Assembly: GCA_013138735.1 (NCBI GenBank)
Contig: WTCE01000099.1
Span: 1 to 48,650, forward strand
Direction of reading: 5' to 3'
Source: Crocinitomix sp.
GTDB taxonomy: Bacteria > Bacteroidota > Bacteroidia > Flavobacteriales_D > Crocinitomicaceae
Length of the DNA stretch: 48,650 bases
How positions within the stretch are numbered: the stretch's first letter is position 1; the number at the start of each line of letters is the position of its first letter. A model generated the notes under the pieces. The model was not told where the DNA came from. It saw nothing but the letters and a program-made list of their open reading frames with translations, and made no database searches. This document shows positions 1 to 48,650 of the stretch, piece after piece. The position numbers and the translations under genes were made by a program.

Positions 1-509
1 ATGCTTTGAAAGCTAAAACCTATTAGAAATCAGATACAAAAAATCGTGTACAACTTAACTTTATATCCAAAGTTGAGGGAAAATGCCGACTGAAATTAGA
101 CATGCGGATTTTAGGAGCTATCAGGACTTTTTTTTTGTGGTTGACGTGCGGATGCAAATCACAGGTGTTGGGTACTTTTTAAACTGTGAATAATTGTTTA
201 GTCAATGGAACGCGGATGTCGGAGATTTGGCTGATTTTCGCTGATTTTTAAGCGGTGCTAAACGAAAGAACTGTGTGCATGACGCACGGTTTGGTGTCGG
301 GATTACAATCCCTTTAATTTTGGTTTAAACGCAGGGTTGCAAACCCAGCGGAGCAAATCGGGACCAGCGAAGCTAAGGAACATTTTTTTGTGCTAATGAC
401 TATTGACTAACAACTAATGACTAATACAATCGACACTCATATCTCGAACTAACGAAAGTCATTTAAAATAGCAGTCATTCTATTTAAATTTGAAATTACA
501 TGCATCTTA
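1..509. other. Intergenic region with dispersed-repeat text, no gene
   Basis: I see no convincing gene here. The stretch holds two short sequences that recur elsewhere in the window: TTAGTCAATGGAACGCGGA (198-216), which recurs with two differences at 9468-9486, and a hairpin-forming element at 331-354 that recurs at 10832-10855 with compensatory changes. The phrase around 205-252 (CGCGGATG, GATTTGGCTGATTTTCGCTGATTT) resembles the intergenic repeats common in Bacteroidota genomes. A 36-codon ORF at about 83-193 is probably chance. Confidence 0.5.
331..354. repeat. Hairpin-forming dispersed repeat, copy 1
   Basis: GCAGGGTTGCAAACCCAGCG followed by GAGC. The stem is GGGTT/AACCC with a GCA loop. 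See the copy at 10832-10855. Confidence 0.55.
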
Positions 510-542
510 ATGGTTGGATGTTTTATCTTAAAAACAAATAGT

Positions 543-1409
543 ATGTCTTGGTTCTTCAATAATAAAACAGACTTTGTAAATGTCAAGATACTCGATAATT
601 TTTATCAAACCTCATCATTCTACCCAATGCCGGTTGTGATTTGCAGTACGCTATCCGATAGTGGGTTGACAAATCTTGGATCTTATTCGTTATGCTTTCC
701 TTTTGGGATTTCAAAGGATCATTATATGATGCTAATTAGTCGCAGCACATCTAATACTGCTGGGAATATCCGCAAGCATAAGACCATTGCATTAAATTTT
801 ATTCCATACGATAAGGCCTACTTAAAAAATGCGGTAGAATTAGGTTATCCTGGTGAGACAACAGAAGAAAAATTGGCTGAGAGCATTTTCACCCTCATTC
901 CAACCTCGCGAGATGAATCTGAAAAACAGGCTGGCCTAGAATATCCTGACATCATCAAGGAATCGGTTCAAATTTTTGAATGTACCGTTGACGAAACAGA
1001 CATTTTTAAATATGACGGCCCTGAAATTGAGGCTCATTTTCTATTAAAAATTGACAAAATCATTATGCAAGAACAATACGCCGACTATTTGAAGGCGGGT
1101 GAAGGATTCCCTACACTACCTGTAGATTTTGGCTATCGCGACAGCAAACAATTTTGGTTTAGTAAACACTCGCATCCTTATGCCGAACCAATTCCAAAGG
1201 GAAAGGGTGTCAATACAGATGCTGTACAATATCAAGTAGAACGGATGGAAGGAGCGGTAAAATGGCATCCAGACGCATATAAAAAATTGGTTAAGGTTCC
1301 GCGTATTTTCCTTAAAATGGTAATCGGTAAAATTAACGAGGCAGCAAAAACTGAAGGAATAGATTTAGTAACGCCCGAATTTTTAGATAAGGTGAATGCG
1401 AAGCGGTGA
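543..1409 (+). CDS. Flavin reductase-like / FMN-binding split-barrel protein
   Basis: The 288-residue product resembles the flavin reductase-like (DIM6/NTAB, split-barrel FMN-binding) family. The visible features are an N-terminal strand-rich part with a PMPVVICSTLSDSGLTNL-like segment, where family members carry 'P-V-S...G..N', followed by SYSLCFPFG and 'MMLISRST...T..NI', which is the usual flavin-contact region. Members bind FMN and reduce it or use it in oxidoreduction; the substrate cannot be told from sequence. I prefer the ATG at 543 (MSWFF) over one 11 codons upstream, because the extra residues look non-homologous and hydrophobic. It stands alone on the plus strand, with the downstream lipoprotein about 100 bp away. 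No signal peptide, so cytoplasmic. Family assignment fairly sure, function not. Confidence 0.72.
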   Translation: MSWFFNNKTDFVNVKILDNFYQTSSFYPMPVVICSTLSDSGLTNLGSYSLCFPFGISKDHYMMLISRSTSNTAGNIRKHKTIALNFIPYDKAYLKNAVELGYPGETTEEKLAESIFTLIPTSRDESEKQAGLEYPDIIKESVQIFECTVDETDIFKYDGPEIEAHFLLKIDKIIMQEQYADYLKAGEGFPTLPVDFGYRDSKQFWFSKHSHPYAEPIPKGKGVNTDAVQYQVERMEGAVKWHPDAYKKLVKVPRIFLKMVIGKINEAAKTEGIDLVTPEFLDKVNAKR

Positions 1410-1508
1410 TCATCATCTTTCATTAATCATATGCAAAAAACGCAAAAGTAAGGTTGGCTTTGCAAAAATCAATTATCTGAATCAAAGCGATTGCGCTACT
1501 TTTGAAGT

Positions 1509-1852
1509 ATGAAAAAGATAATAACACTACTCGTTTTAACATTAGCCGTTTAAGTTGTTCAAAAGAACGCCCCGTGATTCCTCAAGATTATGTCGGCAAT
1601 TGGAAATGCAATGCAAAAACTTTTGCTGGAATTAACGTTTATTACTATCTCAACATTAATTCAAACGGGACGGGCAATTACGAAAAAGATGGTTTCATTG
1701 ATGATGACAAAGTTTCCGGAGATATTGAAATCTCTAACGGTATTTTAAAAATTAAAAAGCAAACTTTTGCAATTGAAGAAGTTCCACAACTGTGTGAAGG
1801 AAGTACGTCAACTTGGGAGATGAAAGTTAGCGGATTAACCTATTCGCGGTGA
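1509..1852 (+). pseudogene. Small lipocalin-like lipoprotein, frameshifted in its signal peptide
   Basis: Translation from the ATG at 1509 gives MKKIITLLVLTLAV and then a stop. One frame over, the sequence continues without interruption from SCSKERPVIPQDYVGNWKC to the stop at 1852. Adding one T to the T-run at about 1549-1551 joins the two halves into a perfect lipobox (LAVLSC), giving a lipoprotein of about 114 residues. The mature part has a 'YVGNWKC' start and alternating strand-like segments, as in small lipocalin-like or META-type lipoproteins that begin 'GTW/GNW'. This is either a recent loss of function or a sequencing error in a homopolymer. The gene converges with the secreted protein on the minus strand 24 bp away. 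Exact family unknown. Confidence 0.6.
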
Positions 1853-1876
1853 TTTCACAGTTATAAACATTAGGAT

Positions 1877-3274
1877 TTATCCTCCGACCTTAATTGCAGT
1901 GGTTGTTTTGGTGTCAAATTCATCCAATAAAACAAGTTGGCTATTTTCTAAGTTAATAACCGTTACTATTGCATATTTAATTTCTCTTTGATAGACATAA
2001 TCAATTCCGTTCATTTTATAATCGGCAGGGAAAGTTCCAAAACTTCTATAGTTTTCTCTTTTCTCAAGAATAGTTTCGGTATAATTGGGATACGACCAAT
2101 CCGCAAAATATGAACTGTTTTCTTGGATATGAGCTATTTTTAAATTTTGATCTAAAGTGATCACATAGCCTTTTCCGTAGCCGTTTTTCTTCCCTGGTTT
2201 TTTAGGTGCAAACCCTCTTACAATAAGCTGTAAATTATTATTAATCGGATCACTTACTACCTCATAAAGTTTAAAGCCTCTGTGTTCGTCTCTAACACAA
2301 TCGTTCCCTGTCATTTTTAAGAATTCTTCGACTAGATTACCTGAACTTGCCCCAAATGTTTCTATTCTCACATCTTTTTGAATTTTTTTACCAAAAAACC
2401 GTGTAGTTTCCGCTAATTTATCTTGCACATAAATATTATATTTTTCCGTATCAAACTTATATGGAAATAAAGAAGTAACCGAGCTATTTAATCGATATCG
2501 ACCTTCATAATCCTTTTTCTCTCCTAATTTCACTTCGTTCGCAACATTAATAATAATTGATTGTCGGTATTCATTCACCGCATTTTCCCATTTTTTGGTT
2601 GGCTTCCCATCTTTATCCACCATATAGTAAGTTTTAAAAACGAGTTCATCTTTACTTCTACGATCAAAACCCCAAGTTGAATTAAAATCGGTTCCTTCGA
2701 TAAAAGTTGGTAAAACATTACTTGTATCCAGAATGTCTAAATCTTGATTTAAGACGATAATGGGTTGAAAAGCAACAAATTTATTGCCATACGGGGTAAA
2801 TACACCTTTTGTCCCAACTCCAAAAACAAATACTTTATCGTCTATGGTTTCAATATTCGAAACGGCTCTAAAGGGAATGATTTCATTTAAATCTCGTGTA
2901 GTATGAAGTCCCGTTTCATACGAAAACTGATGCAGTCTATTGATACAATTATCATTGCTGAATGCTGTGCCATATTGCGCCAAATAAATATAATCATCTT
3001 GAGGTGAACAATAAAAATAATTTTCATTCCCAACAGATTTTACTTGCTCTAATTTCACACGCCAAATTAGATCCATATTATTTGAATAGAGAGAAATTCC
3101 ATCTTTATCAACACGGACAATTTGTTCATCTTTTGTCTTCACATATTGCACATAATTCTGTATCGCATTTGATATTGGCTTCTGCAGGTCTGTTTTTAGT
3201 TCTTTCTCAAATATCACGTTTTGAGCGCTGAGATAAAAAGGAATGCAAAGGAATAGGGTGATTATGAATTTCAT
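1877..3274 (-). CDS. Secreted protein of unknown function
   Basis: A 465-residue protein with a clean Sec signal peptide (MKFIITLFLCIPFYLSAQ, cleavage after residue 18) and no lipobox, so periplasmic or surface. The body is rich in short beta-like segments alternating with polar loops (for example SLYSNNMDLIWRVKLEQV and ETIDDKVFVFGVGTKGV), which suggests a beta-propeller-like or all-beta fold, but I see no diagnostic repeat. There is no T9SS sorting tail. I do not recognise a family. It is monocistronic, with the glycine-rich T9SS gene upstream separated by a terminator at 3357-3387. Confidence 0.7.
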   Translation of the reverse strand: MKFIITLFLCIPFYLSAQNVIFEKELKTDLQKPISNAIQNYVQYVKTKDEQIVRVDKDGISLYSNNMDLIWRVKLEQVKSVGNENYFYCSPQDDYIYLAQYGTAFSNDNCINRLHQFSYETGLHTTRDLNEIIPFRAVSNIETIDDKVFVFGVGTKGVFTPYGNKFVAFQPIIVLNQDLDILDTSNVLPTFIEGTDFNSTWGFDRRSKDELVFKTYYMVDKDGKPTKKWENAVNEYRQSIIINVANEVKLGEKKDYEGRYRLNSSVTSLFPYKFDTEKYNIYVQDKLAETTRFFGKKIQKDVRIETFGASSGNLVEEFLKMTGNDCVRDEHRGFKLYEVVSDPINNNLQLIVRGFAPKKPGKKNGYGKGYVITLDQNLKIAHIQENSSYFADWSYPNYTETILEKRENYRSFGTFPADYKMNGIDYVYQREIKYAIVTVINLENSQLVLLDEFDTKTTTAIKVGG

Positions 3275-3356
3275 AATTTTTTGTATTGACGGACTAAATC
3301 TAAATAATTAATCGAGATTATTGCTTTAGTTTTGGACTAAACAATTTAAATTAAAA

Positions 3357-3387
3357 AAAGGGTCGCCTATATTATAGACGACCCTTT
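3357..3387 (-). terminator. Rho-independent terminator of the glycine-rich T9SS gene
   Basis: A long hairpin with AAAGGGTCG and CTATA on one arm and TATAG and CGACCCTTT on the other, with a single mismatch. On the minus strand it is followed by a T-run (plus-strand A-run at 3353-3359). It lies 30 bp after the stop of the 3418-5412 gene. Confidence 0.8.
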
Positions 3388-3417
3388 CTATTTTACGCTT
3401 TATTTAAGCGTCAATAT

Positions 3418-5412
3418 TTATTGCTTTACAAGCTGAACTATGCTTGTTTTATCATTTTGATTTAGCACTACGATATAAGCACCGCTAGCCAATTCTTCTA
3501 AATTCACTTCAGTGCTATTAATCGCACTTCCATTGTAAAGAATTTGTCCACTAATGCTAGTAATTGAATAGGTGAAATTACCTTCCAATTGAATATTCAA
3601 GATGTCAACCGTTGGATTTGGATAAACATTCACAGAATTTTCAATTTCGTTAATTCCAACTTGTGAACCTAATTGCATTGTTTCAGTAGCAGTACAACCT
3701 GCTTCACCGATAACTACAATAGTGTAAAACCCACCTGAAAGGCCAGTCAAATCTTGCGTATCATCAAAATCGCCAGTTCCATCATTGTCCCAATCGAAAG
3801 TGAAAGTTGGAGCACCACCAGTAATAACAATAGCAATTTCACCGTCATCACCAGCAACTTCTTCAGTTGTAGTATATGTGATTGAAATTTCTTCAGCCAC
3901 TGTAATGTCAATCTCATCTGTATCTGTACAACCGTTTTCATCTGTTCCAGTAACCGTATAAGTATAGGTACCTACAGCCATTGGCGTATAAGAATCACCA
4001 TCTTCAATATCAGCTGGATCCCAAACGTAATCCTCAGCACCAGTTCCATTTAAAGTAACTGAATTTCCAATACAAATTATATCATCATCTGCAGTTGCGC
4101 TAACTGATGGTAAATCATATACAGTTACATCAATCGTTTCAGAAGTTGAACAATCTGATCCATCAAAAGTACCCGTTAAAGTATAAGTCGTAACTCCAAC
4201 TGGAGGTGTAAAATCCTCAGGATCCCAAGAATACTCATCAGCATTTCCACCGGCACCTAAAACAATCACATCACCGTCGCAATATTCTTCACCGCCAATT
4301 GTCGGTACAACAATAGGCGCTGCTATTACTTCAATCTCTATTGTTGTAACACAATCCTCAGGATCGATAGTACTTGCTGTGTATGTAATTGTACCCGCAT
4401 CAACAGGAGTAAAAGCAACACCATCTACAACACCGTCTAACCAAGTAACATCCTCACCACTCACGGCAACACCACTAAGTGTTACTTCATCTCCAAAACA
4501 AATTTCAGTTTCAGATGCAGTAATATCAATGATATTACACAATTCAGTAATGATAATTTGTCCATTTCCAACACCAACACCAGCAGTATTCACTTGATCA
4601 GCTCCATCATTGAAAGAACCACCGCCGCCAGCGCCGTTATATCCATTAGTAATTGGTTCGCCACCGCAACCGCCGCCGCTGTAGCCACCGCCACCGCCGC
4701 CACTAACTGCTCCGCAACGTGCGTTACCGCCGCCGCCGCCGCCGTAACCACCTGGCGCTATACTTGCTCCAGATCCGCCACCAGTTCCGCCTGCCCCGCC
4801 GTCTAACGGTCTTTGTCCACCAGTTGAGTTAGATGAGCAACCATAAATGGTACCGTTGTTTCCATTAGACAACCATCCTGCTCCTCCACTTCCGTAATCA
4901 GGGAAACCTGTTGGCACAACACCACCGTTTCCACCAGTACCAGCTCCATCAGGCAATCCGTTTCCAATCACACCGTCTTCATCTATTGAAGCGTCCAATC
5001 CAAAATAAGCTACTCCGCCTATATCAGTATAACCTGCTCCACCGCCGCCACCAGCAGCAATTAATAATTCATCAGCAGCGTTCCAAACGAAAGTACCGCC
5101 ACCACCGCCACCGACGTAAGTTGCAGATCCACCTTCTTCACCAACCATAAGTGTTAGAACTTCTCCTGGCGTAACGGCAAATGCACCAATCATTTGTGCG
5201 CCGTTTCCTGGGGCAGAAACAACTGCTCCACCTCCGATTTCGTTACCACCAATAGCTCCAGTTGTAGAAATTTCAATTAAGGTAACACCACCTGGAACTG
5301 TATACATTTGTAGTCCTCCAGTATAATCAAAGGTTACTTGCGACCAAGAATTGGTCATACCAAATCCTACAATAAAAAGCAGGACTGTTTTGAGTAAAAA
5401 TTTTGTATTCAT
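3418..5412 (-). CDS. Secreted glycine-rich, Ig-like repeat protein with T9SS sorting domain
   Basis: A 664-residue secreted protein. Residues 1-25 are a signal peptide ending in SWSQ. Residues of about 35-290 are very glycine-rich (runs such as GGGGGG, GGGGAGY), resembling the glycine-rich domain found in many Bacteroidota surface proteins. Three Ig/PKD-like modules follow (about 290-510), each with a 'C-G--VTL-G' start and a Y-W-D core, then an acidic module containing FDWDNDGTGDFDD. The last 75 residues (VNVYPNPTVDILNI ... IVQLVKQ) are a type A T9SS C-terminal sorting domain, so the protein should cross the outer membrane by T9SS and be attached to the surface or released. Probable role in adhesion or matrix. 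The 'FDWDNDGTGDFDD' module recurs in the FG-GAP protein at 33871-36027. Plus-strand ORFs across the GC-rich part are antisense shadows. Confidence 0.88.
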   Translation of the reverse strand: MNTKFLLKTVLLFIVGFGMTNSWSQVTFDYTGGLQMYTVPGGVTLIEISTTGAIGGNEIGGGAVVSAPGNGAQMIGAFAVTPGEVLTLMVGEEGGSATYVGGGGGGTFVWNAADELLIAAGGGGGAGYTDIGGVAYFGLDASIDEDGVIGNGLPDGAGTGGNGGVVPTGFPDYGSGGAGWLSNGNNGTIYGCSSNSTGGQRPLDGGAGGTGGGSGASIAPGGYGGGGGGNARCGAVSGGGGGGYSGGGCGGEPITNGYNGAGGGGSFNDGADQVNTAGVGVGNGQIIITELCNIIDITASETEICFGDEVTLSGVAVSGEDVTWLDGVVDGVAFTPVDAGTITYTASTIDPEDCVTTIEIEVIAAPIVVPTIGGEEYCDGDVIVLGAGGNADEYSWDPEDFTPPVGVTTYTLTGTFDGSDCSTSETIDVTVYDLPSVSATADDDIICIGNSVTLNGTGAEDYVWDPADIEDGDSYTPMAVGTYTYTVTGTDENGCTDTDEIDITVAEEISITYTTTEEVAGDDGEIAIVITGGAPTFTFDWDNDGTGDFDDTQDLTGLSGGFYTIVVIGEAGCTATETMQLGSQVGINEIENSVNVYPNPTVDILNIQLEGNFTYSITSISGQILYNGSAINSTEVNLEELASGAYIVVLNQNDKTSIVQLVKQ

Positions 5413-5483
5413 AGTTATTTATTTAAATATTAGGTAGATTTTGTTTCTAAAATCTTGGGTAAATGTATGGAATTTTTATTTAT

Positions 5484-5610
5484 TATGTTGAGGATTGTTA
5501 AGGGTTTGTGTTTGGCGGGGGGTGGGGGTGTTTGGGGTTGATTGTTGTTGTGGATGATAAGGTGGTTGTTATCAATTGTTTGATGGGGGTTGTGGGGTAG
5601 GGTGTTTTTG
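5484..5610. other. G/T-rich, C-poor tract upstream of the T9SS gene
   Basis: On the plus strand this 127-bp stretch is almost devoid of C and consists of TG, GGG and TTG runs. It lies just upstream of the minus-strand gene starting at 5412, so the leader on the coding strand is C/A-rich. A similar tract lies upstream of the PnuC gene at 39915-40030. No coding potential seen. Confidence 0.5.
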
Positions 5611-5642
5611 GGAGAACTAGTAGAGATTGGGGGACTTTTATC

Positions 5643-5667
5643 GAGAGTATCCCAAAAAGTGTGTAAA
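5643..5667. mobile_element. Possible solitary IS256-like terminal repeat
   Basis: The sequence GAGAGTATCCCAAAAAGTG plus TGTAAA resembles the terminal inverted repeats of IS256-family (mutator-type) elements, which often read as GAGA-x-TGTCCCAAAAAGTGTGTAAA. No transposase and no matching second end is visible nearby, so at most this is a relic end. The family comparison is from memory. Confidence 0.3.
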
Positions 5668-5737
5668 AATAAAAATTATTAACTTAATATTTTGGAACTA
5701 TGAATTTTATGTTCTTTCCTAAAGCTGTTTGACATGT

Positions 5738-5857
5738 TTAATCTCCTCCTGGATCGTGTTGCTTGATTTTCCCTCCTCCTTTAATCTGAAATAAATGCGA
5801 TTTGGAAAGCTGATTTATTGCTGCATTCCTTTTTATCGTTTTAATCGAATTTTTCAT
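5738..5857 (-). CDS. Candidate double-glycine-leader peptide (natural product precursor-like)
   Basis: A 39-residue ORF from ATG at 5857 to TAA at 5738. It starts MKNSIKTIKRNAAINQLSK, followed by SHLFQIKGGG and a short polar tail KIKQHDPGGD. The pattern of a basic N-terminus, a leucine/serine-rich amphipathic stretch ending in 'L-x-x-I-K-G-G' and a short C-terminal core matches the Bacteroidota precursor peptides with GG leaders (bacteriocin or RiPP-like). There is no peptidase-ABC (C39) transporter, radical SAM or lanthipeptide enzyme next to it, so it is orphan if real. The next gene in the same direction starts 325 bp downstream. It could also be a chance ORF; the leader pattern is the only support. 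Confidence 0.42.
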   Translation of the reverse strand: MKNSIKTIKRNAAINQLSKSHLFQIKGGGKIKQHDPGGD

Positions 5858-5909
5858 AGAGGTCTTTTTTGAGTTCGTACCGAATATAGTGAATATTTTG
5901 TTAAACTCA

Positions 5910-6234
5910 ATGAGATACAGCCATTTGTCATTGCTGAATACATTGTAGCAAAGTCAAAAATTCAGATGCAACTGCAACAACTCCGGATAAAAACAACGAA
6001 CCTGTCTACCTCAGTTATTTTTACTTTTCGAAAGTTATTGAGCCCAATATGGAAGGAAATGGACATGGAGAAAAGGTGAATTGCGTTGATTGTTCCTTAA
6101 TTGTATCAACCTTGACAAATGTCCTAGGCGCAAACCTGAAAGTGGGCAAACTACAAAACACGGATGAGACGAATTATAGCGATCCCGACTCGATTGGAAA
6201 AAACCGTTTCGAAATATTCAAGACTGAAATTTGA
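5910..6234 (+). pseudogene. Relic of a small lipoprotein-like gene
   Basis: From 5938 to the TGA at 6234 one frame reads as plausible protein (HCSKVKNSDATATTPDK, then YLSYFYFSKVIEPNMEGNG and a C-terminal FEIFKTEI), but it has no start. In another frame an ATG at 5910 gives MRYSHLSLLNTL and then a stop just before the Cys-Ser-Lys. Joining the two would make a crude lipoprotein signal ending at that Cys, so this may be a frameshifted gene. A shorter 61-residue ORF starting at the ATG at 6049 lies inside it. Family unknown. Low confidence. Confidence 0.28.
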
Positions 6235-6270
6235 CATACTTTAAGGAAATCTGCCACTTCTAAATACAAA

Positions 6271-6301
6271 GAACCCACTCAAAAAAAATCTGAGCGGGTT
6301 C
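6271..6301. terminator. Bidirectional terminator downstream of a lipoprotein gene
   Basis: Hairpin with arms GAACCCACTCA and TGAGCGGGTTC (10 of 11 paired) around an A-rich loop. T-rich sequence follows on both strands (plus: CAATTGTTCTTTTT). It lies 48 bp past the stop of the 6349-7278 lipoprotein. Confidence 0.75.
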
Positions 6302-6348
6302 AATTGTTCTTTTTCTAGCTAGTTAGTAGCTAGACCAATATTTCTAGA

Positions 6349-7278
6349 CTATGGTAAATTCATGATATCATCATCCATTTGTCCAATAGAACTGTAATCT
6401 AAATGTGAAGCGTCAATCGTCATTCCACATTCGATATGAACTGAATATACAATTGAATACATGTTCATTCCAGTAATTGGATCTCTTTGAATTACTATGA
6501 AAGTAAGAACTGTACCTTCTGGTACTTCTGTACAATATAACGAAGAACCATCATAGTACATATCATCAACACGTACCAATGTCATTTGACCGTCAACAGA
6601 GATAAATACATCTGTTTCATCAGGACTTGATCCTTCTGGTACTCTAATACAAATCTCACACCATGGTCCTGGAGGAGACCAATCAAAATTGTACCATCCA
6701 CCTGACATGATACCAGCTACATAACCACCATCATATGGCTCCATCATTCCATCAGGATCTCTATCCTCTGCGCCTGCAAGTTCCCATCCTGCACCGTTGT
6801 TTACCCAAAGTTTCATTTTTGGATCTTCAACTTCTGCTGGAACATTAACTAGCATAGCTTCAACTTGACGAAGGCTTTGATCACTACCTGGTAAAGTAAC
6901 GTCTAGGAAAAACTCTCCTCCTGAAACTAACATTTCATTCTCAGCTGTTAGGGTTGTTACATCCGTTTTAATCATGTCTAACTTAGAGAAAACTTCGATT
7001 AGTTTCACTTCAACGTTTCCTGTTAAAACATCTCCATTCGCATCCAAAAAGTTATTGGCTGGTATGGTAACCGTAGTTCCCTGCATACCTGTAACCTCAA
7101 TTGGAGTGTTTGCATCAACGATAAACGTTTGCATACTGTTGTCTCTGTTCTCTTGATAATATTCATCCAGTGTTTGACTAACTGTTGAATTTTCTGTTTC
7201 TTCGGCGGTATTTTGTTTTTCACACGCACCAAAGATTAGCAAGGTGGCTGCTGCCACCAATAGATAACTTTTTTTCAT
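6349..7278 (-). CDS. Lipoprotein of unknown function
   Basis: A 309-residue lipoprotein: MKKSYLLVAAATLLIFGAC puts the lipobox Cys at about residue 19. The segment EVTGMQGTTVTIPANNFLDA followed by 'GNVEVKLIEVFSKLDMI' is a motif I know from many Bacteroidota surface lipoproteins, where it starts an all-beta domain; its biochemical role is not known. The C-terminal half has tryptophan-rich (GGWYNFDWSPPGPW) and cysteine-containing strands (CEICIRVPEG), suggestive of a second beta-sandwich. Monocistronic with its own terminator at 6271-6301. Expected location is the outer membrane, periplasmic face or surface. Confidence 0.75.
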   Translation of the reverse strand: MKKSYLLVAAATLLIFGACEKQNTAEETENSTVSQTLDEYYQENRDNSMQTFIVDANTPIEVTGMQGTTVTIPANNFLDANGDVLTGNVEVKLIEVFSKLDMIKTDVTTLTAENEMLVSGGEFFLDVTLPGSDQSLRQVEAMLVNVPAEVEDPKMKLWVNNGAGWELAGAEDRDPDGMMEPYDGGYVAGIMSGGWYNFDWSPPGPWCEICIRVPEGSSPDETDVFISVDGQMTLVRVDDMYYDGSSLYCTEVPEGTVLTFIVIQRDPITGMNMYSIVYSVHIECGMTIDASHLDYSSIGQMDDDIMNLP

Positions 7279-8113
7279 AAGGTATAAATTTTGGTTAATA
7301 AATTAGTTGAAGCAATTGTAGAGATAAATTTTTATAATTCCAAATTTCAATTTAGATTTAGGATGACACGTTAACTCCCACATTTTTAGTTCAATAATTC
7401 CGGCTTTCAGTAAGTCGTATTCGAGTTGTTTTTCATCATCTCGTTTAGGGGAACTGCCTGTACAAACCGCACACCTGAATCGATTAAATAAAGAGATTTT
7501 ATTACGGAATATTAATTATTTGATCAAAAAAAACAATGTCCAAAGAGGTATTAGGATCATGCTCTTTTTAAAGGGCATCTAAGTTACATTTATAGTTCGC
7601 TGAATAGATTTTTAAAAGCAGGTGTTAATTATTTGACAACAATAACATTAACGCCTTGATTATCAATATTTTTGAACTATTTTTAAATTTCATAAAAAAA
7701 AAACAAATCACTAATTGACTGTTAAAAATGCAACATTATATCCATTCTTGATCGAATCTCCGCTTGCGTGATCATTGTTAAAATTGCTTTTGCAATCACA
7801 TTTTAAATGATTTTTACTAATAAAACATCTATTATAAAGTGTATAAAATGTTCATTTCCAATAGCACGAAAACACATACCAAATAAAGCCCCGTATTAGT
7901 TGTGCAGGGCCTTGCTGACTTTGCTCAGTAGTGCAGTTATTGCGTGGAGTGAGGTTGATGAAATTTGGTTTGAAAAATGTAAAATGGTGCGCGGAATATT
8001 CGTGTAGGAGTGTAGATTGGGGTTTGTTGCGATTTGAGTTAGCGCAGTAGCACATGTTTTCACTGAAATTCTATGAAGGTGAAGCTACTGCGAAGCTGAG
8101 GGCATCACTAGAG
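7279..8113. other. Long intergenic region downstream of the eCIS operon
   Basis: No supported gene. A 67-codon minus-strand ORF at 7852-8055 overlaps repeat-like sequence and has no family-like features. The region carries members of a short repeat built on CAGTAGTGCAGTTATTGCG (7925-7943), and a 9-bp perfect inverted repeat, CGCAGTAGC at 8043-8051 with GCTACTGCG at 8084-8092. The inverted repeat lies just past the last eCIS gene and could act as a transcription end or RNA-stabilising hairpin. Confidence 0.5.
8043..8092. repeat. 9-bp inverted repeat at the distal end of the eCIS operon
   Basis: CGCAGTAGC (8043-8051) and GCTACTGCG (8084-8092) are perfectly complementary, separated by 32 bp, and lie 22 bp past the stop of the last eCIS gene. 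There is no T-run on the minus strand right after it, so it is not a classical terminator. Confidence 0.45.
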
Positions 8114-9427
8114 CTATTTATTTTCAAATATTTTTAAGAACTCATCAACTAACCAATCTATTTTTTGATCATCTTCTTTAAGTTTTAAATTCTTCGTATG
8201 GTATTCTTTCCAATCCTCTTGCATTGACGTTTTACCATATTTTTCGATCCAAATCTTAGAAAACACGATAGACCTCTTCTTAATAAAACTTTTTAATCCC
8301 CCCTTTTTTACTCCCGCCACGCGAGCGAAAGTATTTTTATAAATCTCTTTATTATTTTTTGTTAATCTTTCTTGCCTTATAAAATGCTTGAACAAATCCG
8401 AAATTTTCATTTCTTTAATATTCTTATCGTCAGTAATATTAGCGCTCTTTTTTACCAACTCTACCAATATATAGCCATATATGTCTCCAGTTAATTCAGC
8501 TGTCGTAGCAAAAAGTTCCTTACTTCTTTTTAAAGATTTTATTGAAATTTTAGTTTCATCAATCCATTCAAATTTTCCAGCAGTTTCAAATCTTGTGTAC
8601 AGATATGTAGCATAAGCTTGTCCCAAATCCCCTGACCATGTTTGATAGTCTGAAATTACTTTATGAGGACTTCGATTATATGCTTTTCGTACGGATACGG
8701 CTGTCCTGCGATCAATAGGAGTAAACCATGTCGGCAAATCCACATCTACTTCCTTTCTATAACCATTCAAAGTAGCATCAACTCCGGCAATTAGGTGCCC
8801 TATGTCAGCATTTCCAAGATTTAATTTCATTGTCTTTCTTGGGGACGGTTTCTTTGTTTCATCTATTGGTGCTAGATTTGACATTGCAAATATTTCCGCT
8901 ATTCTGTTAGGTTTAGTTTCTATATCAATTCTTTCTCCCTTTTTCTGAATTCCATTACCGGCGACAACGGTATCCCATTTTAAATCACTAAACCAAACCT
9001 GCCTTAATTCACCAATTATATTGGAAGGCTTAGCATTAGGATACATCATTTCTATTATTTCAACAAACGCAATGAAATCATCAATAGAATTAATTTTTAT
9101 CGGTTTTATTTTTACGGCTTTCTTTTTTTCTGTCTTCCGAATTGCATCAAAAGCAATTATAGCTCCTCTAATAAACTGGCCCGTAACAGGAGTCCATTTG
9201 TTTGTGGATTTTACCAGATAGTAGTATCGTCCTTCATGTAATGCATAATAACTTGTTTTTTTCTTAGAATCTTGATTTGCTCCTGGTCCTTTTATTTTTG
9301 GAGTCTTTTCATCCCATATCTCTATTTGCAGTTCATTTTTATTTTTTTTTGCTGGTAATCCAGCCGCCCTCGTCCTAACACCCTCACTTTTCGTTTTTTC
9401 CGTTCTATGTATTTTCTTTCCTGTCAT
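8114..9427 (-). CDS. Putative eCIS cargo/accessory protein, unknown fold
   Basis: A 437-residue soluble protein, last gene of the eCIS operon. No signal peptide and no membrane segment. The N-terminus is basic (MTGKKIHRTEKTKSEGVR) and shares spaced identities with the N-terminus of the 10890-11324 product, consistent with a shared loading signal. The middle has 'NADIGHLIAGVDATLNG' followed by TAVSVRKAYN and QTWSGDLGQAYATYL. A pattern of DIGH-(L/F)-AG-x-D plus a downstream (W)-x-GDLG occurs, as I recall, in uncharacterised proteins encoded beside eCIS and phage-like clusters; the His/Asp residues could be catalytic. Lysine-rich C-terminus. Position after the ATPase is where eCIS toxins normally sit. 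Function not known. Confidence 0.7.
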   Translation of the reverse strand: MTGKKIHRTEKTKSEGVRTRAAGLPAKKNKNELQIEIWDEKTPKIKGPGANQDSKKKTSYYALHEGRYYYLVKSTNKWTPVTGQFIRGAIIAFDAIRKTEKKKAVKIKPIKINSIDDFIAFVEIIEMMYPNAKPSNIIGELRQVWFSDLKWDTVVAGNGIQKKGERIDIETKPNRIAEIFAMSNLAPIDETKKPSPRKTMKLNLGNADIGHLIAGVDATLNGYRKEVDVDLPTWFTPIDRRTAVSVRKAYNRSPHKVISDYQTWSGDLGQAYATYLYTRFETAGKFEWIDETKISIKSLKRSKELFATTAELTGDIYGYILVELVKKSANITDDKNIKEMKISDLFKHFIRQERLTKNNKEIYKNTFARVAGVKKGGLKSFIKKRSIVFSKIWIEKYGKTSMQEDWKEYHTKNLKLKEDDQKIDWLVDEFLKIFENK

Positions 9428-9467
9428 AATTCTAAATATTATCTTGTTTTCGTAAGATTAGTTAATG

Positions 9468-9515
9468 GAACGCCGACCGAAGGCACAGTAGTACAGTTAC
9501 TGCTCTGCGTAATTA
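9468..9515. repeat. Dispersed intergenic repeat motifs between two cargo genes
   Basis: TTAGTTAATGGAACGCCGA (9468-9486) matches 198-216 with two differences. It is followed by CACAGTAGTACAGTTACTGCT, which matches the repeat at 7925 and contains the palindrome CAGTA...TACTG. The two copies therefore flank the 437-residue cargo gene in direct orientation. Confidence 0.45.
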
Positions 9516-9526
9516 CATTGTTTGTT

Positions 9527-10801
9527 TTATAATTGTATTTTTTTATTTAAATACTTTAAAGGATCCACTTTTATTCCATTTTTCCTTATCTCAAAATGTA
9601 AATGATATCCTCCATTAAGTCCTTTTACGAATCCAGTATTTCCCACTAATCCTAAAACTAGTCCTTTTGATATGTGTTGTCCTATTTTCACTCCGATTGT
9701 ATTCTTCTTCATATGAGCATATAATGAACTTATACCAAAACCATGGTCAATTTCAACAGACTCTCCATATCCTCCTCGAATCCCTGACCTAACAATTCGT
9801 CCAGATGCAACTGATAGTATTACAAATCCTTTGTTACCAGCTATATCTAAGCCCCCATGAGGAGTTTTTTTAAGCCCCCTTAAATCATTGAAAGTTGAAC
9901 TAACAGAGCCATTTACAGGAGATATGAAGTTTTGTACAAAAGGAAACCCCCACGTTTCAGCCAAAATAACTTTATTGTAATAGAAATTATGAAAACTATC
10001 AGTTTCAGACATAATTTCATAAGCTCTTCTGGCTTGTTTAGGTGTAAGGTATTTTACAAATGAGTGATTTAGTCCAGTTGAAAGTGGATCAAACTCATTT
10101 TTAAATTGTTCATATGCTTTTTTTCCATGATCAGGAGGCATTGGTTTGGTTTGAGCCATTTCTTTTTTAGCGGATTTCCCATGCTGCACAGTATGCACCA
10201 ACTCATGCGCCAATAAATGCTTGCCTTGAGAAGACGAAGGATTATACTTCCCCGAATTAAAATAAACATGATTACCATGTGCAAAAGCTTGTGCGCCTAA
10301 TTCTTGGCTCATTTGTATGGCATTGTTATCCGTGTGAATTTTAACATTGCTCAAATTAGCTCCAATGCCATTTTCCATAAAGGAACGGGTCGTTTTGGGC
10401 AGGGGACTTCCACCACTTTTGCTACTGTTGAGTTGGGATTCTAAGGATAAACTAGGCGTGCTATTTTCGTTCTCACCAGTAGCTCGTTTTTGTACCCACG
10501 GAATAATACTTGTAGATAACCGTTTTTGTTGAATTTTCTCGTCTTTCGCTAAAGCTACAGATGACACGTCTTCCTGTTCACATCCATTGCATTTCCTTTG
10601 TATTGTTCCTCGCTCTGGCATGAGCATGACTTTGTCTGCAATACTATCAGCTTCTTGCTCATATTTATCATTGGGCTGGCCTATGGTGAGTTTCGGTTGA
10701 ATGCCTAAATTTTTAGCAGCAATTGATAAACCAGTTTTGGAATTTTGGCTTCCTTTGGTTTTTGATTTATTTTCAGTTTGAGATTTTTTAGTTACTGGCA
10801 T
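9527..10801 (-). CDS. DUF4157 - M23 peptidase fusion, putative eCIS effector
   Basis: A 424-residue protein in two parts. Residues of about 30-210 form the DUF4157 region: QPNDKYEQEADSIADKV, a CxxC (CNGC), VKIHTD, and a zinc-metalloprotease-like HELVH at 199-203. DUF4157 is strongly associated with eCIS loci. The C-terminal 140 residues are an M23 (LytM/lysostaphin) endopeptidase, which cleaves peptidoglycan cross-bridges: ligands H315 and D319 in HGGLD, SLYAHM, and H400/H402 in HLHFE are all present, so it should be active. An ATG 14 codons upstream exists, but it lies within a dispersed repeat (10832-10855), so I choose 10801. Likely cargo: a cell-wall hydrolase delivered by the injection particle, or one that helps release it from the producer cell. 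Confidence 0.85.
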   Translation of the reverse strand: MPVTKKSQTENKSKTKGSQNSKTGLSIAAKNLGIQPKLTIGQPNDKYEQEADSIADKVMLMPERGTIQRKCNGCEQEDVSSVALAKDEKIQQKRLSTSIIPWVQKRATGENENSTPSLSLESQLNSSKSGGSPLPKTTRSFMENGIGANLSNVKIHTDNNAIQMSQELGAQAFAHGNHVYFNSGKYNPSSSQGKHLLAHELVHTVQHGKSAKKEMAQTKPMPPDHGKKAYEQFKNEFDPLSTGLNHSFVKYLTPKQARRAYEIMSETDSFHNFYYNKVILAETWGFPFVQNFISPVNGSVSSTFNDLRGLKKTPHGGLDIAGNKGFVILSVASGRIVRSGIRGGYGESVEIDHGFGISSLYAHMKKNTIGVKIGQHISKGLVLGLVGNTGFVKGLNGGYHLHFEIRKNGIKVDPLKYLNKKIQL

Positions 10802-10831
10802 GGTGTTGATTTTTATTTCTATGGGTAGTCC

Positions 10832-10855
10832 GCAGGATTGCAAATCCAGCGAAGC
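10832..10855. repeat. Hairpin-forming dispersed repeat, copy 2
   Basis: GCAGGATTGCAAATCCAGCG followed by AAGC. It matches 331-354 in 21 of 24 positions. Two of the three differences are a compensatory A-T for G-C change in the hairpin stem (GGATT-GCA-AATCC versus GGGTT-GCA-AACCC). Confidence 0.55.
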
Positions 10856-10889
10856 GGGGATGATTTGGATCTAGACATAATACTTTAAT

Positions 10890-11324
10890 TTAGGAAATTG
10901 TGACCTTATGGCATCCTGGTTCTACTTTTGGTCGTTGCTGATCATTTTCATAAACAGTTTGCATTACATAATTCCAACATTCAACCTTATTTCGATTAAA
11001 AACTCTAACATTAACAAAGAAATTCCCAGGTCTTGAGGCTTTAATCGTAATTTCTGGAATTTCGGTTCTTTTGAGAAAGACCGTTTTAGCGTTTTCTGTA
11101 ACGCTCCATACATAATGTCTATTTTTATATGGGAATTTTTCATTTAGAACAGAATATTTCTGATAATTGCCAATGACTAATTCACAAGGGTAATCTATTG
11201 AAATTCTACAATTATTTGGTAATCCATTTTTCCACTTGTCTGATTTTGAACTTAATTCAGTCCCTTCCCTCCTAACTACCGCACTTTTTCCATCCATACT
11301 TTTATGTACTTTCGCTCCTCCCAT
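10890..11324 (-). CDS. Small putative eCIS cargo/accessory protein
   Basis: A 144-residue soluble protein following the AAA+ ATPase by 11 bp, hence in the operon. The N-terminus MGGAKVHKSMDGKSAVVR shares M-x-G-x-K-(I/V)-H-(R/K)-(S/T) and K-S-x-x-V-R with the 8114-9427 product. The rest has strand-like segments (NRHYVWSVTE, GNFFVNVRVFNRN) that look like a PKD or Ig-like beta-sandwich. Unknown family. It may be a small cargo, a cargo-loading adaptor or an immunity-type protein. The N-terminal similarity is the only functional hint. Confidence 0.6.
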   Translation of the reverse strand: MGGAKVHKSMDGKSAVVRREGTELSSKSDKWKNGLPNNCRISIDYPCELVIGNYQKYSVLNEKFPYKNRHYVWSVTENAKTVFLKRTEIPEITIKASRPGNFFVNVRVFNRNKVECWNYVMQTVYENDQQRPKVEPGCHKVTIS

Positions 11325-11335
11325 AATCCAAAATT

Positions 11336-12688
11336 TTAAGTCGTTTTCCCTTCCTTTAAATACTCCCGTTTAATACCTTCTTGCAAATCTGAGAGCGTAA
11401 TGGTATTACTATTCCGTTTCAAAGCCATTAATGAACTATACCGCACCACATTCATAGTGGAACCACCTGATAATTGATATTGGTTAGCAATATCATTGAG
11501 TTCTATCCCATCTTCCAATTGGCATGATTTTGAGAAGCTTTTTTGCCAAAGTTGCAGGCGTTCTTCTTCTCCAGGTGCAGGAAAATGAATGATGCTTTCA
11601 AAACGCCTGGTAAAGGCATCATCTAAATTGCCTTTCATATTAGAGGCAAGAACAACAATACCGTTAAAGATCTCAATGCGTTGTAATAAAAAAGAAACTT
11701 CTTGATTGGCGTAACGATCGTGGGAATCACTGACACCAGTTCGTTTACCAAAGAGGGCATCTGCTTCATCAAAAAAGAGGATCCAGTTTTTATTTTCTGC
11801 CTGATCAAATATTTTAGAGAGATTTTTTTCAGTTTCGCCAATATATTTAGACACCACCATTGATAAATCAATTCGGTAAACGGGTCGGTTCATAGATTTG
11901 CCCATTAAGCATGCCGTCATTGATTTACCTGTGCCAGGTGGCCCATAAAATAAGCAACGGTAACCGGGTCGCAATTTATTACCCAAGCCCCAATCGTTCA
12001 TTAGAGTTTCACCATATTGCATCCAAGTGCGGATTTCATCAATTTGTTGATGGGTAGCTGGATTTAAAACCAAATCATCCCAATCTAACGTTGTGGTAAT
12101 TTCACGCGCGGGGAAGTTTTTACCCGAAATTGGTTTCCGATTAGTACCTCTAGTAAGGTAGTCAATCACATCTTGTGAAATTTTCAATGCTCCACTAATT
12201 AGCGGTTCTCCATCAGGTACCGCTTCTAGTTTTAGAATATCGTGTTGGGCAAATAGATGGTCACTTTCAAAAAGTTGAGAGACGGAGAAGCTAGCTTCTA
12301 AATTATCACCTGCCAATAAGAAAACCAATGTTTCCCCAGTAGGTAAAAAACCTTTATGATTACGACCTTTTAATCCTCCAAATTCTGCAAAATCTTTATC
12401 ATAAGTAGCATTTCGAGTAAATAACACATCCAATAGTCGGGATTGAATATGAGGAATCAACGCCAATAATAAGGTCAATCGTTCTGGTGTCGATAAGTTA
12501 TAATGGTCTAAAAAATCAGCATAAAAAGACTGCCCTTTTTCCAAAGGCGCCGGTAAAAGATCAAAGATGCTTTCAAATTCTGACTCCCGATCAAAATACA
12601 AGTCCATACGGATTTGCAATATTTCTACAAACCAGACTAAATCAAGGTTCAGATCATGGGCGTTATGTTTTAATTCTACACTTACCAT
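11336..12688 (-). CDS. eCIS AAA+ ATPase (Pvc15/Afp15-like)
   Basis: A 450-residue ATPase when started at the ATG at 12688, which overlaps the upstream stop by 7 bp; an ATG 18 codons upstream would run deep into the neighbouring gene. The N-terminal 200 residues are the Afp15-type regulatory region; the C-terminal half is a classical AAA+ domain with Walker A GPPGTGKS at about 249-256, Walker B ILFFDEAD at about 303-310, and arginine-finger-like TRRF near the end. In the Afp/PVC systems the homologue is needed for particle assembly or cargo loading, and stays cytoplasmic. It lies between the tape-measure-family gene and the cargo genes, the canonical place. Confidence 0.93.
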   Translation of the reverse strand: MVSVELKHNAHDLNLDLVWFVEILQIRMDLYFDRESEFESIFDLLPAPLEKGQSFYADFLDHYNLSTPERLTLLLALIPHIQSRLLDVLFTRNATYDKDFAEFGGLKGRNHKGFLPTGETLVFLLAGDNLEASFSVSQLFESDHLFAQHDILKLEAVPDGEPLISGALKISQDVIDYLTRGTNRKPISGKNFPAREITTTLDWDDLVLNPATHQQIDEIRTWMQYGETLMNDWGLGNKLRPGYRCLFYGPPGTGKSMTACLMGKSMNRPVYRIDLSMVVSKYIGETEKNLSKIFDQAENKNWILFFDEADALFGKRTGVSDSHDRYANQEVSFLLQRIEIFNGIVVLASNMKGNLDDAFTRRFESIIHFPAPGEEERLQLWQKSFSKSCQLEDGIELNDIANQYQLSGGSTMNVVRYSSLMALKRNSNTITLSDLQEGIKREYLKEGKTT

Positions 12689-14106
12689 TCCGTATGAATC
12701 ATATTTTCCATCCAAGGCAATTTGACAATACCAATGCCCCATGGCAATTTATCAATCAAAACATCCCAAGTTTGACGTTCTATTTCCAAGAGCCAATCGT
12801 TATCTTTTTTGACAAGCGTTCCTACTCTATTCAAATAGGTTTCTTGTAAGCCTTTTGATGAAGAACCTTTTAAAGCTTTCCATTCTGCGATAATAGATGT
12901 CAATAATTTTTCAACGGTTTCTTTTTCCTTTTTAGTAGGACTAAAATCCATCCCCAATGATGCGGTTATGTCTAAACCGCAAAGCAATTTATTGAGCGGC
13001 AAGTCATATTCTATAGTCTCACTTTGGTCTCCAAGAGTATATTGTAAAAGCAAAACTGCTCTTTCTTGTGCGGCTTCGTTTATAAAAGAATCTTCTACTG
13101 TTAGGCCAGATTCGGCGAATAAAAACGTCAATCCTGGCCATAATAGAACAAGTCCTGCATTTTGAATAGTGCATTGTTTTACAACTGATGATTGCTTCGT
13201 GTCTGTTCTGCGCTTTTTAGTGTCTAACTGAATGTCTTTGGATTTGTTGTCTTTTATTATGCTTGTTATTAATTCAGGTAAATTGCTTTTGAATTGTATG
13301 CCTTTTTTCACTTGAGTAATAATGCTGCTTTCAATTAATTTTAAATCAATTGGAGCGTGATCAATAGAAGCTGACTTTTTTAGAATATAGCGCAACAATT
13401 TTTTTAAAGGCAAGGCATCTAGACCTGATTCTATCGCCGCTAATAGAACGAGTTCTTTTAATTTAGGAATACTCAGTTTGAATAATTCAGCTGCTGATTT
13501 CAAGACCTTACTTAAATCAGCTACAAAGTCAATAATGACTGGTTTTTCCGTTAAAATCAGTATTAGTTTTTCAAATTGTCCTTTGCTTGAGATTTGTATG
13601 AATCGCTTGGAAATGTCATTAAGATTACCACTTCTTTGAAGGAAGTGCGCCACAGTTTCTGGATTATTTGTCAAGACTTTGTCAAATAACTCGGACAGAT
13701 TGACGGAATGAGGCTTGATCCATACGGGTAAATTACCAGTTGACAAGAAGCAGGTTACGATATCGATTATTGAAACCGTCTTTGTTCTTTTCAGCTCAGT
13801 TTCTGTAAAACTAACCTCATCAATACGAATAGCGTTGAGAAGTACTTCTTGGAGCTGATTCGTTACTTTTTCTATCAAATCTTCTTCGAGTGAAGCCATT
13901 GAAATCTCGCCAAGGTCAAGACTAATTTTATCCAAGCTAATTGTATAATCATCCATACAAATTTGATTACATATTTTATCAAGCACCGCAGGTAATGTAG
14001 TCGAACATATTTGCGCTAATTCAATTTGAATATCAGATAAATTTTGATTTGCTGAATAGGTGATATTGAGTCGTTGTTTCTCTATTTTATGTAATGCTGT
14101 TATCAT
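12682..14106 (-). CDS. CIS tape-measure-family protein (CIS_TMP, Pvc14-like)
   Basis: A 474-residue protein matching the contractile injection system tape measure protein family by its hallmark C-terminal region: NAGLVLLWPGLTFLFAESGL, then AAQERAVLLLQY, then LPLNKLLCGLD. The N-terminal part has helix-rich segments and 'SLDKISLDLGEI', as in other family members. In Afp/PVC the gene at this position sets particle length and caps the baseplate hub. At 474 residues it is far shorter than Photorhabdus-type tape measures, which suggests a short particle or a related function with the true ruler elsewhere. It overlaps the Pvc12-like gene by 20 bp and the ATPase start by 7 bp. Confidence 0.88.
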   Translation of the reverse strand: MITALHKIEKQRLNITYSANQNLSDIQIELAQICSTTLPAVLDKICNQICMDDYTISLDKISLDLGEISMASLEEDLIEKVTNQLQEVLLNAIRIDEVSFTETELKRTKTVSIIDIVTCFLSTGNLPVWIKPHSVNLSELFDKVLTNNPETVAHFLQRSGNLNDISKRFIQISSKGQFEKLILILTEKPVIIDFVADLSKVLKSAAELFKLSIPKLKELVLLAAIESGLDALPLKKLLRYILKKSASIDHAPIDLKLIESSIITQVKKGIQFKSNLPELITSIIKDNKSKDIQLDTKKRRTDTKQSSVVKQCTIQNAGLVLLWPGLTFLFAESGLTVEDSFINEAAQERAVLLLQYTLGDQSETIEYDLPLNKLLCGLDITASLGMDFSPTKKEKETVEKLLTSIIAEWKALKGSSSKGLQETYLNRVGTLVKKDNDWLLEIERQTWDVLIDKLPWGIGIVKLPWMENMIHTEW

Positions 14107-16738
14107 AATTACTTTGGTTAATTGGTTGCGTAATTGTCACTACCTTGATATGGTCTGTCACTTTTAATTTTTGAAACTCTGTGCCATCATTTTTTAATTT
14201 ATACACGCCTACTTTCAATCCATCTAAAGGTTTTCCAGTATTGATCATAAATTCCGTACCAATGGTATTCGTGCTTCTTTGTTTACAACGCCATTTTCCA
14301 TCTCTTACTTCTAAAGTCATTTCTATTATTTTTTCAGAAAGATCAACAACTGGGGTTGATAAAATCGTTTGCAAAAACCCGTCATCTACGCTGGAGATCA
14401 TCATTTTTTGATTGATTTGGGAATAATGAAATAACCAATAGTTTTGAGAATCCTGCCAGTCGAAGACCAAACCAGACTCTGAAGTATTCTTGTTTCCCAT
14501 CTTAAATTTTAAACTGAGTTTTTCGACTGAGTTTTCGGGGTCATCTCCAGAAGCTTTAACTGCAATAGTCTCGGAGTCATCAATTAAAAGTGGACTATGA
14601 ATGGGGTTTTCAATGGCATATAACCGATTTAATTCCTGAATTAATGGATTTAAAGCATCTGCATAAGCAGTTGGTATAAAATCAGGTTTTGCATTCTCCG
14701 TTAACCAGTTTTCATACCCTATTTCAAAACCTCTCATTTGATCATGACTTAACCAATGGATATGAACCTGTAAATGGGCTGGTGATTCCAGATGTACGGC
14801 TTTCTCAAAATAATCTCTGAATCCATTTTGATTAAATTGACTGGGCCAAGCAGGGATAACTATACTTATAATTTGAGAATAAGGATCAGTTTTCCACGGA
14901 CTAAAATAATGTTGTCCAACAGGAAATATGCTAAGAAATTTATCCGCATTACTTTTTGGACGAAGCAAAAGATGTTCAATGATGTGGAATCCTTTAGCAG
15001 TATTGCCATTCCGATTACCCAATTTGGCGCTATTGGCATCAATTCCAATTAAACCACAAACCCGTTTTTTTAGACCCGAAACATTATCCGTTTCCAATTG
15101 TGATTTAGTATAATTAAAGCCTTGCCCCCTTTCGCGGCTAGTTGAAGGAAAATTCTGCAAAAAGGCATTTTTATTATTGATTTCGTCTGTAATATTTGCC
15201 TCATTTAATAATCCAGTAGACAATAAAGGATAATCGCTAACCTGTTCGGCAAAACGCCCTAGTTTATGATCCAGAAATCGAACTGTTCTTTGTCCTTCAT
15301 CCATGATGTCTGATTTGATTACTTGATCTGGATTGACATATAAATGACTGGTGTTAATGGCTTCCACTTTTAAAGAAAAATAGCTTTGCTGATCGGTATA
15401 ATGGTTTGACAATAATGCGCCGGCATGACCCAGTTGCGCTTGATAATTAGCCATTAATTGTTCAAATAATAATAAATAGGCTTTTAACTGTTTCGCTTGA
15501 GCTCGCCTTATTGGGGTGGCCGTGCTCGGCAAACCATCTGAGCCAATTCCGTAGTTTTGTGGAAAGTCTTCCTGAACTGAAAAATAAGCATGTAGGTTCC
15601 GATAGCGTCCTGCTGGAATAGCTAAATCGCTTTGTTGCAAATCAGGATATTGCTGATTGCGGTCATTTTCTTTTTTGAGTTCATATAGGTGGATGACTTC
15701 ATCCTGATTGGCTTGGTCAGCTATTCCATTTTTCACAAATATTACGTCACACTTTTCAGGCGCAAGTTTGGGACTATAATTCAAGTCGGGGTTCAATTTC
15801 AGGCACCAACGTTGTCCTGTTCTGAAAGCCGTCCCTTCAGGGTTCGTCGCGGCATGGAAATTTCGCACGGCTTTCACGCCTTTGACATCCATTATAATTT
15901 GAATTATATCGGATGTATGGATTGCGGCACGGTGTTTTGGCAATTCTTCAGTGAGTAAAAAGCCATGCTTGAGGGCAGGCCCATTAAAAATTTCATGAAT
16001 GGGCATTTCTTTTTCTAATAAATCATTTAAGCCATGAAATTTTGGCCGTGGCAATAAAAAACGATCGATTTGAAAATAAATCTCGGCTAGGACATCAGTC
16101 ATTGACGCATTAGTTTCCAATTCAATCTCAGTAGCCAATGATACGGCCTCTTTTTTAACCGTTGCTAAAGGCAAAAAATCTTCACCCAAATTTCGGTGTG
16201 CCATTAATAAGCCCATGACTTCCGCTTCTAATATTAGTTTTGCTTCTGAATCAATGTTTATGCTCTCATCAAAATCTAACAACACTTGATATAAGCCTTT
16301 CAATTGAATTGTATCCTTGCTATCTGCAATAACTTGATCTGAATAATGACTGAGCTTTGTTTGGCTTGTGTTTTTATAGATTGGTGCTGATTGTTTAGCT
16401 GTCACAATCCAAACATTTCTAATCCCCGGCAAGTCCAAAATTAATTTACGATAATCTGAAATGCTGGTAGGATGAGCGGGTAGTATTTCCCTTGCCGTAA
16501 ATAATTCATGTGCTTTGTCCTGACTGTCTGCAGATAAGGTTAATAAATCCTTAATATCGAACGAAGTCCGGTAGTTTAAATCGGCAAGCGCATAAGATAA
16601 TATCTCCAATATAGTCACCCCTGGATCATGGACATTATGATCTGTCCAAGATTCACCAGCGAATTCATGGAGGTGTTGGATACCTTCTTTGACGAGGGTA
16701 GTTGGGGATTGGATGGGAGATGTTTCAGATAGTAGCAT
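14087..16738 (-). CDS. eCIS baseplate wedge protein (Pvc12/Afp12-like)
   Basis: An 883-residue protein starting MLLSETSPIQSPTTLVKEGI and continuing GESWTDHNVHDPGVTILEILSY, the 'W-TDHN-HDPGVT-LE' motif of the J-like baseplate component Pvc12/Afp12. Such proteins form the wedge ring that surrounds the hub and anchors fibres. The C-terminal 150 residues look like a lectin-like beta-sandwich (GLVFDWQDSQNYWLFHYSQ), which may be involved in fibre or target contact. Its start overlaps the end of the nucleotidyltransferase gene by 14 bp, so the two are translated as part of one operon. Length is close to that of relatives as I know them. Confidence 0.9.
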   Translation of the reverse strand: MLLSETSPIQSPTTLVKEGIQHLHEFAGESWTDHNVHDPGVTILEILSYALADLNYRTSFDIKDLLTLSADSQDKAHELFTAREILPAHPTSISDYRKLILDLPGIRNVWIVTAKQSAPIYKNTSQTKLSHYSDQVIADSKDTIQLKGLYQVLLDFDESINIDSEAKLILEAEVMGLLMAHRNLGEDFLPLATVKKEAVSLATEIELETNASMTDVLAEIYFQIDRFLLPRPKFHGLNDLLEKEMPIHEIFNGPALKHGFLLTEELPKHRAAIHTSDIIQIIMDVKGVKAVRNFHAATNPEGTAFRTGQRWCLKLNPDLNYSPKLAPEKCDVIFVKNGIADQANQDEVIHLYELKKENDRNQQYPDLQQSDLAIPAGRYRNLHAYFSVQEDFPQNYGIGSDGLPSTATPIRRAQAKQLKAYLLLFEQLMANYQAQLGHAGALLSNHYTDQQSYFSLKVEAINTSHLYVNPDQVIKSDIMDEGQRTVRFLDHKLGRFAEQVSDYPLLSTGLLNEANITDEINNKNAFLQNFPSTSRERGQGFNYTKSQLETDNVSGLKKRVCGLIGIDANSAKLGNRNGNTAKGFHIIEHLLLRPKSNADKFLSIFPVGQHYFSPWKTDPYSQIISIVIPAWPSQFNQNGFRDYFEKAVHLESPAHLQVHIHWLSHDQMRGFEIGYENWLTENAKPDFIPTAYADALNPLIQELNRLYAIENPIHSPLLIDDSETIAVKASGDDPENSVEKLSLKFKMGNKNTSESGLVFDWQDSQNYWLFHYSQINQKMMISSVDDGFLQTILSTPVVDLSEKIIEMTLEVRDGKWRCKQRSTNTIGTEFMINTGKPLDGLKVGVYKLKNDGTEFQKLKVTDHIKVVTITQPINQSNYDNSIT

Positions 16739-17555
16739 TATAATTATTTTTACTGATTATTTGACAAATAATGAACTTCTCGATTTTATTAATCGCCGCA
16801 ATGAGTATCTCACAGTTAGTTTCTTTATTTATGAAGAAGTCTAATATTTTTTTCATTTTAGATGCCTCTTCTGGAAAGGTTTCGGCAAACAGAGTATAGC
16901 AGCAATAAAGATTACGTGTATACTTTTTTTGAATAGGAATGGTTAATTCCATTCCAGAGCGTAATAATTTCTTTGCAATCCAATTATATATGCTACTGAC
17001 CCCTTTTTTATTTTGAAATTCTTTGGGCAGACTCATTATTTTGCCTAAATCATTAATTGCGATATCAATATTTGACTCTAGAGATTTAATTGTAAAACAG
17101 ACTGAGTTATCCGCTTTATATTTAGGTAAACTTTCTGCCAAACTAGTGCCATAGAGACAAATTGAGCTTACTTTGATACTGAACGCTGTGCTAGGAAAAA
17201 TTTCATCTCTGTTTTGGAGGTAGATATCAACTTTTTGAAAGGGCAGATTTTTTTTATTTACAACATTATTTAGGAAAGGCCTTAAAGAATTGATGTCTAT
17301 TTGTGAATTAGGGAGTCCAATTATTATTATATCGATATCAGAGTACTGAGGGTATATAATTCCTCTTGCGATTGAACCTCTTAAATATATGCTATGGATA
17401 TTTATATTTGAGCAAAATGATAAAATGCTTTCTTGAATTATATCTATACAACTTCTTAAGTTAATTTGTATCACATCAATGCTAAGGTTATTTATAAAAT
17501 ACCCCTCAACATCCTGTAGATAGTAGTATTTGTTATAGTTATATTGAGTATTCAT
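16725..17555 (-). CDS. Nucleotidyltransferase (Pol beta/MNT-type) inside the eCIS operon
   Basis: A 276-residue protein with an NTP_transf_2 (Pol beta superfamily) active site: G60-S61 in YLRGSIARG, D73 and D75 in SDIDI, and a third acidic residue D110 in KVDIY. All catalytic carboxylates are present. Such enzymes move an NMP to hydroxyls of small molecules (aminoglycoside adenylyltransferase type) or to proteins (MntA/Fic-like AMPylation). The C-terminal half is helical, like the KNTase-type domain. Its stop overlaps the Pvc12 start by 14 bp and it follows the dioxygenase by 26 bp. Very rich in Asn, Ile and Tyr, unlike the neighbouring baseplate proteins, suggesting recent acquisition. It is not a known eCIS core component; a role in modifying the fibre is inference. 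Confidence 0.8.
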   Translation of the reverse strand: MNTQYNYNKYYYLQDVEGYFINNLSIDVIQINLRSCIDIIQESILSFCSNINIHSIYLRGSIARGIIYPQYSDIDIIIIGLPNSQIDINSLRPFLNNVVNKKNLPFQKVDIYLQNRDEIFPSTAFSIKVSSICLYGTSLAESLPKYKADNSVCFTIKSLESNIDIAINDLGKIMSLPKEFQNKKGVSSIYNWIAKKLLRSGMELTIPIQKKYTRNLYCCYTLFAETFPEEASKMKKILDFFINKETNCEILIAAINKIEKFIICQIISKNNYNATI

Positions 17556-17581
17556 TAACGTTTTCTTAAAACAATTATGTA

Positions 17582-18142
17582 CTAATGTGCCATTTCTAAA
17601 AATGTAGATACTGTATATTTAGGATTCGATATTGGTGGATTCCCCCTATGTTTAAAAGTCCAAAAAGGAGGGAATAAGGCGATCTTTCCTTGTGCAGGTT
17701 TAATTTTGCAATTTGGGCCTTCAAATTCTGTCTCACCACCAACATTAACCGTATTAAGATACCAGATAGCGACTAACATCCGTTTACTTCTTGAAATTTG
17801 AGAAGCGTCAATATGCCAATCAAATTTAGATTCACCGTCACTGTCGTATTTCTTAATTCTGAATTGCGTTGGGATTAAAGGGATGTTTATCATTTCGTTT
17901 TTGTCTTGGTACTTTTTCAAGTAAATTATTAAAGACTTTTGAAGATTAAGTAATAGGTTATACGAGACATCATTGTCAGGCACTAGGACTAATTCTCTAA
18001 CCTTTTTCTTTTTAAGGTTTATTGTATTCTGTTGAATCATTCCCCAAAAATGATTATCATGGTTATTTTCAAAGAAGTTTATTAATTCTTTGCATAATTT
18101 TTCTTCAATAGCCTGATTGTATGATTTTATATATCTGTTCAT
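17582..18142 (-). CDS. 2-oxoglutarate/Fe(II)-dependent dioxygenase (prolyl 4-hydroxylase-like)
   Basis: A 186-residue enzyme of the P4Hc fold. The facial triad is present: H110 and D112 in WHIDA and H165 in FKHRG, with K175 ten residues later as the 2-oxoglutarate ligand. The GGETEFEG and KPAQGKIALFPPFW segments are typical of the jelly roll core. Members hydroxylate prolines or other residues of proteins. The gene starts 2 bp after the stop of the collar-domain fibre gene and is followed by the nucleotidyltransferase, all in the eCIS operon. Proximity suggests that the fibre or another structural protein is the substrate; that is inference. It is not part of the standard eCIS gene set. Confidence 0.86.
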   Translation of the reverse strand: MNRYIKSYNQAIEEKLCKELINFFENNHDNHFWGMIQQNTINLKKKKVRELVLVPDNDVSYNLLLNLQKSLIIYLKKYQDKNEMINIPLIPTQFRIKKYDSDGESKFDWHIDASQISRSKRMLVAIWYLNTVNVGGETEFEGPNCKIKPAQGKIALFPPFWTFKHRGNPPISNPKYTVSTFLEMAH

Positions 18143-18144
18143 AA

Positions 18145-19182
18145 TTAGGTTGTTTTCATTATATAAATCAGAACAAAAAATGGAGTCATATTATCATGTG
18201 ATATATCCCCGCCAGTACTATCAGTTTTTGCGCCCTCTTTATACCTTAATGTTGTACTAATTTTAGATGGTGTAACTGATGTTATTGCAGCTGAAGTTGA
18301 CCCAGTACTTGCATGGTTAGCCGTATCCTCATCTCCATCATAAACATCATTATAATATGTGGTTAGCCCGCTAGAGGATGTAGAGATTGACTTAACAATT
18401 TCTTGATTATCTAGCCAACCACCCCCATTATCAATTGAACCGATATTATTTTCTGATAAAGTATGTTTATGAGCAGGTATTTGATCTGTTGTTAATGTAA
18501 TTGATTCTTTACCACCAATATCTCCATTAAGTCTTTTTGTTAAGTTAATTCCTTTCCCTTCTCCTAAAACAAACCTACCTCTTAAGTCTGGCGTTCCATT
18601 CTTGCCATTACACATTGCCCAGCCTAAAGGAATATTATTAGTGTTTCCGGACCACATAACGACAACACCCATTGGTACCAAAGAATTAGGCATTTCGGTT
18701 AGATTATTCCAACTTACTTTACCTTCAAATTTATCTGCTGTAATTTCCCCAGTTATCTTTGCATTGCCATCAACATGCAAATCTTCTTCAGGCTGCTTCG
18801 TACCAATACCCACTCTTCCAGTAGCATCTAACAACAAAGCGGCATCAGAATTGTCATTGTTTTGGATTAAAAAACCTGGATTGTCCTCTTCTGGGTTGAT
18901 ACTAATATGCCATTCTTCATCACCACCTGTATCTTCGAATCCAATTAATTTATCACCATTGGCTCTGTTCCTAATACTTAAAGGGCTTTCAGGGTCAACT
19001 GAACCAATTCCCAAAAAACGGGCAGGATTATCTTCGTCACCTTCAGCTTTAATAAACAATTGGTCATCTGTTTTATTAAGAGATGAATCCACTAAGTCGG
19101 CAAAATCACCTTCTGTGGGCATTTTATCTGACTCAAAATATTCCTTCAATGTTACCCTTCCTTTTCCTATTTTATCACTCAT
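18145..19182 (-). CDS. eCIS tail fibre/tip protein with phage collar domain
   Basis: A 345-residue fibre-like protein. The N-terminal part reads FESDKMPTEGDFADLVDSSL, then a repetitive beta region (ESPLSIRNRANGDKLIGFED, 'GRVGIGTKQPEEDLHVDGNAKITG') resembling the chaperone-free stalk repeats in phage fibres. The C-terminal half has 'PMGVVVMWSGNTNNIPLGWAMCNG' plus 'TPDLRGRFVLGEG' and 'ITLTTDQIPAHKH', the phage Tail Collar (microcystin-dependent protein type) domain. It takes the place of Pvc13-type fibres between Pvc11 and Pvc12. Likely mediates target-cell binding. Transcribed 7 bp after the Pvc11-like gene. Confidence 0.87.
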   Translation of the reverse strand: MSDKIGKGRVTLKEYFESDKMPTEGDFADLVDSSLNKTDDQLFIKAEGDEDNPARFLGIGSVDPESPLSIRNRANGDKLIGFEDTGGDEEWHISINPEEDNPGFLIQNNDNSDAALLLDATGRVGIGTKQPEEDLHVDGNAKITGEITADKFEGKVSWNNLTEMPNSLVPMGVVVMWSGNTNNIPLGWAMCNGKNGTPDLRGRFVLGEGKGINLTKRLNGDIGGKESITLTTDQIPAHKHTLSENNIGSIDNGGGWLDNQEIVKSISTSSSGLTTYYNDVYDGDEDTANHASTGSTSAAITSVTPSKISTTLRYKEGAKTDSTGGDISHDNMTPFFVLIYIMKTT

Positions 19183-19189
19183 AATGGTA

Positions 19190-22100
19190 TTATTTAATAG
19201 TTATAAAAGTTTCTTCAATTATCATATGCCCAATTCCATCCGCACACATGGCAGCTTCATCATCAATGACTGTAATCTTATGACTTGAGGCAGATGTTAG
19301 AATGGAGATTGGACTGATAGCTTCAGCTTCTTCTACATTGATGCGGACATTGCCATCTGCATCCATATGGCTCATTTTAAAAAAAGTCACATAGTCCACA
19401 TAAGGTCGTTCTTCGGCAAAATTGAGCAGAGATGACTTATAGATTCGTCCTCCTAAATTGATTTCTTTCCCTTCGGAATAAGCCCAGGGAGACAAAAATG
19501 CCTTTAGCTCAGCTTGTAATTGATTTTCGTAAAAGCCATTGTTAAAACCAGCCTTAAACTTGACCAAAAATTGAGTTTGGATAGTTTCAAATATGGGATT
19601 TCTGACTTCAATTTGAACATGTGGTGGAGCTAGGTTTTGCAAAAATGTTTTGACCTGTTCTTGCAAACCCAAAGACGCCAAGGGTTTTAATTGATTGACC
19701 TCAGGGTTATTTCGTAAATCGGGAATAATAATGACTAGCACATGGCCAGCAACATTTCCCTTTTCCCAAGATGCATGGTTATAGCATTTGGCTTTATATA
19801 AGCCAGGGAATTGACCAAGCGCCAGACGTTCATAATCCCATGTCGTCAAAGCGCGTTGCTTATGGCGCAGGCGTTCACTTATTCTTCTGTAAAAAGCATG
19901 ATCAGTTTCAGCTCCCTTGCCGTGAATTGATACATAAGGCTGCTTAATGCTTTTAATGGCCATATCCTTAACTAGCATTTTTTGAATGCTATTGGGGGCT
20001 AAAGGTTCATTGTTGAGTTGTGTACTTTGCATATCAATGACTTCCACAAGTGTTGCTCCTTGCGCCTGGAGATCAGACAATAAACAAGTGCCATTACTGC
20101 TTGTTGCCGCAGAAGCTCGCAACCAATATTTGCCTTTTTCCAAGGTCTGATTCTGCATATTGATTTGAGCAGGAATTGAAAACGTGATAATGCCAGAGCT
20201 GTTAAATTGATCGGTACCATCTCTTAAAATGGCGGGGCCTTCCAAAGGAAACCATTCATCATTGGCCAGATAGGTCCAATTAATTTCAGGTTTATGACTA
20301 TTGGGATTAGCTGAGCCTTCTATAATTTGAAATAAAATGGATAATTCACAAGGAGGTTGCAGGTTTTCAATGCCAATGTAAAGATTGCCTTCTCCCTCAT
20401 AATTTGGAAAAAGATATGGGGTGTCATTTAAGACCGTATGTGGACTCCAGCCAAAAGGATGAATATGAAATAGATGGTTTTGATCATCAATAACATCTAT
20501 TTCCGTTCTGGCTGTATAATCCAATGAGATGGACTGCAAAGTTGGTGTATAAGGCTGATTAGGCAGCTCAACATCAGAATTAAGAGCTGTAATAGCCTTA
20601 GTATAAAGATTTGGATATGCTTTATGTCCAAAATCTGGACTTTGTAAGGTCAGTTTGATAAATCCTCTGACAGAATCAATCCCATAAGGTTCGAGTTCTT
20701 TAAAATCGGGTGCTTCATCTGATTCGATATTACCATGAATCAGCTCAATCGTTTTTTGGCTATTCGCATCAGGCTCAAATAGCGCTGAAGGTTGATTTAA
20801 ATCGATCCAATTTTTATTTTTCAGGATGCCTAAATCTACTTTGAAGTCTGCATTATTTCTAGTTGCGTTAGTATAGTTGACATAATGTTCCGATAGATCA
20901 TTACCTGGTAAATCATACCAGTTTAAATGTAGCTTAACACTTTCTAATTCCTTTTGAAAAACTTCACCACTACCGATATAAAAATTGGCACCAACAGCTG
21001 CTTGTTGACCAAACGGTTGAAAGGGTTTATTTGAATTCAATTTGGCAAAATCATTTTGCAAAATCAACGTCTTGAGATCTTGAACTGCCACAATGACTTC
21101 AGTAGTCTGTAAGTCCAAATCCTTTAGAATTGAATAAGGATACACTCCGGCAGGATTTAAAAGGATTTGCACCATTGGCCATTCCGTTTTGAATTGACCT
21201 CCTAAATTTTTATTCTCGTATGGAACTATAGGCTCGATCGTTTTGCCGAGTTTTACTTCAATATTGACGATTAAATTTGATTGCTCATCCTCATCTCTGC
21301 GTATTGTTGCCGTATGAGGTAGCGCTTCGATCCATTCATTTTTACCACTAAATTTCAGGATAAAAGGCGGGATTAATTCATTTTCAGGTGAATTTTCATC
21401 AGCGTCTAGCTTTGGAAAATCATTGGGCAAATGGTTCAACCAATAGTCATCACCATTAAAAACACCCTTTGCAATAATTCTGATTGATCTTTCACCTTCG
21501 CGCATTAGTAAAACGGGTGCAGCAATGGCAAATCCAATATCGCCAATTGGTAAGGAATCATTGCCTAAAGCAGAAATAGTATCCTTTCCTTGATGGGCAG
21601 CGGCAAATATACCTTGTACATAATCCAATTGACGAAAAGTCTCAACGTCTTGCCCATTTACAGTTTTTATTGATCCAACTTCCAATGTCTTTTTTTGAAG
21701 AAACACAGTTTTTCTATCTGTAATTTCAGCCTGACTTAATTCCGTGTCATGCATCAATTTATAAAGCATATCTTTACCGTCAATAGCTTTACCCGCTTTA
21801 AAAAGGGCACCCTCTTTTAAGAAATGCGTCTGCACGTTTTTAGCCAATTCCATAATCAAATGAACCTGATTCGGTTTTGCTTTTTCTTTATTAAATCGCA
21901 GGACATCTTCATAGTAAAAATCGAGATGCCTTTTGGTAAAATTATTGAGGTTATCCTGTGATAATTTGAAGAGTTCTAAAAAAGCCCGTATTAGTGCATA
22001 CTGAGGAGAATCTTGATCAATTTCACTTTGGTCTGCCGGAAAAAAATCGGCCCAGGTGCCGTCTTCTTGATTTTCAAGATTAAAATATTTGAGATTTTTC

Positions 22101-22246
22101 GCCATTTCAGAAACAAAACGCATTAAATCTTCTGAGCTTCTTTCATCCACTAAAACATAGTCAGGCAATAACGTGTTTGGCAACCGCTCATGTTGACTGG
22201 TTCCGTTTCTTTTTACAGGGACCGCTATGTTTCTATAATTGTTCAT
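19190..22246 (-). CDS. eCIS baseplate J-like protein (Pvc11/Afp11-like)
   Basis: A 1018-residue baseplate component. The first 130 residues (DLMRFVSEMAKNLKYFNLE and 'DGTWADFFPADQSEI') are helical and typical of Pvc11. The middle is a long beta-rich insert, and the final 250 residues carry baseplate_J features (HAFYRRISERLRHKQRALTT, 'WDYERLALGQFPGLYKAKCYNH', 'QTQFLVKFK'). In Afp/PVC this protein dimerises in the wedge with Pvc12. The start ATG overlaps the gp25-like stop by 4 bp (22243-22246). All the flanking genes are core eCIS genes. Confidence 0.92.
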   Translation of the reverse strand: MNNYRNIAVPVKRNGTSQHERLPNTLLPDYVLVDERSSEDLMRFVSEMAKNLKYFNLENQEDGTWADFFPADQSEIDQDSPQYALIRAFLELFKLSQDNLNNFTKRHLDFYYEDVLRFNKEKAKPNQVHLIMELAKNVQTHFLKEGALFKAGKAIDGKDMLYKLMHDTELSQAEITDRKTVFLQKKTLEVGSIKTVNGQDVETFRQLDYVQGIFAAAHQGKDTISALGNDSLPIGDIGFAIAAPVLLMREGERSIRIIAKGVFNGDDYWLNHLPNDFPKLDADENSPENELIPPFILKFSGKNEWIEALPHTATIRRDEDEQSNLIVNIEVKLGKTIEPIVPYENKNLGGQFKTEWPMVQILLNPAGVYPYSILKDLDLQTTEVIVAVQDLKTLILQNDFAKLNSNKPFQPFGQQAAVGANFYIGSGEVFQKELESVKLHLNWYDLPGNDLSEHYVNYTNATRNNADFKVDLGILKNKNWIDLNQPSALFEPDANSQKTIELIHGNIESDEAPDFKELEPYGIDSVRGFIKLTLQSPDFGHKAYPNLYTKAITALNSDVELPNQPYTPTLQSISLDYTARTEIDVIDDQNHLFHIHPFGWSPHTVLNDTPYLFPNYEGEGNLYIGIENLQPPCELSILFQIIEGSANPNSHKPEINWTYLANDEWFPLEGPAILRDGTDQFNSSGIITFSIPAQINMQNQTLEKGKYWLRASAATSSNGTCLLSDLQAQGATLVEVIDMQSTQLNNEPLAPNSIQKMLVKDMAIKSIKQPYVSIHGKGAETDHAFYRRISERLRHKQRALTTWDYERLALGQFPGLYKAKCYNHASWEKGNVAGHVLVIIIPDLRNNPEVNQLKPLASLGLQEQVKTFLQNLAPPHVQIEVRNPIFETIQTQFLVKFKAGFNNGFYENQLQAELKAFLSPWAYSEGKEINLGGRIYKSSLLNFAEERPYVDYVTFFKMSHMDADGNVRINVEEAEAISPISILTSASSHKITVIDDEAAMCADGIGHMIIEETFITIK

Positions 22247-22638
22247 TGATTTAAATAAAAAGGGTAAACCAAATTATAAGTACTATTTGTTGCTGAAATG
22301 GTATACGCAATATGAATATTGACCAAACCTTCTAAACTCGTGTTTTCTAAAATGATTTTATCTGGCTTAATCCGCGGTTCATGATAAAGAATCGCGTCTT
22401 TTAAGAGGTCAGTAATTAACGTGATCTTCCCGGTGTCCAAGGAGTCAAAAATTAAGTCTGAAAGACCAGAACCGTATTGAGGTTGTAAAACCCTTTCGCC
22501 GATTCGGGTAGAAATCAATATTTCAAGACTGTTTCTAATATCTGTCTCATCCGTCAACATCACCACCGTTTTGCTGGCTTTAATAAAAGTGGGAGGAAAA
22601 GCCCAACCCATACCCAAAAAAGATTTTTCCGTCTTCAT
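22243..22638 (-). CDS. eCIS gp25-like baseplate protein (Pvc9/Afp9-like)
   Basis: A 131-residue protein of the GPW/gp25 family. It begins MKTEKSFLGMGWAFPPTF, contains DIRNSLEILISTRIGERV followed by LQPQYGSGL, the conserved 'I-TR-GER-M-P-YG-GL' of gp25, and ends in strand-rich segments. gp25 links sheath to baseplate and nucleates sheath assembly. I chose the ATG at 22638 because it starts the conserved motif; an ATG six codons upstream would overlap the PAAR gene. Here gp25 follows PAAR, the reverse of the Photorhabdus pvc9-pvc10 order. Confidence 0.9.
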   Translation of the reverse strand: MKTEKSFLGMGWAFPPTFIKASKTVVMLTDETDIRNSLEILISTRIGERVLQPQYGSGLSDLIFDSLDTGKITLITDLLKDAILYHEPRIKPDKIILENTSLEGLVNIHIAYTISATNSTYNLVYPFYLNQ

Positions 22639-22648
22639 AATTATAGTT

Positions 22649-22921
22649 TTATCCAATTAAAATTGTTGGTGCACCAATTATTGCTGATGCGCCACAAATG
22701 CACGTGTCCCCAACCCTTAATGCTGGTTTCCCTCCAATCAAAACAGTCATGCTTCCAATGGGAAACGCGCTAACTGGAACATGGGGTGGTGGCAAAACGC
22801 AAGCATGCATATCCAAAGCAACGGACGCTGGCATACCTTCAAGCAAGACTGTTGGCACACCGGGTCCGGTAATGGTTCCCCCATGATTTGTGATATCGCC
22901 AACTTTTGCCCCTGCTGCCAT
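22649..22921 (-). CDS. PAAR spike-tip protein (Pvc10/Afp10-like)
   Basis: A 90-residue PAAR protein: short repeating P-A-A-R-like turns (GDITNHGGTI, 'GMPASVALDMHACVLPPPHVP', 'IGGKPALRVGDTCICGA'), with the histidines and cysteines that hold the tip metal (His in NHGG and MHAC, Cys in TCIC). It caps the VgrG-like spike and sharpens the puncturing device. It follows the spike gene by 4 bp. Single-domain with no C-terminal extension, so no toxin is fused to the tip. Confidence 0.92.
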   Translation of the reverse strand: MAAGAKVGDITNHGGTITGPGVPTVLLEGMPASVALDMHACVLPPPHVPVSAFPIGSMTVLIGGKPALRVGDTCICGASAIIGAPTILIG

Positions 22922-22925
22922 CTTT

Positions 22926-24644
22926 TTAATTTATTTGTACAATTGAACCCTTTAATACGGCTATTGCGCCCGTTGATAATTCTGCTCCAGCACCGCCTTC
23001 TGCTTTAAATTCGGCTTTTGCGTTTTGAGAAATATTTGTGCCTTCAATATTAATATCACCTTGTGCTTTAAGATTGAAATCGCCTGCACTTTCAATGGAA
23101 ATACCATCTGCAGTCATTTCAATTTTATTGGTATGGCTATCTTCAATTAAAATACTTTCCGAAGCCTCACTTATGATGATAGAATTGCCTGCTGGTGTTT
23201 TCAATGTCATTTGTTTTAATTCATCATCAAAGAGTAGTTCTAATCCACTTTTTGTAACGAAACCTTTTTCTGGATTTTCATCAGTAGCTTGAAGTGGCGC
23301 AGGCTTCGCACTGCTATTCAACATACCTATTACTACTGGATGTCTTGGGTCGTCATCAATAAAACCAAGTAGTACCTCATCATCAATTTCAGGTCGAAAA
23401 AAGGCGCCTCTATTGGCTCCGGCATCCAAACAATTCACCCTGGCCCAAATACCGTCTTCATGTTCACTAATTAATGGGGATCTAACCAAAATACGGCCCT
23501 CCCCTTCAGGATCATCCTTTAATTGCACTACAATTCCAGTTTGCAAACCAGAGACCGAAGGCACTAATGTTGTTTGTTTTGTTTCTTGGACCTGAAACCA
23601 TTCAGGCGACAAACCAAATTGTAGATCTGTTTCCCAATTTCCAGCGTTAATTTGGTGGCGGATGCCTGTGATATAAACGGGGCCGTCAAAGCGATCACCA
23701 ATACCCTCTAACTTTAGTAAACTTCCTAAAGCAATAGCCGCATTTCCTTGTATTTTAACTCTTCCTCTGATTTTAGCCAAGCGACTCTTCAATAGCTTTG
23801 AATCCGCCCATACTTGCAATTCAAGGTCTTTAACTGCTCCATTATGAGCCAATTTGAACTCGTCATGGTTGAGATTTTTCGCTAATTTTACAGCACTTAA
23901 ATTACCTTGCTCATTGATTTTTGGGTCATCAGATTCAGCTTGACTTACAGTTTGATCAGCAGGGTTCCAAGCATGTGCGCTCACCGCGCTTAATTGGTAT
24001 CTGGCGTCCATCTCTAATTCAATGTCAAGAATTGATTCCGGGTTTAGTATGAGTGCTGGCTCCTGTTTGAAATCAGGAAAATTAACTGAGACTTTATCGG
24101 CCTCTGAAAACACCAATTGTCCGTTAAACTGAGCTCGCATGACCATAAATTCCCAATCTGTGACTTGGTATTGAACCATTTCTTTATGTGTGACTTTAGT
24201 TGGCGTAGCTTCTGTAGTGATGCCATAGGACTGCGTTATTTCTTCAATGATTCCACTGTCTTTTATATTATAAAAATACTGACTGTTAAGATTGATTGTC
24301 ATGGCTGTAGCAACGTGTTTACAATCAATGCATAATTCAAACCGTCCAACTGTTCTTTTGAGTCCTTGCTTAATGACAATTCCTTTAAAAATGGAACTAT
24401 TGTCTGAATTGTACCCTGCTAAAACCACTATTTTATTTCCCGGTAAAAAATCCTTTGAATTACTAATTTTAAAACCATCCTCAGTATCTTCTCCATCATA
24501 TAAAATAAGTCTTGCTGCCGAAATTCGATTGGCAGTTTTAGTAATACCAATTGTTTTAACCTGATAGGCATTTTCTATTTTTTGTCCATTAATTTGGATT
24601 TCAAAAGTGACCGAATCTGTTGATATGTTTTGCTTTGAGATCAT
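22926..24644 (-). CDS. VgrG-like spike/hub protein (Pvc8/Afp8-like)
   Basis: A 572-residue spike protein. The N-terminal 350 residues are gp27-like (TKTANRISAARLILYDGEDT, then QVTDWEFMVMRAQFNGQLV), residues of about 375-455 are the gp5 OB-fold (KDDPEGEGRILVRSPL, 'WARVNCLDAGANRGAFFRPEIDDEVLLGFID', 'HPVVIGML'), and the tail is a triangular beta-helix with repeating strands (GDFNLKAQGDINIEGTNI). It forms the trimeric spike and hub carrying the PAAR tip. Its start shares 4 bp with the end of the LysM gene (24641-24644). Confidence 0.93.
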   Translation of the reverse strand: MISKQNISTDSVTFEIQINGQKIENAYQVKTIGITKTANRISAARLILYDGEDTEDGFKISNSKDFLPGNKIVVLAGYNSDNSSIFKGIVIKQGLKRTVGRFELCIDCKHVATAMTINLNSQYFYNIKDSGIIEEITQSYGITTEATPTKVTHKEMVQYQVTDWEFMVMRAQFNGQLVFSEADKVSVNFPDFKQEPALILNPESILDIELEMDARYQLSAVSAHAWNPADQTVSQAESDDPKINEQGNLSAVKLAKNLNHDEFKLAHNGAVKDLELQVWADSKLLKSRLAKIRGRVKIQGNAAIALGSLLKLEGIGDRFDGPVYITGIRHQINAGNWETDLQFGLSPEWFQVQETKQTTLVPSVSGLQTGIVVQLKDDPEGEGRILVRSPLISEHEDGIWARVNCLDAGANRGAFFRPEIDDEVLLGFIDDDPRHPVVIGMLNSSAKPAPLQATDENPEKGFVTKSGLELLFDDELKQMTLKTPAGNSIIISEASESILIEDSHTNKIEMTADGISIESAGDFNLKAQGDINIEGTNISQNAKAEFKAEGGAGAELSTGAIAVLKGSIVQIN

Positions 24645-25333
24645 TTGTTTTTGTTCAGTGACGGAAGGCGGAGGTTTTTTCCTTTTTGCAACTGCCGAAA
24701 GTTATCAAGTTGATTAAACTGGGCTACGGCACTAATAGCATCAATTTTCCCGTAAGCACTTTGAACTATTGTAGCCAATTGATCACCGTCTTTAATTTTT
24801 CTAGCTCTGTCCATATTGGACGAAATTTTTGAGCTCATTCTTTTGATAAATTCTTCATCAGCATCTTCCTTAAAGGTGGCTTTTATCGTCGCTCTTAAGG
24901 GTTTTCCATCAGGTTTGAACAAGGTATAACTGACTTCAGCACTTGTCAAGATACATTTTGAAATTTCATCTCCCCAAAAGAGTCTTAAAGGTTTAGGTTT
25001 GTTTTTTTCAGGACTATAATTATGAACAACAGAAAGAAATTCCTTGATTTTTTGACTGACATCAACTTTCTCTCCTGTCCCCCCTGTACCGTCTATCAGA
25101 AAATTGAAACTATAGTTTTGGGGCTGAGATTTTTTAAAAATGAGCTTCGTTTTTGATTTCGCAACGTTGTCCTTTTCGTCATAACAGAGGTTATACTTTT
25201 TCGTATAATGTTTGGGATTAAACATGACTCTGAATTCATCCCCTGGAATGGGAATCATCCTTTTTTCATCTTTAAAAGCCATAATGGTTAATTTGGCTAA
25301 TTTTCCGTCTGTATTTAATATCCCGGCACTCAT
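24641..25333 (-). CDS. eCIS hub protein with C-terminal LysM (Pvc7/Afp7-like)
   Basis: A 230-residue protein: an N-terminal gp53/Afp7-type segment (EFRVMFNPKHYTKKYNLCYDE, then KSQPQNYSFNFLIDGTG), a middle 'ILTSAEVSYTLFKPDGKPLRA' strand pair, and a C-terminal LysM-like motif (IKDGDQLATIVQSAYGK ... QLQKGKNLRLP). In phages and eCIS this protein joins tube and hub. The start (MSAGIL) lies 1 bp after the stop of the Pvc6-like gene. Confidence 0.9.
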   Translation of the reverse strand: MSAGILNTDGKLAKLTIMAFKDEKRMIPIPGDEFRVMFNPKHYTKKYNLCYDEKDNVAKSKTKLIFKKSQPQNYSFNFLIDGTGGTGEKVDVSQKIKEFLSVVHNYSPEKNKPKPLRLFWGDEISKCILTSAEVSYTLFKPDGKPLRATIKATFKEDADEEFIKRMSSKISSNMDRARKIKDGDQLATIVQSAYGKIDAISAVAQFNQLDNFRQLQKGKNLRLPSLNKNK

Positions 25334-25334
25334 T

Positions 25335-25490
25335 TTATAATTCCATTTTATCTTTTAAAATTTGTAAAACCCTATCAATGCATTCTTCAATTATTTCTTC
25401 TTTTTCAAGTTTACATTCTTCCGTTTTGTTGTTGTCATCTTCACCAATAAGTGCCGCTTTTATTTCCAATTCTTTAATTTCAATCGCCAT
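25335..25490 (-). CDS. Pvc6/Afp6-like small protein (DUF5908)
   Basis: A 51-residue ORF, MAIEIKELEIKAALIGEDD at the start and an acidic, helical C-terminus ending KDKMEL. The 'M-x-I-E-I-K-E-L-x-I-(K/R)-A' opening is the signature of the DUF5908 family, found in eCIS loci between the tube and LysM genes. It is short enough to be missed by length-filtered gene calling. It follows the second tube gene by 2 bp, and the LysM gene begins 1 bp after its stop. Its role in the particle is poorly known. Confidence 0.85.
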   Translation of the reverse strand: MAIEIKELEIKAALIGEDDNNKTEECKLEKEEIIEECIDRVLQILKDKMEL

Positions 25491-25492
25491 AA

Positions 25493-25951
25493 CTACAGGT
25501 TTATTGGTTTAAAATATTTATACGCCAATTCAATGGTTTCAATCACTAGGCTATTTTCTTCAGCATTGAAATTAGAGACACTCCATTTGACTGGGTAAGC
25601 ATTAATAACTTGCCAATTGGCAACGGGAATGTGGTTTGTATTAAGCAAACTGATATACAAATTCGTTGGGTTGAAATCAAAATTCTCAATGGCATCCCTG
25701 CACCAGTTAATTACACCAGAATCCTTAAACAAACCTCGTTTCAGAACCAGATTGCTATAGTCTGGCTGGGTCGGCAATTTATGCTTAAACCTGTTTTCTC
25801 CACCTTCAATTAAAATTTCAGGAGTAATGCTTGCTGACAAACCAGAGACTTCCTTGAATTTATAATCCACTGGAAGTAATGGCGTCAATTCGAAAACCAC
25901 TAAAAAGTGAAAACCAACATAGGGCTCTATTATTGAATTAGTTTTAGACAT
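25493..25951 (-). CDS. eCIS inner tube protein (Pvc5/Afp5-like)
   Basis: A 152-residue T4 gp19-type tube protein: PYVGFHFLVVFELTPLL, KFKEVSGLSASI, 'RFKHKLPTQPDYSNLVLKRGLF' and 'ETIELAYKYFKP'. Next to the other tube gene, it most likely forms the initiating tube ring near the hub, as Pvc5 does. I chose the ATG at 25951 over one 7 codons upstream, because relatives start close to 'M-x-(K/T)..Y'; this start overlaps the upstream stop by 8 bp. Confidence 0.9.
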   Translation of the reverse strand: MSKTNSIIEPYVGFHFLVVFELTPLLPVDYKFKEVSGLSASITPEILIEGGENRFKHKLPTQPDYSNLVLKRGLFKDSGVINWCRDAIENFDFNPTNLYISLLNTNHIPVANWQVINAYPVKWSVSNFNAEENSLVIETIELAYKYFKPINL

Positions 25952-26375
25952 GTTCAATACTAATGCCTTCATGCGCTAATTCCAACGTTTCGATAGAAAC
26001 TTCATTCCCGTCAGATTTTAAATCACCCGAATCGACTTTAATGGCCCAAGCTCGCCTTACTTTCCATGCTACTGTAGGTTCATGCTTATCATTGAGCATG
26101 GATATAATAATATCCCGTCGTTCAAATTCATCTGAGTGAACTTTGTTCCACCAATCGAAAAATTGATTATCCCCTTTATATGCCCCCCTTTTTAGCGTGA
26201 TATTCCCGTATTCCTGCATGCCGGGCATTTTCATTTTTGTATATTCTGGACTGGCGCCATCTCTATACTCTATGGCTTTAGTTTCGACACTTAGACCTGA
26301 AACTTCTGTAAAACCTAGTTTTGTACCACCCCATTCTACTTGAAAATGGAATTTTGTTAATGGATATGTAATCAT
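25944..26375 (-). CDS. eCIS main inner tube protein (Pvc1/Afp1-like)
   Basis: A 143-residue gp19-like tube protein: YPLTKFHFQVEWGG, FTEVSGLSVETKAIEYRDG, 'MPGMQEYGNITLKRG', WWNKVHSDEFERRDI and 'ETLELAHEGI'. It is the hexameric tube subunit that carries cargo. It begins 4 bp after the stop of a 31-residue ORF, itself coupled to the sheath gene. Confidence 0.93.
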   Translation of the reverse strand: MITYPLTKFHFQVEWGGTKLGFTEVSGLSVETKAIEYRDGASPEYTKMKMPGMQEYGNITLKRGAYKGDNQFFDWWNKVHSDEFERRDIIISMLNDKHEPTVAWKVRRAWAIKVDSGDLKSDGNEVSIETLELAHEGISIEHV

Positions 26376-26379
26376 AATA

Positions 26380-26475
26380 TTATGTTTTTGATTCGTGAAA
26401 ATTAAAAGTTGTTTTTGGCAATAAACCGATCATTTCAAGGATTCCGTAGTTGGAGCTGTATCTAGAAATAGGCAT
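26380..26475 (-). CDS. 31-residue ORF coupled between sheath and tube
   Basis: The sheath stop and the ATG of this ORF form TAATG (the ATG is 26475-26473), and it ends with TAA at 26380-26382, just 4 bp before the tube start. The peptide reads MPISRYSSNYGILEMIGLLP and continues KTTFNFHESKT. It fills the whole 99-bp gap between the two structural genes, with a coupled start and a stop positioned to hand over to the tube. That arrangement argues for a translated gene, but no family is known. It might be a small assembly peptide, or the ORF may only serve to couple translation. Confidence 0.5.
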   Translation of the reverse strand: MPISRYSSNYGILEMIGLLPKTTFNFHESKT

Positions 26476-27878
26476 TATGCTTCTTGTAATTTATGAGAGA
26501 ATTTAAGAATGATGAATTCTGCTGGACGGGCGGTTGCCAATCCTATTTCTACATTCATTCTTCCTTCTAAAACATCTATGGATGTCATGGTTGTACCCAA
26601 TCCTACATTAACGAAATAGGCTTGTTGCGGTTTGGCACCAACCAACGCACCTTGACGCCAGAGTCCATTAAGGTAATTTTCAATCATTCCCTTTATTCTC
26701 AACCAGCTATTGGCATCATTCGGTTCAAATACTACCCAGCCTGTTGCCTTTTGGATGGATTCTTCCACCATATTAAAAAACCGACGAACCGAGACGTATC
26801 TCCATTCATTATCGTTACCCGCCAGAGTTCTTGCACCCCAAACTAATATGCCTTTACCTGTAAACGTTCGAATAGCATTGATCGATTTACCACCAATGGG
26901 ATCAATATTTAATCCATCCTGAGTTTCATTAGTGATTTTAATAGTAGGACTTATAACACCATTTAATGATACATTTGCTGGTGCCTTCCAAACCCCTCTA
27001 TCATTATCTACTCGTGCATATACTCCTGCCATGCTAGAAGAAGGAGGGAGAATTACTTTGATTTTTGCAATTTCAGATTTAACAGCATTGTATAAGGCAC
27101 CTTCAGTATTTATAATATCTATGAGATCTTTTCCAATTAAGTCAATTGACGGATTCTCATAGGCAACTCCGCTAATTTCAGCCGCATATTCCAACGTGAC
27201 ATCTTCTTCCTTAAAATGAAAATTTAATACTGTGTTTAGATTAGGATAATAAGCCGCACCGTACTTCAAATAATCGCTTGATAATTCTCTCGTATTTTCC
27301 GTTTTAATCACATCCACAATTGTGAACCGATCTTTCAATTTAGCGCATTGATTTAATGCATTCGAAATAAGAGTGTTATAATTTGCGGAGCTTGATAAGT
27401 TCACACCCTCGGGAAATACAATCAAAGTTGGTTCATCTTCTTGCTCGAGCTTTTCTAAACCATCACCTAAATTAGTCAAACTAACAAGCGGAGTTTCTGA
27501 GTATCCACCCACCGAAACTATGTAACAAGGGCCACCACCATTCATAAAGTACATTTGCAGCGCGTAGTACATATTGAATGGAGAAGGTGTCAATAAAGGC
27601 TTTATTGTTCGATTGATCAATTTTGGCGCGTCACCCCCTGAAAACCTGTCTCTTATTTGCACATTAAATATTTCATTTCTTGCCTTGCCATATAAAGCTT
27701 CATAGTCAGGTAAAGAAGTAATCCTCGTTGGTACTTCAGTTAAGCTAACGCCTTCAGTATTTGCGGCTTTTTCTGTATAGCCAATAAATGCTGGAATGGC
27801 TGTACTAACTTGTGCGACTGATGCAGGTAATGTTGGGATTTCCTCGACATAGACGCCTGGGGTCTTATAAGTTTCCAT
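26475..27878 (-). CDS. eCIS contractile sheath protein (Pvc2/Afp2-like)
   Basis: A 467-residue tail sheath protein. N-terminus YKTPGVYVEEIPTLPASVAQ, the conserved 'PGVYV-E' start of phage sheaths; domain I is inserted in the middle; the C-terminal part has RDDNEWRYVSVRRFFNMVEES-like text (actually NDNEWRYVSVRRFFN), then 'PNDANSWLRIKGMIENYLNGLWRQGAL' and 'ARPAEFIILKFSHKL'. It is the only sheath gene in the operon; Photorhabdus PVC and Afp have several. Sheath contraction drives the tube through the target envelope. Confidence 0.94.
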   Translation of the reverse strand: METYKTPGVYVEEIPTLPASVAQVSTAIPAFIGYTEKAANTEGVSLTEVPTRITSLPDYEALYGKARNEIFNVQIRDRFSGGDAPKLINRTIKPLLTPSPFNMYYALQMYFMNGGGPCYIVSVGGYSETPLVSLTNLGDGLEKLEQEDEPTLIVFPEGVNLSSSANYNTLISNALNQCAKLKDRFTIVDVIKTENTRELSSDYLKYGAAYYPNLNTVLNFHFKEEDVTLEYAAEISGVAYENPSIDLIGKDLIDIINTEGALYNAVKSEIAKIKVILPPSSSMAGVYARVDNDRGVWKAPANVSLNGVISPTIKITNETQDGLNIDPIGGKSINAIRTFTGKGILVWGARTLAGNDNEWRYVSVRRFFNMVEESIQKATGWVVFEPNDANSWLRIKGMIENYLNGLWRQGALVGAKPQQAYFVNVGLGTTMTSIDVLEGRMNVEIGLATARPAEFIILKFSHKLQEA

Positions 27879-27889
27879 AATGTTTGTTT

Positions 27890-29005
27890 TTAGATATAGA
27901 TAAATACTTCTGGTTTTAGATTATAAATTGAAGGTTCTGCCAATTTTTTGATAAGGACCTTTCCCTTATGTTTTGGTTTAGGTTTATCATGGTGATGTTG
28001 TTTGTGTCCATGACCATCTCTCGGTTTTTTAGGTTTACTAGGTTTACTAGGTTTACTAGGTTTATCATATTCTTGTTCATATTGCACCAATTGAAGCTGC
28101 ACTGCCTCTTCATAAAAAGGAATTGGCATAGCGGTGAATTCTCCAACCTTATTAAAATGACCCGATTCAAAAACTATTGATGTTTGTTTTTTATCGTCAG
28201 TTTTTTCTTCAAAATTGAAATTGATCTCTGAATACCTATTGTTTGATACACTCGGCTCTTTTTGTTCTATTCTGTAGGTTGCATCATTATTTTTTTTGCG
28301 CTGGTTCAAACAGAATGTCCATGGAACCGATTTTGATATAAATGAATAGCTATAATTTTTTGGAACTAGCTGATGCGTGAATTTCTGTATTTCAATCAAT
28401 CCTAATGGCTGTTCTGAAAAGAGTTGATTGTCAATGCAAATCTGCTCTTGTTGAACAATAGTGTCTTGATTGACAAGCGTAAAATGATAGATTCCTGAAC
28501 GGTAAGATTCAAAATTAATTTCCGTTTCATAAGTGCCTGATTTGCCATTAACGATTTTAGAAATAATCTCATTCCCAAATGAATCTTTAACGGTTAATTC
28601 AACAGGTACATCTCGACTCAAATTAACTTTATATTTAAATAGTTTTGGACGCAGTTTTATAGATTTCATATTCAATACATTCTTCCATTTTTGATTAAAA
28701 AAATACAGGATAGATCCATTTTCACGGTGCAGATCAGTAATATTTAAAAGGGCATTGTTTTTTAGTATTAGTTTAAAAATTAGTTTAGTATTCTTATTTA
28801 ATGCAAGGACAGAATTAATGTCATTATTGGTCGACTGGTTAAGTAATTCAAAGCCATTATTAGTGTTCCGATAGATCATTTGGTGACGATCAATTACTCT
28901 TTGGCATTGTTTGGTAGGCACGCAAGTAAAATCTTGACTAATTCCGTTTCTATAATAATCGTGGAATAGTTCTAATTTCAGGATATGTTCAAAATTTCGA
29001 CTCAC
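27890..29005 (-). CDS. eCIS-operon protein of unknown function, with Lys/Pro/His-rich tail
   Basis: A 371-residue protein between the Pvc16-like and sheath genes, with a 2-bp gap upstream. The middle has strand-like segments (GTYETEINFESYRSGIYHF) that may form an all-beta domain. Near residues 310-360 there is a low-complexity linker, PSKPSKPSKPKKPRDGHG followed by a histidine/lysine-rich stretch, encoded by a 9-bp tandem repeat (AGGTTTACT on the plus strand) at 28031-28064. After it, the C-terminus (KVLIKKLAEPSIYNLKPE) is ordered again. Unknown family. In this position, with the cap gene, it may be a decoration or cap partner. The tandem repeat is prone to slippage. Confidence 0.65.
   Translation of the reverse strand: MSRNFEHILKLELFHDYYRNGISQDFTCVPTKQCQRVIDRHQMIYRNTNNGFELLNQSTNNDINSVLALNKNTKLIFKLILKNNALLNITDLHRENGSILYFFNQKWKNVLNMKSIKLRPKLFKYKVNLSRDVPVELTVKDSFGNEIISKIVNGKSGTYETEINFESYRSGIYHFTLVNQDTIVQQEQICIDNQLFSEQPLGLIEIQKFTHQLVPKNYSYSFISKSVPWTFCLNQRKKNNDATYRIEQKEPSVSNNRYSEINFNFEEKTDDKKQTSIVFESGHFNKVGEFTAMPIPFYEEAVQLQLVQYEQEYDKPSKPSKPSKPKKPRDGHGHKQHHHDKPKPKHKGKVLIKKLAEPSIYNLKPEVFIYI
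28031..28064. repeat. 9-bp tandem repeat encoding Pro-Ser-Lys
   Basis: AGGTTTACT repeated three times plus a partial copy, read as Lys-Pro-Ser units on the minus strand inside the 27890-29005 gene. Exact repeats in-frame, so slippage would change the linker length without a frameshift. Confidence 0.85.
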
Positions 29006-29007
29006 CG

Positions 29008-29586
29008 TTACAGTTTTGTTAGATTTGTATTTAGAGATTCAACTAGCGGAATGCTTTCGGTAATTTGTTCATTTTGAATTTGAATGACACCCATTTTATA
29101 CATTACTGAAGGCATATATTTCGCTCCTAAAGCCCCCCATAGTTGATTTTGTAATTCGAAGGAATTTTTGAATAATTTCACTTCCATTCTTTCAACGCCA
29201 AGAGCTTCCAATTCAGGCGTATTGTCTTTACGAAAGGTGTTTTTAGTTTGAAAAAAGGCTATAGCGTGGGATAAACATTTTAAGGCTTCATCATATTCCT
29301 TAAAATGAGCAGTAATGAGTAGGTAAAGATTTAAATGTAAACCTGGATTCAATTTGCCTAAGCTTCCATTTTCTTGTTTAACAAAAGACCTGTTTGGTTG
29401 AATTGCAAATTCCTCTTCAATATTGACTAAAGTTAATTTCAAGGTGTTCGATTCTACATTTACTTTACCTTCTGAATCAACCACATTACCCAAAATTATT
29501 TTATTAGTTAAAGGTTCTAGATCTAAGACTAACTTTAGATAGTCATTAATCTGTTGATTTAAAAATACAATGGCCTTATTGATCAT
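29008..29586 (-). CDS. eCIS terminator/cap protein (Pvc16/Afp16-like, DUF4255)
   Basis: A 192-residue protein of the Pvc16 N-terminal (DUF4255) family: MINKAIVFLNQQINDYLKL, 'NTLKLTLVNIEEEFAIQPN', 'LHLNLYLLITAHFKEYDEALKCLSHAIAFFQ' and 'LWGALGAKYMPSVMYKMGVIQI'. In Afp and PVC the homologue caps the distal end of the tube/sheath and stops growth. Here it is encoded early in the operon, upstream of the sheath, rather than at the end. It starts shortly after the end of the frameshifted unknown gene. Confidence 0.92.
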   Translation of the reverse strand: MINKAIVFLNQQINDYLKLVLDLEPLTNKIILGNVVDSEGKVNVESNTLKLTLVNIEEEFAIQPNRSFVKQENGSLGKLNPGLHLNLYLLITAHFKEYDEALKCLSHAIAFFQTKNTFRKDNTPELEALGVERMEVKLFKNSFELQNQLWGALGAKYMPSVMYKMGVIQIQNEQITESIPLVESLNTNLTKL

Positions 29587-29597
29587 GTTAGTATTTA

Positions 29598-29756
29598 TTA
29601 ACTGACTCGAACACAGACAAGAGATAATTTAAGCACTTGGGAGTTCTGGGTCAAAACATCACTAAATATTTCAACCAATTTAATACTGTAATGAGATAAT
29701 AAAATGTGCCTTCTATCAATGACATACCGAAAGGCATACCAAAAGTCATATTTTAC
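29598..29756 (-). pseudogene. Frameshifted C-terminal part of the first eCIS-operon gene
   Basis: One frame reads protein-like for 52 codons (VKYDFWYAFRYVIDRRHILL, then SHYSIKLVEIFSDVL and a final VCVRVS) to the TAA at 29598, but it has no standard start codon. It begins exactly where the 29753-30628 gene stops (CTC CTT TTG TAA). Adding one T to that T-run makes the upstream gene read straight through into this frame (giving LLFVKYDFW), so the two are most likely one gene of about 343 residues. The A-run involved is 29757-29760 on the plus strand. Either an undercalled homopolymer or a real recent frameshift. A competing 32-codon ORF at 29651-29749 is the less likely frame. Confidence 0.6.
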
Positions 29757-30628
29757 AAAAGGAGTTTGAAGGCTCTTTCAACTTGTTCTTTATTGATATG
29801 CCAGGTCACTAAGTTTTTTACGGTATCAACACGTCTTTTGGGTTTTTTATTTTTAAGGAAAACTTGGTCAAAATCATTGAAATGTGTTCGAAAAACCTGA
29901 TAGAACCCATTGGTATTATAGTAGGACACTAATTTTGATTCTTTTAGACAGCATAAGAATTGCAAAACAAAATTGGGATTAGACGAATTTAATTCCAATT
30001 CCAATTTATGACATGGATTCTCGAATAATTGTCTAAAAATTGTAGGTTTTGCGACACCCAATTCGACAATTAATTTTAAAAAACTTTGATAAGAATCGTT
30101 TGTTCGATTGTTCCAAATTAGCCCGCAAGTTTTTTTAACTGGTATATATATGGGATCAATTTTAATTTGTGTTGCCTTATTTGATTCAACTATTTCCCAA
30201 AATTTATTAAGTCTATAAAGACAATTAAAATGGCAATTCTTCAGATCAAAAATAAATGCAGATTCCCCCCAGAGTTGTTCCATGTTTTTAATAAAATAAA
30301 TTCTTTTTCCGCAGGGAAGATTTAAAATAATTTCGTTGTAAAGCCTTCCTAAAATCGAAGAAATGATCTCTCTGATTTTTAGTTTACTATTTAGTTCCAA
30401 GCTGTCCAAAACGACATTACTTTTAATAAGGACTAGTTGAATGATATGCCCAATTTTAAATTGGCACTGATCAAAATTATGGTCCTTTATATTCTTCAAT
30501 AGTTTGTCTATTACACAAACAGAATAAGAAAAATTCGCATACAATTTAACAGTTGCTAATTCGTATAAGATTGTATTGAGGTCGTGTATCCTCGTTTCTT
30601 TAATCAAAATGTTTTCAAGTGTTATCAT
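29753..30628 (-). CDS. First gene of the eCIS operon, unknown function
   Basis: A 291-residue soluble protein, the promoter-proximal gene of the cluster. It starts MITLENILIKETRIHDLNTI and has mainly helical, Leu/Ile/Asn-rich segments (for example HIIQLVLIKSNVVLDSLELN and PNFVLQFLCCLKESKLV). A basic patch near the end (KNKKPKRRVD) could contact nucleic acid. I do not recognise a family; a regulatory role or a structural partner of the cap are both possible. It probably continues in the other frame to 29598 (see that entry), which would add about 52 residues. Confidence 0.6.
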   Translation of the reverse strand: MITLENILIKETRIHDLNTILYELATVKLYANFSYSVCVIDKLLKNIKDHNFDQCQFKIGHIIQLVLIKSNVVLDSLELNSKLKIREIISSILGRLYNEIILNLPCGKRIYFIKNMEQLWGESAFIFDLKNCHFNCLYRLNKFWEIVESNKATQIKIDPIYIPVKKTCGLIWNNRTNDSYQSFLKLIVELGVAKPTIFRQLFENPCHKLELELNSSNPNFVLQFLCCLKESKLVSYYNTNGFYQVFRTHFNDFDQVFLKNKKPKRRVDTVKNLVTWHINKEQVERAFKLLL

Positions 30629-30662
30629 AATTTTTTTGAATAAATTAGGTAACAGGTCTAAA

Positions 30663-30670
30663 CAAATTTA
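30663..30670 (-). promoter_or_regulatory. Candidate -7 promoter element for the eCIS operon
   Basis: Minus-strand TAAATTTG matches the Bacteroidota -7 consensus TAnnTTTG, 34 bp upstream of the first operon ATG at 30628. No clear TTTG/TTG element is seen at the ideal -33 position, so this is tentative. Confidence 0.35.
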
Positions 30671-30982
30671 AGTTGATTCTAAGAGTTTTGCTAATTGATT
30701 TGCGCAGATTAATATTGCCTTTGCGAAATAAGCAAAAGACCCCATTCATTTTGATACATATTTGGCATTTCAGACCTAGTAATGCAGCTAATGCGCTGCA
30801 TTTTGCTAGTTGTTTATCCAGCTAACTGAAAACAACTATTTTTCCAAACCAATAATCGAAAGCTTACTGCTTCAGAAGTTAGGGTTTGTAAAGTTTTTTG
30901 TATTTTTTTGATCTACTGAATTCTGGTGGGCAGGAGTATTCCCTACGCTCATGATCCTTCGTCGTTCCCTATTTAAAGAACA
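30671..30982. other. Intergenic region upstream of the eCIS operon
   Basis: No gene supported. It holds a hairpin AATGCAGC-TAATGC-GCTGCATT (30781-30802), perfect for 8 bp and followed by TTTT on the plus strand. The element is related to the CAGTA/GCAG-type short repeats near the other end of the eCIS operon. A 26-codon minus-strand ORF near 30880-30960 looks like chance. Confidence 0.5.
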
Positions 30983-31016
30983 AAGCCCGACTTGTCAAAT
31001 GACCAATCGGGCTTTC
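30983..31016. terminator. Bidirectional terminator of the lipoprotein gene
   Basis: Perfect 9-bp stem, AAAGCCCGA and TCGGGCTTT, around a 16-base loop. T-rich sequence follows on the minus strand (TTTGTTCTTT). It lies 68 bp past the lipoprotein stop at 31084, and isolates the eCIS operon promoter from that gene. Confidence 0.75.
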
Positions 31017-31083
31017 CTATTATTCATTTCCCCAGCAGTTGATAGTTCAAACCTTATGGAGAATTTAAAATTGTTATGAGTTT

Positions 31084-31713
31084 TTAGCTGTTTTTATCAT
31101 ACTCTTCTTTTGTAACTTCAACAATTTCAGCAAAGTCTTCCATATTTCGAATAGAATTGTTTTGCCAAGTGCCAACCACCTCGTATTCAGTTCCTGAAAC
31201 TAATTTTACTCTTTTAAAGTTTACTGCAACTGTTCTTGATTTAGCTATATATTCCCCTTTTGAATCCAGCGCTTTGTAATAAATGTATAAGCTTTGTTCA
31301 ACTGAGCCATATTCTCCCATCATATCTTCATTGATAGTGATTAAAAACTTAATATTTAAATTACCTTCTGAAGCTTTGTCGACTTCCACTTTATTAATTG
31401 TGTATTTTGTGTCCGCTAAAGCTTGGAATGGTAATTCCTTATTTAATGGATTTGCCGCTAAATACTCTTCAACTGCTTGTTTCTTTTCCTCTTTAAGCAG
31501 TTTTTTCTCTTTCTCCAATTTAAAGGCTTCAGCAAAATCAGTACATTCGTCAATTTCCTGTTCCTTTTCATCCAATTGATTCGCATAATTATTTTCGATT
31601 GAAGGAAATTCACCCAAAAATTCATTATCCGTTGTGGACGAACCACCACTACAACCCATCAAAAAAATGACCGTAAAAATCGATAATCCTGAAATAAATT
31701 TTAACTTTTGCAT
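31084..31713 (-). CDS. Lipoprotein with central coiled coil
   Basis: A 209-residue lipoprotein from the ATG at 31713 (MQKLKFISGL ... FLMGCSGG, lipobox Cys at about residue 21). An ATG 12 codons upstream gives an N-terminus too polar for a signal peptide. After a Ser/Thr-rich linker there is a charged heptad-like stretch (DEKEQEIDECTDFAEAFKLE then KEKKLLKEEKKQAVEEYL), and then a beta-rich C-terminus (TINKVEVDKASEGNLNIKFL). No family recognised. Unrelated in sequence to the eCIS genes. Confidence 0.72.
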   Translation of the reverse strand: MQKLKFISGLSIFTVIFLMGCSGGSSTTDNEFLGEFPSIENNYANQLDEKEQEIDECTDFAEAFKLEKEKKLLKEEKKQAVEEYLAANPLNKELPFQALADTKYTINKVEVDKASEGNLNIKFLITINEDMMGEYGSVEQSLYIYYKALDSKGEYIAKSRTVAVNFKRVKLVSGTEYEVVGTWQNNSIRNMEDFAEIVEVTKEEYDKNS

Positions 31714-32255
31714 AATAACTATTTTAGTTTTACTACTTGCCCTACTCATTTGGCTTTTCGGTGCCGCCCCGTTTTTTTTTTAGTGGTCTCTGGACTCCGC
31801 AATACTAAGTTACACAGGATACATTCATTGAAGGATGTCTGTCATCAAGCCTTACTATGATATTCCTCAATATTAAAACGCATAAATGCATAGCATCATC
31901 ACTAAATGACTCACATTCAAGTGGGAACATTTTTTCAACTAAAAAAAGGTCCTTTAGAATTATGTTCTTTTCTGTAAATTGATTATAAAAATGTAGTACA
32001 ACAGATTAGATATTTCAATCATTTTAGTTGCTAAACGGCCCTTTCCATCTTCTGGTATGACAGCCCTCTGCATTTAGACCGAGTTAACCATAATTCTGTT
32101 TTTTCTAGAATCAAATGGCCCAAATTAAGGGGTATTACTAGCCGAAAATTGCTCAAAAATCATTATCTTTAACTAGTAAGTAAGGACAATTAGATATGGC
32201 CTGTGTCTTGAACGATTCAAGCCGGGTTTATTCTAAATAAGTAAATTTTTGAATT
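31714..32255. other. Intergenic region upstream of the FG-GAP genes
   Basis: No gene supported in 540 bp. It contains a T-run after GCCGCCCCG (31763-31780) and the promoter region of the plus-strand FG-GAP gene. No clear TAnnTTTG box was found directly upstream of the ATG at 32256. Confidence 0.5.
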
Positions 32256-33737
32256 ATGAAAATAGCATTAAAAAAAAGTAAAATCTATTCAGTCATAGCC
32301 TTCGTTTGTTTTTTCTTAGGAACGGCTTCCTTTTCAATAGGCCAAACTTGGGATGAAGTGATCAAGTTAACGGCTTCGGATGCCTCAGAAAATGATTGGT
32401 TCGGAAATTCTGTTTCAATCTCGGGTCAGCAGGCTATTGTCGGGGCTAAATTGAATGATGATGACGGTGCAGAAAGTGGAGCAGTATATATCTTTCAATT
32501 AGAAGGAGACACATGGGTAGAAGTTCAAAAACTTACTGCAATGGATGCTGCGGAATATGATAATTTCGGAACCTCAGTAGCTATCTCTGGTGAGCGGGCT
32601 ATTGTTGGGGCTAACTTGAATGATGATGATGGATCCAATAGCGGGGCAGCTTATATCTTCGAATTGGTTGGAGACACATGGGTAGAAATTGAAAAACTAA
32701 CGGCCTCAGATGCGGCAGAAAGTGATGAATTCGGGAGTTCTGTTTCGATTTCTGGTGACCGAGTTATCATTGGAGCTTATTTTAATGATGATGAAGGATT
32801 GAGCAGTGGCTCAGCTTATATCTTTGAAGTGATAGGGGACTCATGGGTAGAAACTCAAAAACTAACGCCCGCGGATGCCGAGGAAAACATTCAATTTGGA
32901 ATCGCAGTTTCGATCTCTGGTGAAAGAGCGATTGTTGGTGCTCGTCAGGATAGTGATGACGCACTCTATAGTGGTTCGGCTTACATTTTTGAATTGGCAG
33001 GAGACACTTGGGTAGAAGTTGAAAAACTAACGGCTTCAGATGCTGCCGCAGTAGATGAATTTGCAAATTCTGTTTGTATATCGGGTGACAGAGCGATTAT
33101 TGGTTCTCGCTATAATGATGATGATGGTGATGATAGTGGATCGGCTTATATCTTTGAATTGGTTGGAGATACGTGGGTGGAAACTCAAAAACTAACAGCT
33201 TCTGATGCCACAACAAATGACTATTTTGGGTTTTCTGTTTCGATCTTTGGTGATCGAGCTATTGTAGGGGCGTACCAGAATGATGATAGCGGGTCCAATA
33301 GCGGATCAGCTTATATCTTTAATAAGGTTGGAGATACGTGGGTGGAAATTGAAAAAATAACAGCTTCGGATGCTGCGGCAGGTGATGCATTCGGACTCTC
33401 TGTATCTATCTCTAGTGACCAAGCTATTATTGGTGCATGGAGAGCTAGTGAAGATGATCGCGGTGCAGCTTATATTTTTGAGGATAGCTCACTTGGAATT
33501 GACAAATTGGACTTCAACAATATTACAGTTTTCCCAAACCCAACTTCAGATCAAGTAACAATCGAATTGGAAGGCGAATTCACTTATAGCCTCTTAGCTT
33601 TAAATGGAAAAATCTTATCTACAACAAAAGCAGTGAACCGCGTATCTTTAGATTTAAGCGAATTTGCAACTGGCATTTACTTTCTAGAAATTCAGTCCGA
33701 AAATTTGAGTAAATTAGTGAAATTGGTAAAACAATAA
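32256..33737 (+). CDS. Secreted seven-bladed FG-GAP propeller protein with T9SS tail
   Basis: A 493-residue protein: signal peptide of about 30 residues, then seven near-identical repeats of about 55 residues each, built as 'LTASDAAE-D-FG-SVSISGDRAIVGA--NDDDG--SGSAYIFEL-GDTWVE'. These are FG-GAP (integrin-alpha-type) blades, and seven make a closed propeller. The Asp-rich loops are likely calcium sites. The last 80 residues (FNNITVFPNPTSDQVTIE ... KLVKLVKQ) are a type A T9SS sorting domain. Surface-exposed or released; adhesion or ligand binding is likely. It is followed 133 bp downstream by a longer paralogue. Confidence 0.9.
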   Translation: MKIALKKSKIYSVIAFVCFFLGTASFSIGQTWDEVIKLTASDASENDWFGNSVSISGQQAIVGAKLNDDDGAESGAVYIFQLEGDTWVEVQKLTAMDAAEYDNFGTSVAISGERAIVGANLNDDDGSNSGAAYIFELVGDTWVEIEKLTASDAAESDEFGSSVSISGDRVIIGAYFNDDEGLSSGSAYIFEVIGDSWVETQKLTPADAEENIQFGIAVSISGERAIVGARQDSDDALYSGSAYIFELAGDTWVEVEKLTASDAAAVDEFANSVCISGDRAIIGSRYNDDDGDDSGSAYIFELVGDTWVETQKLTASDATTNDYFGFSVSIFGDRAIVGAYQNDDSGSNSGSAYIFNKVGDTWVEIEKITASDAAAGDAFGLSVSISSDQAIIGAWRASEDDRGAAYIFEDSSLGIDKLDFNNITVFPNPTSDQVTIELEGEFTYSLLALNGKILSTTKAVNRVSLDLSEFATGIYFLEIQSENLSKLVKLVKQ

Positions 33738-33870
33738 ATGGAATTTTAAGAAAAAACTCCATTGTATTTGTGCGATTATTGGATAGAAAAAATAGTGATT
33801 GTGTTTTGAGTACATCAAGATTATTGACCTTGTCGTAAGCCATTTAAGTCGCCCTTAATCTAGAAAAAAC

Positions 33871-36027
33871 ATGAAAACAGCATTAGAACAAAGTAAAATC
33901 TATTCATTTCTCATGTTCGTTTCATTTTTCTTATGTACGTCTTCTTTTTCAATAAGTCAAACTTGGGATGAGATGATCAAATTAACCGCTTCAGATGCTG
34001 GGGAAGAAGATCGATTCGGAGCCCGCGTTGCGATCTCTGGCGATAGGGCTATTGTTGGTGCTTATACGAATGATGATGATGGAGATGATAGCGGTTCGGC
34101 TTACATCTTTGAATTGGTAGAAGACGAGTGGGTAGAAACTCAAAAACTAACGGCCTCAGATGCCTCAGAGCATGATCAATTCGGAAGAGCAGTTTCTATT
34201 TCGGGTGATCGAGTGATTGTTGGAGCGCCTCGAACCAGCGGAGATGGATCATTTAGTGGCTCTGCTTACGTGTTTGAATTGCTAGGTGACACTTGGGTTG
34301 AAATTGAAGAACTCACCGCGTCGGATGCTGCGGAATATGATTATTTCGGATGGTCTGTTGCCATTTCGGGTGATACGGTTGTTGTTGGAGCTTACTCGAA
34401 TGATGATGATGGATTGGCTGGCGGTTCAGTTTTTATCTTTGGATTAGTAGAAGACGAATGGGTAGAAACTCAAAAACTAACAGCCTCAGATGCCGAATTT
34501 GGGGATGCTTTCGGAAGATCTGTTGCAATCTCTGGTGACAGAATTATTGTTGGAGCGTATACGAAGGATGATTTTGGCGAAATGAGCGGCGCGGCATATA
34601 TCTTTGAATTGACAGATGCATTGTGGGTCGAAATCGAAAAACTAAATGCCTCGGATGCCTCGGAAGATGATCTTTTCGGGGGTTCTGTTTCTATCTCTGG
34701 TGACATAGCAATTGTAGGTGCAGTTTGGAATGATGGTTATTACACAAATAGTGGCTCGGCTTATATCTTTGAATTAGTAGAAGACGAGTGGGTAGAAACT
34801 CAAAAACTAAGCGCCTCAGATTCTTCGGCTTTTGATCATTTCGGGGGCTCGGTTTCGATTTCAGGCAATAAGGTTGCTGTTGGCGCGCGATACAATGATG
34901 CTGAAGGCGGTAACAGCGGTGCCGCTTACATGTTTGAAATGATAGAAGATACATGGGTGGAAATTGAAAAAATAACGGCCTCTGATGCAGGAGAGGAGAA
35001 CCATTTTGGAGGCTCTGTTTCTATCTTTGGTGACAGAGCTATTGTTGGTGCAAGCTGGGATGATGATGCTGGTTTCAAAAGTGGCTCGGCGTATATCTTT
35101 GAAGCTTGTTGGACACTGCCAATAGTGACTGCAAGTGCAGATGATTTAGAAGTTTGCGAAGGGGATACGGTGACATTGAGCGGAGAAGGTGCAACAACAT
35201 ATACATGGGATGACGGTATAGCAGATGCAATTCCATTTACTCCACCATTAGGAACAAGTACCTATACTGTGATCGGAACGGATGAAGATGGATGTGAGAA
35301 TACAGCAACCATTGAAATAATTGTCCATGGTTTACCTATTATAACCGCCATTGCAGATGATTTAGAAGTTTGCGAATGGGATATGGTAACGTTAACCGGA
35401 GCTGGTGCTGCAATTTATGTTTGGGATGGTGGTGTGACTAATGGAATCCCATTTATTCCGCCATTCGGAATAACCACCTACACAGTAATCGGAACGGATT
35501 TGGAGGGCTGTTTTGATACTGCCAGTATTGATATTACTGTGTTATATGAAGCGATATATATATCATTCGCGACCTCGGATGAGCTATTTGGAGATGACGC
35601 TGCAATCAACATCACCGTTACAGGTGGAAATCCGGCCTACAGTTTTGATTGGGATAATGACGGGACAGGTGATTTTGATGATGAAGAAGATTTGACAGCT
35701 ATTCCAGGTGGAACCTATATAATTGTGGTAGAAGACGAGACGGGTTGCACAGGAACGAGAACAATTGAAGTTGACACTGAACTAGGAACGGACAAATTGG
35801 ACTTCAACAATATTACAGTTTTCCCAAATCCAACTTCTGATCACATAACAATCGAATTCGAAGGTGAGTTCAATTATAGCCTTGTTTCTTTAAACGGAAA
35901 AATCTTATCTGTAACAAAAGCTGTAAACCAAACAACTTTGGATTTGAGCGAATTTGCTGATGGTATTTACTTTCTAGAAATTCAGTCCGAAAACGTAAGT
36001 GAATTTGTGAAAGTGCTCAAACAATAA
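33871..36027 (+). CDS. Secreted FG-GAP propeller plus Ig-like modules with T9SS tail
   Basis: A 718-residue paralogue of the upstream gene. The signal peptide is almost the same (MKTALEQSKIYSF versus MKIALKKSKIYSV), followed by seven FG-GAP blades of the same TASDA/FG/SGSAYIFEL type. Instead of ending, it adds two Ig-like repeats (TASADDLEVCEGDTVTLSGE and TAIADDLEVCEWDMVTLTGA), each about 75 residues, then a PKD-like module with FDWDNDGTGDFDDEED, and a T9SS tail nearly identical to its neighbour's (FNNITVFPNPTSDHITIE). Tandem duplication with domain gain. The Ig and PKD modules match those of the 3418-5412 protein. Confidence 0.9.
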   Translation: MKTALEQSKIYSFLMFVSFFLCTSSFSISQTWDEMIKLTASDAGEEDRFGARVAISGDRAIVGAYTNDDDGDDSGSAYIFELVEDEWVETQKLTASDASEHDQFGRAVSISGDRVIVGAPRTSGDGSFSGSAYVFELLGDTWVEIEELTASDAAEYDYFGWSVAISGDTVVVGAYSNDDDGLAGGSVFIFGLVEDEWVETQKLTASDAEFGDAFGRSVAISGDRIIVGAYTKDDFGEMSGAAYIFELTDALWVEIEKLNASDASEDDLFGGSVSISGDIAIVGAVWNDGYYTNSGSAYIFELVEDEWVETQKLSASDSSAFDHFGGSVSISGNKVAVGARYNDAEGGNSGAAYMFEMIEDTWVEIEKITASDAGEENHFGGSVSIFGDRAIVGASWDDDAGFKSGSAYIFEACWTLPIVTASADDLEVCEGDTVTLSGEGATTYTWDDGIADAIPFTPPLGTSTYTVIGTDEDGCENTATIEIIVHGLPIITAIADDLEVCEWDMVTLTGAGAAIYVWDGGVTNGIPFIPPFGITTYTVIGTDLEGCFDTASIDITVLYEAIYISFATSDELFGDDAAINITVTGGNPAYSFDWDNDGTGDFDDEEDLTAIPGGTYIIVVEDETGCTGTRTIEVDTELGTDKLDFNNITVFPNPTSDHITIEFEGEFNYSLVSLNGKILSVTKAVNQTTLDLSEFADGIYFLEIQSENVSEFVKVLKQ

Positions 36028-36107
36028 AAGGGGATTTTAATTAAAGAAGTACGGCTTCTGTCACTCCTTCAAATTCATTTAAAAAAAATGATTGAAAATC
36101 CCTTTTT
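36026..36107. terminator. Long-range hairpin terminating convergent genes
   Basis: AAAAGGGGATTTT at 36026 pairs with AAAATCCCTTTTT at 36095-36107 (11 bp with a one-base bulge). It sits between the convergent FG-GAP and TonB-receptor genes, with T- and A-runs on each side. The loop is long (about 55 bases). Confidence 0.55.
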
Positions 36108-36112
36108 GCAGC

Positions 36113-38575
36113 CTATAACTTAAATAAAACCCTCACCATAAAATTTCTTCCGGCTTGTGGGTAGTAAAAATTCTCTACTGTTCTTTCTCCACCAGAAATA
36201 TATCCCCAAGTGTAGCCATTGTTTTCATACAACTCATTAAATAAATTGTTTACCATTAAACCAAACGTTATTTCTTTACACAGGACGTCCTTAATTGTGT
36301 ATTTCATTTGAAGGTTAAATGTAGTGTATGCATTCAATTTACGTGTTTGTGTAGACGTGTTGTCTAAAAATTGATCGCCAACATGTTTCCCCATAAAACT
36401 AATACTCATGTTTTTTATTGGCTCATATTTTAAACCTGCAGCAGCTATAATATTTGGAGAAAATGCTAAATCAGAATTGCTGTGTGCAATTGTGTCTTGA
36501 CCTCCAATATCGTAATTGGTAACATACTCATTGAATTTCTTAATTTTATTACTACTAAGTGTTACGTTTCCTGTAATACTTAAATTTTTAAGTATTCGAT
36601 AGCCCGCTTCAATCTCAATTCCTGCTCGGTAACTTTTGTCTACGTTTGTTCTAGTAAAATCTCCAACATCATTAATCTGTCCTGTTAACACTAATTGGTT
36701 ATTATAATGCATATAATATCCATTTGCATTTACCATCAATTTTTGACCTTTATAACGGTAGCCTAATTCAAAATTTAATAAATTTTCTACGTCAGGTCTG
36801 TTTTCTGGTGTACTTTCTCTAAAATCTCTTCTCACTGGCTCACGATTAGCAACTGCAGCAGAAAAATACGCGTTATTACGCGAATTAAAGTCGTACATAA
36901 ATCCAGCTTTTGGGTTAATAAAATCAAAGGCTAAATTTTGGTCAACTGCTGTAATTGTTCCACTCACATCATCAATTCCTAAAAATGAATAGTCGATATG
37001 TCTGTATTGAACGTCACCAAACAATGTTAATTTACCCAATTTGTACGTTCCTTTTAAATAAGCGTGCGCTTCATTTTTCGTGGCATCATTGTCATAATAG
37101 CGGTCTCTAATGTCACTATCTGAAGCAAATTCTGCCCAAATAACCTCACCATAATGCCCGCCAATATATTGATTTGCGCCTCCACCAAAAACGATATTAA
37201 GTGGCCCTTTGTCATACGACAATGAAAATACACCACCATAAAAATGGTTATCTAGCCATCTTCTTCTAATTAAGTCGGTTGTTGTAATGGTATCGTCAGC
37301 AAAATTAAGTGGCGCAAAGCCATAATCACTAAAATCTTCACCGGCTTTATATTGCTCAAAATATCCTTTCCCTCTTGTATAATGCAGAGCACTTGTTAAT
37401 TTCAAGTTTCTCGTAAACTGATGGTTAAAGTGCAATTGATAGTGATCTTGTTGGTAATTATCCACTTCATTTTCATAAGTATAGAAATTATAAGTTCTAC
37501 CTGATGTCAACAAATTGTCTCTATCGCTTCCAAAAATATAATTGCGATCTGCATAGGCATTAATTGCAGCCTCATCTCCCCCTCCATTGATAAGAGATTC
37601 TGGTGTACCGTACCAAGCTTGGTATGTTTTCTCTTTCCCACTAAATACAGTAGCCCTCAATAATGATTTTTCACCTACCCAAGCACCAGAAACATAGTAT
37701 GATTTTAGATCTGATTCTGCTCTATCAATATAGCCACCTGAACTAACACGCGATAAACGGGTATCAATAGTAAACTTGTCATTAATTAAACCTGTTCCTG
37801 CTTTGACTGTGTTTTTCCAGGTGTTAAAAGAACCGTAAGAGTTGTCTAACACTCCGTACGCTTTTCTATTGATATTATCCGTTTTAATATTAATACTTGC
37901 ACCAAATGCAGACGCACCGTTTGTTGATGTACCTACTCCACGTTGAACTTGAATATTTTCTACTGATGACGCTAAGTCAGGCATGTTTACCCAATACACA
38001 CTATGCGATTCAGAATCATTAACAGGAATTCCATTAATAGTCACATTAGTCCTACTTGGGTCAACTCCTCTAATTCTAATCCCAGTATAACCAACTCCCG
38101 CGCCTGCGTCAGATGTTACCACGGTAGACGGCATTGAGTTTAGTAGATAAGGCAAATCCTGACCATAATTACTGTCCTCAATTGCCTCTTTGTTTATTTC
38201 TGAATAGGTTGTTGGTGTTTTTACGTCTGCACGAATTGCTGAGACAGTTATCGCCTCCATCAGCCTTGAATCTTCTGCTAAACTTATGGATAATTCCTTA
38301 TCACTATTGTCAATTTGTATTATTTCACTTTGCGATAGAAAACCAGCCATATAAAAGTTAAGGTCATATTCTCCTGGCTTCAATTTAGTAAACACAAACT
38401 CTCCTTCAAGGTTTGTAAATGTCTTAAAAAAGGTTTCTTGAATTTCCACTTTAACTCCAGGAATAGGATTTCCATCATCTCCTTTTACAATTCCTTTGAT
38501 GTTGTGCTGTGCAAATGTTACCATTGGCATGAACATAAGCAGGCCAAAGATTTTAGACAAAATTCTTGTTTTCAT
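36113..38575 (-). CDS. TonB-dependent outer membrane receptor, TPP-riboswitch controlled
   Basis: An 820-residue outer membrane receptor: signal peptide (MKTRILSKIFGLLMFMPMVTF), CarboxypepD-regulatory-like domain (about 22-110, 'IKGIVKGDDGNPIPGVKVEI'), plug (about 120-245, with 'IRIRGVDPSRTNVTINGIPVND' and 'VENIQVQRGVGTSTNGASAF'), and a beta-barrel ending in RNFMVRVLFKL, with the terminal aromatic-rich strand expected. Because a TPP riboswitch lies just upstream on the same strand, the likely ligand is thiamine or a thiamine precursor, imported with energy from TonB-ExbBD. The neighbouring PnuC-type permease fits inner membrane transport of the same vitamin. Confidence 0.9.
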   Translation of the reverse strand: MKTRILSKIFGLLMFMPMVTFAQHNIKGIVKGDDGNPIPGVKVEIQETFFKTFTNLEGEFVFTKLKPGEYDLNFYMAGFLSQSEIIQIDNSDKELSISLAEDSRLMEAITVSAIRADVKTPTTYSEINKEAIEDSNYGQDLPYLLNSMPSTVVTSDAGAGVGYTGIRIRGVDPSRTNVTINGIPVNDSESHSVYWVNMPDLASSVENIQVQRGVGTSTNGASAFGASINIKTDNINRKAYGVLDNSYGSFNTWKNTVKAGTGLINDKFTIDTRLSRVSSGGYIDRAESDLKSYYVSGAWVGEKSLLRATVFSGKEKTYQAWYGTPESLINGGGDEAAINAYADRNYIFGSDRDNLLTSGRTYNFYTYENEVDNYQQDHYQLHFNHQFTRNLKLTSALHYTRGKGYFEQYKAGEDFSDYGFAPLNFADDTITTTDLIRRRWLDNHFYGGVFSLSYDKGPLNIVFGGGANQYIGGHYGEVIWAEFASDSDIRDRYYDNDATKNEAHAYLKGTYKLGKLTLFGDVQYRHIDYSFLGIDDVSGTITAVDQNLAFDFINPKAGFMYDFNSRNNAYFSAAVANREPVRRDFRESTPENRPDVENLLNFELGYRYKGQKLMVNANGYYMHYNNQLVLTGQINDVGDFTRTNVDKSYRAGIEIEAGYRILKNLSITGNVTLSSNKIKKFNEYVTNYDIGGQDTIAHSNSDLAFSPNIIAAAGLKYEPIKNMSISFMGKHVGDQFLDNTSTQTRKLNAYTTFNLQMKYTIKDVLCKEITFGLMVNNLFNELYENNGYTWGYISGGERTVENFYYPQAGRNFMVRVLFKL

Positions 38576-38599
38576 ATTTATATATATAAAACAAAGAAC

Positions 38600-38626
38600 A
38601 AGGGGTTAATTCTCTATGTAATTAAC
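38600..38626 (-). promoter_or_regulatory. Possible expression platform of the TPP riboswitch
   Basis: Between riboswitch and start codon, the minus strand has a 7-bp hairpin (GTTAATT/AATTAAC, 38605-38626), directly followed by ACCCCTT (38600-38606). That heptamer is exactly complementary to AAGGGGT in the P2 strand of the riboswitch (38711-38717), so the two could compete. No U-run typical of a terminator follows immediately. Confidence 0.35.
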
Positions 38627-38640
38627 AACTAGTTTTTAAA

Positions 38641-38723
38641 TCACTTCCCTTCGCAGGCATTATCCTGAGCAGGTTAAATGGGTATAATCTCAGCCGCTAA
38701 TTAAAGCAGCACCCCTTAGAGAT
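38641..38723 (-). promoter_or_regulatory. TPP (thiamine pyrophosphate) riboswitch
   Basis: On the minus strand the conserved core reads GGGGTGCTGC, GGCTGAGATTATACCC, AACCTGCTCAGGATAATGCC, and GCGAAGGGAAGTGA. These are the landmarks of the THI element (P2/J3-2 CTGAGA, P4/P5 CCTGA-C-GGATAATGCC, and GCGNAGGGA). It lies 66 bp upstream of the TonB-dependent receptor ATG. TPP binding is expected to reduce receptor expression. Confidence 0.95.
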
Positions 38724-38737
38724 GGAACAAAATTACA

Positions 38738-39244
38738 TTAAACTTTTAAAAGATGGTCTATCCTTTCTAAACTTTTTTCTACGCGATTTATATGCTCACC
38801 TGAAACGATAATATAGTTCTTGTTATACTTATTTAGTGATGCTACATAAAGCTCAAACAGTTGCGAGCGATTATCAGGGTTTTCTCGAAGCGGATCTGCC
38901 TCCCATGGAATATCAGGGGTGCATAAAATATGTAAATCAAAAATTTCTTTGTCCACTAATTCACTAATAAAATCAGAGACGTTTCCGTATTTATAATGTG
39001 ACCATATCTCTAATACTGAGAAATCAGAATCACAAACAGCAATTTTGTTCTGTGAAGATTGGATGCTTTTTAGTTGCCCCCGGCCTATTTGATCTAAATC
39101 TGACTGCTCGTATTCGCCCTTCGTTCCCTCTAAATAAGTGCGTGCAAACTCAGGAATAAAAGCAACCTTAAAATGTTCAGAAAGTGCCTGACATAGAGTT
39201 GTTTTACCTGAAGATTCAGGTCCCGTTATAGCGATTCGAATCAT
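38738..39244 (-). CDS. NadR-like P-loop kinase
   Basis: A 168-residue P-loop kinase of the NadR C-terminal (ribosylnicotinamide kinase-like) family. Walker A GPESSGKT is at residues 8-15, with FIPEFARTYL and 'QIGRGQ' following, and CDSDFSVLEIWS as the Walker B region; 'PDIPWEADPLRENPDNRS' is a typical NadR-kinase loop. Known members phosphorylate nicotinamide riboside; next to a TPP-riboswitch receptor in Bacteroidota, the pair PnuC plus this kinase may instead trap thiamine. Its start overlaps the PnuC stop by 4 bp (39241-39244), so the two are coupled. Confidence 0.85.
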   Translation of the reverse strand: MIRIAITGPESSGKTTLCQALSEHFKVAFIPEFARTYLEGTKGEYEQSDLDQIGRGQLKSIQSSQNKIAVCDSDFSVLEIWSHYKYGNVSDFISELVDKEIFDLHILCTPDIPWEADPLRENPDNRSQLFELYVASLNKYNKNYIIVSGEHINRVEKSLERIDHLLKV

Positions 39245-39840
39245 GCTATTTGCTTTTTATATTCGTTTCGCCAAGCAAAGAAGCCGAATACGGCTAAAAT
39301 GGTAAAAAGTCCATATTGAACAGCTGTTAAATTGTAATCACGTTGGGCATAAAGATAAATAGAAACCAAATCAACTACAATCCAATAAATCCAATTTCCT
39401 AATATTTTTCTGGTCACCATAAAGGTTGCGGCTAAACTATAACAAGTTGTAAATGCATCTACATACGGATACGGGTGCTTGGTATAATTGTCGAAAATAA
39501 ATCCAAGGATTATAGCAACAAGGCCACTTATCAAAATGTTAAGGAAGTGATTCTTCATTCCCCATTTTTTAATATTCGAATTTTCTGATGCTGATTTTTT
39601 CCAACTCAACCAGCCCAAGACGGCCATGGCAACATAAAAAAGTTGAAGAATCGATTCAATATATAAATCACCGATATAACAGAGGTAAACAAATAAAGCA
39701 GAACCTATAAAAGCAAAGAGCCAACAGATGATTAATCTTTTCGCAGCAAGAATAACATAAATGATACTTGAGACAACAGCTAACCATTCAATGATTGACG
39801 TAGCTTTTATACCTTCCCAAACTGCTGTAATAAAAGACAT
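39241..39840 (-). CDS. pnuC: PnuC/PnuT-type vitamin permease
   Basis: A 199-residue inner membrane protein with about seven hydrophobic segments and a tryptophan-rich composition, matching PnuC (IEWLAVVSSIIYVILAAKR, 'WLSWKK', 'YVDAFTTCYSLAATFMVTRKI', 'NWIYWIVVDLVSIYLY', 'LFTILAVFGFFAWR'). PnuC family members facilitate diffusion of nicotinamide riboside or, in the PnuT branch, thiamine; the kinase coupled to it keeps the substrate inside. The nearby TPP riboswitch lies downstream of the kinase, not upstream of this gene, so it is not under the same switch by position. Confidence 0.88.
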   Translation of the reverse strand: MSFITAVWEGIKATSIIEWLAVVSSIIYVILAAKRLIICWLFAFIGSALFVYLCYIGDLYIESILQLFYVAMAVLGWLSWKKSASENSNIKKWGMKNHFLNILISGLVAIILGFIFDNYTKHPYPYVDAFTTCYSLAATFMVTRKILGNWIYWIVVDLVSIYLYAQRDYNLTAVQYGLFTILAVFGFFAWRNEYKKQIA

Positions 39841-40254
39841 TCTTCGATTTCAAAAATTAGAGCTGTTTCACAGCCGTAAATTCAAGTAAAAATTTTCAGC
39901 TAAAGTACTAAAATTAAGTTGGTGAATGATGGTTGGGATTTGTGGGTTTGAGCGTTTGATGTTTGCTTGATGGGTGTGTGATTTTGATGCTGTGCAGAAC
40001 TGTGTTGGGGGATTTGGTGTGGTAGTAGTTGCTTTTTGGAATCTCCTACTCTATAAAGGGATTGCGATTTTTAGGTTTTGATCAAAAATTGATAAAACAA
40101 ATAATTCGGCTAACCTTAAATGGATTTTCAAATTAATTCTATTAAGAATTTCACATTTTATTTTATCGTCTTTTTCTACACTGATTTTGTCGTTCAATAA
40201 CTGGATTGGTCTATCTTTTCTAGAGACTGGCTAATTGAAATTAAAGTTTCCACC
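39841..40254. other. Divergent intergenic region, including a G/T-rich tract
   Basis: No gene seen. 39915-40030 is strongly G/T-rich with few C on the plus strand, like 5484-5610, and again sits upstream of a minus-strand gene (PnuC). I looked for a second TPP riboswitch here and found none. The right end carries the operator and promoter of the efflux operon. Confidence 0.5.
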
Positions 40255-40278
40255 ATGTTAGTGAGCGTTTACTAACAT
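40255..40278. promoter_or_regulatory. Palindromic TetR-type operator of the efflux operon
   Basis: ATGTTAGTGAGCGTTTACTAACAT-like palindrome: the outer eight bases on each side (ATGTTAGT/ACTAACAT) are perfect, and 20 of 24 positions overall are symmetric. The inner GAGCGTTT resembles classic TetR/AcrR-type operators (TTAGT-x-AxCG-x-T-x-ACTAA). It covers the -33 region of the promoter ahead of the TolC-like gene. No tetR gene is within the window. Confidence 0.7.
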
Positions 40279-40286
40279 TTTTTCAT

Positions 40287-40294
40287 TACATTTG
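40287..40294 (+). promoter_or_regulatory. Promoter -7 element of the efflux operon
   Basis: TACATTTG matches TAnnTTTG exactly, only 3 bp upstream of the ATG at 40298. If used, the message would be leaderless or nearly so, or the real start codon lies further in. The palindromic operator ends 8 bp upstream. Confidence 0.5.
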
Positions 40295-40297
40295 TAT

Positions 40298-41620
40298 ATG
40301 CGAAATAAATACAAAATTCTCGTTTTCATTTTTTGTACATTCTCAATTCAATTTGCTAGTGCTCAATCAACAGTAACATTCACAAATATTGACTCAATAT
40401 TAAATTATGCTCAAGAGAATAGTGCAACATCTAAAAACAGTGAGCAATTACAATTACTGGCTAATTGGCAAAATACGTCAGCAAAGTTTGGTATTGTAAA
40501 CTTTAAAATACAAACTTCATTTTCATTAATTAACAATATTTTGCTTCCCGTAACATTTCTACCGGGAGAGGCATTTAGTGGTGAGCCAGGTACTTTTAAA
40601 GAGGTAACAACAGGACAACCTTATATAGGAAATCTTTCGGTTCTTCCTCAAATAGACCTAGTAAACCTGGGGAATTGGTCCAAATTAAAAAGTACTAAAA
40701 TCAATCAAGAATTGACCGAAATCAACAACTTAATCACAGAAAAAACACTCAGCGAGTCTATTGCTGCAGCATACTATAACATACTTTCATTAGAAGAACA
40801 AATTCGAATTACTGAACAAAACCTTAAGTCTTCAGATACTTTACTCTCAATAGTTAACAACAAATACGTGCAAGGTGTGGTTCGAAAACAAGACTTAAAT
40901 GATGTTACAATTAATAAAATTAATCTAACCGGTAAACTAGAACAACTAGAGATATTGCTTAAACTACAGTATTTAGGGCTTAATATACTTTGTGACATCC
41001 CGCCAGACGCTCAGATAATAATTAAGGATGACTTAGACTACAATTCACAATTTGAATCAAGCTTATACACCGATAATCAATTACTTTATAACGCCTCATT
41101 ATTAAAAGCGGATCTAATAAACGCTGATTTAAGAACTAACAATTTTTCTCAACTTCCTACTTTGTCTTTATTAGGATTTTCAGCTTGGCAACAAAATAGT
41201 ACTGTGACCTTTTTTGATCAAGATAGAGAATGGATTAATTCTCAATATGTAGGAATCAAACTGAATGTTCCTTTTCCTGATATCAATAAAATTATTTTGT
41301 CTAAGAATTTAGTCATTAATAGAGAAATCTCTCTGATTAATGCAGAGCATACGAAGCTCTACAACGAAATGACTAATACACAAATGACGCTAGATTATGA
41401 AAAAGCAATTTCTCAGTTGAAAACATCAAAAAATGTTCTTCTTTTAAAAGAAGAGAATTACGAAATGGCCGTACAACAATTTGAAATCGGAATCCTATCT
41501 ACAGACAGACTTTTAATAGCATTTAACGATTTACTAATTAGCCAGCTAGAATATAGTAGTGCGCAAGCAGCATTACAATTTAGTCAATCTAAAATTAAAA
41601 TTAATAATACCATAAAATGA
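40298..41620 (+). CDS. TolC-like outer membrane efflux protein
   Basis: A 440-residue outer membrane factor: signal peptide MRNKYKILVFIFCTFSIQF ending ASAQ, then two OEP-type repeats rich in helices and Asn/Gln/Ser (ITEQNLKSSDTLLSIVNNKY, 'QLKTSKNVLLLKEENYEMAVQQFEIGILSTDRLL'). It forms the trimeric duct through the outer membrane. I chose ATG 40298 over a TTG two codons upstream. It is the first gene of a four-gene operon; its stop overlaps the next start by 4 bp (41617-41620). Confidence 0.9.
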   Translation: MRNKYKILVFIFCTFSIQFASAQSTVTFTNIDSILNYAQENSATSKNSEQLQLLANWQNTSAKFGIVNFKIQTSFSLINNILLPVTFLPGEAFSGEPGTFKEVTTGQPYIGNLSVLPQIDLVNLGNWSKLKSTKINQELTEINNLITEKTLSESIAAAYYNILSLEEQIRITEQNLKSSDTLLSIVNNKYVQGVVRKQDLNDVTINKINLTGKLEQLEILLKLQYLGLNILCDIPPDAQIIIKDDLDYNSQFESSLYTDNQLLYNASLLKADLINADLRTNNFSQLPTLSLLGFSAWQQNSTVTFFDQDREWINSQYVGIKLNVPFPDINKIILSKNLVINREISLINAEHTKLYNEMTNTQMTLDYEKAISQLKTSKNVLLLKEENYEMAVQQFEIGILSTDRLLIAFNDLLISQLEYSSAQAALQFSQSKIKINNTIK

Positions 41621-42711
41621 AAATTTCAATTCAGTCGCTTACACTTTTAATGAGCTTATTTTTTATTGCTTCTTGTGGCCAAAAATCTACAGAAACTAAA
41701 CCGATTCGTAAAGATATTACTGAAACTGTTTTTGCATCAGGAACTCTAATTCCAGATGACCAATATAACTTGACTTCTTTATCTGATGGATACCTAATTC
41801 AACTAAATTTTGAAGAAGGAGATACTCTTGTAGAAAATCAATTATTAGCTGTTGTAGACAATAAGCAAAACGTCATTAATGCAGAGAGTGCAAATCAATT
41901 ATTAGCTATCGCAGCTAGCAATACAAAGGCAAGTGCTCCAGCGCTTAAGCAAGCTAAAATTAATATTCAATTAGCAGAGCAAAAATTAATCCAAGATGAA
42001 AAACAAGTCAATCGGTACAAAACTCTATTTGAATCAAAAAGTGTATCACAATTGGAGTATGAAAATATTTTATTAAATCTTGAAAATTCCAAAACAAATC
42101 TGAACGTTCTTAAAGAAAATTATAACTTATTAAAACAACAAGCAGAGCAACAATTAATTATTCAAAAATCACAAAAAGATGCAACAATCGTGAATAAAAA
42201 AAATAATGAAATTAGAGCTATTATTGGCGGAAAAGTATACAGCAAGAAGAAAGAGCTGGGAGATTATGTGAGAAAAGGAGATGTAATTGCTGAGATAGGA
42301 AGTCCGGACAATCTATTTGTTTTATTGAATATAGACGAAAACAATATTGCCAAAATACAACTCAAGCAAGAAGTTATTATTGAGTTAAATACTGAAAAAG
42401 ACAAAAAATATAGCGGTATAGTGTCAGAAATTTATCCGGCATTTGATGATAAATCACAGTCTTTTTATTGTAAAGTTGAATTTACAGAGCCATTAAATTT
42501 TAAAATATCAGGAACTCAACTTCAAGCTAATATTATTATTCAAAACCGAGAAAATGTACTGGTAATACCAAGGGAATATCTAAGCTATGGAAATATAGTA
42601 ATACTCAAGGGCGGAGAAAAAATAAAGGTTGAGACCGGTTTTATTTCAAGTGAATGGGTTGAAATAATAGGAGGAATAGATGAAAACACAATTATAATAG
42701 CCGAAAAGTAG
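41617..42711 (+). CDS. Periplasmic adaptor (MacA-like, membrane fusion lipoprotein)
   Basis: A 364-residue adaptor: signal peptide and lipobox ending in FFIASC (Cys 20), biotinyl-lipoyl-like half-motif (SLSDGYLIQLNFEEGDTLV), a long coiled-coil hairpin of about 110 residues (QAKINIQLAEQKLIQDEKQV ... LKQQAEQQLIIQKSQKDA), then the second lipoyl part (IGGKVYSKKKELGDYVRKGD) and a beta-barrel. It links the inner membrane permease to the TolC-like duct. Next gene begins 1 bp after its stop. Confidence 0.9.
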   Translation: MKISIQSLTLLMSLFFIASCGQKSTETKPIRKDITETVFASGTLIPDDQYNLTSLSDGYLIQLNFEEGDTLVENQLLAVVDNKQNVINAESANQLLAIAASNTKASAPALKQAKINIQLAEQKLIQDEKQVNRYKTLFESKSVSQLEYENILLNLENSKTNLNVLKENYNLLKQQAEQQLIIQKSQKDATIVNKKNNEIRAIIGGKVYSKKKELGDYVRKGDVIAEIGSPDNLFVLLNIDENNIAKIQLKQEVIIELNTEKDKKYSGIVSEIYPAFDDKSQSFYCKVEFTEPLNFKISGTQLQANIIIQNRENVLVIPREYLSYGNIVILKGGEKIKVETGFISSEWVEIIGGIDENTIIIAEK

Positions 42712-42712
42712 T

Positions 42713-43942
42713 ATGAAAGTTAACACAGATATAGCTCAAACTCATTTAAAATCTAACAAGAAGCAAACAATGCTTGCTTCTATGGGGGTTACTGTTGGCA
42801 TAGGGGTCTTTATTTTTATGATTTCATTAGTTGTTGGGTTTAACCGCAATTCGGATGAAGGTTTTTTTAAAACAACGCCACATATTAGAATCTTTCAAGA
42901 AGATAAACTCAGTCAGCCATTGTTAAACATTGTAGACACAAATGTTTCTCCAATTATTATCAATCCTACGATTTCTAATCTATCATCAACTCTCCTTAAT
43001 CCATCAAAAATTATTTCGGATTTAAAAAATGAAGAAGACGTTGTAACTGCAACAGAACACGTATCGGTTAGTCTATTCTACAATAACGGACATTCTCAAA
43101 TAACGGGTCAAGCTTCAGGTGTAAATATCATTGAAGCAAATGCTATGTTTGATATCGAATCAACAATGCTAGCAGGTGATATTCAAAATCTTGTTTCAAC
43201 ACCAAATGGGATAATTATTGGTGTAGGCATAGCTGATAAATTCAATATTCAACTCAATGACAATATCAGTGTAATTTCAGCTGTTGGTGTTTCAAAAATA
43301 TTGAAAGTTGTGGGGGTGTTCTCAACAAGCAATGCAGCACTAGATGAATCTAAATCTTATGTAAACTTGCCCATGTCACAGCAGTTATTAAAACAAAACT
43401 CAAGTTACGTTACAGACATTTTTGTCAATATAAAAGACCCTAACAAAGCCGTTGCATACACTGATCATTTAGAAAAAATAACGGGCTATAATGCTGAAGA
43501 TTGGCAAACTGCTAATGAAGCTGCAATGGCCAGTAAAAAAACTAGGCGTGTAATGTTTGGTGCAATTTCTTTGGCAATATTATTAGTGGCTGCTTTTGGA
43601 ATTTATAATATTATAAACATGACCGTTAAAGAAAAATTAAATGATATCGCAATCCTTAAGGCAATAGGCTTTTCAGGCAAAGATGTATTGAGTATTTTTT
43701 TAAAAGAAACTTTTTTAATTGGATTGATTGGAACCAGTTTAGGCTTAATTTTGGCTTATGTTCTCATCAAAGCCGTTAGCGGCATTTATATTGGAGGAAA
43801 TATAGGATATTTTCCGATCTGGATTGAACCAGAAGTCTTCATAATGGGAGCAGCTATAGGAATGTTTATCACATTAATGGCTGGTTATATACCTGCTCGA
43901 AGTGCTGCACATATTGACCCAATCGAAATATTTAGAAAATAA
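42713..43942 (+). CDS. MacB/FtsX-type ABC permease
   Basis: A 409-residue permease with four membrane segments: one after residue 20 (ASMGVTVGIGVFIFMISLVV), then a periplasmic MacB-PCD-like domain (residues about 45-275), and three C-terminal segments (AISLAILLVAAFGIYNIINM; 'LIGLIGTSLGLILAYVLIKAVS'; 'MGAAIGMFITLMAGYIPARSA'). Terminal FtsX motif 'AARSAAHIDPIEIFRK'-like (ARSAAHIDPIEIFRK). Unlike MacB, the ATPase is a separate gene. TAATG overlap with the ABC gene at 43942. Confidence 0.9.
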   Translation: MKVNTDIAQTHLKSNKKQTMLASMGVTVGIGVFIFMISLVVGFNRNSDEGFFKTTPHIRIFQEDKLSQPLLNIVDTNVSPIIINPTISNLSSTLLNPSKIISDLKNEEDVVTATEHVSVSLFYNNGHSQITGQASGVNIIEANAMFDIESTMLAGDIQNLVSTPNGIIIGVGIADKFNIQLNDNISVISAVGVSKILKVVGVFSTSNAALDESKSYVNLPMSQQLLKQNSSYVTDIFVNIKDPNKAVAYTDHLEKITGYNAEDWQTANEAAMASKKTRRVMFGAISLAILLVAAFGIYNIINMTVKEKLNDIAILKAIGFSGKDVLSIFLKETFLIGLIGTSLGLILAYVLIKAVSGIYIGGNIGYFPIWIEPEVFIMGAAIGMFITLMAGYIPARSAAHIDPIEIFRK

Positions 43943-44631
43943 TGGAAAAGAAAATAATACTTCAGACCAATAATATTGTTAAATATTTTCACGAACCTGT
44001 AAAATTCAAGGCTTTAAAAGATGTGTCTTTTGAAATAAAGGAAAGTGAGTTTCTAACAATTACAGGTAAGTCGGGTTGTGGAAAGTCTACATTAATGTAT
44101 ATACTTTCAACTATGGATAGTGACTATGAAGGAGAACTATTTATTGATGGAAAAAAAATATCTGGACAAAGCCAAGACCAACTTGCTATGATCCGCAACA
44201 AAAACATTGGATTTGTTTTTCAATTTCACTATTTATTACCTGAATTCACATGTCTTAAAAACATAATGATTCCTGCGCTTAAACTTGGAGTTAAGTCATA
44301 TGAACAAATAGAATATGAAGCTTATCAAAAATTAGAACTTTTAGACATTAAAGATCAGGCCTTAAAACCCGCTTCTAAAATTTCAGGCGGACAACAACAA
44401 AGAGTTGCAATAGCAAGAGCATTAATCAATGATCCTAAAATAATTATGGGGGATGAACCAACGGGAAATCTTGACAGTAAAAACGCAAAAGTTGTACTGG
44501 ATACTTTTAAAGAATTGTCTCAAGAAGGCGGCCAAACTATAATTGTTGTAACCCATGACACGGATTTTGCAAAGAAGAGCGACAGAACGATAGTAATGGC
44601 AGATGGAGAGATAATAGACTATGGGTATTAG
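43942..44631 (+). CDS. ABC ATPase (MacB/LolD-type)
   Basis: A 229-residue ATP-binding subunit: Walker A GKSGCGKST at 42-50, Q-loop FVFQFHYLLPEF (Gln at about 94), signature ISGGQQQR at 147-154, Walker B IIMGDEPTG, and a D-loop with LDSKNAK, H-loop VVTHD. It powers the FtsX-type permease of the same operon. The complex would be mechanotransmitting, pushing a substrate such as a peptide, toxin or antibiotic from the periplasm out through the TolC-like duct. The substrate is not known. Confidence 0.93.
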   Translation: MEKKIILQTNNIVKYFHEPVKFKALKDVSFEIKESEFLTITGKSGCGKSTLMYILSTMDSDYEGELFIDGKKISGQSQDQLAMIRNKNIGFVFQFHYLLPEFTCLKNIMIPALKLGVKSYEQIEYEAYQKLELLDIKDQALKPASKISGGQQQRVAIARALINDPKIIMGDEPTGNLDSKNAKVVLDTFKELSQEGGQTIIVVTHDTDFAKKSDRTIVMADGEIIDYGY

Positions 44632-44759
44632 AATGCGAAGTTAGAAACGAAGAAGAGAAGGTCATTCGAACAGACTTTCATGGAAAATCAAAAAAAGGAA
44701 TGTGCAATGTTGACATTAGCAAGAAAGAGATATATGTAATCCCATATACTGTGATGTAA
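44616..44759 (+). pseudogene. Possible relic coding sequence after the ABC gene
   Basis: A frame different from the ABC gene stays open for about 47 codons to a TAA at 44757-44759. It reads protein-like (CEVRNEEEKVIRTDFHGKSK, then CNVDISKKEIYVIPYTVM) but has no plausible start, so it may be the 3' remnant of a lost gene. It could be chance in a 220-bp gap. No other feature is seen in this gap. Confidence 0.25.
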
Positions 44760-44851
44760 TAATTCATTCTTTAATACCAAATCAAGAATTACATACCAAA
44801 ATATTATCTAAAAGGTTTATCTTTAGAAGGAGTACTCTTAATTTAAACTTC

Positions 44852-45430
44852 ATGAAAAACCTATTCCTTGCGATACTAATAAACAGTTTTTTAATTTTTG
44901 GCTGCAGTCAATCAGGTGCAGGTAATTTAACAAATGTAGACGCTATATTAAGCCATTTAAAAGAGCAGCACAAGGATCTTGATGAAGACGATATCTGCAT
45001 TGATGAAATTGATGGATTTTCAGCCTTTTTCATAGTTGGATATTTTGCACATGACAGAGGTTGTGGTAACCCGGATTATTACTTTGAAGGTGAAGAAATC
45101 ACATTGGATAAAAAGGCGACTAAGAAAATTTTGATGAACGGAAATTTTGAGCAGGATAACATAGCGGCTGTTGAAGCTTACCACAAGGGGGTTACGAATC
45201 ACTATGAATATTCTTTGTCAACAATGCCTGACGATTTTGATGAGTCAAAACACGCATTTAGTGAGCCGAGCACTGTCATAGATAAAGATTTGATTGTAAG
45301 TGAAATATGGATTCAAGAACGATCAGGGATGCTGCCCGAAGTGAGTTTTCATTTATCTATGTTGATAGTTGACTTGGAGGGGAATTTGGTTGATCATCAA
45401 ACCTCAAATCATTTCACTGTGCAATATTAA
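44852..45430 (+). CDS. Lipoprotein of unknown function
   Basis: A 192-residue lipoprotein: MKNLFLAILINSFLIFGCSQ has the lipobox Cys at residue 18. The mature part is acidic (DLDEDDICIDEIDGF) with a Cys-Gly motif (DRGCGNPDYYF) and strand-like C-terminus (EVSFHLSMLIVDLEGNLV). Not a known family to me. It follows the efflux operon by 220 bp and may be an independent unit. Confidence 0.7.
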   Translation: MKNLFLAILINSFLIFGCSQSGAGNLTNVDAILSHLKEQHKDLDEDDICIDEIDGFSAFFIVGYFAHDRGCGNPDYYFEGEEITLDKKATKKILMNGNFEQDNIAAVEAYHKGVTNHYEYSLSTMPDDFDESKHAFSEPSTVIDKDLIVSEIWIQERSGMLPEVSFHLSMLIVDLEGNLVDHQTSNHFTVQY

Positions 45431-45895
45431 TGAAGTGAAATTGTGTGAAACAGAGCTAGATTATTCTTGGACCTTACATTTCAATCCTTTATTCTATTGA
45501 CTTCTAGACCCCGGTTTTGATTTGCTAAAACTTCGTGAAAGCAAGCAGGATTTTTTCAAGATTCTGAGATGATTCGTGGTGAAATAGCAAAGCTATATCT
45601 AAATATATGCGGATCATTTTTTCGTTGAATGTTATCGAACTCGTCAACTAACCTGAGTTAGTATTAAAGAAAATTCTAAATGGAAGCACTTCCTATAACG
45701 GATTTTCGTGACAGGAGATTACAAAAACATTTATACCATTCCGCTTGTCAGCGCTGCAGAATTATTGTTTGCTTCTTACCTCCGCACGATTTCTTTTTTA
45801 GCGACATTCTAATTTATTTTCAGTTCTGTAACAAATGTTCCGTAAGAATCTATTTTCAATTCGGAACTTTGTGTCATAATAAAAAAAATTAAATC
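45431..45895. other. Intergenic region upstream of the rhodanese gene
   Basis: No supported gene. A 70-codon plus-strand ORF at 45680-45892 has the composition of non-coding DNA (Phe, Cys and His runs, no domain), and ends 3 bp before the rhodanese start. Probably leader and promoter sequence; an imperfect -7 box (GAACTTTG) occurs about 30 bp upstream of the rhodanese ATG. Confidence 0.5.
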
Positions 45896-46180
45896 ATGAG
45901 TTTAGAAAACATCATTAGAGAAAAAAAAGGAACCATTATTGACGTGCGTTCACAAGGTGAATTTATGGGAGGGCATGTGGTAGGATCTATTAATATCCCC
46001 TTACAAGAAATACAAGAAAGAATTCATGAATTTGATCATTTGGAACAACCCTATGTTTTGTGCTGTGCAAGTGGTGGAAGGAGTGGTCAGGCAACACATT
46101 ATTTATCGCAATTAGGTAAAGAATGTTATAATGGAGGTTCTTGGATGGACGTCAATTATTCTCAATCTCAAACGGTATAA
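45896..46180 (+). CDS. Single-domain rhodanese
   Basis: A 94-residue rhodanese-like protein. Conserved DVRSQGEFMGGHVVGSINIP (the 'D-R---EF--GHI-GA-NIP' start), and the active-site loop with nucleophile Cys57 in CASGGRS. Cytoplasmic, with no signal peptide. Small single-domain rhodaneses carry sulfane sulfur between proteins. A strong terminator lies immediately downstream at 46221-46255. Confidence 0.9.
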   Translation: MSLENIIREKKGTIIDVRSQGEFMGGHVVGSINIPLQEIQERIHEFDHLEQPYVLCCASGGRSGQATHYLSQLGKECYNGGSWMDVNYSQSQTV

Positions 46181-46220
46181 ATTAGTGTTTGTTAAAAGAA
46201 ATATTTAATTGCCCTTTAGA

Positions 46221-46255
46221 CAAAAAAAGCTTTCCTCACTAGGGAAGCTTTTTTT
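46221..46255 (+). terminator. Rho-independent terminator of the rhodanese gene
   Basis: AAAAAAAGCTTTCC, a 7-base loop and GGGAAGCTTTTTTT. The downstream T-run ends exactly at the ATG of the next ORF (46256), which therefore has no room for its own promoter and probably is not a natural 5' end. Confidence 0.85.
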
Positions 46256-47659
46256 ATGCCCCATGGCTTTGGTGAGGCTTGGGATTTTGTGAATAAAATC
46301 ACTTCAGGAGATGATAATTGGGACGTTTATCAAGCAAGCGCACTAATCAAAAAAACCGTTGATTTGTATTTCGTGAAATTGGATGAGTTTTTAGACAAAA
46401 AAAAATCAAAACCTAAAGCAATACAAAACGAATCAAAAACAAACTCTAAAGAATATTCAAAAGTAAAAGCCGATAAGGTTTTTAAAGATTTCTTGGTTGA
46501 TTTTGTTAGTAAAATTGAGGACGTTTGGGTTAATGAAAAATTGAAATCTACTGCTGGGTTAAGAAATTTCAAAAAAGAAATGTTGGAATTTCATGATTGG
46601 CAACCAACCGATAATATTAAGTCGTTCCAAGCCTTTGTGGATAAAACCGAAAGGTTATTCAAGATTTTGACCAAATACGTAGAAGATCATGAAGAACCTC
46701 ATAAAAAAAGTGATTGGGCTGATTATCTAGGAGCTCACCAGTTTTTTTTAAGTCAGGCAAGGGAATTATTACCTGTAACCTCTGATAAGAAAAAGAATAG
46801 CAACACGTCTAAAGTAAAGCGTGAATCAGTCACAAAAAAGAAAGAATCGAATCGTACTAAAAAAGTGATCCGTCCAAGTGCAAATTCGAATGCTAAAAAA
46901 GTTGAAGACCTAAGCATTGAATTGAAATTTCTAAAACGTTATATCAATCTGCACAACAAGGAAAAGAAAAGATCGCAAATTCGATTATTTATCAGCGCAC
47001 TTCAAAAAGCGATTCGAGAAAGAAAAATTACTAAAACCTCTAAGTTTGCAAAAGAGATAAGTGAAATGCAGACTGCATTAATCACATTGCACAGCAGTTT
47101 TAAAAATGACAGCGAATTTTTGCTTGTTAGTGTTTCAGAAAATAAACGGACTAAAATTTTACATTCATTAGGTAAACAAATCCAAATGCTATCTGTCAAG
47201 CTTATAAAAAGCTATATCACCTTGCAAGGAAAACTAATAACCAACAAACAAGCGCATAGGTTACACACACGAATTGTAAGAGCGTATAACGTAGGGAAAG
47301 TCACAAAACGGGATAAGTACTGGAAAGAATTGGAATCAATCATGGAGCAGCTTGCAGCATTCATTGAGAAAAACCCCAATCAAGGCTTATTGAGAATTGA
47401 ATCCAGAGCGTTAAACGGTCTTTCAGGAATTGTATTAGGCTGTCCTTGTGATCAGGATTCGTTGGATGGATTTGACACGATACCGGAAAGAACAATAATG
47501 AACAGCATGGACATTATTAAACTCAACTTTAAAAAGTTAGACTTTAAAGGCAAATGGCGTGAATTTATAGGCAATCCATCTAAAGGATTTTCTGCAATGA
47601 TTTTGCCAAACCAAAGATGGGTAAATCTTATATGTCGGTTGATTGGGCAGGGTATTTAG
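46256..47659 (+). CDS. N-terminal part of a frameshifted mobile-element ATPase
   Basis: A 467-residue ORF, mainly helical and lysine-rich, that begins directly at the end of the rhodanese terminator (ATG 46256). The opening MPHGFGEAWDFVNKITSGDD looks like an internal segment of a longer protein, so the 5' end may be missing. The region is like the helical domains of polyvalent proteins carried by plasmids and integrated elements. At about 47600 the frame breaks: '...GFSAMIL' then nonsense. Adding one T to the T-run there restores FSAMIFAKPKMGKS, a Walker A, and continues into the next entry. The last 20 residues (PNQRWVNLI..) are therefore an artefact of the shift. Confidence 0.62.
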   Translation: MPHGFGEAWDFVNKITSGDDNWDVYQASALIKKTVDLYFVKLDEFLDKKKSKPKAIQNESKTNSKEYSKVKADKVFKDFLVDFVSKIEDVWVNEKLKSTAGLRNFKKEMLEFHDWQPTDNIKSFQAFVDKTERLFKILTKYVEDHEEPHKKSDWADYLGAHQFFLSQARELLPVTSDKKKNSNTSKVKRESVTKKKESNRTKKVIRPSANSNAKKVEDLSIELKFLKRYINLHNKEKKRSQIRLFISALQKAIRERKITKTSKFAKEISEMQTALITLHSSFKNDSEFLLVSVSENKRTKILHSLGKQIQMLSVKLIKSYITLQGKLITNKQAHRLHTRIVRAYNVGKVTKRDKYWKELESIMEQLAAFIEKNPNQGLLRIESRALNGLSGIVLGCPCDQDSLDGFDTIPERTIMNSMDIIKLNFKKLDFKGKWREFIGNPSKGFSAMILPNQRWVNLICRLIGQGI

Positions 47660-48054
47660 CAAATAATCACGGAACAGTTCTATACGTTGCCAAGGAAGAA
47701 GGAATTGATGAAACCTTGCAAATGAAGCTTAGAGAAAAGGCGGTAATGCATCCAGATTTGTATGTGGCAAATTACATGCCTGAAGACTTATCAATGTATG
47801 ATTTTGTTTTTTTGGATAGTATCACCAAGTTAAAATTAACGCCTAGTGATCTTGCAGTGCTAGAAGCTAACTATCCCAACATTTCGTTTATCTCGATTTT
47901 TCAAGTAACTAAATTGGGGAATTTTAGAGGGAACAATGGTTTTCAGCATGAAGTTGATGTGGTGATTGAAATCCCTGAAAAGGGTAAGGCGATTCAGTAT
48001 GGTCGATTCAACCAAGGCGGTGAGATGGATATTTTTGATGATATGGGGGAGTAA
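47617..48054 (+). CDS. C-terminal RecA/RadA-like ATPase part (frameshifted)
   Basis: A 145-residue ORF whose start lies inside the Walker A (AKPKMGKS when joined to the upstream frame). Following motifs: VLYVAKEEGIDETLQM, Walker B-like MYDFVFLDSITKL, 'PNISFISIFQVTKLGNFRGNNG' and 'HEVDVVIEIPEKGKAIQYGRFNQGGEMDIF', as in the RecA-like ATPases of Bacteroidota mobile elements. Joined to the upstream part the protein would be about 599 residues. The ATG used here is internal, so it should not be read as a natural start. Confidence 0.65.
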   Translation: MGKSYMSVDWAGYLANNHGTVLYVAKEEGIDETLQMKLREKAVMHPDLYVANYMPEDLSMYDFVFLDSITKLKLTPSDLAVLEANYPNISFISIFQVTKLGNFRGNNGFQHEVDVVIEIPEKGKAIQYGRFNQGGEMDIFDDMGE

Positions 48055-48084
48055 TTTAATTGAATTTAAGGAGGAGGAAAGAAG

Positions 48085-48399
48085 ATGGAGATTAAGATGC
48101 TAAAAATGGCTTTTGAGAAATTGTATGATGAATTTCAAGAGCTGAAAACCAAATACAAAAATTTAGAAGAATTGTTTCAAAGCAAACTGAATCAGGTTGC
48201 TCCAAATGAAAGAATAAAAGAAGTTTCCGAAGAATTTTTAGATGCGAAACAGGTCTTAGAATTACTTGGAGTTTGTGGGAAAACACTTTGGTCAATGGAG
48301 AAAGCAGGACATATTGTGCCGATTCGGATTAATAAACGACGTAAGAAGTATTCTAAACTGAGAATTATGGAGTTTATGCGCAAAGGAGTTGAAACATGA
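48085..48399 (+). CDS. Excisionase-like HTH protein
   Basis: A 104-residue protein: N-terminal coiled coil (MEIKMLKMAFEKLYDEFQEL then KTKYKNLEELFQ) and a C-terminal HTH_17/MerR-like domain (FLDAKQVLELLGVCGKTLWS, 'MEKAGHIVPIRINKRRKKYSK'). It matches the small HTH proteins typical of Bacteroidota conjugative and mobilisable elements, where they control excision or mobilisation genes. It follows the ATPase by 30 bp, with GGAGGAGG upstream as an unusually strong Shine-Dalgarno. Confidence 0.82.
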   Translation: MEIKMLKMAFEKLYDEFQELKTKYKNLEELFQSKLNQVAPNERIKEVSEEFLDAKQVLELLGVCGKTLWSMEKAGHIVPIRINKRRKKYSKLRIMEFMRKGVET

Positions 48400-48650
48400 T
48401 TCGGTAAAACTGAAATAGAAACGGGTCAACATAATTATTAGTGGGAGAAAATATAAATCAAGTGAAAATACACGAAAAAAAAATTGACCTATTTCCAACT
48501 AGGGATTATATAAAACGAGGTCGGTCCAAGCACCTACTCTGAGTTAAAGTTGATGCTGACTCGAATTTTGATAGACTATATTTTTTGATGAATAGCAACG
48601 AACTGATCTGCGCTAAAAAGAGAGGAAGCTCCCGTCGCAGAGCAGGGAGA
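48400..48650. other. Terminal region after the HTH gene
   Basis: No supported gene. A plus-strand ATG at about 48588 opens a reading frame that runs off the window. The last bases contain a possible 5-bp hairpin (CTCCC at 48629-48633 with GGGAG at 48645-48649). Nothing else seen. Confidence 0.35.

Follow-up and report, generated by a model that had tools for sequence, protein, structure and literature searches.

A rare fibre tip, a 2OG oxygenase and a nucleotidyltransferase form a candidate fibre-modification cassette in an eCIS operon

A collar-type fibre with a rare tip, a 2OG/Fe(II) oxygenase (2OG) and a Pol-beta-type nucleotidyltransferase (NT) are encoded side by side in an eCIS operon of Crocinitomix sp., and a diverged copy of the same trio occurs in a second bacterium. 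We propose that they form a fibre-tip-specific modification module in the eCIS fibre slot, consisting of a target-binding fibre and two dedicated enzymes, and put the probability of this reading at roughly one half. The stretch of DNA analyzed, here called the window, comprises 48,650 nucleotides of contig WTCE01000099.1; the features discussed are collected in Table 1.

Table 1. Cassette genes, flanking baseplate genes and fibre segments (positions in the window).
Feature	Size	Position	Strand	Basis or remark
Pvc12-like baseplate protein	883 aa	14087-16738	(-)	downstream neighbour, overlaps NT
NT, Pol-beta-type nucleotidyltransferase	276 aa	16725-17555	(-)	PF01909; GS...DxD...D also in L004
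2OG/Fe(II) oxygenase, prolyl-hydroxylase fold	186 aa	17582-18142	(-)	
Fibre, collar-domain tail fibre	345 aa	18145-19182	(-)	ORF, Pfam, PHROG and PDB matches
Tip insert of fibre, residues 247-319	73 residues	18226-18444	(-)	common to L004 enzyme-linked fibre
Collar motif region of fibre, residues 164-206		18565-18693	(-)	
Pvc11-like baseplate protein (Baseplate_J)	1018 aa	19190-22246	(-)	upstream neighbour of cassette

Within the operon the order is Pvc11-like, fibre, 2OG, NT, Pvc12-like. That the three cassette genes lie between the two baseplate genes with intact active sites had been claimed in the original prediction and is confirmed by the ORFs, the Pfam matches and a check of the individual residues; the ORF coordinates likewise reproduce the predicted spacings of 2 bp (fibre to 2OG) and 26 bp (2OG to NT) and the 14-bp overlap between NT and the Pvc12-like gene. 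The latter protein has no Pfam match and owes its name to its position and to homologues that follow pvc11 in 74 other sites. Inclusion of both enzymes in the operon is supported. A consensus scan of positions 16500-19400 found no terminator-like sites and 17 promoter-like sites, compared with 13.5 in shuffled sequence (sd 3.6), which is close to chance and carries little weight either way, and the two Rfam matches both fall outside the cassette. The GC content is 0.296 for NT, 0.321 for 2OG, and 0.314 and 0.317 for two further operon genes; given that these other genes are also low in GC, and that NT is present in both cassettes, the case for its later capture looks weak.

The fibre itself bears both marks of an eCIS tail fibre: it follows the Pvc11/Baseplate_J gene, and its N-terminal half is held in common with other eCIS fibres. 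It matches the Pfam Collar model at 19.8 bits, below the curated cut-off of 24, and phrog_1800 ("tail collar fiber protein") at 2e-21; among its PDB sequence matches are proteins of tail fibres (9qgo, 7.6e-09) and, at a weak 0.0092, the T4 short tail fibre (1ocy). In the reading proposed here, the fibre joins an eCIS-type N-terminal half to a probable phage-type collar that bears a special tip.

Elsewhere in the phylum, 74 further eCIS sites were surveyed: the slot between pvc11 and pvc12 is without a gene in 65 and holds one fibre in nine, which include the second eCIS of the Crocinitomix sp. genome, with a fibre of the S74 type. The earlier statement that fibres are normally encoded there was too general, this being a minority state in the phylum. 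These nine fibres resemble the window fibre in position and by phmmer (E<=1e-3), but they have other tips (S74 in four, no Pfam match in five) and no accompanying enzymes. Neither 2OG nor NT was found at any of the 74 sites, which bears out the view that they are not standard eCIS genes. Two of the surveyed sites (L082 and L095) contain only part of pvc11, a 280-base overlap in a third (L091) is probably a misplaced start, and one genome (G480), whose match begins 445 bases from a contig end, was left out. Profile searches for 2OG were negative in 394 other genomes of the phylum, 398 others of the order and 244 others of the family to which the second bacterium belongs, as were searches for NT in the 394 phylum genomes (by profile) and in 148 other relatives (by single sequence); for some genomes, only a fraction of the candidates was scored in these searches (8 of 20 in one case), and a pattern scan of genome contigs reaches close relatives only, so that distant cassettes may be missed by either. 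One further candidate from the genome scan (L005) proved to be a chance match, a single peptide inside another protein.

In total, two cassettes were found. The second is in a Cyclobacteriaceae MAG (L004/L125), where the genes for the fibre (fib5), 2OG and NT follow one another downstream of the eCIS structural genes, pvc11 and four other fibres, with 2OG and NT overlapping by one base. The L004 contig ends before pvc12, and the empty search of the MAG for Pvc12 is uninformative. Between the two cassettes, 2OG is 59% and NT 32% identical, and the checked active-site residues, H110, D112, H165 and K175 of 2OG and G60, S61, D73, D75 and D110 of NT, are intact in the window and identical in the L004 copies. 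Because this second cassette has diverged with its active sites kept, the trio is neither unique to one genome nor disrupted in its relative, two of the outcomes that would have spoken against the prediction. Sequence comparison shows that the trio has remained linked in both bacteria, in copies that are well diverged.

Comparison with the four sibling fibres in L004 locates what the two enzyme-linked fibres have in common. Over residues 1-70 the window fibre is 50% identical to fib5 and 47-56% identical to the siblings, whereas over residues 216-310 it is 59% identical to fib5 and only 7-19% to the siblings; of the 46 residues that the window fibre shares with fib5 but with no sibling, 39 fall within 216-345. 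The tip inserts are identical at 46 of 73 positions (63%). Among ORFs of at least 60 aa in sets of 145 and 89 loci, the insert matched only these two fibres at E<=10; that of the window fibre had no match in phages and no other copy in the Crocinitomix sp. genome, and the L004 counterpart had none in plasmids. On this comparison, it is the tip insert that the enzymes accompany, and neither the eCIS as such nor the part of the fibre that faces the baseplate. A well diverged version of the trio, rare tip included, is thus present in a second bacterium, and the enzymes therefore probably finish or alter the fibre, although genes moving as one block would give the same linkage without any joint function.

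The 2OG protein matches Pfam 2OG-FeII_Oxy_3 at 40.3 bits (cut-off 27; L004 copy 42.5). Its fold is a double-stranded beta-helix resembling solved prolyl hydroxylases, and the 50 nearest folds in a capped list are all peptide or protein prolyl hydroxylases, beyond which small-molecule oxygenases may also occur; identity is only 11-20% to the PBCV-1 viral collagen prolyl hydroxylase (5c5t), PHD2 (6yw3) and Pseudomonas P4H with EF-Tu (4iw3). H110, D112 and H165 make up the HxD...H iron site, and K175 is the basic residue for 2-oxoglutarate at +10 from the distal histidine, a P4H trait. We discarded as a cassette relative a Tistrella plasmid 2OG (31% identity), whose adjoining frames read as metabolic genes with no fibre among them. 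Over residues 98-182, both 2OG proteins match the PADLOC 2OG model that bears a CRISPR-associated label (6e-15 and 4e-16); we take this to reflect the general 2OG domain. In the proposed module, 2OG would hydroxylate residues of the fibre during or after folding, and this could alter how stable the receptor-contacting tip is or how it binds. No proline sets the enzyme-linked fibres or their tip apart, since those common to both fibres recur in some L004 siblings or in all four; this weakens simple prolyl hydroxylation, and the target may therefore be another residue or another protein.

Related 2OG genes are common in cyanophages. In S-PM2, Syn1 and S-CAM4, a gene annotated as short tail fibre (gp12; "putative" in S-CAM4) is directly followed by a 2OG-FeII_Oxy_3/phrog_61 oxygenase, and in Syn1 this fibre carries a Collar domain by Pfam. 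Unlike the window, these are phages rather than eCIS, with no NT among the annotated neighbours, and their oxygenases are 22-25% identical to the window 2OG and have HxE where it has HxD. The viral loci give no support to a general association of 2OG with collar fibres: 2OG was present in 5 of 80 collar loci (the best 80 of at least 555 confirmed matches, many with short flanks) and in none of nine S74-type loci, no real difference. It was also present in two of six viral loci from the tip/collar alignment (L133 and L134, both without the tip insert) and in one of three phage regions examined from the fibre side (S-TIP37). Among nine phage 2OG sites inspected, six lie no more than 5 kb from a gene annotated as fibre, tail or collar; this does not amount to a rate, eight of the nine having been picked for their differing positions. 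The abundance of related 2OG genes in cyanophages, the PHROG classification of the family as moron/auxiliary and the rarity with which 2OG adjoins viral collar fibres would all suit enzymes that simply moved with the fibre as passengers and do nothing for it. We regard this as distinctly improbable: despite deep divergence, neither reading frame has been lost and every active-site residue checked is conserved, and the order of the trio after pvc11 is the same in both cassettes. That the enzymes are a payload injected by the particle is harder still to credit. Effectors are carried in eCIS operons and both enzymes are small, but in the window they lie in a stretch bounded by baseplate genes, and neither matches Pfam eCIS_core, in contrast to the M23 protein encoded at 9527-10843.

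NT scores 22.1 bits against Pfam NTP_transf_2 (cut-off 21; L004 copy 29.2), and an AlphaFold2 model from an alignment of two sequences is unusable at a pLDDT of 44.9. Distant relatives occur in ten plasmid records at 20.7-28.6% identity, and searches of phages and of viral contigs gave no match; the four plasmid regions examined have unrelated surroundings, one of them adjoining an amino-acid-adenylation (peptide-synthetase-type) gene. The two NTs match defence models (PDC-S09 and others) weakly, at 0.0005-0.009. The GS...DxD core is common to NT and to MntA/HepT-type MNT antitoxins, but NT is longer and neighbours 2OG and the Pvc12-like gene, with no HEPN gene, and we rejected an identification as MntA (NCBIfam NF047752, 14.1 bits against a cut-off of 60). 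For NT, a role in modifying the fibre is guesswork, as is the form of such a second step, in which it might add a nucleotide or use an NTP to modify a partner of the fibre. The original prediction is supported in part. The enzymes co-occur with a particular fibre tip, whereas the fibre as substrate, and hydroxylation followed by nucleotidylation, are hypothetical; no proline is particular to the tip, and the plasmid relatives of NT come from unrelated contexts. A tip matured in two such steps, with NT nucleotidylating the new hydroxyl or a nearby side chain, and with the nucleotide or hydroxyl setting target recognition or activating the particle, seems to us quite unlikely.

Possible, if doubtful, is a division of labour in which the fibre is hydroxylated by 2OG, perhaps as in the phages, while NT has some other task, such as the nucleotidylation of a different protein of the operon or the control of assembly. 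It would fit the phage relatives of 2OG beside short tail fibre genes, which NT lacks, and the faster divergence of NT, but NT directly follows 2OG in both cassettes. We think it unlikely that the enzymes instead protect the producer by modifying the receptor on its surface, or a surface precursor, in such a way that the particles it makes do not bind it: enzymes tied to a binding tip are what a self-protection pair would look like, and the L004 NT has a single short, weak plasmid match annotated as an aminoglycoside adenylyltransferase (E 3e-3, 22% covered), but the 50 folds listed as nearest to 2OG are peptide or protein prolyl hydroxylases, and the cassette itself adds no glycan- or lipid-type gene as a third.

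The cells that eCIS particles attack are determined by their fibres. If the modification module is real, target recognition could depend on post-translational chemistry beyond the fibre sequence, a fibre produced in the absence of its partner enzymes could lack activity, and some phage 2OG oxygenases adjoining tail fibre genes would acquire a testable role. Our literature search found no published description of a fibre-2OG-NT cassette in eCIS. That eCIS fibres can carry a phage collar domain is known from Pvc13 and other eBAP1 fibres, for which, unlike the window cassette, the available portion of the source describes no associated modifying enzymes (PMC12923769). The AlgoCIS fibre Alg19 of Algoriphagus also differs from the window fibre, having 1443 residues with shoulder and Ig-rich domains and, in the available portion of its description, no modifying enzymes; it is a trimeric eCIS fibre on which binding to bacterial cells depends (PMC13314943).

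The window's eCIS operon, on the minus strand, places three genes between its Pvc11-like and Pvc12-like genes: a fibre, a 2OG/Fe(II) oxygenase (2OG) and a Pol-beta-type nucleotidyltransferase (NT). Judged by the remaining genes of the window, the bacterium probably belongs to the Bacteroidota. The original prediction had these genes at the coordinates tabulated below, separated by 2 and 26 bp, with a 14 bp overlap into the Pvc12-like gene and with intact active-site residues, all of which we confirmed. Ten proteins of the operon were scanned against Pfam; the putative sheath, tube, LysM, VgrG-like, PAAR and Pvc9-like genes upstream were named by translation and gene order. The eCIS_core/M23 protein, near one end of the operon, is possibly a peptidoglycan-acting payload. 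The table also lists two Rfam matches elsewhere in the window.

Features of the eCIS operon and two Rfam matches in the window
Feature	Position	Strand	Assignment or remark
Fibre	18145-19182	-	eCIS operon gene
2OG oxygenase	17582-18142	-	eCIS operon gene
NT	16725-17555	-	eCIS operon gene
Pvc11-like		-	Baseplate_J (Pfam)
Pvc12-like		-	no Pfam match
Tape measure		-	CIS_TMP, 7e-97 (Pfam)
AAA ATPase			window operon (Pfam scan)
eCIS_core/M23 protein	9527-10843		both domains in one protein (Pfam)
DUF805 RNA	31735-31805	-	Rfam; overlaps start of ORF 31084-31749
TPP riboswitch	38630-38726	-	Rfam; upstream of ORF 36113-38575
ORF	36113-38575		translation resembles a TonB-dependent receptor

Of 395 genomes of the phylum searched with the Pvc12-like protein, 73 hold a match, that of the window included. 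With G480 omitted, 74 other sites were surveyed (71 other genomes, second sites in two, and the second eCIS of the window's own genome), all 74 of which have Pvc11-like and Pvc12-like frames, some cut at contig ends. At 65 of them no ORF of at least 60 aa lies between the two baseplate genes, and the remaining nine have a single intervening gene, a fibre linked to the window fibre by phmmer; neither enzyme was found in this slot, the region surveyed, at any of the 74. Four of these nine fibres carry Peptidase_S74, and five have no Pfam match. One of the S74-tipped fibres belongs to the own genome's second eCIS (G000:C29:42954-58454), which has no enzymes in the slot and is a natural internal control.

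The enzymes themselves were searched for in partly overlapping genome samples: the 2OG profile (E<=1e-6) had no match in 394 other genomes of the phylum, 398 of the order or 244 of the family to which the second cassette described below belongs, and the NT had none in the 394 phylum genomes (profile) or in 148 relatives (single sequence). A 2OG peptide-pattern scan of 84,980 species, one genome per species and reaching close relatives only, yielded two confirmed stretches; only L004, from a Cyclobacteriaceae MAG, is a true relative. The cassette recurs in a second bacterium and is not unique to the genome of the window. The whole L004 contig (L125) can be read as an eCIS operon as far as Pvc11, beyond which come two fibres, an accessory gene of 263 aa, another three fibres, the 2OG and the NT; after the NT begins one more gene, which looks like the accessory one. 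The 2OGs are 59% and the NTs 32% identical between window and L004, and all catalytic residues checked are identical. The five collar-type fibres (L004:294-5996) lie in one operon and have similar N-terminal halves and different tips; the accessory gene (2322-3113) matches phrog_10358, and its look-alike starts at 7355, at the contig end.

Residues 1-70 of the window fibre are similarly close to all five L004 fibres (47-56% identity), whereas over residues 216-310 the fibre adjoining the enzymes (fib5) is 59% identical and its four siblings are 7, 15, 17 and 19% identical. Of 46 window-fibre residues shared with fib5 and absent from the siblings, 39 fall within 216-345, and the tip insert (residues 247-319) is identical at 46 of 73 positions. 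In these alignments, the enzymes go with the fibre tip. Copies of the two fibres aside, a tip-insert profile hit no ORF (at least 60 aa) at E<=10 in 145 + 89 loci; at E up to 0.1, the window insert matched none of 50,697 phage records and the L004 insert none of 72,556 plasmid records. The own genome holds no second copy; a match there at 14 bits (E 0.57) was rejected as noise. The baseplate-side half of the fibre does not follow this pattern, so the part that can be transferred appears to comprise tip, 2OG and NT. Linkage by itself would also pair enzymes with tip, but its persistence across such divergence suggests a joint function.

At the sequence level, linkage, specificity for one tip and conservation of active-site residues are established, and the 2OG model has a prolyl-hydroxylase fold. 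We infer that the 2OG would hydroxylate the fibre; that the NT might nucleotidylate it is a guess. The simplest form of fibre hydroxylation is disfavoured, because every proline that the two enzyme-linked fibres share in the alignment is also found in one or more of the four siblings. These two fibres share tip-specific Lys, Asp, Asn and His residues, and the 2OG might instead act on another tip residue, a general collar proline or another protein.

We recognised no description of eCIS-fibre-linked 2OG or NT enzymes in open-licence PMC papers, with most subscription papers, preprints and supplements beyond reach. The available portion of a catalogue of receptor-binding domains in eCIS, published in 2026 (PMC12923769), describes loci with several fibres, tips of the S74 and C1q types and, in Pvc13, a collar domain, and contains no word starting with oxygenase, nucleotidyltransferase, hydroxyl or post-translational. 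The same four terms are absent from PMC8213781, as are oxygenase, nucleotidyltransferase, MNT and hydroxylase from PMC11297309. Among sources available in part, the AlgoCIS fibre mediates bacterial-cell binding (PMC13314943), viral use of prolyl 4-hydroxylase is termed cryptic (PMC9301287), and the accessible text of PMC10598087, PMC10436341 and PMC10665884 gave no 2OG enzyme-fibre link. As far as could be searched, the fibre-2OG-NT arrangement is new in eCIS; the enzyme module is real, rare and, as the fibre comparison indicates, tip-linked, and its chemistry is predicted.

The window 2OG belongs to phrog_61, a family common in cyanophages, and 447 phage records match it. The top match (B23) lies beside uvsX and away from fibres, and several further matches among those listed overlap "recombination protein"/UvsX features. 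The viral contig L014 (6263-10359) carries two or more 2OG genes on profile evidence, and further ones on visual inspection, adjoining three collar-type fibre frames on the opposite strand. Locus counts speak against a general collar fibre-2OG rule in viruses: a 2OG is present in 5 of 80 collar loci (the best 80 of 555) versus 0 of 9 S74 loci. In individual cyanophages, a related 2OG begins 8 (S-PM2), 8 (Syn1) or 1 (S-CAM4) bases past an annotated short tail fibre gene; the gene after the 2OG is a tail assembly chaperone in S-PM2 and Syn1 and a hypothetical one in S-CAM4. A query joining the end of gp12 from S-PM2 to the adjacent 2OG matches 112 phage records, S-PM2 included, and 7 of them span 80% or more of its length. 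S-TIP37, whose 2OG model ranks fourth among the viral fold matches, has a collar fibre, one intervening gene and then the 2OG.
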